From: Lachnospiraceae bacterium
GTDB taxonomy: Bacteria; Bacillota; Clostridia; Lachnospirales; Lachnospiraceae
Assembly (NCBI GenBank): GCA_017442585.1
Contig: JAFRZM010000036.1
Coordinates: 1 to 54,455, forward strand
Reading direction: 5' to 3'
DNA length: 54,455 bases
Shown: positions 1-54,455 of the stretch, one piece after another
Layout: every line of letters starts with the position of its first letter
How positions within the stretch are numbered: position 1 is the first letter of the stretch
Notes under the pieces: model-generated
What the model was told of the DNA's origin: nothing
Databases searched by the model: none
Seen by the model: the letters and a program-made list of their open reading frames with translations, nothing else
Translations under genes and position numbers: made by a program

Positions 1-1
1 T

Positions 2-997
2 GCGGGCATAGGCGGAGCGAGCCGTGTCGGAATACTTGTTAAGGGATCAAATTACATAGAGGTATTAGCGAAGGCGGATACAGTAGTATTCGATAAGACG
101 GGAACGCTTACCGAAGGCTCATTTAACGTAACGGGCGTGCATCATACAATCCGCGAGGAAAAAGAGCTTATCAATATAGTTGCATCAGTCGAGAGTTTCT
201 CAAATCATCCGATAGCTTCATGCGTAGCAAAGGCTTCGAATGATATAAATGCAGAACTTGTAACTGATTACAAAGAGATATCAGGTGAAGGCGTATCAGC
301 AAAATATGACGGAAAGCTTGTACTTATAGGTAATAAGCGCTTAATGTCAAATAATAATATAGATATCAAAAACTGCGATAATGATCTTGGAACAATTCTA
401 CATGTTGCAATAGATGGTGTTTACGAAGGTCATATCGTTATCGAAGATAAGATTAAAGATAATGCAGAAAGCGCTATGAAAGCGCTTTACCACAAGGGTG
501 TAGGAAAAACTGTAATGCTTACGGGAGATTTGGCATCAGTTGCGGAAAATGTAGCAAAGATACTTCATATAGACAAGGTATTTGCGGAGCTTTTACCTCA
601 GAATAAAGTTGGAAAAGTCGACGAATTGTTGAATAATAAAGAAGGTAAGGGAACACTTCTCTTTGTCGGAGACGGAATAAACGATGCACCGACCTTGGCC
701 AGAGCGGATTGCGGTATAGCCATGGGCGGTCTCGGTGCAGATGCGGCAATTGAGGCAGCAGATGTAGTATTAATGGATGATAACCCTGCAAAGATTTCAA
801 ATGCAATCGGTATAGCAAAGAAAACTATGCGAATTGTATATGAGAACATCACCTTTGCCATCGGAGTAAAGATTTTATGTATGGTTCTTGCAGGTACCGG
901 TATTGCAAGCATGTGGCTTGCGGTATTCGCGGATGTGGGCGTAATGCTTATCTGCGTACTTAATGCCATGAGAGCATTATTTGTTAAGCGTGTATAG
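2..997 (+). CDS. Heavy-metal P1B-type ATPase (zinc/cadmium exporter type), C-terminal part
   Basis: The gene is cut by the window start; 331 codons are visible, open from base 2. This is the catalytic half of a metal-exporting P-type ATPase. The phosphorylation motif DKTGT is at visible residues 31-35, an HP dipeptide typical of heavy-metal pumps follows in SNHPIAS, and the hinge motif GDGINDAP comes later. It ends with two hydrophobic segments, the last membrane helices of the family. The N-terminal metal-binding domain and the CPC membrane motif lie outside the window, so the metal cannot be read directly. The ArsR gene 15 bases downstream has a zinc-type sensor site, which favours Zn/Cd over copper. 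The pump would move metal out across the cytoplasmic membrane using ATP. The family call is very secure; the metal is inferred. Confidence 0.93.
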   Translation, partial: AGIGGASRVGILVKGSNYIEVLAKADTVVFDKTGTLTEGSFNVTGVHHTIREEKELINIVASVESFSNHPIASCVAKASNDINAELVTDYKEISGEGVSAKYDGKLVLIGNKRLMSNNNIDIKNCDNDLGTILHVAIDGVYEGHIVIEDKIKDNAESAMKALYHKGVGKTVMLTGDLASVAENVAKILHIDKVFAELLPQNKVGKVDELLNNKEGKGTLLFVGDGINDAPTLARADCGIAMGGLGADAAIEAADVVLMDDNPAKISNAIGIAKKTMRIVYENITFAIGVKILCMVLAGTGIASMWLAVFADVGVMLICVLNAMRALFVKRV

Positions 998-1012
998 TTA
1001 AAGGAGCAGGAA

Positions 1013-1303
1013 ATGGTTAAGGACTTAGAAACCGAACTTTATGACTTGGCCGAACTTTTCAAAGTGTTCGGCGACTCGACCAGAATTAAGATACTTTATG
1101 CCCTTTTTGAAAATAAGATGTGCGTGGGAGATCTGGCAGAATCACTTAATATGACGCAATCTGCAATCTCTCATCAGCTTAAGATATTAAAGCAAAGCAA
1201 GCTGGTAAAGTGTGACCGCGAGGGCAAGCAGATAATGTATTACCTTGCGGATGCACATGTTAAAACAATAATAGACCAGGGAAAAGAGCATATTGAAGAG
1301 TAA
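1013..1303 (+). CDS. ArsR/SmtB-family metal-sensing repressor, zinc-type
   Basis: A 96-aa winged-helix repressor with the family core GDSTRIKIL, a recognition helix around SAISHQLKIL and the beta-wing CDREGKQIMYYL. The C-terminal helix carries D80, H82, H93 and E96. That spacing (D-x-H, then 11 and 3 residues on) equals the alpha-5 zinc site of SmtB (D104, H106, H117, E120, recalled from memory). The alpha-3 region reads MCVGDL, with one Cys instead of the CxC of ArsR/CadC. It should therefore sense zinc-like metals at the dimer interface and release the operator of the ATPase operon. It starts with ATG after AAAGGAGCAGGAA, 15 bases behind the pump gene, so the two are co-transcribed. Its last 11 bases overlap the next gene. 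Confidence 0.92.
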   Translation: MVKDLETELYDLAELFKVFGDSTRIKILYALFENKMCVGDLAESLNMTQSAISHQLKILKQSKLVKCDREGKQIMYYLADAHVKTIIDQGKEHIEE

Positions 1304-4022
1304 CTTATGTATGGGAATCTTGGCCCATGTTGACGCCGGTAAGACCACTCTTTCGGAGTGCCTCTTATATCATGCGGGTGTCATTAAGGAAATGGGCCGA
1401 GTGGATAAGAAGGATTCTTATCTCGACAATTTTGAGGCGGAACGGCGACGCGGTATAACGATATACGCAAAGCAGGCGAATATGACGTTAAACGGTCGCT
1501 CGTATACCTTACTTGATACACCGGGACATGTAGATTTTTCTCCGGAAACGGAGAGAGTGTTATCTGTCCTGGATTTTTGCGTACTTTTAATTAATGGTGC
1601 GTCGGGTGTGCAGTCGCATAGTAAGACGTTATGGTCGATGCTTGAACGTCTTCACGTTCCGACAATTATATTCGTAAATAAGATGGACCAGGACGGTACA
1701 GATGCAAAAGCCTTAAGAGACGAAATAAGAACTAATCTTTCAAGCGATGCGGAAACTTTATATGCACCGGCGGGCGACATAAGCGAAGCATTCTTTGAGA
1801 CATGTGCCCAGACGGATGAGAAATTGTTAAATGAGTATTTAATAAATGCAACATTGCCGAATGAAGTATTGCAGAAAGCATTTGCGGAGAGAAAAGTATT
1901 CCCTATTCTTTACGGCTCAGCTTTAAAGGATTCCGGTGTAGATAAGCTTATAGATGCAGTATCGTTTTTTGCCGAGGATAAAGAGTATCCTGTAACTTTC
2001 GGCGCTCGTGTATTTAAGATCACCCAGGATGCGGATGACGGTAGGCTTACCACTATGAAGGTGACCGGAGGCAGCCTTAAGATAAAGGATGTAATAAGCG
2101 GAATTGATAGAGAAGGCAATGAATATCAAGAAAAAGTAAATCGTCTTTATATTTTATCCGGTGATAAGAAAGAAGCAGTAAATGAAGTTTTAGCGGGACA
2201 GGTATGTTCGGTTGCAGGGTTAGAAAACACCTTTATCGGAGCAGGGCTTGGAACGGAAGAGAATCATTACGAAGAGATGATGGTTCCTGTAGTCACTTAC
2301 GCTGTTCATTATGAGTCAACGACAGATAAGGTTAAGATGTATTCGTATCTTAAATCCTTGGAAGAAGAAGAGCCTGCACTTCACGTAACCTTCGATGAAG
2401 AGACGGGTGAGATTAAGGTATCCCTTATGGGAGAAGTTCAAATAGAAATATTAAAAGAAGTTTTAAGAAATAGATTTTTGGTGAACGTAGACTTTACAGA
2501 AGGCCGTATTCTCTATCGTGAAACTATAGACGATAAGGTAGAGGGCGTAGGGCATTTTGAACCTTTACGTCATTATGCAGAAGTACATGTTTTAATAGAG
2601 CCTTTGGAACGTGGCAGTGGCATCGAGTATGATTCTATTGTTTCTACCGATGATCTTGCACAAAACTGGCAGAACTTAATTATGACCCATTTAAAAGAGA
2701 AGGTTCATAAAGGAGTTTTGACAGGAAGCCCGCTTACAGATGTTAAGTTTACGCTTTGTTCCGGCAAGGCTCATCTTAAGCATACTATGGGTGGCGATTT
2801 TAGGCAGGCGACTTATAGAGCGGTACGCCATGGACTTATGTATGCCAAAAGTAGGATATTAGAGCCGTACTTCAAGTTTGAGATAACTGTTCCTGATGAA
2901 AGAATAGGCCATGTAATGACTATGCTTACGGAACGCGCAGCTAAGTTTGAAGCACCGACATCCCGTAACGGGATGAGTACGATAGAGGGAACGGGCCCTG
3001 TAAGTACTTTGACCGGCTTTAAGATGGAGCTGAATAAGACTTGTGGTGGAAACGGGGATTTTGCAGCATCTGTTATAGGTTACTTTGATTGCCATAACGA
3101 AGAGGAAGTAATTGAACGTATTGGTTACGATCCGGAGCGCGATATGAGAAATCCTTCGGCATCAGTTTTTTGTCAGCATGGTGCGGGAACGAATATACCA
3201 TGGAATGAAGTGAAGGACTATATGCATCTTCCAATGTGTGAAGAGGGCGGATTAAAAGAGCCTGAAGTTATACGTACTATAAGACAGGAAGAGAATAAGC
3301 TTTCGCCTGAAGAGCAGGAAAAAGAATTAAAGTCGATATTTGAATCGACGTACGGAACCATAAAAACAAAATTCAATAGTGATTCATTGGAAAACGATAA
3401 TCTTAGATACGGTTGGAATGGAAGGCCTACACCTGTAAAAGAAAAGGGACCTGTACGTCGTGAAAAACCGGAAGATTATGACTACGATAAAGAACAGCGA
3501 CACAAACATGACGCAGCCTTAAAAAGTAATACGAAAAAGAATCGCTATCTTCTTGTCGATGGTTATAATGTAATATTTGCATGGAAAAGTCTGGCTGATA
3601 TCGTAAGTACCAATATGGATGGTGCGAGAGATGCTCTTGCCGAAATTTTATGTAATTACGGCGCATATACCGGAATGCATGTAATCTTGGTATTTGATGC
3701 TTATAAGTTAAAAGAGCATAAGACGGAAGTTTTAAAATACCGTAATATCCATATAGTATATACCGCAACTGCGGAGACGGCAGATCAATATATAGAAAAA
3801 TGTGCTTACTCCATGCGTGACGAGCATGATGTAACCTGTGTTACGTCGGATGGCCTTGAGCAGGTTATTATCATCGGAAGCGGATGCAATCTTATTTCTT
3901 CGCGCGAATTCGAGAAAGAAACGAAGCGCATAAGTAATGAGATAAACGATGATCATATTGCGTTAAAAGCCGATACCGGATCAATAAAAGAAAAGTTGAA
4001 AATTCCACGAGATATGCTATAA
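1293..4022 (+). CDS. TetM/EF-G-like translation GTPase fused to a C-terminal Rae1/YacP-type NYN nuclease domain
   Basis: 909 aa. Residues 1 to about 650 form an elongation-factor-G-like GTPase of the TetM/TetO ribosomal-protection branch: G1 AHVDAGKTT (11-19), RRRGIT (51-56), DTPGHVDF (75-82), NKMD (129-132), then EF-G-like domains II-V. A charged linker (about 690-748) leads to an NYN/PIN-fold domain (about 750-890) with VDGYN (D756), VFDA (D802), ETAD (D831) and TSD (D853). This is the signature of YacP/Rae1, the B. subtilis ribosome-associated A-site mRNA endonuclease (family knowledge). The domain IV tip reads KHTMGGDFR (496-504) and not the YSPVSTP-like tip of TetM, so tetracycline resistance is doubtful. 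Start: TTG at 1293 gives the family-like MKSNLCMGILAHVDAGKT; ATG 1311 is the alternative. It overlaps arsR by 11 bases. I infer a ribosome-targeted, GTP-driven mRNA-cleaving or rescue factor. Confidence 0.88.
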   Translation: MKSNLCMGILAHVDAGKTTLSECLLYHAGVIKEMGRVDKKDSYLDNFEAERRRGITIYAKQANMTLNGRSYTLLDTPGHVDFSPETERVLSVLDFCVLLINGASGVQSHSKTLWSMLERLHVPTIIFVNKMDQDGTDAKALRDEIRTNLSSDAETLYAPAGDISEAFFETCAQTDEKLLNEYLINATLPNEVLQKAFAERKVFPILYGSALKDSGVDKLIDAVSFFAEDKEYPVTFGARVFKITQDADDGRLTTMKVTGGSLKIKDVISGIDREGNEYQEKVNRLYILSGDKKEAVNEVLAGQVCSVAGLENTFIGAGLGTEENHYEEMMVPVVTYAVHYESTTDKVKMYSYLKSLEEEEPALHVTFDEETGEIKVSLMGEVQIEILKEVLRNRFLVNVDFTEGRILYRETIDDKVEGVGHFEPLRHYAEVHVLIEPLERGSGIEYDSIVSTDDLAQNWQNLIMTHLKEKVHKGVLTGSPLTDVKFTLCSGKAHLKHTMGGDFRQATYRAVRHGLMYAKSRILEPYFKFEITVPDERIGHVMTMLTERAAKFEAPTSRNGMSTIEGTGPVSTLTGFKMELNKTCGGNGDFAASVIGYFDCHNEEEVIERIGYDPERDMRNPSASVFCQHGAGTNIPWNEVKDYMHLPMCEEGGLKEPEVIRTIRQEENKLSPEEQEKELKSIFESTYGTIKTKFNSDSLENDNLRYGWNGRPTPVKEKGPVRREKPEDYDYDKEQRHKHDAALKSNTKKNRYLLVDGYNVIFAWKSLADIVSTNMDGARDALAEILCNYGAYTGMHVILVFDAYKLKEHKTEVLKYRNIHIVYTATAETADQYIEKCAYSMRDEHDVTCVTSDGLEQVIIIGSGCNLISSREFEKETKRISNEINDDHIALKADTGSIKEKLKIPRDML

Positions 4023-4058
4023 TTAAGCAATTATAAGTTGAAAACAAGAATAAGTTAA

Positions 4059-5183
<1,125 letters not shown>

Positions 5184-5415
5184 ATCGTAAATTAATATGA
5201 CTAAATGCGTCGCATTTGCCAAGGAAAGTGGTAAATGTGGCGTCTTTGTGTCCTGAAATAGTATATTTTGTGAAGATACTTTAAAATTGATTTTAATATC
5301 AATATAATGAGAGACGTGCTGTAGCAAATATGCTGCCGATTTGACATTAGAGACGGTTTGTTTTATGCGGCGCAATATAATCAAATAATGTAATAGTGAA
5401 ATGGAGGCTTACACT

Positions 5416-7122
5416 ATGAAAAAGACAACGGGTAAGAAAACAACTCTTGCGTTGAAGCTTATTCCGGCAATTGCTGTCGTTATGATAGTTTTGAGTCTGG
5501 TCAATATCCTGGTTGCGAGGTCGACTTTAAAGGATGAGATTTTAAATCAGATTTCAAAAGAAGATGCAAAGCTCGTTGAAGCGTACAGATTATCATTTGA
5601 GCTTATTGCCAAAGAGAATCCGGGAGATTCAATGGTCCCGGCGTTCCAGGATTTTATTGATAAACTTGCTTCGGAAAATGATTTTGCATATGTGCTCTTT
5701 ATGTCGGATATTAATGGCGAGGTTACATCACTTGCTCATTCAAATCATGACAGAGTCGGTCTTGTGCTTGATGATGCAGGATCTATAGCAGCGGCACGTG
5801 ACGGTGTTAAGTATTGCGATTATTATACATCTGATACATATGGTCTGGTTCTGGACGTTCTTACTCCTCTTACGTTGGATGGAAAGATTGCAGGTGCCGT
5901 TAATATAGGTGTTAAGGTTGACTCGGCGACTGTAGACGATCTCGCGAGAGCGTCAGTATTGAAACAGACTTTATTAAGTGTAATAGTGGGTATTATCGCA
6001 CTTATAGTAATGATAATTTACATAATGTTTGTTATTATCATTCCTGTTAGGAAGTCTACTGCTTCTCTTAATGAGATCATTACTTCAATCGAGAATAATA
6101 AGGGTGATTTCAGTAAGAGCGTTCTTGTAAGCAGCTCAGATGAAGTCGGTGAGCTTGGTAACGGTGTCAATAAGTTCATTGATGTACTGGCCGGTATTAT
6201 CAGTAAGATCAAGAATGTATCGGGCGATGTATCGGAGACAAGCCGCAGGATTACCTCTGCTGTACAGAATTCTAATGACAATGCGACTAATATTTCCGCA
6301 GCGGTAGAAGAGTTATATGCCTCAATGGAAGATGTTAATAATACAACAAGAGATATGATATCAGCTTCTGACGAGGTTTCAGAAGATCTTGACAAGATTG
6401 TTAATGAGACTTCAGAAGGTAATAATTACGTTAATGAGATGCAAAAGCGTGCCACCAAGACAAAGGAGCAGTGTATTGCCAAGAAAGACAATATCAAGAC
6501 GGACCTTGATAACAGAAAGGGTGTCCTTGATAGGGCGATTGAAGATGCGCGTAAGGTTGAAGAGATCGGAACACTTACAAACGATATTCTTTCAATTGCT
6601 TCGCAGACCAACCTTCTTGCTCTTAATGCATCAATTGAAGCTGCCCGTGCGGGTGAAGCAGGCCGCGGATTTGCGGTAGTTGCTGAAGAGATCAGTAAGC
6701 TTGCTGATAATTCAAGAGAGACTGCAAGCAACATTCAGGAGATTTCAAATGAGGTTGTAACTGCGGTTGAAAACCTTATGAGCAACGCATCCGAACTTAT
6801 TGACAATATGGGTACTGTAATTGATGCGGATTACGATAGTTTCCATGAAATGTCTGAGGCTTATTATGACGACGCGGAAAAGGTTCAGGGATTCTTCAAT
6901 AAATTTAATGATGATGCGTCAGCTATTAGGGATTCGATGGAAAGAATGTCAGAATCAATCCGTGGAGTTACATCGAATATTAATGAAGCAACGACCGGAA
7001 CATCGAATATCGCAAGTTCGCTTGAAAGCCTTGTGTCTTCAATGACCAATATCATAGATTCGAGTAACTCGAATGCAGAGAATTTCGAGAAGCTTAACAG
7101 TGAGACTCATAAGTTCCTGTAA
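5416..7122 (+). CDS. Methyl-accepting chemotaxis protein with single-Cache-like sensor
   Basis: A 568-aa chemoreceptor. The start is set at ATG 5416 because an ideal GGAGG (5403-5407) lies 8 bases ahead of it; the upstream in-frame ATG at 5401 directly precedes that ribosome site and would not be used. Order: short basic N-terminus, membrane helix about 11-34, an extracytoplasmic domain of about 150 residues (single-Cache size), helix about 186-212, HAMP about 213-265, then a long coiled-coil signalling region. The conserved tip is at about 393-427 ([18 protein letters not shown]). It should pass a ligand signal to CheA/CheW. The ligand is unknown. It is a monocistronic gene closed by a strong hairpin at 7155. 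Confidence 0.95.
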
Positions 7123-7154
7123 TATAGGGAATACTAAGGCAGAAGCATTTAATT

Positions 7155-7186
7155 AAAAGGAGATGGGATTGTCCCATCTCCTTTTT
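7155..7186. terminator. Bidirectional rho-independent terminator
   Basis: A perfect 14-bp stem (7155-7168 with 7172-7185), a 3-base loop and T-runs on both strands. It sits between the chemoreceptor (plus) and the TSCPD gene (minus), which converge here. Confidence 0.93.
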
Positions 7187-7212
7187 GCAGTTTTATTATA
7201 AGCGTATTTTTG

Positions 7213-7473
7213 CTATGCGTTAGCTTTGGATATGGCTTCCGTTATGGCACAAGTAAGCTGATCTGCACAGCTTGTTGTGTTGTCTCCGCAAGTATTACCG
7301 CGAAGTATATCGCATACTTTGTCTGCGTCCATTCCTTCAACGAGCTTGCTGATGGCTTTTAAGTTACCATTGCATCCGCCTAAGAATGATACGTTGTAAA
7401 TCTTTCCGCCTTCGATATCGAAATCGATCTGACGGGAACATACACCCTGTGTTGTGTAAGAATAGTGCTGCAT
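7213..7473 (-). CDS. TSCPD-domain small cysteine-rich protein (TIGR03905-like)
   Basis: 86 aa on the minus strand. The sequence (PGVCSRQI-like start TQGVCSRQIDFDIEGG, then FLGGCNGNLKAI, RGNTCGDNTTSCADQL) matches the small stand-alone TSCPD family, which resembles the C-terminal tail of some ribonucleotide reductases (family recall). Five cysteines (in VCS, GGC, KVC, NTC, SCAD) plus one in LTC suggest metal binding or redox work. The actual function is unknown. The start is ATG behind AGGAGGAAAAATC read on the minus strand. It is transcribed alone and ends at the shared terminator at 7155-7186. Confidence 0.85.
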   Translation of the reverse strand: MQHYSYTTQGVCSRQIDFDIEGGKIYNVSFLGGCNGNLKAISKLVEGMDADKVCDILRGNTCGDNTTSCADQLTCAITEAISKANA

Positions 7474-7588
7474 GATTTTTCCTCCTATTGTTGCGATGGC
7501 AGATTTTTACGCCATCAATTGTGATTTATATGAATTGAATTATACCGATAACCCTTAATTTTTGCAATGGATTTCAATATTAACTTTT

Positions 7589-7617
7589 TTGCACTAATCG
7601 ATAAAATGTGTTATCAT
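7589..7617 (+). promoter_or_regulatory. Candidate sigma-A promoter of secA
   Basis: TTGCAC (7589-7594), a 17-base spacer and TATCAT (7612-7617), about 60 bases ahead of secA. The -10 box is good; the -35 box shares only TTG with consensus. Confidence 0.45.
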
Positions 7618-7676
7618 ATCATGGAGTGTATTTTTATGTGAAAACCTAAAGAAATTAATATAGAGGAGAGTTTAAA

Positions 7677-10244
7677 TTGAGTATTATTGATAAGGTGTTC
7701 GGAACCCATTCCGAGCGTGAATTGAAAAGAATTATGCCGATTGTTGACGCGATTGAAGCGTTACGCCCTACAATGATGGCAATGTCGGATGAAGAATTAA
7801 AGGCCAAGACACCTGAGTTTAAGGAACGTCTTAAAAACGGTGAAACTTTGGATGACCTTTTGATAGAGGCATTTGCAACGGTAAGAGAAGCAGCACGTCG
7901 TGTTTTAGGCAAGGAACCGTTCAGGGTTCAGCTTATCGGTGGTATCGTCCTTCATCAGGGACGCCTTGCCGAGATGAAGACAGGTGAAGGTAAAACATTG
8001 GTTGCAACGCTTCCGTCTTACCTTAATGCATTGACCGGTAAGGGCGTACATGTAGTAACCGTAAACGATTACCTCGTTACTGTCGGTGCCGATGAAATGG
8101 GCCAGGTACATGAGTTTTTGGGACTTACGGTAGGTAAGATCTTGAACTCTATGACAAATGAAGAACGTCGCGAAAGCTATAACTGCGATATTACATACGT
8201 TACAAATAACGAACTCGGATTTGATTATCTTCGTGATAACATGGTTATCTACGGCAAGGATCTTGTACAGCGCGGTCTTGCGTATGCAATCATCGATGAA
8301 GTCGACTCCGTATTAATCGATGAAGCAAGAACTCCGCTTATCATATCAGGTCAAAGTGGCAAGTCCACCAAGCTTTATGATGCGTGTGATATCTTAGCCC
8401 GTCAGATGAAGCGTGGTGAGGACTTGGCAGATTACACCAAGCTTGATGCGTTAATGGGTGTTGTTCAGAATGAAACAGGCGACTTTATAGTTAATGAAAA
8501 GGATAAGCAGATAAACCTCACTTCTGAAGGTGTAAAGAAGGTTGAGCAGTTCTTTAAGATTGAAAACCTCGCAGATCCTGAAAATATTGAAATACAGCAT
8601 AACATAATCCTGGCTCTTCGTGCACATAACCTTATGTTCCGTGATCAGGATTATGTTGTTAAAGATGATGAAGTTTTGATTGTAGATGAATTTACCGGAC
8701 GTATTATGCCGGGACGTCGATACTCTGACGGACTTCACCAGGCTATAGAAGCTAAGGAACACGTTAAGATTAAGCGTGAGAGTAAGACCTTAGCCACCAT
8801 TACCTTCCAGAACTTCTTTAATAAGTATGAGAAGAAGGCAGGTATGACAGGTACCGCACTTACTGAAGAGAAAGAATTCCGTGAAATTTACGGAATGGAT
8901 GTAATCGAGATTCCTACAAACGAGCCGATGATAAGAGTCGATCATGAGGATCTTGTTTATAAGACCCATAGAGAGAAGATTCATGAGATAGTTGAAGAAA
9001 TTATCCGTTCTCATGAAAAGGGACAGCCTGTTCTTGTGGGTACGATAACGATTGAAGCGTCGGAAGAATTAAGTGCAATTTTAAAGAAGCGCGGAATTCC
9101 GCATAACGTATTGAATGCTAAGTTCCATGAACTTGAAGCACAGATAGTAGCGGATGCCGGTCAGCACGGTGCGGTAACAATCGCAACCAACATGGCAGGA
9201 CGTGGTACCGATATCAAACTTGATGATGAGTCGCGTGCTGCGGGCGGTCTTAAGATAATTGGTACAGAGCGCCATGAATCACGTCGTATCGATAATCAGT
9301 TACGAGGACGTTCAGGACGTCAGGGTGATCCGGGTGAATCTGTATTCTACATTTCGCTTGAAGATGATCTTATGAGACTTTTCAGTTCCGAAAGAGTTAC
9401 GAGCGTGTTTAATGCAATAGGTGTTCCGGAGAATACACCTATAGAGCATAGAGCTTTGTCCTCTGCTATAAGAAAAGCTCAGCAGAAGATTGAAAATAAT
9501 AACTTCAGTATCAGAAAGAACTTACTCGAGTACGATCAGGTTATGAACGATCAGCGTGAGATTATTTACGGTGAGCGTCGTCGCGTATTGGACGGTGAAT
9601 CAATGCGTGATTCAATTCTTGAGATGATAAAGGAAGTTGTGGCATCAAAGATTATGATGGTTTGTGGCCATGAAGCCAATTCCGATGATTGGGATCTTAA
9701 GGAATTGAATGAAGTAATGCTTCCGATATTCCCGATAAAGCCTATTACATCCGCGGATGTAAAGGATATGAAGGCGCCTGAGTTTATCGAGAAGATGCAG
9801 GATGAGCTTCTTAAGTTATACGAGGCAAAAGAAAAAGAATTCCCGGATGAGGAAACCATTCGTGAAGTAGAGCGTGTATTCCTTCTTAAGGTTATCGACA
9901 GAAAGTGGATGGACCATATTGACAGCATGGAATTACTCCGCCAGGGTATTTCAATGCAGGCATACGGTCAGAAGGATCCGCTTGTTGAATACAGAAATGC
10001 CGGTTTTGATATGTTTGATGAGATGACTGCAGCTATCCAGGAAGAGATAGTTAAGCTTTTATTCCATATCAAAGTTGAGCAGAAGGTTGAACGTGAGCAG
10101 GTTATGAAGGCTACGGGAACAAATAAGGATGATACTGCAACCCGCGCTCCGAAAAAGAGAGAGGCTGCGAAAATCTATCCTAACGATCCTTGTCCTTGTG
10201 GTAGTGGAAAGAAATACAAGCAATGCTGCGGTAGGAACTTGTAA
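7677..10244 (+). CDS. secA: Protein translocase ATPase SecA
   Basis: 855 aa, full length for SecA. The motor couples ATP hydrolysis to pushing unfolded precursors through SecYEG. Walker A MKTGEGKT is at about 100-107, followed by the DEAD-type segment [17 protein letters not shown], the AGMTGTA and [10 protein letters not shown] motifs, and [13 protein letters not shown]. The last 22 residues form the zinc-binding tail with C839, C841, C850 and C851 ([13 protein letters not shown]), used for SecB or ribosome contact. The start is TTG at 7677, behind GAGGAGAG; the product MSIIDKVFG matches the family start. It probably heads a transcription unit with the two following genes (spacing 31 and 3 bases). 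Confidence 0.98.
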
Positions 10245-10275
10245 AGTTTTCAGCCAACTAGAGAGGAGATTTTCC

Positions 10276-10527
10276 ATGAGTGAAGAGATGAAGATGAGTG
10301 TCACCGAGATTTTCAGAACGAAAGACAAAGACAAGTACGTCTTTGTCACTTTTGACGATGGAAAACGCTCCGCCGAGGGCAAAGTTCCCGATTGCAAGAT
10401 AATAAAGAACAATGGCTTTAACGACGGCGAAGTTAAACTCCTTGAAGAATACATGAAGAATGAGCAGACAACGATTTTCAGCGAAGCAAGTAAGGTTAAC
10501 GCCATGCGCGCTTTTTTGAAAGGATAG
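10276..10527 (+). CDS. Unknown 83-aa protein between secA and a nitrilase-family gene
   Basis: I do not recognise this protein. The start is ATG 10276 because GAGAGGAGAT lies just upstream; the reading frame is open further back into secA but without a sensible start. The product begins MSEEMKMSVTEIFRTKDK and is charged, soluble and without cysteines or membrane segments. The middle (YVFVTFDDGKRSAEGKVPDC) reads like alternating beta strands and the C-terminal half (LLEEYMKNEQTTIFSEASK) like helices. The next gene starts 3 bases after its stop, so it is translated as part of the secA unit. Codon use and ribosome site look normal, so it is very probably real. Confidence 0.75.
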   Translation: MSEEMKMSVTEIFRTKDKDKYVFVTFDDGKRSAEGKVPDCKIIKNNGFNDGEVKLLEEYMKNEQTTIFSEASKVNAMRAFLKG

Positions 10528-10530
10528 CCT

Positions 10531-11292
10531 ATGAAGATAGCTTTAGCCCAGACAGACATAAAAATGCTTGATAAAGCGCATAATCTTGAAGAAGCGAAAC
10601 GGTTTATAGCTGAAGCGGCAGAAAGTAATGCACGTCTTGTGCTTTTTCCTGAAATGAGTATGACCGGTTTTTCCATGGAAACCGACAAGTCAAATGATAA
10701 CGACGAGTCGACGCTTGATGCCATGAAAGATTTGGCGAAACATCATGGAATAGCGATAGGATTCGGACGCGTTGAAACCGACAGTAACGGCAAAGGATTG
10801 AACTATTATGATATAGTGGAGAAAACAGGCGAAAGAATCCTTCACTATGCCAAGAGGCATCCTTTTACGTACGGCGGTGAGGGAGAGAAGTTCGTAGGCG
10901 GTGATGAGATACCGGTGATTTCAATTGACGGATTTGCGATGGCAGTGCAGATATGCTTTGATCTTCGTTTCCCGTTATCATTTTATAAGATGGCGGAGAA
11001 GACGCATTTAATGATAGTTCCGGCGAATTGGCCGAAGAAACGTATATCGCAGTACAGAACGCTTCTTGCTGCGCGTGCTATAGAGAATCAGTATTACGTT
11101 GCAGGTATAAACTGCGTGGGTAATCAGGACGGAATCGAATATAATGGACAGTCGGTATTGTTTTCTCCTAAAGGAGATGCGGTGGCAGAACTTGGAGATG
11201 AAAAAGGGCTTTTAATATGCGATATTGAAGATGATATCGAACTTAAGCGGTCCAAGTTCCCGGTAATAAAAGACAGAAGAACAGATGATTAA
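10531..11292 (+). CDS. Carbon-nitrogen hydrolase (nitrilase superfamily, omega-amidase/NIT2-like)
   Basis: 253 aa. The catalytic triad of the nitrilase superfamily is clear: E41 (LFPEMSMTGFSM), K108 (YAKRHPFTYGGE) and C142 (QICFDLRFP). Length and motif spacing fit the small amidase branch that hydrolyses alpha-keto amides such as 2-oxoglutaramate (YafV/NIT2 type) rather than true nitrilases; the substrate is inferred from family likeness only. It is a cytoplasmic enzyme. The ATG lies 3 bases behind the 83-aa gene with AAAGGATAGCCT as ribosome site, so it is the last gene of the secA unit and is closed by a terminator at 11300. Confidence 0.9.
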   Translation: MKIALAQTDIKMLDKAHNLEEAKRFIAEAAESNARLVLFPEMSMTGFSMETDKSNDNDESTLDAMKDLAKHHGIAIGFGRVETDSNGKGLNYYDIVEKTGERILHYAKRHPFTYGGEGEKFVGGDEIPVISIDGFAMAVQICFDLRFPLSFYKMAEKTHLMIVPANWPKKRISQYRTLLAARAIENQYYVAGINCVGNQDGIEYNGQSVLFSPKGDAVAELGDEKGLLICDIEDDIELKRSKFPVIKDRRTDD

Positions 11293-11299
11293 AAAGATT

Positions 11300-11327
11300 A
11301 AGAGCTTGTTTTGCAGGCTCTTTTTTT
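11300..11327 (+). terminator. Rho-independent terminator after the nitrilase-family gene
   Basis: A 9-bp stem (11300-11308 with 11314-11322, one G-T pair) followed by a run of seven or more T. Confidence 0.88.
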
Positions 11328-11438
11328 ATTGTTCCTATTTTGCTTGATATATTAAAAATCCTGTCAATTCACAGTTTGGTCTTAAATATATGTTAAAATT
11401 TCTCTGAATTTGTAAAAAACAACAAAGGAGACGGGCTT

Positions 11439-13469
11439 ATGAAAGACAAGAAGATTAAAACAAAGACGGACAAGAAAGTCAAAGTAAATATCAGTACTAA
11501 GCTCCTTAGGGTATTGCTTCCTATGGTTGCTGTGTCTATCGCATTTATCGTATTATTCATATCGCTTCAGGCTAAGACCATAATAAGCGATATGGCTAAG
11601 GATGAGCTTGAAGGCGATACAAAGAAGAATGCTGCAGAGATAAGTCTTATGGTTACAAGACTGTTCTCGGGTTATGATCAGTATATCGCAACTGTTGAAA
11701 AGCTCGGACTTACAGATAGAGATGAGATAGAAGAATATTTTACAATGACACTTGATTGGGATCCTATGACCTTATACGGTGTTTATGCAGGATTCGAAGA
11801 TAAGATGTGGGTTGATGCTTCCGGATGGGTTCCTGATGCGGATTATGTGCCGGCTGAAAGAGACTGGTATCAGCAGGCAGTAGGAAGTAAGGAATTCGTG
11901 TTTGGTGAACCTTATGTCGACAGCCAGACCGGTGAAGTATGTCTTACAGCTTCACGTGAGATAAAGCTTGCAGACGGTAAGAAAGGTGTTGCCGGTGTCG
12001 ATATGTATCTTAACGGCATTGTAGAAAAGATGGCAGAGATTAAGCCGCTTGACAAAGGTACTGCAATGCTTTTCTCGGGCGATATAATCCTTGCTTTTTA
12101 TGATGCGTCTTTAAACGGTGAAAAAGTAGGCGATCATTTAGACAATGGATTATTAAAGGCTACTGAAGGCTATATTATAAACGGTGAAGAAGGATCTTGG
12201 GAATTAAGCGACGGATCGGATACCTACTATGTAGCATCCGCAAAGATAGCGGGAACTCCGTGGTTGCTCGTTGCATCGGTTAATAGGGACGAGATTTTAG
12301 GAAAGCTTAACACTTTCCAGATTTTATGCTACATAATTATGGTTCTTGTAATCCTTATCATAGCTATAGTTGTATATCTTCTTATGAGAAAGTACATTAC
12401 AAAGCCTGTCAATGAAGTTACAAAGAATATAGAAGCAATTACAAACGGTGATTTTACCTCAACTATCAATAAGAACGGCAATGACGAAATCGGCCTTATG
12501 AATAGGTGCATGGCCGAATACGTTGAAAGCATGCGTACGACTCTCGGTGATATGAGAACCATTACATCAAAGCTTTCAAATGAAGCGGAGTCGAGTCAGA
12601 GCGTATCCGGTAATCTTAATAAGCAGGCGTCAGAGCAGAGTACTTCAATGGGATTCATTAGAGATTCCATGAGCGGTATTTCGGATTCTGTTGGTGAACT
12701 TGCAGAGAATGCAACTTCTCTTGCACAGGCGGTTGCAGATCTTACCGGTAAGGGTAATGCGACAAATGAGACGATGGTTGCTTTATTAAAGCAGGCAGAT
12801 CAGGGTCAGAAAGATATGGAAAGCCTCAGAGTAAGCATGTCACAAGTTGAAACATCTATGGCTGATATGAACGACGTTGTTGTAAGTGTTGATGAAGCTG
12901 CAAAGAAGATTAACTCAATCGTTGAAATGATTAACTCCATTTCATCACAGACAAATCTTCTTTCTCTTAATGCTTCAATCGAGGCTGCACGTGCAGGTGA
13001 GGCAGGAAGAGGTTTCGCAGTAGTTGCTGATGAAATCGGTAACCTTGCAAATGAAAGTGCTAACGCTACGACAGAAATTTCTGCAATCATTCAGGATATT
13101 ACGGAGAAGATTCGTACCTTATCCGATAAGTCCAAGCAGAACGTTGAAGAGATTGCCGAAGGTACAAAGGCAGTAGGTGCAGCGGGTGAATCATTCGTTG
13201 CAATCTTTAAGGATCTTGAAGAAACAGGTCGTACAATGAACGATATGATTTCTAAGATGAACGAAGTTAACGATATCGCTTCATCTGTAGCAGCTATTTC
13301 CGAAGAGCAGTCAGCAAGTGCTGTAGAAGTTGCGGAAACGGTTGAACAGGTAGTTGAAACCGCTGAAGGCGTTGCATCCGGAAGCCGCGACGTAGACCAG
13401 AGTGCTAAGACTGTAGCAGATTCAGCAACAAGTATCGGCGATTTCGTAAGGAAGTTTAAGATTGATTAA
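11439..13469 (+). CDS. Methyl-accepting chemotaxis protein with dCache_1 amino-acid-type sensor
   Basis: 676 aa. A lysine-rich cytoplasmic start is followed by membrane helix about 23-45, a large extracytoplasmic double-Cache domain (about 46-290), helix about 293-314, HAMP about 315-367 and a signalling coiled coil with tip [18 protein letters not shown] (about 501-518). The sensor carries Y136, R141, W143, Y144, Y159, D161 and D188. The spacing equals the amino-acid-binding motif of dCache_1AA receptors such as PctA (Y121, R126, W128, Y129, Y144, D146, D173, recalled). I therefore infer taxis toward one or more amino acids. Ribosome site AAAGGAGACGGGCTT; monocistronic; ended by a strong hairpin at 13535. 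Confidence 0.95.
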
Positions 13470-13534
13470 TTGTTCTTAGGAAAAAGCACATATTTTCAAC
13501 TAAAACTATTGTATTTACAGAATATCTTTAATAT

Positions 13535-13572
13535 AATGATGTAGGTGTCTAAAAACACCTACATCATTTTTA
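13535..13572 (+). terminator. Rho-independent terminator after the dCache chemoreceptor
   Basis: A 14-bp perfect stem (13535-13548 with 13555-13568), a 6-base loop and a T-run. It separates the chemoreceptor from the thiamine riboswitch. Confidence 0.92.
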
Positions 13573-13578
13573 TACTGT

Positions 13579-13671
13579 GCTAGGGGCGCTAATATAGATT
13601 AAGGTCTATTGCTGAGATGGCTTTATGCCAACCCTTATACCTGTCCAGGATAATGCCTGCGTAGGGAAGCG
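13579..13671 (+). ncRNA. TPP (THI) riboswitch aptamer
   Basis: The thi-box core is easily read: GGGGCGC (13583-13589), GCTGAGATGG (13611-13620), AACCCTTATACCTG, CAGGATAATGCCTGCG and TAGGGAAGC (13662-13670). GTGCT (13577-13581) and AGCGT (13668-13672) can close the P1 stem with two wobble pairs. It precedes thiT by about 40 bases, so thiamine pyrophosphate should shut off thiamine uptake. The likely expression platform is a helix that buries the ribosome site (see findings). Confidence 0.97.
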
Positions 13672-13679
13672 TTACTTTA

Positions 13680-13710
13680 ATCCCCTAAGCGACAAAAGGA
13701 GGATTTTTTT
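13680..13710 (+). promoter_or_regulatory. Riboswitch expression platform: SD-sequestering hairpin with T-run
   Basis: ATCCCCT (13680-13686) can pair with AGGAGGAT (13697-13704), leaving one A bulged, so the thiT ribosome site is buried; seven T follow. The same CCCCTA can instead pair with TAGGGG inside the aptamer (13581-13586). The two pairings exclude each other. Confidence 0.6.
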
Positions 13711-14391
13711 ATGTCATCATTTATGTCTTTATTCGTTAAGACAACAGATTCAGGTTCTTATGATCTGACAACCGGGGGCTATGTAGCTCTCATTTTGCTT
13801 GCAGTAGTTTTGTTACTTGTCGGCAATGCTCTTTTAAGTGAGCGAAAGAAATTCGATGCAACTCGTCTTGCGTTTGCTGCTATGGCACTTGCACTTGGCG
13901 TTGTTGCTTCATTCTTGAAGCTGTTCCATATGCCTATGGGCGGTTCTGTTACTGTATTCAGTATGTTATTCGTTTCTATTATCGGATACTGGTTTGGACT
14001 TAGGGCAGGTCTTACTACCGCTTTTGCATACGGACTCTTACAGCTTATGATTGATCCGTACATCTTAAGTGTTCCACAGATGCTTATTGACTACATTTTT
14101 GCATTCGGCGCGCTTGGTCTTTCAGGACTTTGGTCAAAGAATAAGAGCAAGTATTCGCTTATTATGGCATATCTTACCGCCATCACGGGAAGATTTGTAT
14201 TTGCTACATTATCAGGATATGTATTCTTCGGAGAGTGGGCTCCGGAAGGTTGGAATCCGATTATGTACAGCGTAGCTTATAATGCAGGTTATATCTATGC
14301 CGAGGGAGCATTGACTGTTGTGCTTTTACTTATTCCGGCAGTTGCAAAGGCATTTAACTATATAAGAAATATGGCAGTTAAGAACGAGTAG
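13711..14391 (+). CDS. thiT: ECF transporter S component for thiamine, ThiT
   Basis: 226 aa, strongly hydrophobic, with about six membrane segments after an extra N-terminal one (about 25-42). Family landmarks of ThiT/YuaJ are visible: ATRLAFAAMALALG, the GGSVTVFSML stretch (family form GGSVT..SMLP), GLRAGLTTAFAYGLLQ and a late YNAGYIYAEG segment. It captures thiamine and hands it to the shared EcfAA'T module, which is not in this window. The TPP riboswitch immediately upstream confirms the substrate. Ribosome site AAAGGAGG, 8 bases before ATG. Monocistronic, ending at the hairpin at 14420. Confidence 0.95.
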   Translation: MSSFMSLFVKTTDSGSYDLTTGGYVALILLAVVLLLVGNALLSERKKFDATRLAFAAMALALGVVASFLKLFHMPMGGSVTVFSMLFVSIIGYWFGLRAGLTTAFAYGLLQLMIDPYILSVPQMLIDYIFAFGALGLSGLWSKNKSKYSLIMAYLTAITGRFVFATLSGYVFFGEWAPEGWNPIMYSVAYNAGYIYAEGALTVVLLLIPAVAKAFNYIRNMAVKNE

Positions 14392-14419
14392 TAAAATAAT
14401 TTAGAAGAAGTAAATTACG

Positions 14420-14451
14420 AGAGGATAAGAAGAAATTCTTATCCTCTTTTT
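14420..14451 (+). terminator. Rho-independent terminator after thiT
   Basis: A 12-bp stem (14420-14431 with 14436-14447), a GAAA-type loop and a T-run. Confidence 0.9.
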
Positions 14452-14463
14452 AAAATAAATTAA

Positions 14464-14477
14464 CGAACAAATGTTCA
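14464..14477 (+). promoter_or_regulatory. LexA (DinR) SOS box of uvrBA
   Basis: CGAACAAATGTTCA matches 13 of 14 positions of the Gram-positive consensus CGAACRNRYGTTYC (recalled). It lies 9 bases upstream of the -35 box of the uvrB promoter. Confidence 0.88.
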
Positions 14478-14486
14478 TAAAAACTA

Positions 14487-14515
14487 TAGACATAGAAATT
14501 TAAAGATGTTATACT
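14487..14515 (+). promoter_or_regulatory. Sigma-A promoter of uvrBA
   Basis: TAGACA (14487-14492), exactly 17 bases, TATACT (14510-14515). Both boxes match consensus at 5 of 6 positions; the start codon is 34 bases on. Confidence 0.78.
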
Positions 14516-14549
14516 ACGGATATAGTGTTTGTTATGTAGGAGCAAGAGA

Positions 14550-16535
14550 ATGGATTTTAAGTTACATTCGGAATATAAACCTACGGGTGATCAGCCCGAG
14601 GCAATAAAGGAATTGGTAGAGGGTTTCAGACAGGGCAACCAGTTTGAAACCTTGCTTGGCGTTACGGGATCCGGTAAAACTTTTACCATGGCGAATGTTA
14701 TCGCGGCACTTAATAAGCCGACTCTTATAATCTCTCATAATAAAACATTGGCAGGTCAGCTTTATTCTGAAATGAAAGAGTTTTTCCCTGAGAATGCGGT
14801 AGAGTATTTCGTATCTTACTATGATTATTATCAGCCTGAGGCTTACGTTCCTTCGACTGATACTTATATAGAAAAGGATTCTTCGATAAATGAAGAAATA
14901 GATAAGCTTCGTCTTTCAGCGACTGCGTCGCTTTCGGAACGTAAGGATGTGATCGTTATTGCCTCCGTATCCTGTATTTACGGACTCGGAAGCCCGAAGG
15001 ATTATTTGAACATGATGATATCGCTTCGTCCGGGAATGGAGAAAGACAGAGATGAAGTTATCCGTGAACTTATAGACCTTCAATATGACAGAAATGAGAT
15101 AGACTTTAAGCGCGGAACGTTTAGAGTACGCGGCGATGTATTAGAGATTTTTCCTGCAGATGAAGATAAAAGTGTCGTTAGAGTTGAGTTTTTCGGAGAT
15201 GAGATAGATAGAATTGTAGAAGTCGATGCGTTGACCGGTGAGATTAAGGATAACCTTAATCACGTCGGAATATTCCCTGCATCACATTATGTTGTTCCGC
15301 CTGAAAAGATTGGTAAAGCTACAGAAGAGATATTGGAGGAGCTCGATGAGCGTGTGAAGTATTTTAAGTCTGAAGGTAAGCTTTTGGAAGCACAGCGTAT
15401 CGAGGAACGTACGAACTTTGATGTTGAAATGATAAGAGAGACCGGTATTTGCTCCGGTATAGAAAACTACACAAGACAGTTATCGGGTCTTAATCCGGGT
15501 GATCCGCCTTATACTTTGATGGATTATTTCCCGGAGGATTACCTTATAATCGTCGATGAGTCACATATTACAATTCCGCAGATCGGCGGTATGTACAGAG
15601 GTAATCTTTCGAGAAAGACTACGCTTGTTGATTATGGATTCAGACTTCCGTCTGCGATGGATAACCGTCCTCTTGAATTTGAAGAATTTGAAGGTAAGAT
15701 TAACCAGATGCTTTTTGTATCTGCGACCCCGTCTAAATATGAGGAAGATCATGAACTTTTACGTGCTCGGCAGGTAATCCGCCCTACGGGATTACTTGAT
15801 CCTAATGTGGAAGTGAGACCGATTGCCGGGCAGGTAGACGACCTTTTGGGAGAGATTAGAAAAGAAACCTCCGCGGGTAATAAAGTTTTGGTTACGACGT
15901 TGACCAAGAAGATGGCGGAAGATTTAACAGATTACTTAAGAGAAGCGGGTGTTAAGGTTAAGTATTTACACTCTGATATAGATACTTTGGAACGTGCTGA
16001 GATAATAAGAGATCTTCGTCTTGGCGTATTTGATGTTCTTGTCGGTATCAACCTTTTAAGAGAAGGCCTTGATATTCCGGAAATCACTCTTGTTGCAATA
16101 CTTGATGCGGATAAGGAAGGATTTTTAAGATCCGAGACATCGCTTATTCAGACTATCGGACGTGCTGCGCGTAACTCGGACGGTCACGTTATAATGTATG
16201 CAGATAATATGACGGATTCGATGAAGAAAGCCATTGATACCACTATGGAGCGTCGCCGTATTCAGGAAGCATATAATAAAGAGCACGGCATCACACCGAC
16301 AACTATAAGTAAGTCTGTCCGCGATATTATATCTATAAGTCGTAAGATTGCGGAAGAAGAAGACAAGTTCTTACGCACTCCGGAAGAACTTAATCTTGAT
16401 GAGCTTAAGAAACTTATAGAAGAGACGCGCCTTAAGATGAACAATGCGGCAGCAGATCTTAACTTTGAAATTGCGGCTGAGCTTCGTGACAAGATGCTTT
16501 CGTTAAAGAAGATGTTGGAAGACGAAGAAAAATAG
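14550..16535 (+). CDS. uvrB: Excinuclease ABC subunit B
   Basis: 661 aa, the damage-verifying helicase-like subunit of nucleotide excision repair. The start is ATG 14550, because AGGAG at 14538-14542 sits 7 bases ahead; an in-frame TTG at 14529 lies before that site. Walker A GVTGSGKT is at 37-44. The beta-hairpin with [21 protein letters not shown] follows, then [19 protein letters not shown] and QTIGRAARN, and a C-terminal UVR helix pair ([16 protein letters not shown]) that contacts UvrC. It is the first gene of an SOS-regulated operon with uvrA, 63 bases on. Confidence 0.98.
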
Positions 16536-16598
16536 TCATTCCTTGAGTTTTTATAGATATAGATTGTGGGAACTTTTTCCTGAAGTTAGGAGTATATT

Positions 16599-19427
16599 AT
16601 GCCTAGTAATCATAAACTTATTAAAATAAGAGGAGCCAGAGAGCATAATCTTAAGAATATCGATATCGATATACCGCGCGATTCTCTCGTAGTATTTACG
16701 GGATTAAGCGGTTCGGGTAAGTCTTCTCTTGCTTTTGACACTATATATGCGGAAGGACAGCGACGTTATATGGAGTCGCTTTCTTCGTATGCAAGACAGT
16801 TCTTGGGACAGATGGAAAAGCCGAAGGTAGAAAGTATCGAAGGACTTTCTCCGGCTATATCCATAGATCAAAAGTCTACGAACCATAACCCGAGATCTAC
16901 AGTCGGTACCGTTACGGAGATTTATGATTATCTAAGGCTTCTTTATGCGAGAATAGGTATCGTGCACTGCCCTGAATGCGGAAGAGTTATTAATAAGCAG
17001 ACCGTAGATCAGATGGTAGATACCATTATGGCAATGCCTGAAGGCACAAAGATACAGCTTTTATCACCGGTTGTTCGAGGCCGTAAGGGTGAACATCAAA
17101 AGCTTTTTGAAAAAGCAAGAAAAAGCGGATATGTCAGAGTAATAGTAGACGGTAATCTTTATGAACTTTCCGAAGATATACCGCTTGATAAAAACATTAA
17201 GCATAATATTGAGATAGTTGTTGATAGACTTATAGTAAAGCCGGGAATCGAAAAGCGTCTTACCGATTCCATCGAAAATGTTCTTATGCTGTCGGAAGGC
17301 TTACTTATGGTGGATGTTATAGGTGATAAACCTATTATGTTTTCCGAGTCGTTTTCGTGTCCTGATTGCGGTATAAGTATACCGGAAGTTGAGCCTAGAA
17401 GCTTCTCGTTTAACAATCCGTTCGGAGCATGTCCTGAGTGCGTAGGTCTGGGATATAGGATGGATTTTGATCCGGATCTTATGATACCGGATAAGTCATT
17501 ATCGATAAATGAGGGTGCGGTTAAAGCTATGGGATGGCAGTCATCTTCCGATGAGAAGTCGTTCACACATGCGTTAATGGAGGCACTTGCGAAAGAATAC
17601 AAGTTTTCTTTGGATGAGCCTATAGAAAAGTGGAGCGATGAGATTTACGATATGTTCCTCCACGGCTTTGACAAGGAAGTTACGGTACATTATAAGAGTT
17701 CGCGTGGTGAGGGAAGTTATCCTATGCGATTCGAGGGCCTTGTAAAGAATGAGGAGAGACGTTATCGCGAAACGGGTTCCGATTACATGAAGAAAGAGTA
17801 TGAGGAATTTATGCGCTTTACACCATGCAAGATGTGCAACGGTCAGAGGTTAAAGCGCGAATCTTTAGCTGTAACAATAGGTGACAAGAACATATTTGAA
17901 ACTACGACGATGTCGGTTAAGAAACTTATGACTTACTTTAATGAGCTTAAACTTACATCGCAGCAGCAGGCAATAGGTGACCAGATATTAAAAGAGATAA
18001 AGGGACGTATATCATTCTTAAACGATGTAGGTCTTGATTATCTTACGCTTTCTCGTGCGACTGCATCGCTTTCGGGTGGTGAGGCACAGCGTATCCGTCT
18101 TGCCACACAGGTAGGATCGGGATTGGTTGGTGTAGCATATATTTTAGATGAGCCAAGTATAGGACTTCATCAGCGTGATAATGAGAAACTGCTTGGTACT
18201 TTAAAGCATTTGCGGGATCTTGGAAATACACTTATAGTTGTAGAGCATGATGAAGATACAATGCTTACCGCAGATTACATAGTTGATATAGGACCGGGTG
18301 CGGGTGAGCACGGCGGTCAAGTAATCTGTGCAGGAACGGCAGAAGAGATCATGAAATGTAAGGATTCTCTCACCGGTGCATATCTTAGCGGCAAATTAAA
18401 GATTCCTGTACCTGAAAAGCGCCGTACTCCTACGGGTTATATTAAAGTGGTAAATGCCAGAGAGAATAATCTTAAAGGTATAGACGTAGACATTCCGCTT
18501 GGTGTTATGACAGCGATAACCGGTGTGTCGGGTTCGGGTAAGAGCTCTTTGACAAATGAGATATTATATAAAGCACTTGCGAGAAAACTAAACCGTGCAA
18601 GGATTATTCCGGGTGCACATGACAGAATCGAAGGTACGGAGGCTTTAGATAAAGTAATAGATATTGACCAGTCGCCTATAGGACGCACACCGCGTTCAAA
18701 TCCTGCAACTTATACCGGCGTATTTGACCTTATAAGGGATCTTTTCGCAGCAACGCAGGATGCAAAGGCCAAAGGCTATAAGAAAGGCAGATTCAGTTTT
18801 AACGTAAAGGGCGGACGATGTGAAGCATGTTCCGGTGATGGTATCATTAAGATAGAAATGCATTTCCTTGCCGACGTATATATCCCTTGTGAAGTGTGCC
18901 ACGGTCAGCGATATAATAGAGAAACGTTGGAAGTGCATTATAAGGGTAAGAACATTTACGAAGTCCTTAATATGACGGTGGAAGAGGCTTTGACCTTCTT
19001 TGAACATGTACCGTCAATCAGGAATAAGATACAAACCCTCTACGATGTGGGACTTGGCTATATACGTCTGGGTCAGCCTTCTACAGAGCTTTCCGGCGGT
19101 GAAGCGCAGCGTATCAAGCTTGCTACGGAATTAAGCAAGAAGAGTACAGGTAAGACAATATATATCTTGGATGAACCTACAACGGGACTCCACTTTGCGG
19201 ATGTACATAAGCTTACGGAGATATTACATCGCCTTGCAGATAACGGAAACACTGTTGTTGTAATAGAGCACAACCTTGACGTTATAAAGACTGCGGATTA
19301 TATAATCGATATGGGACCTGAAGGCGGAGACGGCGGTGGAACCGTCATTGCAAAAGGTGCGCCTGAAGATGTAGTTAAAGTGAAGAACTCGTATACGGGA
19401 CAGTTTTTAAAAAAATATTTGCAATGA
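16599..19427 (+). CDS. uvrA: Excinuclease ABC subunit A
   Basis: 942 aa, full length. UvrA is the damage-scanning ABC ATPase that loads UvrB. Two ABC modules are visible: Walker [10 protein letters not shown] near the N-terminus and GVSGSGKSS in the second half, with signature sequences [12 protein letters not shown] and [12 protein letters not shown]. Zinc-finger cysteine pairs are CPECG...CPDCG...CPEC, CKMC and CEAC...CEVC. The ATG follows TTAGGAGTATATT. It shares the LexA-controlled promoter of uvrB; there is no separate promoter or terminator in the 63-base gap. Confidence 0.98.
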
Positions 19428-19510
19428 TTCTGTAATCATAAAATTTATTTCTTAAAGGAAAAATGCAATAAATGAAATGAAAACGTAAAGAATTTAAGAA
19501 AGAAGCATAC

Positions 19511-19541
19511 AAAAAATCCACCGGATATCCGGTGGATTTTT
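19511..19541. terminator. Palindromic terminator, usable on both strands
   Basis: Perfect inverted repeat 19512-19526/19527-19541 centred on GGATATCC, with six T on the minus strand and five T on the plus strand. It can end uvrA transcripts and the proposed minus-strand RNA. Confidence 0.85.
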
Positions 19542-19650
19542 AAGTTAAATTTATAAGCAAAGTGTTCGAAAACACGCTGTTTACGGGGAGTGCCAAGCGC
19601 TTCAAAGAAACGCTTGGCGTGAGTTATGAAAAATATATTAGCCTATCAGC
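19511..19650 (-). ncRNA. Candidate small RNA, about 140 nt, minus strand
   Basis: Read on the minus strand, an extended -10 promoter (TGC-TATGAT, with ATCACA 17 bases upstream) is followed by a stretch with an 8-bp perfect stem (GCCAAGCG/CGCTTGGC), a 5-bp stem (GTGTT/AACAC) and a strong terminator with six U. There is no open reading frame of note. I could not match it to a known RNA family (not SRP RNA, tmRNA or RNase P RNA by their conserved cores). Ends are estimated from the promoter and terminator. Confidence 0.45.
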
Positions 19651-19656
19651 TAGTAC

Positions 19657-19685
19657 ATCATAGCATTATAAAAAGCCAATGTGAT
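19657..19685 (-). promoter_or_regulatory. Candidate promoter of the minus-strand small RNA
   Basis: On the minus strand: ATCACA (19685-19680), a 17-base spacer ending in TGC, and TATGAT (19662-19657). The extended -10 compensates for a moderate -35. Confidence 0.45.
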
Positions 19686-19787
19686 AACTATGTGAAGATT
19701 GACGAAAAATCGAAAAACTTTTTTAAAATTTCATCTTTTAAATTACTTAAGTCTATCGTATAATATATGAGTATTATTACGTAAACA

Positions 19788-19815
19788 TAAATTGGATTAG
19801 TCTGTAATCCGATAT
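19788..19815 (+). promoter_or_regulatory. Sigma-28 (SigD/FliA-type) promoter of mbl-flhO
   Basis: TAAA (19788-19791), 16 bases, TCCGATAT (19808-19815). Consensus is TAAA-N15-GCCGATAT (recalled). The ribosome site begins about 10 bases later, giving a very short leader. The same pattern recurs at 21721 and 49167. Confidence 0.7.
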
Positions 19816-19839
19816 AATATATATCGAAAGGGGAAACTT

Positions 19840-20835
19840 ATGGCAGCAATTAATATTGGTATAGACTTAGGTACAGCAAGTGTACTTGTTTATATCGGCG
19901 GCAAAGGTGTAGTTTTGAAAGAGCCTTCAGTCGTTGCTTTTGATCGTGATACACAGAAGATAAAGGCTATCGGCGAAGATGCGAGACTTATGCTTGGTAG
20001 AACGCCGGGCAATATCACAGCAGTTAGACCACTTAGACAGGGTGTTATTTCCGATTATACAGTAACGGAGAGAATGCTCCGTCATTTTATACAGAAAGCT
20101 TTGGGAAGAAAGGTATTCCGTAAGCTTAATATGGCAGTATGTGTACCGAGTGGCGGTACTGAAGTTGAGAAGAAGGCCGTAGAAGATGCAGCAGTTAACT
20201 GCGGCGCTAAGGAAGTATTCATTATCGAAGAGCCGATTGCGGCAGCTATCGGTGCAGGTATAGATATATCAAAACCATGTGGTAACATGATAGTTGATAT
20301 AGGTGGTGGTACAACAGACATCGCAGTTATATCGCTCGGCGGTACAGTTGTAAGTACATCAATTAAGATTGCGGGAGATGATTTCGATGAGGCAATCGTT
20401 CGTTATATGAGAAAGAAGCATAATCTTCTTATCGGTGACAGAACTGCAGAAGATCTTAAGATTAATGCAGGTACATGTTTCCCACTCGCAGAGGATATGA
20501 CAAGAGACGTTAAGGGACGTAACTTAGTTACAGGTCTTCCTAAGACAGTTACAGTATCTTCTTCAGAAGTTGAAGAGGCATTAAGAGAAACAACAACACA
20601 GATAGTAGAGGCTGTTCACTCAGTATTAGAGAAGACTCCGCCTGAACTTGCTGCAGATATAGCAGAGCGTGGAATCGTTCTTACAGGTGGCGGTGCTATG
20701 CTTAGAGGTTTGGATGAACTTATCCAGGCCAAGACCGGAATCAACACCATGGTTGCAGAAGATGCAATGGTATGTGTTGCTAAAGGTACAGGTGCGTACG
20801 TAGAAGTCATGACAGGAAAAATGGCTGATTTATAG
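19840..20835 (+). CDS. mbl: MreB-family actin homologue (Mbl-like)
   Basis: 331 aa, an MreB-type bacterial actin that guides the cell-wall synthesis machinery under the membrane. Actin-fold phosphate loops are clear: GIDLGTASVLVYI near the N-terminus, MIVDIGGGTTDIAVISLGG in the middle and GIVLTGGGAMLRGLDE late, with EEPIAAAIGAG between. Being followed by two flagellar rod/hook genes reproduces the Bacillus order mbl-flhO-flhP, so the Mbl paralogue is the best name. Ribosome site GAAAGGGG. A sigma-28-like promoter lies directly upstream. Paralogue assignment rests on synteny, the family on sequence. Confidence 0.92.
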   Translation: MAAINIGIDLGTASVLVYIGGKGVVLKEPSVVAFDRDTQKIKAIGEDARLMLGRTPGNITAVRPLRQGVISDYTVTERMLRHFIQKALGRKVFRKLNMAVCVPSGGTEVEKKAVEDAAVNCGAKEVFIIEEPIAAAIGAGIDISKPCGNMIVDIGGGTTDIAVISLGGTVVSTSIKIAGDDFDEAIVRYMRKKHNLLIGDRTAEDLKINAGTCFPLAEDMTRDVKGRNLVTGLPKTVTVSSSEVEEALRETTTQIVEAVHSVLEKTPPELAADIAERGIVLTGGGAMLRGLDELIQAKTGINTMVAEDAMVCVAKGTGAYVEVMTGKMADL

Positions 20836-20886
20836 ACTATGGACGGTCGCGGTTTTACCTGGCGGTAAAAGGAAAGGAGCGACAAT

Positions 20887-21684
20887 ATGGTAAAAGGGTT
20901 ATACACAGCTTATACCGGAATGATCAACCAGATGAATAGGCTGGATGTTCTTACGAACAATCTTGCCAACTCCGCAACGACGGGATTTAAAAAAGAAGGT
21001 GCAACCACGCAGTCATTTGATGCAATGTACACCTTTAGAATTAAGGACGAATCGTCCTATAATCTTGCCCGCCGTATCGGTTCAATGAGCCTTGGTGCTA
21101 AGATCGGTGAAAATTATACCGATTTTGATCAGGGATCGTTTAGAGAGACGGAGAATCTTACAGATTTCGCTTTGGGTGGCAGAGGTTTTTTCGCAATAGC
21201 ATATACTAATAAAGCAGGCGAGACTTCGATGAAGTTTACCCGTGACGGTGGATTTGTAATTAATACAGACGGTTACCTTGTGACTAAAGACGGTGACTAT
21301 GTATTAAACAGAAATGCCGCACTTAATGGTAATACAGGTGAGGCAGGATATATTCGTGTAGATCCGACAAAGCCTATTCTTGTCGATTCATACGGCAGAA
21401 TATATCAGGACGATGTACAGGTTGCCGATATCGGAGTTATTGACGTTGCAGACTATAATTATATAGAGCATTTCGGCGAGAATCTTTATCAGTTACATAA
21501 CGGTGGTCAGATTGTTGACGGTACAGCCCAGGTTTACCAGGGTGTTCTTGAAATGTCAAATGTTAACGTTGTTAATGAAATGGTTCAGATGATTAATGTT
21601 ACACGTGCATATGAATCAAATCAGAAGGTTATCCAGTCTATAGATACAACGCTTGAAAAGGCCGTTAATTTGGGTAAAGTATAA
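20887..21684 (+). CDS. flhO: Flagellar basal-body rod/hook protein (FlhO/FlgF-type)
   Basis: 265 aa. The N-terminus (MVKGLYTAYTGMINQMNRLDVLTNNLANSATTGFKKEG) is the flagellar rod/hook signature: a helix followed by NNLAN and TGFK. The C-terminus has the matching YQGVLEMSNVNVVNEMVQMI and YESNQKVIQ helix. The middle reads as the FlgE/F/G beta domain (GRGFFAI, TRDGGFVIN, GYLVTKDGDYVL). It is exported by the flagellar type III apparatus and polymerises in the rod. It follows mbl by 51 bases, with GGAAAGGAGCGACAAT as ribosome site. A small perfect hairpin (TTTTACC/GGTAAAA, 20853-20870) lies just ahead. Confidence 0.92.
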   Translation: MVKGLYTAYTGMINQMNRLDVLTNNLANSATTGFKKEGATTQSFDAMYTFRIKDESSYNLARRIGSMSLGAKIGENYTDFDQGSFRETENLTDFALGGRGFFAIAYTNKAGETSMKFTRDGGFVINTDGYLVTKDGDYVLNRNAALNGNTGEAGYIRVDPTKPILVDSYGRIYQDDVQVADIGVIDVADYNYIEHFGENLYQLHNGGQIVDGTAQVYQGVLEMSNVNVVNEMVQMINVTRAYESNQKVIQSIDTTLEKAVNLGKV

Positions 21685-21695
21685 TATGCATTCAA

Positions 21696-21721
21696 GGAGG
21701 AGGATTTTTTAATTCTCCTCT
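21696..21721 (+). other. Stable hairpin between the two flagellar rod genes
   Basis: An 11-bp stem with two G-T pairs (21696-21706 with 21711-21721) and a TTTT loop. The 5' arm is a ribosome-site look-alike (AAGGAGGAGG) without a start codon at a usable distance. There is only a weak T-run after it, so it may be an attenuator or an RNA-stabilising stem at the end of flhO. Confidence 0.55.
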
Positions 21722-21748
21722 AAATTTTTAAAGACAAATTACCGATAT
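21721..21748 (+). promoter_or_regulatory. Sigma-28-type promoter of flhP
   Basis: TAAA (21721-21724), 16 bases, ACCGATAT (21741-21748), 78 bases before the start of the second rod gene. Spacing is identical to the sites at 19788 and 49167. Confidence 0.68.
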
Positions 21749-21826
21749 AAAAGAATATGGGGTCTTGTCCCTGTAAAATGGTAACGAATGTATTATAACA
21801 TAGATAAGATATAAGGAGAGACGCTT

Positions 21827-22645
21827 ATGATGAGAGCATTATGGTCAGCTGCATCCGGAATGATAACCCAGCAGACTAACGTCGATACAATAGCAAACAA
21901 CATCTCTAACGTAAATACAACAGGTTTTAAAGGAGACAGAGCAGAGTTTAAGTCTCTTTTATATCAGACAATGCAGGCAAGAACTACGACTGCAAACGGA
22001 GCAAGAAAGCCGGTTCCTGCACAGGTAGGTTTAGGTACAAGACTTGCCGCAGTAACTACTTCCTTCTCTCAGGGATCTATAAATGAAGTTGATTCACCTA
22101 CAGCGTTCGCTATAGAGGGCCAGGGCTTGTTCGGTGTAATGGGTGAAGACGGACAGGTTTACTATACGAGAAACGGTGATTTTCAGTGGTGCATGGGAAC
22201 TGACGGTGTAACTCTTGCTACTAAAGACGGTTATCCGGTTCTTGATACAAACGGTGATCCGATTGTTTTGCCTGATGATGTAAGTACAAGTAATGTGCTT
22301 TGGACAACAACAACGGGTGAGCTTGGATATGTCGGAGAAGACGGTAATTACGTAAGCCTCGATCAGCAGATAGGATTATGGCAGTTTAATAACCCGGCGG
22401 GCTTAGAGAAGATAGCAGGTACGAGATATGTTGAAACTGCAGCATCAGGCCCTGCAATGAGTGAAATGGATACTCCGGGATTACAGAAGAGTGCAGTTAA
22501 GCATGGCTTCATCGAGATGTCCAATGTTAAGCTTGCTGATGAAATGGTTAACTTAATCGTTGCACAGCGTGCTTACGAAATGAACAGTAAGGCTATTCAG
22601 GCAGCAGACGATATGCTCGGTCAGGCTAATCAGCTTAAGAGATAA
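21827..22645 (+). CDS. flhP: Flagellar basal-body distal rod protein (FlhP/FlgG-type)
   Basis: 272 aa with both terminal signatures of flagellar rod proteins: MRALWSAASGM...NNISNVNTTGFKGDR at the N-terminus and FIEMSNVKLADEMVNLIVAQRAYEMNSKAIQ at the C-terminus, which is the closest match to FlgG. The central part holds EGQGLFGV and YTRNGDFQW. Start ATG 21827 (a second ATG follows at once), with AAGGAGAGACGCTT upstream. It has its own sigma-28-like promoter in the 142-base gap after flhO, so it can be expressed apart from mbl. The rod-binding protein gene follows 55 bases on. Confidence 0.93.
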   Translation: MMRALWSAASGMITQQTNVDTIANNISNVNTTGFKGDRAEFKSLLYQTMQARTTTANGARKPVPAQVGLGTRLAAVTTSFSQGSINEVDSPTAFAIEGQGLFGVMGEDGQVYYTRNGDFQWCMGTDGVTLATKDGYPVLDTNGDPIVLPDDVSTSNVLWTTTTGELGYVGEDGNYVSLDQQIGLWQFNNPAGLEKIAGTRYVETAASGPAMSEMDTPGLQKSAVKHGFIEMSNVKLADEMVNLIVAQRAYEMNSKAIQAADDMLGQANQLKR

Positions 22646-22700
22646 GTAATAGTCAGATAGCAGGTGAGTTAAGAGATTTAAGATAAACGGAGGGATTGTT

Positions 22701-23042
22701 ATGGATCCGATTACATCATATCTTAATAATAATATTAATAATATACAGAACCCACGCGATAAGAAGTTAGAGAATTCTATAAAGTCGGATCTTTCTAAGG
22801 CTACGGATTCAGAGCTTATGAGCGTATGTAAGGAATTTGAAGCATACTTTACAGAGCAGGTTTTTAAGGCAATGGACAAGATGGTTCCGGAAGAAACTTA
22901 TATTGATGGCGGAAATAACCAGCTCAAAGAATTCTATAAGGGTGAGCTTCTTCAGAATTATGCAAAGACAAGTGCCGAAGGCGAGGGGCTTGGAATAGCG
23001 AAGATGCTTTATGAATCAATGAAGAGAAACTACGATATATAG
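22701..23042 (+). CDS. FlgJ-like rod-binding protein (no muramidase domain)
   Basis: 113 aa. The C-terminal 70 residues (LMSVCKEFEAYFTEQVFKAMDKMVPEE, GGNNQLKEFYKGELLQNYAK, GLGIAKMLYESMKR) are the rod-binding domain found at the N-terminus of FlgJ; the cell-wall hydrolase half of proteobacterial FlgJ is absent, as usual in Firmicutes. It probably caps or scaffolds rod assembly. Ribosome site GGAGGGATTGTT. It is the last gene of the flhP unit, ending at a GC-rich terminator at 23069. Confidence 0.87.
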   Translation: MDPITSYLNNNINNIQNPRDKKLENSIKSDLSKATDSELMSVCKEFEAYFTEQVFKAMDKMVPEETYIDGGNNQLKEFYKGELLQNYAKTSAEGEGLGIAKMLYESMKRNYDI

Positions 23043-23068
23043 TTCTTTTTATAAAAATTTAATAATTG

Positions 23069-23097
23069 AGGCGGCGAATGCCTTTCGCCGCCTTTCT
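23069..23097 (+). terminator. Rho-independent terminator after the flagellar genes
   Basis: GC-rich 10-bp stem (23069-23078 with 23084-23093) followed by TTTCTTTTTAT. Confidence 0.92.
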
Positions 23098-23214
23098 TTT
23101 TATAGAAATTTAAGAATTGAAAGTCTTTACCGACTGTTAAAAATCGTGGTATCATTTGTATATCGAATTTTACTGTGTTAAAGACTTTTGACACCGGTCC
23201 GGAGGATGTTTAAC

Positions 23215-25428
23215 TTGATAGATATAGAAGGATATGTTGTTGGAATAAGATGGCGTAAAGATGAGACGGGATATACAATCTTTGACCTTATGGTTGATGA
23301 GGAAAAAGTTCCTTGCGTCGGCGTTATAAATATGATAGAGCAGGGTATGAACCTTAAGCTTACCGGAGATATGGTGGTTCACCCATTGTATGGTGAGCAG
23401 TTTAGCTTTTCGAAGGCTGAATTTATGCCGATACGAGATGCACTTACAATGGAACGTTATCTTGGATCCGGTGCGGTAAAGGGCGTAGGAGTTGCTTTGG
23501 CGGCAAGGATTGTCAAAAGATTTAGTGACGATACTTTCAGAATTATAGAAGAAGAGCCTGAACGCCTTGCGGAAGTAAAGGGTGTTTCCGAACGTAAAGC
23601 AATGGAAATTGCAGAGCAGTTTTGTGACAGGCGTGACAACAGGGAAGTCATGATGTTTCTGCAGAAATTCGGAATAAGTAATAAGCTTGCGGCAAAAATT
23701 TATGAGAAGTACGGATTCGAGACATATAAGATAATAAAAGAAAACCCTTATCGACTTGCGGAAGAAATAGACGGTGTTGGTTTTAAAAGGGCGGATGAGA
23801 TAGCTGCAAATATCGGAATTAATGTTGATTCCGATTACAGAGTGCGCTGTGGTATAAGGTATGTGCTGACAATTGCGGAAGGCAAAGGTTCAACATATCT
23901 TCCGCTTGACAATCTCGTAAAAGAATCTGCCGCACTTTTGTCCGTCGATGAGGAAATTATACGGACGCAGATAGTGAACTTAAGCATAGACAGAAAAGTT
24001 ACGATTAAAAATGATGAAAATGGGGCCCCTTGTTGTTATCTTCCGTATCTATACGGTGCGGAACTTTTATCGGCCAGAATTCTTTCTGAGCTTACCGGTG
24101 ATATGATTGCAAAAGAAAGTGATATCGATAAGTTTATCAGGGAATTCGAGTCAGAGGAAGGAAAGACCTTAGACGATATTCAAAAAGAAGCGATAAAGGC
24201 CGCTATTACGTCGACGCCGGTAATTGTAACGGGAGGACCCAGAACCGGAAAGACTACTATAATTAACGCGATGATTCGTTATTTTGAGAGAAAGGCTATA
24301 AGCTTTCTTCTTTGCGCTCCTACAGGACGTGCGGCAAAACGAATGAGTGAAGTTACGGGATATGAGGCAAGTACTATACATAGAATGCTCGAATATTCTC
24401 GTGGTGATGAAGAGCGCCTTGAATTCAAATATAACGAAGAGAATCCATTGGAAGTTGATGCGATAATTGTGGATGAGATGTCGATGGTCGATATAAGGCT
24501 TTTCCTTGCGCTTTTAAAAGCAATCGTTCCGGGAACAAGACTTATAATGGTGGGAGATGCCGCGCAGCTTCCGTCAGTAGGTCCCGGAGCTGTTCTTTCG
24601 GATCTTATAGGCAGCGGGTACATTAAGACGATAGAGCTTAAAACTATATTCAGACAGAAAGAAAACAGTGCCATAGTAACAAATGCTCATAGCATCATAG
24701 AAGGCAAAAGCGTTTCCGTCGAAGACAAAACGGAAGATTTCTTTTTCCTAAAGCGCTATGATTCAAAGGCCGTCACGGATGTCGTGATAGACCTTATAAT
24801 GAGACATCTTCCTAACCATTTTAAGGTCGATATAAAGGATATTCAGGTTCTTACTCCTACAAGAATAGGAAATACGGGTGTTGAAAATCTTAATATTGTA
24901 TTGCAGGCATATATAAATCCGCCTGTGGACAATAAAAATGAATATAAGTACATAAATACCGTCTTCCGTGAAGGTGACAAGGTCATGCAGATTAAAAATG
25001 ACTATGATATAACCTATAGGATTGCCACATCGCTCGGCATTACTGTCGAGGAAGGGAAGGGCGTTTTTAACGGTGATATGGGTATTATAAAGCGAATAAA
25101 TCCGGAAAACGACTATGTTGAAGTGGTATTTGATGATAATAAAGAAGTTATTTATGACAGAGAGCACTTGAGCGAACTGGAACTTGCATATGCAGTAACT
25201 GTTCATAAATCGCAGGGAACCGAGTATCCGGCAGTGATAATCCCGGTGCTTCCCGCACCGCGACCGCTTATGAACCGTAATCTTTTATATACCGCTGTTA
25301 CACGTGCAAAGCGATGCGTGGCGCTTGTGGGTGATGAAGAGGTTTTTGGTACGATGATACGGAATAAAAACGAGATGGAACGTTTCAGTGGTTTAAAGCT
25401 TCGCATAAGGGAGGTAATGGAGCATTAA
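23215..25428 (+). CDS. recD2: RecD2-like 5'-3' DNA helicase (SF1B)
   Basis: 737 aa. The start is TTG 23215, 9 bases behind GGAGG (23201-23205); the frame is open back to TTG 23188 and ATG 23206, but these overlap or precede the ribosome site. The N-terminal part (IEGYVVGIRW, then helix-hairpin-helix-like segments near AARIVKRF and LAEVKGVSERKA) is typical of RecD2. Walker A is GGPRTGKT (340-347), where the family usually has GGPGTGKT. DEMSMVD, a VTVHKSQGTEYP motif and LLYTAVTRAK close the motor. It unwinds DNA in repair or recombination, without RecBC partners. comFC overlaps its end. Confidence 0.94.
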   Translation: MIDIEGYVVGIRWRKDETGYTIFDLMVDEEKVPCVGVINMIEQGMNLKLTGDMVVHPLYGEQFSFSKAEFMPIRDALTMERYLGSGAVKGVGVALAARIVKRFSDDTFRIIEEEPERLAEVKGVSERKAMEIAEQFCDRRDNREVMMFLQKFGISNKLAAKIYEKYGFETYKIIKENPYRLAEEIDGVGFKRADEIAANIGINVDSDYRVRCGIRYVLTIAEGKGSTYLPLDNLVKESAALLSVDEEIIRTQIVNLSIDRKVTIKNDENGAPCCYLPYLYGAELLSARILSELTGDMIAKESDIDKFIREFESEEGKTLDDIQKEAIKAAITSTPVIVTGGPRTGKTTIINAMIRYFERKAISFLLCAPTGRAAKRMSEVTGYEASTIHRMLEYSRGDEERLEFKYNEENPLEVDAIIVDEMSMVDIRLFLALLKAIVPGTRLIMVGDAAQLPSVGPGAVLSDLIGSGYIKTIELKTIFRQKENSAIVTNAHSIIEGKSVSVEDKTEDFFFLKRYDSKAVTDVVIDLIMRHLPNHFKVDIKDIQVLTPTRIGNTGVENLNIVLQAYINPPVDNKNEYKYINTVFREGDKVMQIKNDYDITYRIATSLGITVEEGKGVFNGDMGIIKRINPENDYVEVVFDDNKEVIYDREHLSELELAYAVTVHKSQGTEYPAVIIPVLPAPRPLMNRNLLYTAVTRAKRCVALVGDEEVFGTMIRNKNEMERFSGLKLRIREVMEH

Positions 25429-26122
25429 TCTTTTAGATGTTATTTATCCGCGGCGATGCCCGTTATGCAGACAGGTTATTGCAAAAGACGAGATTTTTTG
25501 TGACGGTTGCATGAGAAGTTTAAAAATTATAAATCCGCCTGTTTGCGTTAAATGCGGTAAGGCGGTTGAACATAAGGCAATAGTATTGTGCAACGACTGC
25601 AAAGAAAGAACGCGTGAATTTGTTGAAAACAAGGCACTTCTTTTATATGAGGGTGAAGTTAAAAACGCAATGTACGATCTTAAATATGCGAATAAACGTG
25701 ATAATGCATATGCTTTTGCCTGCCTTATGGTGAAACGATTCGGAAAATATATAAAAGCTCTTGATATAGAGGCTATAGTGCCTATTCCGATACATGAAAA
25801 GAGGCTTAAGCAAAGAGGGTATAATCAGGCGGGGGTGATTGCCGATCATATGGGAAAAGCGCTTGATATAAAGGTTTTGCATGATTATCTTATAAGAGAG
25901 CAGGATACAATGCCTCAAAAGGAGCTTAATGACCAGGAACGTAAAAATAATATGAAAAATGCGTTTAAGGTAGTGCAAAATGATAAAAAATTTGGTAGAA
26001 TATTGCTGATTGACGACATATATACTACAGGCTCTACACTAAGCTATGCGGCAAGGGCGCTTAAATGTGCCGGAGTAAAGGATGTATATTCAATGACAGT
26101 GTGCATTGGAAAGGGATGTTAG
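25424..26122 (+). CDS. comFC: ComFC-family phosphoribosyltransferase-like competence protein, probable ATT start
   Basis: The reading frame is homologous to ComF well upstream of its first ATG (25511): codons from 25424 read INLLDVIYPRRCPLC and then FCDGC, the N-terminal zinc finger of the family, followed by PPVCVKCGK and CNDC. The only stop-free, ribosome-site-spaced start is ATT 25424, 9 bases after AAGGGAGG; no ATG, GTG, TTG or CTG exists between the in-frame stop (25415) and the finger. From ATT the protein is 232 aa, normal for ComFC. The PRPP-binding loop is IDDIYTTGSTL at 196-206. In naturally competent bacteria it acts in uptake or processing of single-stranded DNA. The start overlaps the recD2 stop by 5 bases, suggesting coupled translation. 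Confidence 0.88.
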   Translation: MNLLDVIYPRRCPLCRQVIAKDEIFCDGCMRSLKIINPPVCVKCGKAVEHKAIVLCNDCKERTREFVENKALLLYEGEVKNAMYDLKYANKRDNAYAFACLMVKRFGKYIKALDIEAIVPIPIHEKRLKQRGYNQAGVIADHMGKALDIKVLHDYLIREQDTMPQKELNDQERKNNMKNAFKVVQNDKKFGRILLIDDIYTTGSTLSYAARALKCAGVKDVYSMTVCIGKGC

Positions 26123-26152
26123 ATAGAGCCGTGAAGATTGGAGGATTTACAC

Positions 26153-26560
26153 ATGGATGTAAAGAATTGTAAACAGTGCGGAAGATTGTTTAATTATATG
26201 GGCGGGTTGCAGATTTGCCCATCATGTAAAGAGAAACTTGAAGAAAAGTTCCAGCAGGTTAAGGAATATATCCGTCAGCACGGAAAAGCAGGACTTCAGG
26301 AAATTGCAGATGAGAATGATGTAGATATCAAACAGATTAAGCAGTGGGTACGCGAGGAAAGACTTGTTTTCGCGAAGGATTCTGATATCACGATCGAATG
26401 CGAGAACTGCGGTGCGCCTATCAGATCGGGTAGATTCTGCCCTAATTGCGTTAATAAGATGCAGAGTAATCTCGCAAGAGGTATTAAGCAGGCACCTACG
26501 CCTGAACCTGCAAAGAATTCTCATGACAAGGATAGAATGCGTTTCCTTGATACCCACTAA
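26153..26560 (+). CDS. Flagellar-operon zinc-ribbon protein (YvyF/TIGR03826-like)
   Basis: 135 aa. The start is ATG 26153, 8 bases behind GGAGG; an in-frame TTG at 26138 only overlaps that site. The N-terminus is a zinc ribbon (CKQCGRLF...ICPSC), the middle a winged-helix-like segment (GLQEIADENDVDIKQIKQWVREERL) and then a second ribbon (CENCGAPI...FCPNC). This is the YvyF family, which in Bacillus lies after comFC and before flgM and influences flagellar gene expression (synteny recall). Here flgM is absent downstream; a terminator follows instead. The exact molecular role is unknown. Confidence 0.85.
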   Translation: MDVKNCKQCGRLFNYMGGLQICPSCKEKLEEKFQQVKEYIRQHGKAGLQEIADENDVDIKQIKQWVREERLVFAKDSDITIECENCGAPIRSGRFCPNCVNKMQSNLARGIKQAPTPEPAKNSHDKDRMRFLDTH

Positions 26561-26576
26561 AGTCAGACGAAAATTT

Positions 26577-26607
26577 AAAAGCTACCCAGGAAGATGGGTA
26601 GCTTTTT
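26577..26607 (+). terminator. Rho-independent terminator after the YvyF-like gene
   Basis: A 12-bp stem (26577-26588 with 26595-26606) around GCTACCC/GGGTAGC, ending in five T. Confidence 0.92.
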
Positions 26608-26625
26608 CCAAATTAGGGTGAGGTT

Positions 26626-27003
26626 ATGGTTAACGAAAATAAAGTACGCTTAATGACTAAGCTGACCGTATTTGAAGAAAATAAAGGTCGTAGACCGTTT
26701 GATATAGGAGATTACTATAAAAGCGATTTCATAAGTAAGAATCTTATATTCGGTTTTATTGCCGGAACAATTGCTTATGCGATTGGCTTTGGATTTTGGG
26801 CTGTATACAATGAAGAAGTTTTGGTAGAAAAGCTTCTTACCATAGATTTCGGACGTATTGTATTTGGGGTGATAGTAGGATATGCTGTTTTTATGGTGCT
26901 TTATCTTACGGTGTGTTACCTTGTTAGTGAATACAAATATCGGAAGACTATTAAGAGTTTGAAATCCTATAAAAAAGCATTAAAGAAATTGGAGAACTGG
27001 TAG
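26626..27003 (+). CDS. Unknown two-helix membrane protein upstream of the c-di-AMP cassette
   Basis: 125 aa, not recognised. It has two clear membrane helices (about 40-62, LIFGFIAGTIAYAIGFGFW; about 82-106, IVFGVIVGYAVFMVLYLTVCYL) framed by a charged N-terminus and a very basic C-terminal tail (KYRKTIKSLKSYKKALKKLENW) that should face the cytoplasm. Ribosome site TGAGG. The next gene starts 3 bases after its stop, and cdaA follows that, so it belongs to the cdaA unit. No domain beyond the helices can be named. Confidence 0.78.
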   Translation: MVNENKVRLMTKLTVFEENKGRRPFDIGDYYKSDFISKNLIFGFIAGTIAYAIGFGFWAVYNEEVLVEKLLTIDFGRIVFGVIVGYAVFMVLYLTVCYLVSEYKYRKTIKSLKSYKKALKKLENW

Positions 27004-27006
27004 ACT

Positions 27007-28023
27007 ATGGACAATTTATTTGAGATAAAAACCAGGATAGTTACGTTTGTTGAGAAATACGAAACCTACGTTAAGCCGGCATCTCGATTTGTGCTTATGT
27101 TGACGGCATACCTTATGGTATATTTTAATATTTCGTATTATTCGAAAATAAACGTAATCTTTATACCGATAATACTTTCTGTAGCTTGTGCGCTTTTGCC
27201 TTTGAGTCTCGGATCGGTGGTACTTGGGTTATATACGGCAGCGAATCTTTACGGACTCGGTATTGAGATAGCGGGTGTATTTCTTGCACTTTTAATTCTT
27301 ACATATCTTTTGTATTTTAGATTTACCAGGGATAAGGGAATGCTTTTGGTGCTTTCACCTGTCGCTAATTTTATAGGGGTACCGTATGCACTTCCGGTTA
27401 TTACCGGATTACAGTATCAGCCTGCGTCATCAGTCGGAGTGCTTATGGGAACGGTTATTTTCGGGTTCTTAAAGGGTATTAAGGCTAATGCGGATCTTCT
27501 TCTTGCTTCGGAAGATTTAAAGACGACGAAATTACACATAGCAGTTGAACAGATAATTGCAAATAAAGAAATGTGGCTCATTCTTGGTGCATTTTTCTTT
27601 ACGAGTGTTATTGTTTATTTTATAAGACGCCTTGCGATAAAGAATTCATGGCGTATTGCAATAGTTTCCGGTATTGTTGTACAGCTTCTTATAATTCTTA
27701 TAGGCAAGCTTTTACTCGGTAATCCGTACGGAATCGTAGGACTTATGATAGGATCTATTGTTTCGGGTCTTATTTGCCTTATATTCCGGTTTTTTGCATT
27801 TGATCTTGATTATCAGAGAATTGAGCATGTACAGTTCGAGGATGAGAATTATTATTATTATGTAAAAGCGGTTCCGAAGGTATTAATACCGGTTAAAGAC
27901 GTTAAGGTTAAGACTTTTAATGAGACAAAGGTCAAGAGAGAAGAAGGAATTGAAGAAGAGATAGCGAAGGAATTTGATATCGATCCTAAGCATCTTAAGA
28001 ATAATAAGGATATTAATGAATAA
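27007..28023 (+). CDS. Unknown polytopic membrane protein upstream of cdaA
   Basis: 338 aa, not recognised as a named family. About eight or nine hydrophobic segments lie between residues 28 and 270, including ALLPLSLGSVVLGLYTAANLYGLG and IVVQLLIILIGKLLLG; a cytoplasmic tail of about 65 residues follows, containing a YYYYVKAVPKVLIPVKDVKV stretch and a very acidic/basic end. The fixed position between a small membrane protein and cdaA, with 3- and 44-base gaps, suggests a link to c-di-AMP signalling or envelope work. Permease or scaffold roles are both open. Confidence 0.78.
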   Translation: MDNLFEIKTRIVTFVEKYETYVKPASRFVLMLTAYLMVYFNISYYSKINVIFIPIILSVACALLPLSLGSVVLGLYTAANLYGLGIEIAGVFLALLILTYLLYFRFTRDKGMLLVLSPVANFIGVPYALPVITGLQYQPASSVGVLMGTVIFGFLKGIKANADLLLASEDLKTTKLHIAVEQIIANKEMWLILGAFFFTSVIVYFIRRLAIKNSWRIAIVSGIVVQLLIILIGKLLLGNPYGIVGLMIGSIVSGLICLIFRFFAFDLDYQRIEHVQFEDENYYYYVKAVPKVLIPVKDVKVKTFNETKVKREEGIEEEIAKEFDIDPKHLKNNKDINE

Positions 28024-28067
28024 GTCGTATTTGTGAGTTGATGTGATATCGAAAGGGGGGGTAAAGC

Positions 28068-28967
28068 TTGCAGACTGTATTCAGCAATATAGTTTCATTT
28101 TTGACTAAAAATGGTACACCGCAGTGGCATATGCCGGATATCGGCGTTACGGATCTTATAGAGATGTTTATTATCGCCGTGGCCGTGTACAGTATATTAA
28201 AATGGTTTAGAGACACCAGAGCGTGGGCGCTTTTAAAGGGCCTTGCCGTTATTGGTGCTTTTTGCGTGCTTGCGGTTATTTTTGATATGCAGACTATATT
28301 GTGGCTTGCGGGAAAAGCTTTTACCTACGGTATCATTGCTATATTTATCGTATTCCAGCCGGAACTTCGTAAAGCACTTGAGTCACTTGGACAAAAGCGT
28401 ATATTCGCGTGGTTTAATTTCTCAGATTTTCAGAGAAACGATGTTGACAGATATTCTGATGCGACTATAAATGCAATCGTTAAAGCATGCTTCGATATGG
28501 GCAAGGTTAAAACGGGTGCACTCCTTTGCGTTGAGCGGGAGATTGCGCTTGGCGAGTATGCAAGAACAGGTATTGAAGTTGATGCAAGACTTACAAGTCA
28601 GCTTCTTATCAATATATTTGAGAAGAATACACCGTTGCACGACGGTGCCGTTATCGTGCGTGGAGACAGAGTAATTGCGGCAACATGTTACTTGCCGCTT
28701 TCGGATAATTTCAGTATAAGCAAAGAACTCGGCACGAGACATCGCGCCGCTTTGGGCGTCAGTGAACTTAATGATTCAATGACTATAGTAGTTTCCGAAG
28801 AAACGGGTAACGTATCTATTGCTGAGCGCGGAGTACTTACGCGCGATCTTAAGCCGGAAGAGTTACGTGAGAGATTATTGGCTAATCAGAAGCGTTTTTC
28901 GGAAGAAAGAAAACTCGGAAAGTGGAGAAGGAGGGCGCAGAAGGATGATCAAGAGAATGCTGAATAG
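28068..28967 (+). CDS. cdaA: Diadenylate cyclase CdaA (c-di-AMP synthase)
   Basis: 299 aa. CdaA joins two ATP to c-di-AMP at the membrane. Three hydrophobic segments occupy about 22-95 (IEMFIIAVAVYSIL, GLAVIGAFCVLAVIF, FTYGIIAIFIVFQPELRKALE). The DAC domain follows, with the catalytic DGA at 192-194 (LHDGAVIV) and RHR at 224-226 (TRHRAALG). The start is TTG 28068, 7 bases behind AAAGGGGGG; the N-terminus is some 20 residues longer than in Bacillus CdaA. The cdaR start lies inside its last 23 bases, so the two are translationally coupled. Confidence 0.97.
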   Translation: MQTVFSNIVSFLTKNGTPQWHMPDIGVTDLIEMFIIAVAVYSILKWFRDTRAWALLKGLAVIGAFCVLAVIFDMQTILWLAGKAFTYGIIAIFIVFQPELRKALESLGQKRIFAWFNFSDFQRNDVDRYSDATINAIVKACFDMGKVKTGALLCVEREIALGEYARTGIEVDARLTSQLLINIFEKNTPLHDGAVIVRGDRVIAATCYLPLSDNFSISKELGTRHRAALGVSELNDSMTIVVSEETGNVSIAERGVLTRDLKPEELRERLLANQKRFSEERKLGKWRRRAQKDDQENAE

Positions 28968-30222
28968 TATAAAGCGCTTCTTCACGGAGAATATCGGACT
29001 TAAGCTTTTGTCCGTTATTATTGCCGCGCTTACGTGGATTGTGGTAGTAAATGTGCAAAATCCGCAGACTACGGTTACGTTTTCTGCTGTGGCAACGATT
29101 ACAAACGGTGATATAATCACGGAAAAGAACCAGGTATATGAAGTTAAAGACAATTCCGATCTTATAAAGTTTGAAGTAACAGGTCCGAGAACTATAGTTA
29201 AGGGTCTTACCGCGACGGATTTTTCGGTTATCGCGGATATGAATAATTTTATTTGGAATAATGGTGTAGTTGCGGTAAGCGTAACTCCGCTCAGATATAA
29301 GAATGATGTTACGGTAAAGATAGTTAACCCTAATATCAAGATTGAGGTTGAGGAACTTGTAACAAAGCAGTTTGCGGTAAATACTGCGACTAGCGGTAAG
29401 CCTAAGACGGGATATGCCGAAGGTGAGCTTTCGTGCTATCCGGGAACTGTTACTATAACCGGTCCTGAATCTCTTATGAATGAGATAGAAAAAGTTGTAG
29501 CGACTATAGATATCGAAGGAATGTATGACGATCGTACACAATCTATAAGACCGACGTTATATAATGCTTCGGGAGATCGCATAGAGAGTAAGAATATTAC
29601 GATAGAGCCGTCTGTGGTTGAAGTTACTGCGGTAATCTTGGAAACAAAGACAGTTCCTGTAATAATCGATTACTTCGGAGAGTTGCCGGAAGGATATGCA
29701 CTGGATGCACTTTCAGTTCTTCCTTCTACGGTAAAGATTAAAGGAAAGAGAAGCGTTCTTGCTGCAATAGATAAGATTGAGATTCCTGCAGAGATACTTG
29801 ATTTAAGTAACAAGACGGATACTTATGAGCTTCCGATAGATATAACGAATTACCTGCCGGAAGGCGTATACCTTGTAGATCCTGATCAGGCAAGCTGCAT
29901 CATAAGAGCAGAGGTCGGTAAGAAGGTAAGCAAGACCATAGAGATTCCGGTATCTTACATATCGGTTATAAATCTTGGTGAAGGATATAGACTTGATTAT
30001 AATCAGACGACGTTTATAGTGACGGTACAGGGCAGTGAGCATACAGTAAGCACTCTTGACAGCAGTCACTTTACTCTGATACTTGATCTTTCGGGATACA
30101 GTCCGGGTTCATACAGAGTTAAGCCTGATATACGAAATATTTCGGGTGTTACGGTAATCGATGTTACTTATGTTAACGTAGATATCGTTGATGAGAGCAC
30201 CGGAGGAGATAACGGCGAATAA
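28945..30222 (+). CDS. cdaR: CdaR, YbbR-domain regulator of CdaA
   Basis: 425 aa. The start is ATG 28945, 9 bases behind AAGGAGGG and inside the end of cdaA; the frame is open 126 bases further back but without a ribosome site. A single N-terminal membrane anchor (ENIGLKLLSVIIAALTWIVVV, about 15-36) leads to an extracytoplasmic chain of YbbR repeats; similar strands recur at VYEVKDNSDLIKFEVTGP, TGYAEGELSCYPGTVTITGP, EGYALDALSVLPSTVKIKG and EGYRLDYNQTTFIVTVQG. CdaR binds and modulates CdaA (family knowledge). It sits between cdaA and glmM as in Bacillus. Confidence 0.93.
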   Translation: MIKRMLNSIKRFFTENIGLKLLSVIIAALTWIVVVNVQNPQTTVTFSAVATITNGDIITEKNQVYEVKDNSDLIKFEVTGPRTIVKGLTATDFSVIADMNNFIWNNGVVAVSVTPLRYKNDVTVKIVNPNIKIEVEELVTKQFAVNTATSGKPKTGYAEGELSCYPGTVTITGPESLMNEIEKVVATIDIEGMYDDRTQSIRPTLYNASGDRIESKNITIEPSVVEVTAVILETKTVPVIIDYFGELPEGYALDALSVLPSTVKIKGKRSVLAAIDKIEIPAEILDLSNKTDTYELPIDITNYLPEGVYLVDPDQASCIIRAEVGKKVSKTIEIPVSYISVINLGEGYRLDYNQTTFIVTVQGSEHTVSTLDSSHFTLILDLSGYSPGSYRVKPDIRNISGVTVIDVTYVNVDIVDESTGGDNGE

Positions 30223-30243
30223 GTTTTTTCGGAGGAAAGTATA

Positions 30244-31593
30244 ATGAGTAGAATGTTTGGAACAGACGGCGTACGAGGTGTGGCCGGTTCGGAACTTACT
30301 ATACAGCTTGCTACGGGACTTGGACAGGCGGGAGCCTATGTTTTAACTAAGGAGACTTCACATCAGCCTACGATAATTGTAGGATGCGATACAAGAATAT
30401 CGGGTGGAATGTTAAGTAATGCTCTTATGGCAGGTATATGCTCTGTCGGGGCAAATGCTGTTTATGTCGGTGTGATTCCGACACCTGCAATTGCTTACCT
30501 TACGAGATATTATCGTGCGGATGCCGGCGTTATGATTTCGGCATCGCATAATCCTGCGGAATTTAACGGTATAAAGTTCTTTAACCGTGAGGGATATAAA
30601 CTTCCCGATAAATTGGAAGATGAGATTGAGCAGGTTATTTCATCCAATATGATGGGTGTAACTATGCCGATAGGTGCCAAGGTAGGTAAAATCGAGTACC
30701 GCCTTGAGGCTTTGTATGAGTATATAAGATTCATGAAGGCGTCAGTTCCTGTAGACCTTCACGGGATTAAGATCGTGGTTGACTGTGCTGAAGGCGCATC
30801 CTACATCACTTCTATAAGAACACTTATGGAACTGGGTGCAGAAGTTGTGCCGATTCACATCTGTCCTGACGGAATTAATATTAACAGAAATTGTGGCTCT
30901 ACTCATATGGAAGAGTTAAGAGAGCGCGTCGTTAAAGAAAATGCCAACCTCGGTGTTACATTTGACGGTGATGCGGATAGAATGCTTGCAGTTGATGAGA
31001 AGGGTAATCTTGTTGACGGCGATCAGCTTATGGCGATTTGCGGCCTTTACCTTAAAGAGCACGGTCTTCTTAAAAACGATACAATCGTCGGAACGGTTAT
31101 GTCAAATTTAGGATTTACGCTCTTCGGTAAAGCAAAGGGTATAAGCATTGAAAGAACTGTAGTCGGTGACAGATATGTTCTTGAGTGTATGAAGCGTAAA
31201 GGATATAACCTCGGCGGTGAGCAGTCGGGTCATATCATATTCCTTGATGAGAATACGACAGGAGACGGATTGTTATCAGCGCTTCATCTTCTTCAGGTGC
31301 TTGTTGAAACAAAGAAGCCGTTGTCAGAACTTGCTTCTGTTATGGAAGTTTTGCCTCAGGCACTTGTAAATGCCCATGTAAATAACGAGATAAAGTCAAA
31401 GTACATGGAGTATTCTGCTATATCAAATGCAATTGCGGATCTTGAGAAGAAATATAAAGACGAAGGCAGAGTGCTTATAAGACCTTCGGGAACAGAGCCT
31501 TTGGTTCGTGTTATGATAGAGGGTAAGGATCTTAATGAGATTCAAAAGGATGCAGAAAGACTTGCAGATCTTATCACAGAAGTTATGTCTTAA
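30244..31593 (+). CDS. glmM: Phosphoglucosamine mutase
   Basis: 449 aa. GlmM turns glucosamine-6-phosphate into glucosamine-1-phosphate for UDP-GlcNAc and peptidoglycan. The N-terminus MFGTDGVRG is diagnostic. The phosphoserine loop is ISASHNP with S101, the metal loop DGDADR is at 241-246, the sugar loop is GGEQSGH, and the phosphate-binding loop is [12 protein letters not shown] near the C-terminus. Ribosome site GGAGGAAAGTATA. GlmM is known to bind and inhibit CdaA in other Firmicutes, so the cassette links wall-precursor supply to c-di-AMP. It is the last gene of the unit. Confidence 0.98.
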
Positions 31594-31618
31594 ATTGTTT
31601 TAAAATTGTAAACAATTT
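31592..31618 (+). terminator. AT-rich hairpin after glmM, possible weak terminator
   Basis: A perfect 9-bp stem AAATTGTTT/AAACAATTT (31592-31600 with 31610-31618) with a 9-base loop. It is rich in A-T pairs and has only TTTTG after it, so termination would be weak. Confidence 0.4.
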
Positions 31619-31623
31619 TGCTA

Positions 31624-31652
31624 TTGATAAAGTGCAGGCGTTTTTGTAAGAT
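31624..31652 (+). promoter_or_regulatory. Candidate sigma-A promoter of the LCP gene
   Basis: TTGATA (31624-31629), 17 bases, TAAGAT (31647-31652); 5 of 6 and 4 of 6 matches. An inverted repeat TTAAAAGG/CCTTTTAA (31666-31673/31686-31693) lies in the leader next to the GGGGAGG ribosome site. Confidence 0.5.
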
Positions 31653-31705
31653 AGGTTTTGTTTGATTAAAAGGGATGGTTTTAAACCTTTTAAGGGGAGG
31701 AAAAA

Positions 31706-32785
31706 ATGGCACCACGTAGGAGAGCAAGTGCTAGGCAGAGGAATAAGCGTAAACTTGTCATATTTGCTGTTGAGCTTGTATTATTATGCATTTTGCTTGT
31801 TGTATTCTGGGGAGCGATAAAGCTTTCAAAGATTAATACCGAGAAGACTGATGCGGCGAAGACCAATGAAGATCTTTCGGAAGATGCTTTGGAAAAGATG
31901 GGTAAGTATACAACGGTAGCTTTACTCGGTCTAGATAACAGATCGAACGGATCTTATGAAACAGGTAATGCGGATTCTATAATAATTGCGAGTATAGATA
32001 ACGATACAAAAGAAGTAAAGCTTGCTTCCGTATATAGAGATACATATCTTATGGTTACGGAAGATGGTAAGTACAGTAAAATAAATTCTGCATATTCAAG
32101 GGGTAACGGCCCTATGGGTATGGTGGAAGCATTAAACCGAAATCTTGATCTTGATATACAGCGTTATGTTACGGTTGACTGGAAAGCATTGGCCAGAACG
32201 ATTAATCTTCTCGGAGGTATTGATGTAGAGCTTACTGCCAAAGAAGCGCAGCAGGTCAATAAATATGTTAACAAAGACGTCATGAAAGTTACCGGATATA
32301 CTACAGATAATGTAGCGGTAGAAGGACCGTGTCATTTAGACGGTGTTCAGGCGGTTTCGTATGCCCGTATAAGAAAGGGCGTAGGTGATGACTTTAAGCG
32401 TACCGAGAGACAGCGTGAAGTTATTCAGAAAATGCTCGCTAAGATGAAAAAATGCGGTATAGGTACTTTGAATAATATCATGGATGAAGTATTCCCGATG
32501 ATATCGACGAATTTCTCAAAGACTGAGATTTTAGGTATGCTCGGTGATGTAGTATCTTATGATATTGTTGCTACAAAGGGATTTCCTGAAGATAATGACG
32601 GTAAGAGTATGGGTAGATCAGGTTCTTGTATAATACCGATAAGCCTTCTTACAAACGTACAGAAACTTCATGCATTTCTTTTTGATGATGAAGAGTATGT
32701 ACCGTCTGTAACGCTTCAGCAGATAAGTAATAAGATAATCCAGGAATCGGGTCTTGCGCCGAAGCCGGATGAAGGCTCAAACTAG
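31706..32785 (+). CDS. LytR-CpsA-Psr (LCP) family cell-wall glycopolymer ligase
   Basis: 359 aa. A short basic N-terminus with many arginines and a membrane anchor (about 16-40, VIFAVELVLLCILLVVFWGAI) is followed by an extracytoplasmic LCP domain: VALLGLDNRS, NADSIIIASID, ASVYRDTYL, YVTVDWKALARTINLLGGIDV, YARIRKGVGDDFKRTERQREVI. These carry the conserved Asp and Arg residues that bind polyprenyl-pyrophosphate and metal. It should attach teichoic-acid-like or capsular polymers to peptidoglycan. Ribosome site AAGGGGAGG. A GtrA-like gene follows within 45 bases. Confidence 0.94.
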   Translation: MAPRRRASARQRNKRKLVIFAVELVLLCILLVVFWGAIKLSKINTEKTDAAKTNEDLSEDALEKMGKYTTVALLGLDNRSNGSYETGNADSIIIASIDNDTKEVKLASVYRDTYLMVTEDGKYSKINSAYSRGNGPMGMVEALNRNLDLDIQRYVTVDWKALARTINLLGGIDVELTAKEAQQVNKYVNKDVMKVTGYTTDNVAVEGPCHLDGVQAVSYARIRKGVGDDFKRTERQREVIQKMLAKMKKCGIGTLNNIMDEVFPMISTNFSKTEILGMLGDVVSYDIVATKGFPEDNDGKSMGRSGSCIIPISLLTNVQKLHAFLFDDEEYVPSVTLQQISNKIIQESGLAPKPDEGSN

Positions 32786-32828
32786 GGAATTGAGATTCAG
32801 GGTAATAGGATATATAGAGGTTTTAAAA

Positions 32829-33266
32829 TTGAAAGTAATATGTAAGCAGTTTTCCCGTCACGTAGTGATAGGCACGATTGCGTTTCTCATAGATTATGAG
32901 TTAATGGTCCTTTTAACTGAATATGTTAATATGTATTATTTAACGTCGGCAACTTTATCATTTATCATTGCGACGGTATTTAATTATATTTTCAGCATGC
33001 ACTTTGTTTATAAGAAGCGTACGGACATGTCACCTAAGGTGCTTTTCGTGATATTTATAGTTTTAAGCGCATTTGGACTTCTGCTTAATAACTTCCTTAT
33101 GTACGTAATTGTTGATAACATACAGGTTTCATATAAGGTAGCGAAGATTTCGGCAGCACTTATAGTTTCCGTTTATAACTTTCTTTCGAGAAAGGTATCA
33201 ATGGAGAAGCACAAAGCCCACGATCAGGTTAGAGTTTTCTTAAGAGAGCGTAAGGCATTACTCTAG
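32829..33266 (+). CDS. GtrA-like membrane protein
   Basis: 145 aa from TTG 32829, chosen because AGAGG lies 8 bases ahead and the resulting length is usual for GtrA; the frame stays open back into the LCP gene (to 32754) without a ribosome site. Four membrane helices are visible (HVVIGTIAFLIDYELMVLLTEY, YYLTSATLSFIIATVFNYIFS, VLFVIFIVLSAFGLLLNNFLM, VAKISAALIVSVYNFLSRK), with the family hallmarks FxVxG-like start and YNFLSRKV end. GtrA proteins are thought to move lipid-linked sugars across the membrane. Pairing with LCP suggests a role in surface glycopolymers. Confidence 0.85.
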   Translation: MKVICKQFSRHVVIGTIAFLIDYELMVLLTEYVNMYYLTSATLSFIIATVFNYIFSMHFVYKKRTDMSPKVLFVIFIVLSAFGLLLNNFLMYVIVDNIQVSYKVAKISAALIVSVYNFLSRKVSMEKHKAHDQVRVFLRERKALL

Positions 33267-33334
33267 GTTTATAATCAAAATATTATAAATAATTTAGAAT
33301 TACTCACATAGCAATCACATACAGAACACTTACT

Positions 33335-33362
33335 AAGCACATTGTATTTTTACAATGTGCTT
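33335..33362 (+). terminator. Terminator after the GtrA-like gene
   Basis: A 12-bp stem (33335-33346 with 33351-33362), a TTTT loop and a short impure T-run (TTGTCTTTTA). Confidence 0.75.
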
Positions 33363-33395
33363 GTCTTTTAGATAAGAGGACAGGAGGGATATATA

Positions 33396-34754
33396 ATGAA
33401 TGATAACTTTTATGGAAGAGACAACAATAATAATGAAGAGCAGATTATAGAAATTGATTCTAATGAATATAGCGATAACAACTCTGAAAGCGAGAGACAG
33501 ACATATTATTACACTCAGAGCAGCTTAAATACACCGAATCATTCCGATAATCACAATAACAAACCGAAGAAATCCGGAATCGGTTCAATTATAGGCAAAA
33601 GCGCTGTAGCTGCACTTGTATTCGGACTTATAGTGTCAGCTATATTTGCTGTGACTGTTAAAGTAACGGACACAGGTGATAAGCTTACAAATACAGTCGT
33701 TTCTTATACTGCAGATAAGATAAGCTCAAATGTAAGCGACCTTCAGGGCGCTACAGACGTATCTGACATTGTTGATGCCGCAATGCCGACGGTAGTTGCT
33801 ATTACTGGTAACATGGAAGTGCAGGTTCAGTCATTTTTCTTCGGAACACGCACAGAGACGCAGCCTGTTGCAGGTTCGGGCGTCATAATCGGTGAAGATG
33901 ATGAAAACCTTTATATTGTAACAAATAACCACGTAGTTGCAGATACAGTTGAACTTTCCGTAACATTCGTAGATAACGAGACTATCAAAGCTGAAATCAG
34001 AGGTACAAACCCGGGAACAGATCTTGCGGTAGTAACAGTAAAGCTTTCTGATATCGATAAGGATACATTAAGCGCAATTAAGGTTGCAACACTCGGTGAC
34101 TCAACAGAGTGTCGTTTGGGTGAACCTGTAGTAGTTATAGGTAATGCTTTGGGATATGGTCAGTCAGTTACAAATGGTATTATAAGCGCATTGGAAAGAA
34201 GCGTTACGATAGATGACAATACTTATAAGTTAATGCAGACATCAGCTGCTATTAATCCTGGCAACTCCGGCGGTGCACTCCTTAATGCCCAGGGTGCTTT
34301 AATAGGTATCACATCTGCAAAGTATGCGGATACAAGTGTTGAAGGTATGGGATTTGCAATTCCGATTTCAGATGCAAAGCCTATAATCGAAGCAATTATA
34401 AAGCAGGAACAGATTCCTGAGACAGAGCGCGGATATCTTGGAATATACGGTAAGGACGTAACTGAGGATGTTGCGGCAATCTACAATATGCCAAGAGGTA
34501 TATATGTATATGATGTTGTCCGTCCGGGTGCTGCGTACGAAGCGGGAATTCGTCAGGGTGATATAATAACTGCAATAAACGGTGCCGAGGTTACAGGAAT
34601 GGCAGAGCTTGAAAGTCAGTTGCAAAACCTTAAAGCAGGCGAAGAAGTAACCGTGACTGTAAAGACTTTAAATAACGGTCAGTATGAGGAAAAAGAGTTT
34701 AAAGTTACATTACAGAAAAAGGTAGAGAATACAACACAGGATAACAACAGATAG
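33396..34754 (+). CDS. HtrA/DegP-type membrane-anchored serine protease with PDZ domain
   Basis: 452 aa. About 60 disordered cytoplasmic residues rich in Asn, Glu and Tyr are followed by a membrane helix (about 63-88), a linker, and a trypsin-like domain with catalytic H179 (NNHVV), D209 (GTDLAVV) and S291 (NPGNSGGAL). One PDZ domain (about 345-440) contains YLGIYGKDV and GIRQGDIITAING. It degrades or refolds damaged proteins outside the membrane and is usually stress-induced. Ribosome site GACAGGAGGGATATATA. Monocistronic; terminator at 34761. Confidence 0.96.
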   Translation: MNDNFYGRDNNNNEEQIIEIDSNEYSDNNSESERQTYYYTQSSLNTPNHSDNHNNKPKKSGIGSIIGKSAVAALVFGLIVSAIFAVTVKVTDTGDKLTNTVVSYTADKISSNVSDLQGATDVSDIVDAAMPTVVAITGNMEVQVQSFFFGTRTETQPVAGSGVIIGEDDENLYIVTNNHVVADTVELSVTFVDNETIKAEIRGTNPGTDLAVVTVKLSDIDKDTLSAIKVATLGDSTECRLGEPVVVIGNALGYGQSVTNGIISALERSVTIDDNTYKLMQTSAAINPGNSGGALLNAQGALIGITSAKYADTSVEGMGFAIPISDAKPIIEAIIKQEQIPETERGYLGIYGKDVTEDVAAIYNMPRGIYVYDVVRPGAAYEAGIRQGDIITAINGAEVTGMAELESQLQNLKAGEEVTVTVKTLNNGQYEEKEFKVTLQKKVENTTQDNNR

Positions 34755-34760
34755 TATGAT

Positions 34761-34792
34761 AAAAGATGCCGAAGAATTTCGGCATCTTTTTT
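34761..34792 (+). terminator. Rho-independent terminator after htrA-like gene
   Basis: A 10-bp core stem AGATGCCGAA/TTCGGCATCT (34764-34773 with 34778-34787), extended by A-T pairs, followed by a T-run. Confidence 0.94.
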
Positions 34793-34905
34793 GTGCGTTG
34801 ATGATTTGTTAAAAACTAGATGTAAATTTTGTGTAGGGACTTTACCTTAAAAATACCGAGTGATAATATGTATTTTGTAATACTTTACGAAAGAAGGATT
34901 TGATG

Positions 34906-36696
34906 ATGATTAAGGAAAGGTTACAGGATTTAAGAAGCGCGATGAAGGAACGCAATATTGACTATTATGTTGTTCCTACATCTGATTTTCATGAATCCGA
35001 GTATGTTGGTGAATATTTTAAAGCAAGAAAGTGGATTACAGGTTTTACCGGATCTGCAGGAACTGCTGTTATAGGTTTAAATGAAGCGGGACTTTGGACT
35101 GACGGAAGATACTTTATTCAGGCTGAAGAGCAATTAAAAGGTTCGACTGTAACGCTTTTTAAAATGGGGCAGGAAGGCGTTCCTACAATTAATGAATATT
35201 TAAGGAAGAATTTACCAAACGGCGGAACTATAGGTTTTGACGGAAGAGTTATTAATACAAGACTCTTTGAACAGTTTGAAGAAATCGCAAAGGATAAAAA
35301 CGGTAAGATTTATTCATCCGAGGACTTAATAGATCCAATCTGGAAGGACAGACCTTCGTTACCAAAGAGCAAAGCCTGGATTTTGGAAGAGAAGTTCTCC
35401 GGTGCATCCATTCCTGAAAAATTAAAGAGAGTGCGCGATAAGATGAAAGAGGAAGGTGCAAACGTTCATATCGCGACATGCCTTTTTGATATCGAGTGGA
35501 TTTATAATCTTAGAGGTGACGATATCGAGCACGTACCGGTAAATCTTTGCTTTACCCTCATAAAAGAAAATGAAGCATATTACTACATTAACGAAGAGGA
35601 TGTAGATGGAAAGGTACGAGATTACCTTAAGAATAATAATGTGACCTTAAGACCTTACGAAGCTATATATGATGACGTAAAGAAGTTATCCGCTTCTGAT
35701 AAGGTATTACTTAATAAGGCACAGGTTAATAGCCGCATTACAGGCTCACTTCCGGAAGGAATTACTATAATCGATAAAGCTAATCCTTCGGAACTTATGA
35801 AGTCATGTAAGAATGAGACAGAGCTTAGAAATCTCGTAAACGCACATATTAAAGATGGCGTTGCGATGACTAAGTTTATGTATTGGCTTAAGAAAAATGT
35901 CGGCAAGATTGAAATGACAGAATACTCCGTTGCTGAGTATTTAAGAGAATTACGTGCGGCACAGGAAGGCTTTATAGATATATCATTCGGAACTATCGCA
36001 GGATACGGACCGAATGCAGCTATGATGCATTATTCCGCAACCAAGGATAACTGTGCTACACTTAAACCGGAAGGCATGCTTCTTGTGGATTCAGGCGGAC
36101 ACTATTTGGAAGGCTCAACCGATATAACGAGAACTTTTGCCTTGGGTCCTGTAAGTGATATAGAAAAGAAGCACTTTACAGCAGTACTTCGTGCAAATAT
36201 GAATCTTTCACATGCAAGATTCCTTTATGGATGCAGTGGATTAAATCTTGATATATTGGCCCGTGGACCTATGTGGGATATGGATATCGATTATCAGTGC
36301 GGTACAGGCCACGGCGTAGGATATCTTCTTAACATCCACGAAGGCCCGAACGGTTTCAGATGGAAGATTGTTCCTGAAAGAAAAGATTCCGGTACGTTGG
36401 AAGAAGGAATGTGTACGACGGATGAGCCGGGAATCTATTTGGAAGGAAAGTACGGTATAAGACTTGAAAACGAACTTATCTGTCGAAAGGGTGCAAAGAA
36501 TGAATACGGACAGTTTATGTACTTTGAGGACATGACATTTGTTCCGTTTGATTTGGATCTCGTTGATAAAGATGAGATGACAAAGACAGATATTGCAAGA
36601 TTAAATGAGTACCATAAGAAAGTATATGAGGTAATATCACCATATCTTGAAAGTGATGAAAAGATATGGCTTAAAGAATATACAAAATCTATATAA
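34906..36696 (+). CDS. Aminopeptidase P family metalloprotease (Xaa-Pro, long form)
   Basis: 596 aa from ATG 34906 (7 bases behind AAGAAGGA); TTG 34900 and ATG 34903 are immediate alternatives. This is the three-domain long form: two creatinase-like N-terminal domains and a C-terminal pita-bread domain. The metal ligands are D395 and D406 (LLVDSGGHYLEGSTDITRTF), H469 (GTGHGVG), E507 (TTDEPG) and E521 (IRLENEL); spacings of 11, 63, 38 and 14 resemble eukaryotic cytosolic XPNPEP1 (11, 63, 34, 14, recalled) more than E. coli PepP. It removes an N-terminal residue preceding proline, using two Mn or Zn ions. Monocistronic, ending at the 36756 hairpin. Confidence 0.95.
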   Translation: MIKERLQDLRSAMKERNIDYYVVPTSDFHESEYVGEYFKARKWITGFTGSAGTAVIGLNEAGLWTDGRYFIQAEEQLKGSTVTLFKMGQEGVPTINEYLRKNLPNGGTIGFDGRVINTRLFEQFEEIAKDKNGKIYSSEDLIDPIWKDRPSLPKSKAWILEEKFSGASIPEKLKRVRDKMKEEGANVHIATCLFDIEWIYNLRGDDIEHVPVNLCFTLIKENEAYYYINEEDVDGKVRDYLKNNNVTLRPYEAIYDDVKKLSASDKVLLNKAQVNSRITGSLPEGITIIDKANPSELMKSCKNETELRNLVNAHIKDGVAMTKFMYWLKKNVGKIEMTEYSVAEYLRELRAAQEGFIDISFGTIAGYGPNAAMMHYSATKDNCATLKPEGMLLVDSGGHYLEGSTDITRTFALGPVSDIEKKHFTAVLRANMNLSHARFLYGCSGLNLDILARGPMWDMDIDYQCGTGHGVGYLLNIHEGPNGFRWKIVPERKDSGTLEEGMCTTDEPGIYLEGKYGIRLENELICRKGAKNEYGQFMYFEDMTFVPFDLDLVDKDEMTKTDIARLNEYHKKVYEVISPYLESDEKIWLKEYTKSI

Positions 36697-36755
36697 TCTT
36701 ATAGCAGAGTTTAAGATGTAAGACCTTGCATTAACTTTAATAGTGTGAGATAATT

Positions 36756-36790
36756 GCGCCTATAGGTAGTAGCTTATAGGCGCGATTTTT
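36756..36790 (+). terminator. Rho-independent terminator after aminopeptidase P
   Basis: A 9-bp stem GCGCCTATA/TATAGGCGC (36756-36764 with 36775-36783), then CGATTTTT. Confidence 0.85.
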
Positions 36791-36807
36791 GCGATAAAGG
36801 TGAGAAA

Positions 36808-38187
36808 ATGGAAAAAAGGGCACATAAGAATGAAGTGGACATGTGTAATGGACCGCTTTTATCTAAGATAATTTTATTTGCGATACCGGTTGTATTATCA
36901 GGTGTATTGCAACTATTTTTTAATGCGGCGGATGTGGTTGTTGTAGGTCGATTCGCGGGGAAGGAAGCACTTGCCGCGGTTGGATCTACTTCATCCTTGA
37001 TAAATCTGTTGGTTAATCTGTTTATTGGATTATCCGTCGGAACGAATGTACTTGTAGCAAGATTTTACGGTGCGGGCAAGGAAAAAGATGTATCCGATAC
37101 GGTTCATACATCTATATGCCTGGCACTTATAAGCGGTGTGATTCTTATATTTGTGGGATTGCTCTTTACAAGACCGCTTCTCGTTCTTATGGGTTCGCCG
37201 GAAGATGTTTTACCTCTTTCGGCAGTGTATTTAAAGATATATTTCTTTGGTATGCCTGCGATGATGGTATATAACTTCGGCGCTGCGATTCTTCGCGCGG
37301 TGGGTGATACGAAACGCCCTATGATATACCTTACTTTGTCGGGAATATTAAACGTAGTATTAAACCTTATATTTGTAATACCGTTGAGATTAAGTGTTGT
37401 AGGTGTTGCACTTGCGACTACGATATCGCAGTTTTTGTCTGCAGGTCTTGTAGTTGCGGCTCTTCTTCGTGAAGAAGGAATGTGCCGCCTTGAATTAAAA
37501 AAGCTTAAGCTTTCAGCAAACAAAGTCGGTATGATATTAAGGGTTGGACTTCCTGCAGGTTTGCAGGGGTGCATTTTCTCAATATCAAACGTCCTTATTC
37601 AGTCGTCCGTTAACTCTTTTAATTCGACTGTTATGGCAGGAAATACCGCCGGCAGCAGTATCGAGGGCTTTGTATATGTATCGATGAACGCATTTCATCA
37701 GACATCTGTAAGTATAGTAAGCCAGAACTTTGGCGCAAAGAAGATAAAGCGTATTAAAAAGACAGCAATATATTGTCTTATAATGGTAACCATTGTAGGT
37801 CTTGTTGTCGGTAACGGAGCATACCTACTTGCAGATCCGCTTCTTAGATTATATACCAAGGGTGATCCTGCACTTGTAAAAGAAGTTGTGCGTTACGGAA
37901 CGCTTAGAATGTCCTTTATCTGTACGACGTATTGCTTATGCGGAATTATGGATACGCTCGTCGGAATCATAAGAGGACTTGGATACTCGGTTATGCCGAT
38001 GATAGTGTCGCTCCTTGGTGCCTGTGCATTCAGAATTTTATGGATTTATACGGTATTCAGACAGATGCATACTTTGGAAGTACTGTACATTTCGTATCCT
38101 ATAAGCTGGGCACTTACCGCTACGGTTCATTTTATATGCCTTATGATAGTATGGCGAAAAGTTAAGCAGAAAATGGAGGAAGTATAA
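36808..38187 (+). CDS. MATE family efflux transporter
   Basis: 459 aa with about twelve membrane helices in two related halves. N-terminal GPLLSKIILFAIPVVLSGVLQLFFNAADVVVVGRFAGKEALAAVG is the MATE hallmark, repeated in weaker form around GLPAGLQGCIFSISNVLIQSSVNSF. MATE pumps expel organic cations or drugs against sodium or proton gradients; the substrate cannot be read. Start ATG after AAAGGTGAGAAA. The stop overlaps the ATG of the CDF gene (TAATGA at 38185-38190), so both are translated from one message. Confidence 0.95.
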   Translation: MEKRAHKNEVDMCNGPLLSKIILFAIPVVLSGVLQLFFNAADVVVVGRFAGKEALAAVGSTSSLINLLVNLFIGLSVGTNVLVARFYGAGKEKDVSDTVHTSICLALISGVILIFVGLLFTRPLLVLMGSPEDVLPLSAVYLKIYFFGMPAMMVYNFGAAILRAVGDTKRPMIYLTLSGILNVVLNLIFVIPLRLSVVGVALATTISQFLSAGLVVAALLREEGMCRLELKKLKLSANKVGMILRVGLPAGLQGCIFSISNVLIQSSVNSFNSTVMAGNTAGSSIEGFVYVSMNAFHQTSVSIVSQNFGAKKIKRIKKTAIYCLIMVTIVGLVVGNGAYLLADPLLRLYTKGDPALVKEVVRYGTLRMSFICTTYCLCGIMDTLVGIIRGLGYSVMPMIVSLLGACAFRILWIYTVFRQMHTLEVLYISYPISWALTATVHFICLMIVWRKVKQKMEEV

Positions 38188-39359
38188 TGATATCACTTCT
38201 TGCGAGAATTTTTATAAAAGATTATGAGAAATATCAGGACACGGTTGTGCGTCGTAAGTACGGAACGCTTTGCGCGATAGTGGGTATTATTCTTAATGTG
38301 ATACTTTTTGCGATAAAGTATGTTGCAGGTACTTTAAGCGGATCTATCGCAATAATCGCTGATGCAATGAACTCCATATCTGATGCGGGTTCGTCACTTA
38401 TAACACTTGTAAGCTTTAAATTAGCAGGTAAAAAGCCTGATCCTACACATCCTTTCGGACACGGACGTATAGAATATATCGCAGGACTTATCGTATCATT
38501 TATTATTTTGTATACCGGTGTTACATTGCTTAAAGACTCGGTGGTTAAAATCTTTAATCCTGAACCTGTAGAAAGTAGCATTCTTATTATTGTGATACTA
38601 ATAATCTCGATATTGGTTAAGCTTTATATGAGTATGTATAATCGCTCAACAGGTAAAAAGATTGACTCCGCGACTATGACGGCAACTGCTACGGATTCGT
38701 TATCGGACGTTTTATCTACAGCGGTAGTTTTAATTGCAACCGTGCTTGCGAACTTTACGCCACTCCCGGTGGACGGATACTGCGGTGCGGCGGTATCGTT
38801 ACTCGTAATCTATGCCGGTATAAGTGCTGCTCGTGAAACTGTAGCACCGCTTCTTGGTATGGCACCTGATAAGGAACTTGTGGATGAAATAGAAGAAATA
38901 GTAATGTCACATGAAGGCATAATCGGTATCCACGACCTTGTGGTGCATGATTACGGTCCTGGTCGTAGAATGCTTTCGCTTCACGCGGAAGTCCCGGGTG
39001 ACGGAGATATTTATAAGATACATGATATGATTGATATCGTCGAAGCTGAAATTTACTATAAGCTTCAGATTGAAGCAACTATTCATATGGACCCTATAGA
39101 TGTAAATGATCCGCGTAGAGCTCATTTCTTGGAGGTTACGGAAAAGATACTGCATGATATCGATCCTGTGCTCAAATACCACGATTTTAGAATCGTTCCG
39201 GGTGAAACGCACACGAATCTCGTATACGATGTAGTCGTTCCCGCAGGTTATCATACAAGTGACAACGAACTTCGCGCAAAGATACAAGACGAACTTTTTA
39301 AATATGAGAAAAATGTATATGTAGCAATAACTGTAGATACAAATTACAGTGGTAACTAA
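38187..39359 (+). CDS. Cation diffusion facilitator (CDF) family transporter
   Basis: 390 aa. Four to six membrane helices occupy the first 210 residues, with metal-site motifs ADAMNSISDAGSSL and HPFGHGRIEYIAGL, and a second D-rich helix (TATATDSLSDVLSTAVVL). The cytoplasmic part is a ferredoxin-like domain (GIHDLVVHDYGPGRRMLSLHAEV), here extended by about 80 residues compared with short CDFs (through FRIVPGETHTNLVYDVVVP), a layout known from MamM/YdfM-like members. It exports Zn, Mn or Fe(II) by antiport. The first base of its ATG is the last base of the MATE stop. Confidence 0.94.
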   Translation: MISLLARIFIKDYEKYQDTVVRRKYGTLCAIVGIILNVILFAIKYVAGTLSGSIAIIADAMNSISDAGSSLITLVSFKLAGKKPDPTHPFGHGRIEYIAGLIVSFIILYTGVTLLKDSVVKIFNPEPVESSILIIVILIISILVKLYMSMYNRSTGKKIDSATMTATATDSLSDVLSTAVVLIATVLANFTPLPVDGYCGAAVSLLVIYAGISAARETVAPLLGMAPDKELVDEIEEIVMSHEGIIGIHDLVVHDYGPGRRMLSLHAEVPGDGDIYKIHDMIDIVEAEIYYKLQIEATIHMDPIDVNDPRRAHFLEVTEKILHDIDPVLKYHDFRIVPGETHTNLVYDVVVPAGYHTSDNELRAKIQDELFKYEKNVYVAITVDTNYSGN

Positions 39360-39370
39360 GTTAGCCAAGA

Positions 39371-39502
39371 AGCACGCAGAGAAAATGTATGTAGAGCGGC
39401 AATTTGGAACGTTGTTACTTGACGAGCATTTATGCGAGTTTAGTAACGCGATGTTACAAGATTGAGTGCGAACGTCCGCGTACATACATATCTCTGCGTG
39501 CT
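39371..39502. repeat. Long imperfect inverted-repeat element (structured RNA or MITE-like)
   Basis: AGCACGCAGAGA (39371-39382) pairs perfectly with 39491-39502, and TGTATGTA (39386-39393) with 39481-39488, giving a 20-bp stem with one small internal loop. Nested inside are GCGG/CCGC (39396-39399/39476-39479), CAAT/ATTG (39400-39403/39461-39464), GTTACT/AGTAAC (39414-39419/39442-39447) and GCAT/ATGC (39426-39429/39432-39435). There is no coding potential. It begins 11 bases after the CDF stop. Confidence 0.6.
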
Positions 39503-39517
39503 CAATTAGTTAGTATG

Positions 39518-39556
39518 AAAAAGGCGGTGCATATCGAATGATATGCACCGCCTTTC
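39518..39556. terminator. Strong terminator between converging CDF and YjfB-like genes
   Basis: A perfect 16-bp stem (39520-39535 with 39540-39555) with loop GAAT; TTTTT follows on the minus strand, only TTTC on the plus strand, so it mainly serves the minus-strand gene. Confidence 0.93.
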
Positions 39557-39578
39557 AATGTTAAATTGTAATTTGGGC

Positions 39579-39755
39579 TTATGCTCTTATGTCGATATTC
39601 TGACCCAAATGCGGCGTCACCGAGCTCTCAAGCACTTTGTTCATGTTCTCTCCGGCCTGCTTTACATCGTCAAGACGCATATCAAGCACAGCTGTGGAGA
39701 TCTCATTCGACACTTTAACCGAGCTTAATGCCATTGAAAGTCCTGCTATATCCAT
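39579..39755 (-). CDS. YjfB-like putative motility protein
   Basis: 58 aa on the minus strand from ATG at 39755, which lies behind AAGGAGCGGTGATTAT; the upstream in-frame ATG at 39776 precedes that site. The sequence MDIAGLSMALSSVKVSNEISTAVLDMRLDDVKQAGENM fits the short YjfB family, often listed as putative motility protein and found as single genes in flagellated Firmicutes. The molecular role is not known. TATAAT-like sequence occurs about 45 bases upstream on this strand, without a clear -35. Confidence 0.8.
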   Translation of the reverse strand: MDIAGLSMALSSVKVSNEISTAVLDMRLDDVKQAGENMNKVLESSVTPHLGQNIDIRA

Positions 39756-39872
39756 ATAATCACCGCTCCTTTCCACATCCTTGTGTATTCCCCGCCGTTA
39801 CCGGAAGGTTTATATATTATATCACTTTATTTATAAAAACGGAATAAGAATCATATTCATGTTCTTTATATC

Positions 39873-39901
39873 TTCACAAAGTACCCCTAAGGTGCTATAA
39901 T
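39873..39901 (+). promoter_or_regulatory. Sigma-A promoter (extended -10) of the MBOAT-SGNH pair
   Basis: TTCACA (39873-39878), 17 bases, TATAAT (39896-39901), with TGC directly before the -10 box. It is one of the best promoter matches in the window. Confidence 0.8.
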
Positions 39902-39934
39902 TCCTATGGCTTTATTTAGAGGGAAAAGTGCGTT

Positions 39935-41254
39935 ATGAGTTTTACAAGTATCAATTTTTTATATTTCTTAATAGCATTTATAGCAGTCTATTTTATATGT
40001 CCTGCAAAGTACAGAAGATATATTCTTATACTTTCGGGGCTTATATTTACTGCATTTAATTCTATATACGGACTTATTGTACTTGCTGTTGTTACACTTA
40101 TTAATTTCCTTTTTGCACGATGGATAGTAAATCAATATAATCCCTTAAACTGCGCGAAATTCGTTGCATTTTTAAATCTTACTGCTTTAATAGTTTTTAA
40201 AGCAGTAAATATCATGCCCGTAGGATTTAGTTTCTATACCTTTGGATTTATATCATATGTTATAGATGTGGGCAGAAAAGAGATCGCACCTGAAAAGAAT
40301 ATAGTAAAGTTTTCTTCGTATGCGTTCTTTTTTCCGAAGCTTTTAATGGGCCCGATTACTCGATATAAAGAAGTAAGTGATAACCTTGACGACCTTCGCA
40401 TTGATTTAAAAAGAGTTCAGTACGGACTTGAAAGTTTTGCATTAGGCTTTATCATAAAGGTTTTGATAGCTGATAAGCTTGCGATTTTGCCTCATGAGCT
40501 TTTAAAGATTGGATATGAATCAATTTCGACACCACTGGCATGGCTTGGAATGTTCGGATACACCTTGCAGCTTTATATGGACTGGATTGCGTATACATCG
40601 ATGGCCATAGGTATTGCAAGCCTTGTTGGTGTAACATTGCCTGAAAACTTCGATAATCCTTTTATGGCGCATACTGTGAGTGAGTTTTACAGAAGATGGC
40701 ATATAACCCTTATGCGGTTCTTTAAGGACTATGTATACATTCCGCTTGGCGGAAACCGAAAAGGTGTGTTTAGAACAATAAGAAATATACTTATTGTTTG
40801 GCTTTTGACGGGACTTTGGCACGGATTTTCGGTAAATTATGTACTTTGGGGTCTCTCACTTGGAATAATTGTCGTCCTGGATCGTTTATTTTTAAGGAAG
40901 GCCTTTGATAAGGCTAAAGTGCTCGGTCATATATTTGTTATTTTCTATATACCGTTTACTTTCCTTACCTTTATGATAGGCGACCTTAATAGTCTTGTTT
41001 TATATATCACGAGACTTTTTCCGATGCTAACGGGATATGTGGCGGAGTTCCCGAATGACTATGTGGAATATTTAAAGAGTTTTGCGCCGTATTTAATCGG
41101 CGGAATTATCTTTTGCCTGCCATATCCGAATATGCTCCTTCATAAGTATGGACGAAAATGGATAGTATCGATTATAATAAGTGTAGTATTTTATTTTGCG
41201 GTTTTTGAGGTTATAAGAAACGGCAACAATCCGTTTATGTATCTTAATTTCTAG
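39935..41254 (+). CDS. MBOAT family O-acyltransferase (AlgI/PatA/DltB-like)
   Basis: 439 aa, about ten membrane helices. The MBOAT core is visible: FSFYTFGFISYVIDVGRKEI, FFPKLLMGPITRYKEV, EFYRRWHITLMRFFKDYVYIPLGGNRKG and LTGLWHGFSVNYVLWG with the catalytic H296. Such enzymes pass acyl (usually acetyl) groups from the cytoplasm through the membrane onto a wall or exported polymer. Start ATG after GAGGGAAAAGTGCGTT. The SGNH-like partner follows 8 bases on, so the pair acts together. There are no dltA/dltC carrier genes nearby, which argues against D-alanylation. Confidence 0.94.
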   Translation: MSFTSINFLYFLIAFIAVYFICPAKYRRYILILSGLIFTAFNSIYGLIVLAVVTLINFLFARWIVNQYNPLNCAKFVAFLNLTALIVFKAVNIMPVGFSFYTFGFISYVIDVGRKEIAPEKNIVKFSSYAFFFPKLLMGPITRYKEVSDNLDDLRIDLKRVQYGLESFALGFIIKVLIADKLAILPHELLKIGYESISTPLAWLGMFGYTLQLYMDWIAYTSMAIGIASLVGVTLPENFDNPFMAHTVSEFYRRWHITLMRFFKDYVYIPLGGNRKGVFRTIRNILIVWLLTGLWHGFSVNYVLWGLSLGIIVVLDRLFLRKAFDKAKVLGHIFVIFYIPFTFLTFMIGDLNSLVLYITRLFPMLTGYVAEFPNDYVEYLKSFAPYLIGGIIFCLPYPNMLLHKYGRKWIVSIIISVVFYFAVFEVIRNGNNPFMYLNF

Positions 41255-41262
41255 GTGTTATT

Positions 41263-42213
41263 ATGAAAAGAATAAAGAGATTTAATATAAAAAAGATGCC
41301 TTTGTTTTTCTCGCTTTTGCTTGGCGCAGTCATATTTGCTGCGGGAATAAAAACTGATGTCATAGCGAAGGTGGAAGGGAATATTTTAGGCATATCCGAA
41401 GATAGCGACTATTTAGACAGCCTTGATGAAATGGCATCTGCCGATGCAAAAGCATTGGAAGAAGAGCGGTTAAGGAAAGAAGAAAATAAGCGTATCGATG
41501 AGGAATTAAGAAATTCCGGATGGACAAGCGCGAAAAGACTTGAAAAGGACGTACCTGTAGAGTTAATAAATGAGTTTATTGAACCGGGTACGGTAATAAA
41601 TAATACAGTAACCGAGATAATTCTTGATAAGGTTGATGAGGATTATTTTAAGGATGCGTTATTCATAGGAGACTCAAGAACCGACGGATTACGTGCATAC
41701 GGTTCGTTCGATGGCGCAACGTATGTATGCGCGACGGGAATGAGTGTATTTAAGATATGGGATGACAAGGACCTTGTTAAGGGCTATAACGGATTGCTCG
41801 ATTTCTTGAGAAAAAAGAAATTCGGTAAGGTATATATAATGCTCGGTACCAATGAATACGGATATGAAGAAAATGCGTATATCAAGAAGTTCGGCGAGTT
41901 TGTCGATATTGTAAGGAAGAATCAGCCTGATGCGATAATTTATATCCAAAGCATTCTTTATGCGACGATAAATTACGAGAAGAAGTATCACGATCTTGAG
42001 ACAGACGGAGTAAATTCTCGTAATGCAAAGCTTAAAGAGATGGCGAACGATGAAGATATTTTCTATCTTGAAGTTAATGATTGCTTAAATGACGGTACAG
42101 ATCATCTTCCGTCAGAGTATACCGGCGACGGCGTGCATTTATATGCAAAGTATTATCCGCTTTGGAGAGATTACCTTCTTAATCACGCAGCAGTCACGGT
42201 TGTGAAACATTAA
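41263..42213 (+). CDS. SGNH/GDSL-hydrolase-like extracytoplasmic partner of the MBOAT protein
   Basis: 316 aa. A membrane anchor (about 13-33, LFFSLLLGAVIFAAGI) is followed by a charged helix of about 70 residues and an SGNH-fold domain: block I FIGDSRTDG (S138), then MLGTNEYGY (the Asn block), and the last block GDGVHLYAKYY with D289 and H292. This is the triad of SGNH esterases or transferases. With the MBOAT gene just upstream it probably completes O-acetylation of a surface polymer, as AlgJ/AlgX or PatB do. Target polymer unknown. Ends at terminator 42217. Confidence 0.88.
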   Translation: MKRIKRFNIKKMPLFFSLLLGAVIFAAGIKTDVIAKVEGNILGISEDSDYLDSLDEMASADAKALEEERLRKEENKRIDEELRNSGWTSAKRLEKDVPVELINEFIEPGTVINNTVTEIILDKVDEDYFKDALFIGDSRTDGLRAYGSFDGATYVCATGMSVFKIWDDKDLVKGYNGLLDFLRKKKFGKVYIMLGTNEYGYEENAYIKKFGEFVDIVRKNQPDAIIYIQSILYATINYEKKYHDLETDGVNSRNAKLKEMANDEDIFYLEVNDCLNDGTDHLPSEYTGDGVHLYAKYYPLWRDYLLNHAAVTVVKH

Positions 42214-42216
42214 TTT

Positions 42217-42245
42217 AAAGCTCCACATATGTGGGGCTTTTATTT
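42217..42245 (+). terminator. Rho-independent terminator after the SGNH gene
   Basis: Stem 42217-42226 with 42231-42240 (AAAGCTCCAC/GTGGGGCTTT, one G-T pair), then TATTTT. Confidence 0.85.
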
Positions 42246-42255
42246 TGGAGACGAT

Positions 42256-42301
42256 GCGTTTTAAGTTCATAAAACGCGCACGTTTATTTTGCAAAATAAA
42301 C
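42256..42301 (+). promoter_or_regulatory. Two palindromic operator candidates upstream of the RND gene
   Basis: First, GCGTTTTA/TAAAACGC (42256-42263/42270-42277, perfect 8-bp arms). Second, a perfect 20-base palindrome GTTTATTTTGCAAAATAAAC (42282-42301), which overlaps the likely -35 region of the downstream promoter. Both look like binding sites for dimeric repressors. Confidence 0.6.
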
Positions 42302-42319
42302 ACTTATTCTTGCTACAAT
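42289..42319 (+). promoter_or_regulatory. Candidate promoter of the RND-mgtC unit
   Basis: Extended -10 TGC-TACAAT (42311-42319) with TTGCAA (42289-42294) 19 bases upstream inside the 20-base palindrome. Confidence 0.5.
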
Positions 42320-42359
42320 CCTTATGTTGGGCATTTTATTTTTTTAATGGAGTATCTAT

Positions 42360-45300
42360 ATGTTAGCAAAGTTTAGTGTAAAAAAACCATATACAGTAGT
42401 AGTGGGTATATTACTTATTCTTATCTTAGGATTTATCTCGATTACAAAGATGTCGAGTGACCTTTTACCTAGTATGAATATCCCGTATGCTATAGTTATG
42501 ACTACAATGCCGGGTTCTACACCGGAAGAAATTGAAAAGACTGTCACTGCACCGATAGAATCTGCAATGACATCAATTACCGATATCAAGAATATCAAAT
42601 CAATGTCATATGACAATTATTCGGCTGTAATACTTGAGTTTTCGGGAACCGCAGATATGAATGCGGTTACTATCGACATGCGTGAGAGCCTGGATATCTT
42701 AAAGGAATCATTACCTGACGGTGCGGGAAATCCTACAATTATAAAAATTAATCCCGATATGCTTCCGATAGTAATATCTTCTGTTTCCATGGAAGGTATG
42801 CCTATAGACGAGCTTACAGAGTATGTAAAAGATAAAGTAATTCCTGCAATAGAAAGTGTTGAGGGCGTCGGCGAAGTAAGTATGTCCGGTGGAGTTACTT
42901 CAAGAATTGAGGTGCGTCTTAATGACGATAAGATAAAAGAATTAAACGATGCTTTAAATGCGCAGTATGCAGTATACGGAATAACTTTTGACCTTAATTC
43001 CATGATTGATGAGGAAACAGTTTCCAACATCATAAATGCGCAAAATTTCGATATGCCTGCAGGCTATATTGAAAACGGTGGAGACAAGCTTCTTATTCGC
43101 GTGGGTAAAGATATAGACGGAATTAAGAATCTCGAAGATCTTATAATTCTTAATCTTTCGGGAAATCAGATATATTTAAAGGATATCGCAGATATAACCG
43201 TAGAAGACGATTCTGCTAACGGTTATACATCAATAAACGGAGAAGCCGGAATAATCCTTTCAATCCAGAAGCAGACAGGTTATTCTACCGCGGATGTCAC
43301 AAAACGTGTCCTTGCAAAATTCGATGAAATGATGGAAGGAACGGAAGGGTTATCCCTTATAACAATAATGGACCAGGGCGTTTACATTAAGTTTATCGTA
43401 AATACCCTCGTCAACAATATGATAGTCGGCGGAATACTTGCTATAATCATATTGTTCCTTTTCTTAAGAGATTTAAAGCCGACGCTTGTTGTTGCATGTT
43501 CAATCCCGGTATCGGTTGTAACAGCTCTGGTTCTTATGTACTTTAGTAACGTTACAATAAATGCGATTTCGCTTTCGGGACTTTCGCTTGGTATCGGTAT
43601 GCTTGTAGATAACTCAATTGTTGTTATGGAGAATATCTACCGTCTTCGTTCAGAAGGCAAAAGCATTAAAGAGGCAGCTATTGAAGGTGCGAACGGCGTA
43701 AGCGGCGCTATCATTGCATCGACATTAACTACAGCATGTGTATTCCTTCCAATCGTATTTACCGAAGGAATAACGAGACAGTTATTCGTTGATATGGGAC
43801 TTACAATTGCGTATTCCCTCCTCGCGTCACTTATAATTGCGATGACATTCGTGCCTATGATGTCTAAGGTTGCGATGAAAAATATACGTAACAAAAATCA
43901 TAAGACCTCAGACAAGGTAAAAGATATCTACGGTAAGGCTTTGAGCTTTTTCCTGGATCATAAGTGGATAGTTTTCGTAAGCTCCATTGCAATCCTTATC
44001 GGTTCCGGATATCTTGCGTATTCAAACGGTACGGCGTTTATGCCTTCTATGGATTCGACGCAGATGTCTGCGACTATAACGATGAATGATAAAGAAGCGA
44101 CCATAGAAGACGTATCAACTGCCTGCGATGAGGCTATAAAGCGCATTCTTACAATTGATGGCGTTGAGGCAGTCGGTGCGAATTACGGATCGGGTTCGTA
44201 TAGCTCGATAATGTCGCTCGGAAGCGGTGGAAACGCCGTAAGCATGTACATTCTTGTCAGTGAAGACAAGACTCTTTCTAATGAAGAGATCGCAAAGCAA
44301 ATTGCCGAAAAATGTAAAGACCTTCCGTTTGCGATAGATGTCGAGGCATCCGTAATGGACCTTACAAGTTATATCGCAAGCGGTATGGAGATAGATATAA
44401 AAGGTCCTGACCTTGATGAGCTTTACAGGCTTTCCGGTGAAGTAAAAAAAATAGTCGGGGAAACGGACGGCCTTATAGATATTACATCTGATGCGGATGA
44501 TACCGTAGAGGGTATAATGATAGAGGTTGATAAGGAAAAAGCAAGTAAATATAACATTACGGTAGCGCAGGTTTATTTAAAGATTGCCGATAAACTAAGT
44601 ACAACTAAAAGCTCGACAAGTATAACCGATGACGGCTATAATTATGATGTGTTTGTAAAACCTGCAGAAACGGTTAAACTTAAAGAAGAAGATTTAGAAG
44701 CTCTTTCGTTTGAATACGAAGACCCACTTGTCGGAATGACGGAAATTCAGCTTAAGGATATAGCAAATATTTACAGAACCGAGAATTTCTCAAAGATAAG
44801 CCGCGACTCTAAGGTGAGATACGTCTCGGTTAAAGCGGGAGTTGACGAAGACCATAATATCGGGCTTTTGTCGACAAAGGTACAGAAAGAACTTGATAAG
44901 ATAAAGCTTAAAAAAGGTTATTCGATTGAGATGGCCGGTGAAGATTACGCAATCAAAGATGCGATAAAGCAACTTATGATGATGCTTATAGTTGCGATAG
45001 CATTTATATATCTTATAATGGTTGCAACCTTCCAGTCATTAAAGTCACCGTTTATCATAATGTTTACGATTCCGTTGGCGGTAACCGGAGGATTCTTAGG
45101 ACTTATTATTGCGAGAATGGAAATAAGCGTTATCTCGATGCTTGGATTCATAATCCTTGCGGGAGTTATAGCCAATAACGGTATCGTCCTTGTAGACTAT
45201 ATGAATCAGCTTATAGATGGCGGAATGGCAGTGAGAGACGCCATAATCGAAGCGGGACGCACGAGACTTCGCCCAATATTCATGACGGCGCTTACAACAA

Positions 45301-45470
45301 TCTTTGCGATGTCTACACTTGCATTTGGAGTCGGAATGGGTGCCGAGATGGGACAGCCGATGGCAGTTGTAACTATAGGCGGTCTTACATACGGAACACT
45401 GCTTACACTTTTCGTGGTACCGTGTCTGTATTATGTATTTAATAAAAGAAAAGTAAGAAGAGAGGACTAA
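42360..45470 (+). CDS. RND family efflux permease (AcrB/SwrC-like)
   Basis: 1036 aa, full RND length, with twelve predicted membrane helices and two large extracytoplasmic loops. N-terminal KPYTVVVGILLILILGFISITKM, the helix-4 region GLSLGIGMLVDNSIVVMENIYR (D417-N418 where AcrB has two Asp, recalled), helix-10 region AGVIANNGIVLVDYMNQL and the GRTRLRPIFMTALTT segment are standard. It exports drugs, surfactants or lipids using the proton gradient. No membrane-fusion partner is encoded alongside, as for the single-gene SwrC type of Firmicutes. Start ATG after AATGGAGTATCT. The mgtC-like gene follows 3 bases on. Confidence 0.94.
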   Translation: MLAKFSVKKPYTVVVGILLILILGFISITKMSSDLLPSMNIPYAIVMTTMPGSTPEEIEKTVTAPIESAMTSITDIKNIKSMSYDNYSAVILEFSGTADMNAVTIDMRESLDILKESLPDGAGNPTIIKINPDMLPIVISSVSMEGMPIDELTEYVKDKVIPAIESVEGVGEVSMSGGVTSRIEVRLNDDKIKELNDALNAQYAVYGITFDLNSMIDEETVSNIINAQNFDMPAGYIENGGDKLLIRVGKDIDGIKNLEDLIILNLSGNQIYLKDIADITVEDDSANGYTSINGEAGIILSIQKQTGYSTADVTKRVLAKFDEMMEGTEGLSLITIMDQGVYIKFIVNTLVNNMIVGGILAIIILFLFLRDLKPTLVVACSIPVSVVTALVLMYFSNVTINAISLSGLSLGIGMLVDNSIVVMENIYRLRSEGKSIKEAAIEGANGVSGAIIASTLTTACVFLPIVFTEGITRQLFVDMGLTIAYSLLASLIIAMTFVPMMSKVAMKNIRNKNHKTSDKVKDIYGKALSFFLDHKWIVFVSSIAILIGSGYLAYSNGTAFMPSMDSTQMSATITMNDKEATIEDVSTACDEAIKRILTIDGVEAVGANYGSGSYSSIMSLGSGGNAVSMYILVSEDKTLSNEEIAKQIAEKCKDLPFAIDVEASVMDLTSYIASGMEIDIKGPDLDELYRLSGEVKKIVGETDGLIDITSDADDTVEGIMIEVDKEKASKYNITVAQVYLKIADKLSTTKSSTSITDDGYNYDVFVKPAETVKLKEEDLEALSFEYEDPLVGMTEIQLKDIANIYRTENFSKISRDSKVRYVSVKAGVDEDHNIGLLSTKVQKELDKIKLKKGYSIEMAGEDYAIKDAIKQLMMMLIVAIAFIYLIMVATFQSLKSPFIIMFTIPLAVTGGFLGLIIARMEISVISMLGFIILAGVIANNGIVLVDYMNQLIDGGMAVRDAIIEAGRTRLRPIFMTALTTIFAMSTLAFGVGMGAEMGQPMAVVTIGGLTYGTLLTLFVVPCLYYVFNKRKVRRED

Positions 45471-45473
45471 ATT

Positions 45474-46190
45474 ATGACATGGGAAATGGTTTTGCTTAAT
45501 GGCTTAACGGCCTGGCAATACGTGGAATTGCTTTTAAGAATTCTAGTCTCGGTCATTTGCAGTGCGGGAATAGGATATGAAAGAAGCAGAAGATATAAGG
45601 AAGCGGGAATAAGAACCCATATCATCGTGTGTGTCGCATCGGCCCTCATTATGATAGTTTCAAAGTATGGATTCTTAGATTGCTATTATATGCTTCATAT
45701 GCCGTATGATGCAGATATGGCCCGCCTTGCGGCAGGCGTTGTAAGCGGTGTATCTTTCCTTTGCGCGGGTGTTATCTTTAAAAACGGTAATTCAATCAAA
45801 GGTCTTACTACGGCAGCAGGTATATTCGCAACGGCAGGTATCGGCCTCGCGCTTGGCTCCGGAATGTACATAATCGGTATCACCGTAACTGCAGTGATAA
45901 TGCTTATTCAGGTATTGATGCATAGGTTCTTGTTTGGACCGGATGCAATGATTGCGCAGCGAGTTAAGGTTGTGGCGAGAAAATCATCGGAATTACGAGA
46001 AGCACTTGAGGTATTTTTCAGGATTAACGATGTGAAGGTCGTAGAGCATAATATCGAGCTTTTTCCTGATGGAAAAGCAATCCTTACGCTTACGGTACTT
46101 TCGCATATAGAAATCGACCCTGAGGAACTCTATAATTTCTTATATGATAAGGTTGAGATATTTAATCTAAATGTCGGAACTATGCAGTAA
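45474..46190 (+). CDS. MgtC/SapB family membrane protein
   Basis: 238 aa. Four or five membrane helices occupy the first 140 residues with the MgtC signature: RILVSVICSAGIGYERSRRYKEAGIRTHIIVCVASALIMIVS, then RLAAGVVSGVSFLCAGVIFKNGNSIKGLTTAAGIFATAGIGLALGSG. The C-terminal 80 residues form a small soluble ACT-like domain. MgtC proteins help growth under low magnesium or modulate membrane ATPases; the role here is open. It is coupled to the RND gene (3-base gap), so it should share its control. Confidence 0.93.
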   Translation: MTWEMVLLNGLTAWQYVELLLRILVSVICSAGIGYERSRRYKEAGIRTHIIVCVASALIMIVSKYGFLDCYYMLHMPYDADMARLAAGVVSGVSFLCAGVIFKNGNSIKGLTTAAGIFATAGIGLALGSGMYIIGITVTAVIMLIQVLMHRFLFGPDAMIAQRVKVVARKSSELREALEVFFRINDVKVVEHNIELFPDGKAILTLTVLSHIEIDPEELYNFLYDKVEIFNLNVGTMQ

Positions 46191-46225
46191 TCATTAGGCA
46201 AAAGCTAAAATTAAAAATTAACGAA

Positions 46226-46261
46226 AAGGGGAGTTTTCTGCGAACGCTTAAAATTCCCCTT
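46226..46261 (+). terminator. Probable terminator after the mgtC-like gene
   Basis: A 12-bp stem with one G-T pair (46226-46237 with 46250-46261) and a 12-base loop. The T-run is short (TTAAATATT), so strength is uncertain. Confidence 0.6.
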
Positions 46262-46286
46262 AAATATTGTATAACTTTCTTCTTTG

Positions 46287-46295
46287 TGGTACACT
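46287..46295 (+). promoter_or_regulatory. Candidate extended -10 promoter of valS
   Basis: TGG-TACACT (46287-46295) with a poor -35 (TTGTAT at 46267-46272, 17-base spacer). No T-box leader (no TGGNACCGCG-like block) is visible between here and valS. Confidence 0.35.
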
Positions 46296-46362
46296 TAATT
46301 GATATTGAATCATGCAAAATGCAGGGTTTAAATATAAAAAATAAAGGAATGGAGTGTCGAAT

Positions 46363-49023
46363 ATGAGTAAAGAACTTGCAAAGACATATGATCCGAACGA
46401 GATCGAGGATCGCTTATATCAAAAATGGCTTGATAAAGGATACTTCCATGCCGTCGTCAATAGAGATAAGAAACCGTTTACTATTGTTATGCCGCCACCA
46501 AATATCACGGGACAGCTTCACATGGGTCACGCGCTTGACAATACAATGCAGGATATCCTTATAAGATACAAGAAGTTACAGGGATTTAATACATTGTGGC
46601 AGCCGGGTACAGACCATGCGGCAATAGCTACGGAAGTTAAGATACTTGAAAAATTAAAAGAGCAGGGAATAGATAAGAAAGACCTCACAAGAGAAGAGTT
46701 CCTGGAGAAGGCTTGGGACTGGAAGAAGGAGTACGGTGGAAGAATCGTAAATCAGCTTCATAAGATTGGTTCCGCAGCTGACTGTGAGAGAGAACGTTTC
46801 ACAATGGATGAGGGATGTTCACATGCAGTACAGGAAGTATTTATAAACCTTCATAAGAAGGGACTTATTTATAAAGGTAACCGTATAATCAACTGGTGTC
46901 CGGTATGTAAGACATCCATATCCGATGCCGAGGTTGAGCACGAGGAGCAGGCAAGCCACTTCTGGCATATTAAGTATCCGCTCATCGACGAGAACGGTAA
47001 TCCTTCAAAGACTGAATTTTTGGAGTTTGCAACAACGCGTCCTGAGACAATGCTCGGTGATACTGCAGTTGCTATAAACCCTGATGACAGTCGATATACA
47101 CATCTTAAAGGACGTAAAGTATTCCTTCCTATCGCTGAAAGAGTTCTTCCTATAGTTGAGGATTCTTATGTTGATATGGAATTCGGTACAGGTGTAGTTA
47201 AGATTACTCCTGCACACGATCCTAACGATTTCGAGGTAGGTGTAAGACATAACCTTCCGCAGATCAACATCTTAAACGATGATGCTACCATTAATGAACT
47301 TGGCGGCAAGTACGAAGGAATGGATAGATACGAAGCTAGAAAAGCTATCGTTAAAGAGCTTGACGAGATGGGTCTTCTTGTTAAGATTGAAGATCACAGC
47401 CATAACGTAGGTACATGCTACAGATGCCATACAACTATCGAGCCGATGATCAAAAAGCAGTGGTTCGTTAAGATGGACGAGCTTATAAAGCCTGCAATGG
47501 CAGCTATAGATAACGGAGATTTGAAATTCGTTCCGGAGCATTTTAGTAAGACATACTTCCACTGGCTTGAGGGTATGCGCGACTGGTGTATAAGCCGTCA
47601 GCTTTGGTGGGGTCACAGAATCCCTGCATATTACTGCGATGACTGCGGTGAGATAATAGTAGGCAAAAGCGCACCGGATAAGTGCCCTAAGTGCGGTGGT
47701 TCACACTTTACACAGGACCCTGATACATTGGATACATGGTTTTCATCAGCACTTTGGCCTTTCTCAACATTGGGATGGCCTGAAAAGACTGAAGAACTTG
47801 ATTACTTCTATCCGACAGATGTGCTTGTTACGGGATATGATATCATTCTTTTCTGGGTAATAAGAATGGTATTCTCGGGATATGAGCATACAGGAAAGTG
47901 CCCGTTCCATACGGTACTTATACACGGATTGGTTAGAGACTCACAGGGTCGTAAGATGAGTAAGTCGCTCGGTAACGGTATTGATCCGATGGAAATCATT
48001 GAGAAGTACGGTGCCGATGCTTTAAGAATGTCACTTATGACAGGTAATGCACCGGGTAACGATATGCGTTACTACGATGAAAAGGTAGAAGCAGCAAGAA
48101 ACTTTGCAAATAAAGTTTGGAATGCATCAAGATTCCTTATGATGAACTTAGAAGGTGTAGAGCTTAAGAAACCTTCGGATTCCGAGCTTTCACCTCTTGA
48201 TAAAGCTATGATTGCAAAATGCGACAAGCTTATTGCCGAAGTTACGGAGAACATGGACAAATACGAACTTGGAATAGCATTATCAAAGCTTTATGATTTC
48301 GTATGGGATGAGTACTGCGACTGGTACATTGAGATGAGTAAGCCGGTACTCTGGAATAAGGAAGCTGATCCTGTTACTGCAAATGCTACGCTTTATACAT
48401 TAAAGCAGGTATTAAATAACAGCCTTATAATGCTTCATCCGTTCATGCCGTTCGTTACGGAAGAAATCTACTGCACATTAAACGAAGATGCAGAAAGCAT
48501 AATGCTTTCTTCTTGGCCGTCAATGGTTAACGCATCTTATGAAAGGTACGAGAAGCAGTATGAAGAAGTTAAAGAGCTCGTCCGCGGTATAAGAAATATG
48601 AGAACATCAATGGATGTACCGCCTTCACGTAAGGCGTCACTTATAATCGTTGCAAAGGATGATGCGGTTAAAGAAGCATTTACGACATTTAAACCGTTTA
48701 TGATGAATCTTGCATCTGCATCCGATATCGAATTAAGAAGCGATAAGGAAGGCATTGCAGATGATGCGGTATCCGTAGTTACATCAGACGTTGTATGCTA
48801 CATACCATTTGCGGAACTTGTAGATGTAGAAAAAGAGCGTGAACGTCTTCTTAAGGAAGAAGAGCGCTTGAATAAAGAGTTAGAGCGTTCGGAAAAGATG
48901 CTTTCAAATGAAAACTTCGTAAAGAAGGCCCCTGAAGCAAAATTACAGGAGGAAAAAGATAAGAAGGCAAAGTACGAGCAGCAGCTTTCACAGGTTAAAG
49001 AGCGTTTGGCAGCTTTAAAGTAG
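46363..49023 (+). CDS. valS: Valyl-tRNA synthetase
   Basis: 886 aa. The start is ATG 46363, 8 bases behind GGAG; an in-frame GTG at 46354 overlaps the ribosome site. Class I motifs: HMGH at 53-56 (PPPNITGQLHMGHAL) and KMSKS at 531-535. The editing domain holds TTRPETMLGDTAVAI, two zinc-type cysteine clusters occur (CPVC; CDDCG...CPKCGG), and a C-terminal coiled coil (ERERLLKEEERLNKELERSEKML) that grips the tRNA. It charges tRNA-Val and clears misloaded threonine. Monocistronic with a strong terminator at 49032. Confidence 0.98.
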   Translation: MSKELAKTYDPNEIEDRLYQKWLDKGYFHAVVNRDKKPFTIVMPPPNITGQLHMGHALDNTMQDILIRYKKLQGFNTLWQPGTDHAAIATEVKILEKLKEQGIDKKDLTREEFLEKAWDWKKEYGGRIVNQLHKIGSAADCERERFTMDEGCSHAVQEVFINLHKKGLIYKGNRIINWCPVCKTSISDAEVEHEEQASHFWHIKYPLIDENGNPSKTEFLEFATTRPETMLGDTAVAINPDDSRYTHLKGRKVFLPIAERVLPIVEDSYVDMEFGTGVVKITPAHDPNDFEVGVRHNLPQINILNDDATINELGGKYEGMDRYEARKAIVKELDEMGLLVKIEDHSHNVGTCYRCHTTIEPMIKKQWFVKMDELIKPAMAAIDNGDLKFVPEHFSKTYFHWLEGMRDWCISRQLWWGHRIPAYYCDDCGEIIVGKSAPDKCPKCGGSHFTQDPDTLDTWFSSALWPFSTLGWPEKTEELDYFYPTDVLVTGYDIILFWVIRMVFSGYEHTGKCPFHTVLIHGLVRDSQGRKMSKSLGNGIDPMEIIEKYGADALRMSLMTGNAPGNDMRYYDEKVEAARNFANKVWNASRFLMMNLEGVELKKPSDSELSPLDKAMIAKCDKLIAEVTENMDKYELGIALSKLYDFVWDEYCDWYIEMSKPVLWNKEADPVTANATLYTLKQVLNNSLIMLHPFMPFVTEEIYCTLNEDAESIMLSSWPSMVNASYERYEKQYEEVKELVRGIRNMRTSMDVPPSRKASLIIVAKDDAVKEAFTTFKPFMMNLASASDIELRSDKEGIADDAVSVVTSDVVCYIPFAELVDVEKERERLLKEEERLNKELERSEKMLSNENFVKKAPEAKLQEEKDKKAKYEQQLSQVKERLAALK

Positions 49024-49031
49024 TTTGATTT

Positions 49032-49066
49032 AAGCGGGAAAAGAGTAATTCTTTCCCGCTTTTTTA
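49032..49066 (+). terminator. Rho-independent terminator after valS
   Basis: Stem TAAGCGGGAA/TTCCCGCTT-type (49033-49041 with 49052-49060) followed by seven T. Confidence 0.92.
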
Positions 49067-49166
49067 TTATGTATGCGTGAGAACTTTTTCCTGATTAAAA
49101 ATCCTGAATTCTTTGTGAATACTTGTAGTTGTGTTTTAATTAGTATACAATACATATGTATAGGTA

Positions 49167-49194
49167 TAAATTATTAATTTGAATTGTCCGATAC
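49167..49194 (+). promoter_or_regulatory. Sigma-28-type promoter of the FapA-like gene
   Basis: TAAA (49167-49170), 16 bases, TCCGATAC (49187-49194), 49 bases before the start codon. Third copy of the pattern seen at 19788 and 21721. A possible sigma-A -10 (TACAAT, 49146-49151) lies just upstream. Confidence 0.62.
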
Positions 49195-49242
49195 ATTTAT
49201 TGAGAAACTGCGCAATAATCAGATTTTTCAAAGGATGAGTTT

Positions 49243-50646
49243 ATGAGTATTTCGACCGATAAGGGGCCACAGATCAGAATATCGTTTGATTCGATGGAGG
49301 CATTTATGTCTCTTCCGATTCCGGCAGATGGTGTTGAATATACCATTGATGATGTTGTGCGCGCTTTAGAGATAAAGGGCGTCAAAGCAGGCGTTGATAA
49401 AGAACTTATCGAGAAGATGGTTGCAGATAAAAAGTATTCTCAGGAACGCCGTATCGCTGTAGGAGTGCCTTGCGAGGAAGGAACCGATGGTTACTATGAA
49501 TTCAAGTTTAACCGCGAGTTTTCAAAGGCGCCGAAGATATTGCCTGACGGAACGGCGGACTATTATTCAATGAACACTATGGCAATCGTTCAGGAAGGCG
49601 AAGTGATTGCCATATATCATCATGCAATACCGGGTAAGAACGGTATAAATGTTAAAGGTGTTCCGCAAAATTGCAAGCGTGTAAAAGAACTTGCACCGCT
49701 CGTGGGAAAGGGCGTTGTTCGCGGCGCCGATGAAGATACATATACAGCAGAGTATTCAGGTAAGATTACCTGCGACAGTAATAATAAGATAACCATAAGC
49801 CCCGTACTTGAGATATCATCCGATATCGGAGTGCAGACAGGTAATATAGATTTTACCGGCGATGTTGTAATTCACGGTATGGTTAAGACCGGAATGATGA
49901 TAAGATCGACGGGCGGAGTTGTAATAGACGGTGTCGTAGAAAATGCTTCTATCACAGCGGGACGAGACATAGTATTAAAGAGTGGTCTTATGGGTAACTC
50001 TGAAGCAGTTATCCGTACAAAAGGAAATCTTTATGCAAAATTCGTCGAGTACGCGACACTAGATATAACGGGAACGATAAATGCGGAAGTATTATTTAAC
50101 TGTGATACGGTATGCGGCGAGAAAGTTATAATTTCGGGTACAAAAGGCTATATAGTAGGTGGATTCACGAGAGCCATAGGCGGTGTAGAAGCCAATGCCA
50201 TCGGTAATGATATAGAAGCCAAGACAATAGTTGCTGTCGGTGCAGAGGCAGAAGTCTACAGAAGAATGAAGTTTATCGAGAATAGAGTTCAGACTGCAAA
50301 GAAGAATATTACAGCTATTGAAACGCAGATTAAAGAAATAGAAATGAAAGAAGCCAATCGCTCGGTAGTGGAAAGACCAAAGTCAGATCCGAGAAAGGTA
50401 TCGCTTCTTCGTATGAAGGTTAAAGAATCGACCACGATCAGTAAAGATAATGAAGAGATGGAAGAATTAAAAGAGATCGTGGAACGTGCAAAGGGTGCAA
50501 GCGTTACGGCATATGGAAATGTTTATCCGGGAGTTATAATTAAGATAGACGAGATAACACATCCGGTAAATGATATGCAGGAGCAGGTTGTATTCGTAAA
50601 GGCGGGCGATAAGATTCATATGGAGCGTGCACCTGAAGTATTTTAG
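49243..50646 (+). CDS. FapA/DUF342 family protein
   Basis: 467 aa, soluble. The N-terminal part (GVEYTIDDVVRALEIKGVKAGVDKELIEKMV, YYEFKF) is the DUF342 wing; then HAIPGKNGINVKGVP and a right-handed beta-helix-like stack of short repeats (about 185-330: DIGVQTGNIDFTGDVVIHG, MIRSTGGVVIDGVVENASITAGRDIVLKSG, AVIRTKGNLYAKFVEY). A coiled coil follows (about 345-425). Such proteins are called flagellar assembly protein A in some genomes; the sigma-28-like promoter supports a motility link here. The biochemical function is unknown. Ribosome site AAAGGATGAGTTT. Confidence 0.88.
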   Translation: MSISTDKGPQIRISFDSMEAFMSLPIPADGVEYTIDDVVRALEIKGVKAGVDKELIEKMVADKKYSQERRIAVGVPCEEGTDGYYEFKFNREFSKAPKILPDGTADYYSMNTMAIVQEGEVIAIYHHAIPGKNGINVKGVPQNCKRVKELAPLVGKGVVRGADEDTYTAEYSGKITCDSNNKITISPVLEISSDIGVQTGNIDFTGDVVIHGMVKTGMMIRSTGGVVIDGVVENASITAGRDIVLKSGLMGNSEAVIRTKGNLYAKFVEYATLDITGTINAEVLFNCDTVCGEKVIISGTKGYIVGGFTRAIGGVEANAIGNDIEAKTIVAVGAEAEVYRRMKFIENRVQTAKKNITAIETQIKEIEMKEANRSVVERPKSDPRKVSLLRMKVKESTTISKDNEEMEELKEIVERAKGASVTAYGNVYPGVIIKIDEITHPVNDMQEQVVFVKAGDKIHMERAPEVF

Positions 50647-50705
50647 ACTTACCTTATAAGTAAGTGCGTTAACTATTGAAAAAATAGCATATCGGATATA
50701 TTATA

Positions 50706-50735
50706 AATGAGTAGGCTTATGCCTGCTCATTTTTT
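50706..50735 (+). terminator. Rho-independent terminator after the FapA-like gene
   Basis: An 11-bp stem (50706-50716 with 50721-50731, one G-T pair), a TTAT loop and a run of T. Confidence 0.9.
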
Positions 50736-50747
50736 GCATTAAAGGAT

Positions 50748-52049
50748 ATGGACATAAAGATAATGAACTTAAATGAAGTCTGGAATTATATAAAGGATGT
50801 ACAGAAGTTTTCAACTAAGAATACGCCTGAACATACAAGAGAATTTTTACATAGATTAGGCGATCCGCAGGAAAGCTTAAAGGTAATACATATAGCAGGA
50901 TCTAACGGCAAGGGCTCGGTCTGTGCCATGATAGAATCTGCGTTTTTAAACGCGGGCAAAAAGACTGGTGCTTTTATCTCGCCGCATTTAATATCCTGTC
51001 TTGAAAGAATTAGGATTAACGGTGAAAACTGTCCGGAAGAAACATTTGTAAATGCTTTTATAAAAGTAAAAGAAGTAATAGATTCAATGCTTAAAGATGG
51101 CATGCCGCATCCTACATTCTTCGAGATACTTTATGCCATGGGCATGGTAATTCTTTTTGAGGAAAAAGTGGATATAGCGATAGTTGAAACAGGTCTTGGA
51201 GGAAGACTTGATGCAACGAATATTATAAAGCATCCGATTCTTACGGTTATTACTTCGATAAGCCTTGAGCATACAGAGTATTTAGGCGATACTTTGGAAA
51301 AGATTGCAGGCGAAAAGGCAGGAATCATTAAGGATGGCGTGCCTGTAGTATTTGACGGTAAGCACACGGAAGTAAGTAAGGTTATATTTGATAAAGCGCT
51401 TGAAATGAAAGCTCCGGTATATCCGGTATACCCGGGAGATATAGAAACATTAAATCGTGTTGAGGGACGTGTATCATTTCGCTTTGACCTAAACGGTCAT
51501 AAGGAGCCGGTAATACTACCTTTCTATGGGGAATATCAGGTAGAAAACGGTGCCATTGCAATGCAAGCTTGCGAGGTTCTTATAGATGAAGGGTTGCTTA
51601 CGATAGAAGATGTTTATGACGGATTTAAGAAAGCAAAGTGGCAGGGACGCATGCAAAAGGTACTTCCTAATGTCTATATCGACGGCGCGCATAATGTCGA
51701 CGGAATCGGTGCGCTTGCTAAGACATTAAAAGCAATAAAGACCGATAAACCGTATAATCTTTTCTTTTCAATGGTAAAGGAAAAGGATTATCACACCGCT
51801 ATTTCGTTGTTGCTAAGAGAGGTTAATTTTAGTAAAATAATAATTACCGAGATAGAAGGTTACAGGAAGCTTCCGGCTGAGGAAATCGCGGAATGCTTCA
51901 GTGAATATAAGGATAGAGTGCATGTTGAAAAAGACTTTGAAAAAGCCTTTGAATATGCGATTTCAGAATCAAATAACGAGACACTTATTTGTACGGGTTC
52001 ATTATATCTTGTAGGTAATATACTTGATATATTGGAAAGGAAGGGTTAA
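50748..52049 (+). CDS. folC: Bifunctional folylpolyglutamate synthase / dihydrofolate synthase
   Basis: 433 aa, Mur-ligase fold. FolC adds glutamate to dihydropteroate and then to folates. The P-loop GSNGKGS is at 51-57; GLGGRLDATNI, EHTEYLGDTLEKIAGEKAGIIK and YIDGAHNVDG follow, the usual FolC blocks. Two starts are possible: ATG 50748, only 1 base after AAAGGA, or ATG 50763 with a poorly spaced site; the terminator ending at 50735 leaves little room for a promoter. It is followed 1 base after its stop by a 50-aa gene and then a TPR protein gene, so the three form one unit. Confidence 0.96.
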   Translation: MDIKIMNLNEVWNYIKDVQKFSTKNTPEHTREFLHRLGDPQESLKVIHIAGSNGKGSVCAMIESAFLNAGKKTGAFISPHLISCLERIRINGENCPEETFVNAFIKVKEVIDSMLKDGMPHPTFFEILYAMGMVILFEEKVDIAIVETGLGGRLDATNIIKHPILTVITSISLEHTEYLGDTLEKIAGEKAGIIKDGVPVVFDGKHTEVSKVIFDKALEMKAPVYPVYPGDIETLNRVEGRVSFRFDLNGHKEPVILPFYGEYQVENGAIAMQACEVLIDEGLLTIEDVYDGFKKAKWQGRMQKVLPNVYIDGAHNVDGIGALAKTLKAIKTDKPYNLFFSMVKEKDYHTAISLLLREVNFSKIIITEIEGYRKLPAEEIAECFSEYKDRVHVEKDFEKAFEYAISESNNETLICTGSLYLVGNILDILERKG

Positions 52050-52050
52050 G

Positions 52051-52203
52051 ATGATTGATTTCGAAGAAGAATTAAAGAAATTTAAACCTGCTTTGGAAGT
52101 TGAAGAAGCCGAAGAAGCAATACGTAATACCAAGATAGACGATATGACTGACATTTTACAGGAAATGATTAAGGAAGCTAAGAAGGCGACACTTCGCGTT
52201 TAA
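52051..52203 (+). CDS. Unknown 50-aa acidic helical protein
   Basis: A short gene that begins 1 base after the folC stop: ATG 52051 behind GGAAAGGAAGGGTTAAG, stop TAA at 52201-52203. The product starts MIDFEEELKKFKPALEVEEA and ends KEAKKATLRV; it is very rich in Glu and Lys and should be nearly all helical, with no cysteine or membrane segment. The next gene starts 10 bases later with its own AAAGGGGAA. Tight spacing on both sides and good ribosome sites argue that it is real. No function can be named. Confidence 0.7.
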   Translation: MIDFEEELKKFKPALEVEEAEEAIRNTKIDDMTDILQEMIKEAKKATLRV

Positions 52204-52213
52204 AGGGGAACTA

Positions 52214-53533
52214 ATGGAATCACATGGAAGACTTACGCAGTTCTCGAATTACTATTATAACGAGGGCCTTCGATGTGCCACGGTTAATGATATAAGTGGT
52301 GCAATTGAAAGACTGAAGAAGAGTCTGCGATACAATAAAAACAACATAGACGCGAGAAATCTACTCGGACTTTGTTATTACGAAATCGGAGAGTGTGTGC
52401 TTGCACTTAAAGAGTGGGTAATAAGCATTAACCTTAAGGGTGAAGACAATCTCGCGGCGGAATATATAGATGATATACAGCCTGATATCACGAGAACCGG
52501 ACGCTTTAACATGAGCGTCAAGAAGTATAATCAGGCGCTTTTGTATGCAAACGAGGGGAATGAGGACCTTGCGATAGTACAACTTAAGCGTGTACTTGGT
52601 CTCAATCCTAAGTTTATATGTGCGGCAGAGCTTTTGGCACTTTTATACATTCATAATAAACAGCTTAAAGAAGCTAAGGATGTTATAGAAAATGCAAGGA
52701 AAGTCGATGCCAATAATGTAACACTCATGTGTTACTTAAAGGAAGTTGAAGAAGAGCTTAAGCGTAAGGAAGATACAAAGAAGAAAAAGTCCAAGTCTGA
52801 TATTGATATAGGAACCGTAAGTTATGAAAGCGGTTCGGATACTATTATAAGACCGTCTTATTTTAAGGATAATGCGACGATAACTTCGATTGTAAACATA
52901 GTTTTCGGACTCGTAATCGGAATTCTTATCAGCTTTTTCCTGATTGTTCCGGGCGTTAAAAAGAACGCAAGGCAGGAAAGTGCATCAAAACTTGTTGAAG
53001 CAAATAACGCAATATCGACTAAGAATGCGACGATAAAAGATCTTCAAAGTAAGGTTGACGAGCTTAATAAGAAGATTTCTGCGATGGACCAGACGACTGA
53101 AGACAATGCGTCCAATATGTCATTCTATAAGAGTATGCTTGCAATGTATGTTTCATTTAACAACGGTAACTACATTGAGGCCGGTGAGGCACTGACAAGC
53201 ATTAATGAATCTCAGGTCGATCCTGATTTTAAGGAAACGTATGAGACTTTAAAGGTCGAAGTAAACGATAAGTATTGTCAGATTCTTTACGCTTCTGCAA
53301 GCAGTAATTATAATCAGGGCAATTACGAGGAAGCGATAACCGTATTTGAGAAGATAGTAAAGCTTAATCCTACGTACGGTGACGGCAATGCGCTTTATTT
53401 CCTCGCACAGTCCTACAGAATGACGGGTGATAATCAAAAGGCGATAACGAACTATCAGCGTCTTTTGGATGAGTGTCCTGATTCGGGTAAAGCAAGCAAT
53501 GCCAAAAGGCATATAGAAAATCTTACGAGATAA
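52214..53533 (+). CDS. TPR-repeat membrane protein
   Basis: 439 aa. The N-terminal 190 residues are tetratricopeptide-like helices (YYYNEGLRCATVNDISGAIERLKKSLRYNKNNIDARNLLGLCYYEIG; KYNQALLYANEGNEDLAIVQLKRVLGLNPKFICAAELLALLY). One membrane helix (about 226-248, VNIVFGLVIGILISFFLIVPGV) and a coiled coil (about 255-300) come next, then more TPR units near the C-terminus (ASSNYNQGNYEEAITVFEKIVKLNPTYGDGNALYFLAQSYRMTGDNQKA). So TPR domains lie on both sides of the membrane. It is probably a scaffold; the partner is unknown. It is the last gene of the folC unit. Confidence 0.85.
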   Translation: MESHGRLTQFSNYYYNEGLRCATVNDISGAIERLKKSLRYNKNNIDARNLLGLCYYEIGECVLALKEWVISINLKGEDNLAAEYIDDIQPDITRTGRFNMSVKKYNQALLYANEGNEDLAIVQLKRVLGLNPKFICAAELLALLYIHNKQLKEAKDVIENARKVDANNVTLMCYLKEVEEELKRKEDTKKKKSKSDIDIGTVSYESGSDTIIRPSYFKDNATITSIVNIVFGLVIGILISFFLIVPGVKKNARQESASKLVEANNAISTKNATIKDLQSKVDELNKKISAMDQTTEDNASNMSFYKSMLAMYVSFNNGNYIEAGEALTSINESQVDPDFKETYETLKVEVNDKYCQILYASASSNYNQGNYEEAITVFEKIVKLNPTYGDGNALYFLAQSYRMTGDNQKAITNYQRLLDECPDSGKASNAKRHIENLTR

Positions 53534-53589
53534 TAAATAAATGGGGGACCGGTCTTTTGTGATAAGACCGACAAATTAAGGAGGACGAA

Positions 53590-54455
53590 ATGAGCGATTT
53601 TGAATTGGTAGTAGTAGGTGCAGGTCCGGGAGGATATGTTGCGGCTATCCGTGCTGCACAGCTTGGATTTAAGGTAGCTTTGGTTGAAAAGGATAAGGTC
53701 GGCGGAACATGTCTTAACCGCGGATGTATCCCGACAAAGGCTTTACTTCATTCGGCAAATACATATGCGGGAGCTAAGGATTTTGAAACTTTGGGACTTT
53801 CTGCATCAGGTATTTCATACGATATGAAGAAAATCCATGAGCGTAAAGCTGAGGTTGTAGCAAAGCTTGTAGGCGGTGTTGAAGGGCTTGTTAAAGCCAA
53901 TAAAATAGAATTAATCACAGGCACAGGTTTAATAAAGGATGCAAATACCGTTACTGTTGACGGTAAGGATATCACAACTGATAGAATTTTGGTTGCAACG
54001 GGTTCATTCCCTGCACGCCCTCCGATTCCGGGACTTGATTTACCGGGAGTTGTAACTTCTGATGAAGTACTTGAAGGAGAGCCGATTGATTATAAGTCAA
54101 TCGTTATAATCGGTGGCGGTGTTATCGGTGTAGAGCTTGCATCATTCTATGCGGCACTCGGATGCGAAGTTACTATAGTAGAGGCTCTTGATCGCTTACT
54201 TGCTAACCTTGATAAGGAATTCGGTCAGAAGCTTCAGGTAATGCTTAAGAAACGCAACGTAAATATCTGCACAAGCTGCAAGGTTTCAAAGATTGAAAAG
54301 GCAGACGCAGGATTAACAGTTACATTCACAAATAAGAAGGAAGAAGAAGTTTCCGTAACAGCTGAAGGCGTACTCGTATCTATAGGACGTCGTCCTGCAA
54401 CTGCAGGTCTTTTCGCAGAAGGACTTAATGTAGATATGGAGCGCGGATTTATTAA
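53590..54455 (+). CDS. lpdA: Dihydrolipoyl dehydrogenase (E3), 5' part
   Basis: The gene runs off the window; 288 codons are visible. This flavoprotein reoxidises dihydrolipoamide with NAD in 2-oxoacid dehydrogenase or glycine-cleavage complexes. The FAD loop GAGPGG is at 10-15, the redox disulfide is C41/C46 (GGTCLNRGCIPTK), the FAD-contact ATGSFP follows, and the NAD loop is IIGGGVIGVE. There is no N-terminal lipoyl domain. Start ATG after AAGGAGGACGAA. A small 7-bp hairpin (53550-53556/53564-53570) lies in the 56-base gap after the TPR gene. Which complex it serves lies outside the window. Confidence 0.95.
   Translation, partial: MSDFELVVVGAGPGGYVAAIRAAQLGFKVALVEKDKVGGTCLNRGCIPTKALLHSANTYAGAKDFETLGLSASGISYDMKKIHERKAEVVAKLVGGVEGLVKANKIELITGTGLIKDANTVTVDGKDITTDRILVATGSFPARPPIPGLDLPGVVTSDEVLEGEPIDYKSIVIIGGGVIGVELASFYAALGCEVTIVEALDRLLANLDKEFGQKLQVMLKKRNVNICTSCKVSKIEKADAGLTVTFTNKKEEEVSVTAEGVLVSIGRRPATAGLFAEGLNVDMERGFI

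Follow-up and report, generated by a model that had tools for sequence, protein, structure and literature searches.

A Rae1/YacP-type nuclease domain fused to a Tet/EF-G-like translational GTPase in Lachnospiraceae and other Clostridia

The fusion gene and its product

The window, as we call the whole 54,455-nucleotide stretch of Lachnospiraceae DNA analysed here, contains on its forward strand an open reading frame (1293-4022) that, as originally predicted, encodes a protein of 909 amino acids from a TTG start; this start agrees with the N-termini of relatives. A Pfam search found GTP_EFTU, the EF-G domains and NYN_YacP on one chain, bearing out the proposed fusion of a translational GTPase to a Rae1/YacP-type NYN ribonuclease. 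The features of the locus are as follows.

1278..1282, + strand: AGGGA, a possible ribosome-binding site read from the sequence, with a spacing of 10 nt to the TTG
1293..4022, + strand: complete fusion gene, 909 aa, TTG start, in keeping with relatives' N-termini
1305..1967, + strand: G domain, residues 5-225, with AHVDAGKT, RGITI, DTPGHVDF, NKMD and SALK motifs (Pfam GTP_EFTU, 2e-49)
2001..2243, + strand: EF-G domain II (Pfam EF-G_D2), residues 237-317
2286..2498, + strand: EF-G domain III (Pfam EFG_III), residues 332-402
2502..2846, + strand: EF-G domain IV (Pfam EFG_IV), residues 404-518
2772..2804, + strand: domain IV tip, H494-L-K496-H497-T498-M-G500-G501-D502-F503-R504, a subfamily hallmark; TetM has YSPVSTPADFR
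2853..3101, + strand: EF-G domain V (Pfam EFG_C), residues 521-603
3090..3227, + strand: C-terminal extension of the GTPase, C600..N602..Y612..D617..S624-x-F626-C627..G630..W637, common to unfused members
3237..3542, + strand: charged linker, residues 649-750, unconserved by identity and length statistics
3549..3980, + strand: NYN_YacP (Rae1-type) nuclease domain, residues 753-896, with D756, N759, D802, D831 and D853 (Pfam, E=1.5e-44)
3909..4019, + strand: degenerate C-terminal tail, from tail comparison; stand-alone Rae1 is mostly LEKxR-like there

The two-part protein is encoded whole in all 20 genes, from eleven families, that were picked for long frames and retrieved with their context, so the joining of GTPase and NYN domain is not due to chance.

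A distinct GTPase subfamily

As in the EF-G/Tet group, the G1-G5 motifs and domains II-V are all present in the window protein, with Pfam matches to GTP_EFTU and to each of these domains, in line with the expectation of a complete set of EF-G/TetM G-motifs. Residue conservation was counted over 126 distinct fused proteins, comprising the window protein, the survey fusions and the 80 best-scoring named loci, whose inclusion biases the counts to good matches. D38, D75, K130 and D132 are kept in 126/126 fusions, D14, K17 and H79 in 125/126 and T18 in 124/126; residue 57 is isoleucine in 121/126 and valine in the others. Domain IV has the highest mean pairwise identity of the domains in the fused family (72%, and 82% in the tip, against 56% in the G domain). 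In EF-G, this domain reaches the decoding centre.

The known families nearest to this GTPase are Tet/EF-G. Within that range it forms a distinct subfamily, defined here by the tip HxKHTxGGDFR together with the C-terminal Y..D..SxF(C)..G..W motif, and represented by 48 fused and 25 unfused rows; the window protein has both features. Fused and unfused members alike carry the tip, and the unfused ones stop at about residue 646. The KHTMGGDFR stretch (residues 496-504), predicted to replace the TetM tip, does lie at TetM's YSPVSTPADFR-type loop, and is subfamily-wide, not peculiar to the window protein. In two related genomes (L193, L197), a degenerate tip stands beside an intact NYN domain.

The window protein shares with Tet(M)/Tet(O) the five-domain EF-G-like architecture and the DFR element of the domain IV tip, but differs in overall sequence (28% identity), in having HxKHTxGGDFR and not YSPVSTPADFR at the tip, in its extra C-terminal motif and in falling into a separate clade. 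EF-G likewise has domains G to V and an A-site-reaching domain IV, and H494 aligns with its tip histidine; identity to EF-G is nevertheless 25-29%, and the window genome has its own EF-G plus a second EF-G-like frame. The window protein scored 418 bits with the NCBIfam tet_protect model, below the cut-off of 775 (TetM control, 876). Given this score and the lack of a YSPVSTPADFR-type domain IV loop, a role in tetracycline protection was rejected as very improbable, which agrees with the earlier suspicion that a tetracycline label would mislead.

The NYN domain, linker and tail

The NYN_YacP (PF05991) profile scored 152 bits versus a curated cut-off of 24.6. Its match covers residues 753-896 of the C-terminal region (740-909) singled out for a profile check, and the best solved relatives of the domain alone are the YacP crystal structures 5MQ8/5MQ9 (~1.6e-21). 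The four acidic residues named beforehand are almost invariant: D756, D802 and D831, together with N759, occur in 126/126 fusions and D853 in 125/126, the exception being a gap in a truncated copy. The NYN family and the catalytic residues are thus those of Bacillus subtilis Rae1/YacP (5MQ8, 5MQ9; PF05991), and action on mRNA within the ribosome would be expected. Unlike that enzyme, the domain is fused behind a translational GTPase and its LEKxR-like tail is mostly lost.

The linker is charged, as had been described, and varies from 63 to 206 aa among the 126 fused proteins (median 80); its mean pairwise identity is 23% versus 58% for the NYN core. By a criterion noticed in this analysis and not published, a strict LEKxR-like tail is present in 14/22 stand-alone versus 2/125 fused NYN domains, and is degenerate in the window protein; this loss could be drift at a free end. 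The net charge of the NYN core showed no clear difference between fused (-3.4), same-family stand-alone (-1.5) and other stand-alone (-4.1) domains.

Distribution and loss of stand-alone yacP

Survey genomes were drawn evenly, and many are drafts. A genome counted as fused if a frame of at least 780 aa matched the subfamily GTPase and an NYN match occurred anywhere in that genome. The original prediction had proposed surveying Clostridia for the fusion and for a missing separate yacP; among the matches listed, 100/291 class genomes have a long-frame GTPase plus NYN, and 96 of these 100 have just one NYN_YacP match. The window genome (92% complete) also has one, the fusion itself. In the window's family, the NYN domain lies within a frame of at least 780 aa in 119/135 NYN-bearing genera.

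The usual neighbours of stand-alone yacP are mrnC, which encodes an RNase III-domain protein, and the SpoU methylase gene rlmB; rlmB is just upstream in 16/20 loci and a sigma-factor gene downstream in 14/20. In contrast, the mrnC-rlmB-sigma operon is without yacP in the 20 fused genomes examined: no yacP occurs anywhere on their 20 retrieved mrnC-region pieces, and, in the 11 pieces where both rlmB and the sigma-factor gene are readable, the window genome's among them, none separates the two. The fusion appears to have replaced a separate Rae1/YacP. Within the window's family, rlmB is just upstream of stand-alone yacP in 5/8 loci; since it is not in the other three (G391, G059, G020), some of these could be re-split or moved genes.

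Because no neighbouring gene is common to more than 4/20 fused loci, genomic context was rejected as a clue to function. At 3/20 loci, two of them in close relatives, the fusion is directly followed by a dihydrouridine synthase gene. Terminator-like hairpins, at scattered distances, occur in 24/93 upstream regions versus 5.0 in simple shuffles; they could be attenuators, and could equally end upstream genes.

Fused and unfused GTPases

The fused rows form one clade (SH-aLRT 100, in a quick tree with SH-aLRT support only), and the fusion probably had a single origin. A Ligilactobacillus salivarius protein without NYN sits inside this clade and may have lost the domain secondarily, although a placement outside it was not rejected by an AU test (p=0.38); for this test and its tree, 14/83 rows that were near-copies, broken or long-branched had been dropped.

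Among 283 genomes, 100 have the fused and 15 the unfused subfamily member, and none was found to have both, against 5.3 expected (P=0.001, kinship ignored); since full scoring covered four (or three) candidates per genome, a second member may have been missed. The co-occurrence tables exclude eight genomes whose GTPase matches were fragmentary (G372, G200, G280, G329, G288, G363, G385 and G317). Six of the 15 class genomes with an unfused GTPase are without any NYN_YacP match, and class-wide the unfused GTPase and stand-alone NYN do not tend to occur in the same genomes (counts 9/6/74/94, p=0.28); the GTPase therefore has some job of its own. Within the window's family, the unfused GTPase is present in 6/8 examined stand-alone-NYN genomes versus 0/15 NYN-less ones (Fisher p=0.0003, kinship ignored). 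In one of those six (G099) the match is partial and contains a stop; G016, which also has a stand-alone-size frame, lies outside the comparison. In view of the class-wide result, this family-level association is not relied on as principal evidence.

Discussion

Tet-NYN fusions have been in print since 2015, when a passage of Atkinson 2015 (PMC4342817) reported them in ten Clostridiales, with antibiotic resistance through RNase activity as the suggested role. Judging from that passage and an annotated relative, the window protein belongs with these fusions and has the same architecture, as do proteins that NCBI names 'translation factor GTPase family protein' (e.g., WP_320690501.1). Whereas the passage has ten species and resistance, the fusion emerges here as a widespread gene of the lineage, rather than a mobile resistance determinant, and apparently replaces Rae1. 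The main text of PMC8547433 was found to hold no passage on a YacP-like NYN domain. Rae1 itself is described, in passages of PMC10100781 and PMC12320835, as translation-dependent and as cutting mRNA in the A site.

On balance, the fusion is probably a Rae1-type endoribonuclease mounted on its own ribosome-entering GTPase, and would cut mRNA on paused ribosomes. Reasoning from sequence, the GTP form would bind paused or stalled 70S ribosomes, with the A site open or blocked, and the conserved domain IV tip (H494/K496/H497...GGDFR) would enter the decoding centre, holding or clearing the A site. GTP hydrolysis or domain IV release would then allow the tethered NYN domain to cleave the mRNA within the A site or a short way downstream, and ribosome and mRNA would be recycled by trans-translation or decay. 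The protein would in this way take over the task of Rae1, with its GTPase actively delivering the nuclease, and would act in housekeeping or under stress, not in drug resistance.

EF-G and TetM structures suggest that domain IV of the bound factor should itself occupy the decoding site. The nuclease therefore probably cannot be in that A site simultaneously, and the mechanism would require either a hand-over or cleavage slightly downstream. The original interpretation, in which the GTPase places the nuclease in the A site, is in part supported, and on this point is probably best corrected to such a hand-over or downstream cut. A stronger version, which we advance tentatively as possible, is a GTP-driven A-site cutter: the GTPase would evict or translocate an A-site blocker, and a hydrolysis-triggered swing would pass the vacated site to the tethered Rae1 domain, so that ribosome sensing, clearing and cleavage would fall within a single cycle.

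The chain might instead hold two enzymes, a Rae1 (the NYN domain) working by itself and a GTPase that serves separately in elongation or stress, with fusion providing co-expression or ribosome proximity only. The existence of unfused subfamily GTPases, six of them in class genomes with no NYN match, the long, unconserved linker, and the two fusions with a degenerate tip and intact NYN all fit such independence, but it is unlikely in view of the retention of a single fusion in many families, the absence of stand-alone yacP, the loss of the Rae1 tail in the fused form, and the pairing, within the window's family, of unfused GTPase with stand-alone NYN.

A role in ribosome biogenesis or RNA maturation, in which the GTPase would bind a ribosomal particle while the NYN domain trimmed rRNA or tRNA, seems distinctly improbable. 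Maturation of rRNA/tRNA has been proposed for the YacP domain (cited in a passage of PMC4342817), stand-alone yacP mostly adjoins mrnC and rlmB, and the dihydrouridine synthase gene follows the fusion at a few loci. On the other hand, the fused gene has left the mrnC-rlmB-sigma operon, and the sole studied homologue, Rae1, is reported in the passages cited above to cut mRNA in translating ribosomes.

Tetracycline ribosomal protection via RNase activity, the 2015 suggestion, can draw on that paper's wording, on the nearness of the GTPase to Tet/EF-G and on the ambiguous upstream hairpins, but is very improbable given the low tet_protect score, the family-wide prevalence of the long frame, the presence of a Tet-type gene by score in some fused genomes too (e.g., G301, G197, G394), the near absence from plasmids (only 2/72,556 plasmid records cover at least 80% of the fusion in one place, one being a 518-kb Monoglobus record carrying secA), and the replacement by KHTMGGDFR of the drug-dislodging loop, domain IV tip loops acting in drug release in tetracycline protection proteins (passage of PMC4342817).

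Annotating such genes as Tet-type resistance determinants is thus probably wrong. Few bacterial endonucleases are known that reportedly cleave mRNA at the ribosomal A site, and Rae1 is among them. A large proportion of the surveyed Clostridia have this nuclease tied to a GTPase of an A-site-entering type, the separate nuclease being gone. Because the two are joined and no separate nuclease is left, GTPase-gated mRNA cleavage is directly testable by single active-site mutants. If such gating is real, one core factor of many Clostridia would sense ribosomes, clear the A site and cleave the mRNA as coupled steps.

Architecture and conservation of the fused protein

The fusion gene and the genes directly upstream of it are:

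137–1303: segment of a P-type ATPase-like HAD protein (assigned as ATPase by eye and as HAD by Pfam), together with an ArsR-family regulator, immediately 5′ of the fusion
1293–4022, + strand: fused gene of 909 residues with a TTG start, an open frame read from the sequence

An AGGGA lies ten bases 5′ of the TTG, and the preceding ArsR-type regulator gene overlaps the fusion gene by 11 bases. Pfam found the full EF-G domain set followed by NYN_YacP at residues 753–896 (E = 1.5e-44). In a sequence search of the structure database the whole protein matched EF-G and Tet structures, and the NYN part alone matched the YacP crystal structures 5MQ8 and 5MQ9 (~1.6e-21), the alignment running through LLVDGYN, VFDA, ETAD and TSD. 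The fusion of a translational GTPase to a YacP/Rae1-type nuclease domain, originally predicted by reading the sequence alone, was thereby confirmed.

The existence of such a family is already known: Atkinson 2015 (PMC4342817) describes, in ten Clostridiales species, Tet proteins that gained a YacP-like NYN RNase domain, and raises a possible new route to antibiotic resistance. No later work on the fusion was recognised by title and abstract start in a literature that lacks most subscription papers. What is added here is the spread, the single origin, an apparent replacement of Rae1, the separateness of the GTPase subfamily and a tail loss, none of which was found in the searchable papers, whose coverage is limited.

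Judged by sequence conservation, both halves are under constraint. Across 126 distinct fusions, D756, N759, D802 and D831 were invariant and D853 failed in one truncated copy only. Among the GTPase residues checked, D38, D75, K130 and D132 were kept in 126/126, D14, K17 and H79 in 125, and T18 in 124. Mean pairwise identity was highest in domain IV (72%; tip 82%), followed by the NYN core (58%), domain II (57%), the G domain (56%) and domains III and V (49%), with the linker at 23%. In loci L193 and L197, from two related f144 genomes, the tip is degenerate (H497Y, D502A, F503L) and the NYN active site intact, which speaks against the tip being strictly required. A fused frame of 1095 aa (L121/L178; genome G130, contig 47) gave its NYN match in two pieces, as if an insertion were present.

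A separate GTPase subfamily and the origin of the fusion

The GTPase half belongs to a subfamily (48 fused and 25 unfused rows) marked by two motifs, HxKHTxGGDFRxA..RA.R at the tip of domain IV and Y..D..SxFC..G..W at the C-terminus. Unlike its members, TetM, TetO, an OtrA-like protein and EF-G lacked both marks in the alignment, in line with the earlier suggestion that a KHTMGGDFR-type sequence replaces the TetM tip. Where subfamily members matched the GTPase model over nearly its full length, they scored 682–1187 bits; Tet-type proteins scored 355–487 with the C-terminal part unmatched. One protein, L209, was intermediate (528 bits; tip present, C-terminal motif absent). A quick tree of 83 GTPases placed the subfamily, L209 included, apart from Tet and EF-G (support 98). 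The fused rows formed one clade (support 100) with the unfused outside, except for Ligilactobacillus salivarius, whose position within the clade is not firm (AU p = 0.38), and one broken gene.

The fused NYN domains clustered with stand-alone yacP from the window's family (support 99). Together with the GTPase tree, this grouping is read as a single fusion event, in which a clostridial yacP would have been joined to the natural C-terminus of a subfamily GTPase.

The L. salivarius gene (L112, 3995–5914) is plasmid-borne, unfused and near an rpsN gene. It is annotated as a TetM/TetW/TetO/TetS family resistance protein although its score of 378 lies below the cut-off of 775, and is likely mislabelled.

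Distribution

Within the window's family, NYN_YacP occurred in 135 of 150 genera, each represented by a single genome, and in 119 of those 135 it lay within a frame of ≥780 aa. Across the class, 189 of 291 genomes had NYN_YacP and 100 of 291 had a subfamily GTPase in such a long frame plus an NYN match. The 20 genes fetched with context, which were selected for long frames, all encoded the complete two-part protein and came from eleven families. A phylum-wide scan of 398 genomes added six further families with long-frame members; 39 of the 398 matched the GTPase model at 1e-90 or better, Tet-type genes counted too. A pattern scan of named species genomes gave at least 590 relatives among 599 stretches. 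The best 80 of these, which include Intestinimonas butyriciproducens, Butyrivibrio, Anaerovorax odorimutans, Fusibacter and Ruminococcus flavefaciens, were all long frames, as expected because the query was itself fused. The names suggest Lachnospiraceae as the family of the window. The fusion also occurs, as an 890-aa frame scoring 1224 bits, in a human faecal record labelled Bacteriophage sp. (L292; MT835514.1, 13358–21795), which is probably host DNA.

Apparent replacement of stand-alone Rae1

The original prediction had proposed checking whether a separate yacP is missing, and in the fused genomes examined this was usually so: the only NYN_YacP match in the window genome (92% complete) is the fusion, and 96 of 100 fused class genomes likewise had one match only. 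Of the other four, one had two long-frame copies and three had a second NYN match, frame unlisted. These three (G285, G350 and G390; f29) may allow the fused form to be compared with another Rae1 inside a single cell.

The usual place of stand-alone yacP is cysS-mrnC-rlmB-yacP-sigma, with rlmB immediately 5′ in 16/20 stand-alone loci and a sigma gene downstream in 14/20. Gene names are those of the corresponding B. subtilis order, with Pfam support for Cys-tRNA synthetase, RNase III domain, SpoU methylase and sigma-70. In 20 fused genomes, mrnC was located in every one and yacP was absent from all 20 fetched pieces of the mrnC region; in 11 of the pieces rlmB and the sigma gene were both present, which makes the empty slot readable there. 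In the window genome rlmB continues straight into the sigma gene. The fusion thus seems to have replaced Rae1.

Most stand-alone Rae1 proteins carry an LEKxR-like tail at their end. Its strict form was present in 14/22 stand-alone versus 2/125 fused domains, and a loose form in 19/22 (last 20 residues) versus 26/125 (last 24 residues). Arginine at position 867 was present in 22/22 versus 73/125. Because these rows are related to one another, the p-value exaggerates the difference. A simple reading is that the GTPase took over part of the tail's role, perhaps ribosome contact, but drift of a free end would give the same pattern.

Terminator-like hairpins occurred in 24 of 93 upstream regions (350 nt) of fused genes, versus 5.0 in shuffles, and may be either attenuators or ends of preceding genes. 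A dihydrouridine synthase gene lies directly 3′ of the fusion on the same strand in 3/20 loci (L062, L070, L071).

Proposed function

EF-G and TetM enter the ribosomal A site. Rae1 is described, in PMC10100781 and PMC12320835, as dependent on translation and as attacking mRNA there. Given these two activities, the likeliest function by analogy would be GTPase-delivered mRNA cleavage on paused ribosomes. Domain IV and NYN cannot occupy the decoding site simultaneously, so the order of events is inferential: domain IV might enter first and NYN afterwards, or NYN might act on the mRNA entry side. Against tight coupling of the two activities, the unfused GTPase occurred without any NYN match in 6/15 class genomes and was unassociated with stand-alone NYN class-wide. 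Fused and unfused forms occurred together in 0 of 283 genomes (5.3 expected, P = 0.001, uncorrected for descent, four candidates scored per genome), and this mutual exclusion points to related roles. For the fusion, tetracycline resistance is an unlikely role. The original prediction had cautioned about that label, and treating members of this protein family as resistance genes is probably a mistake.
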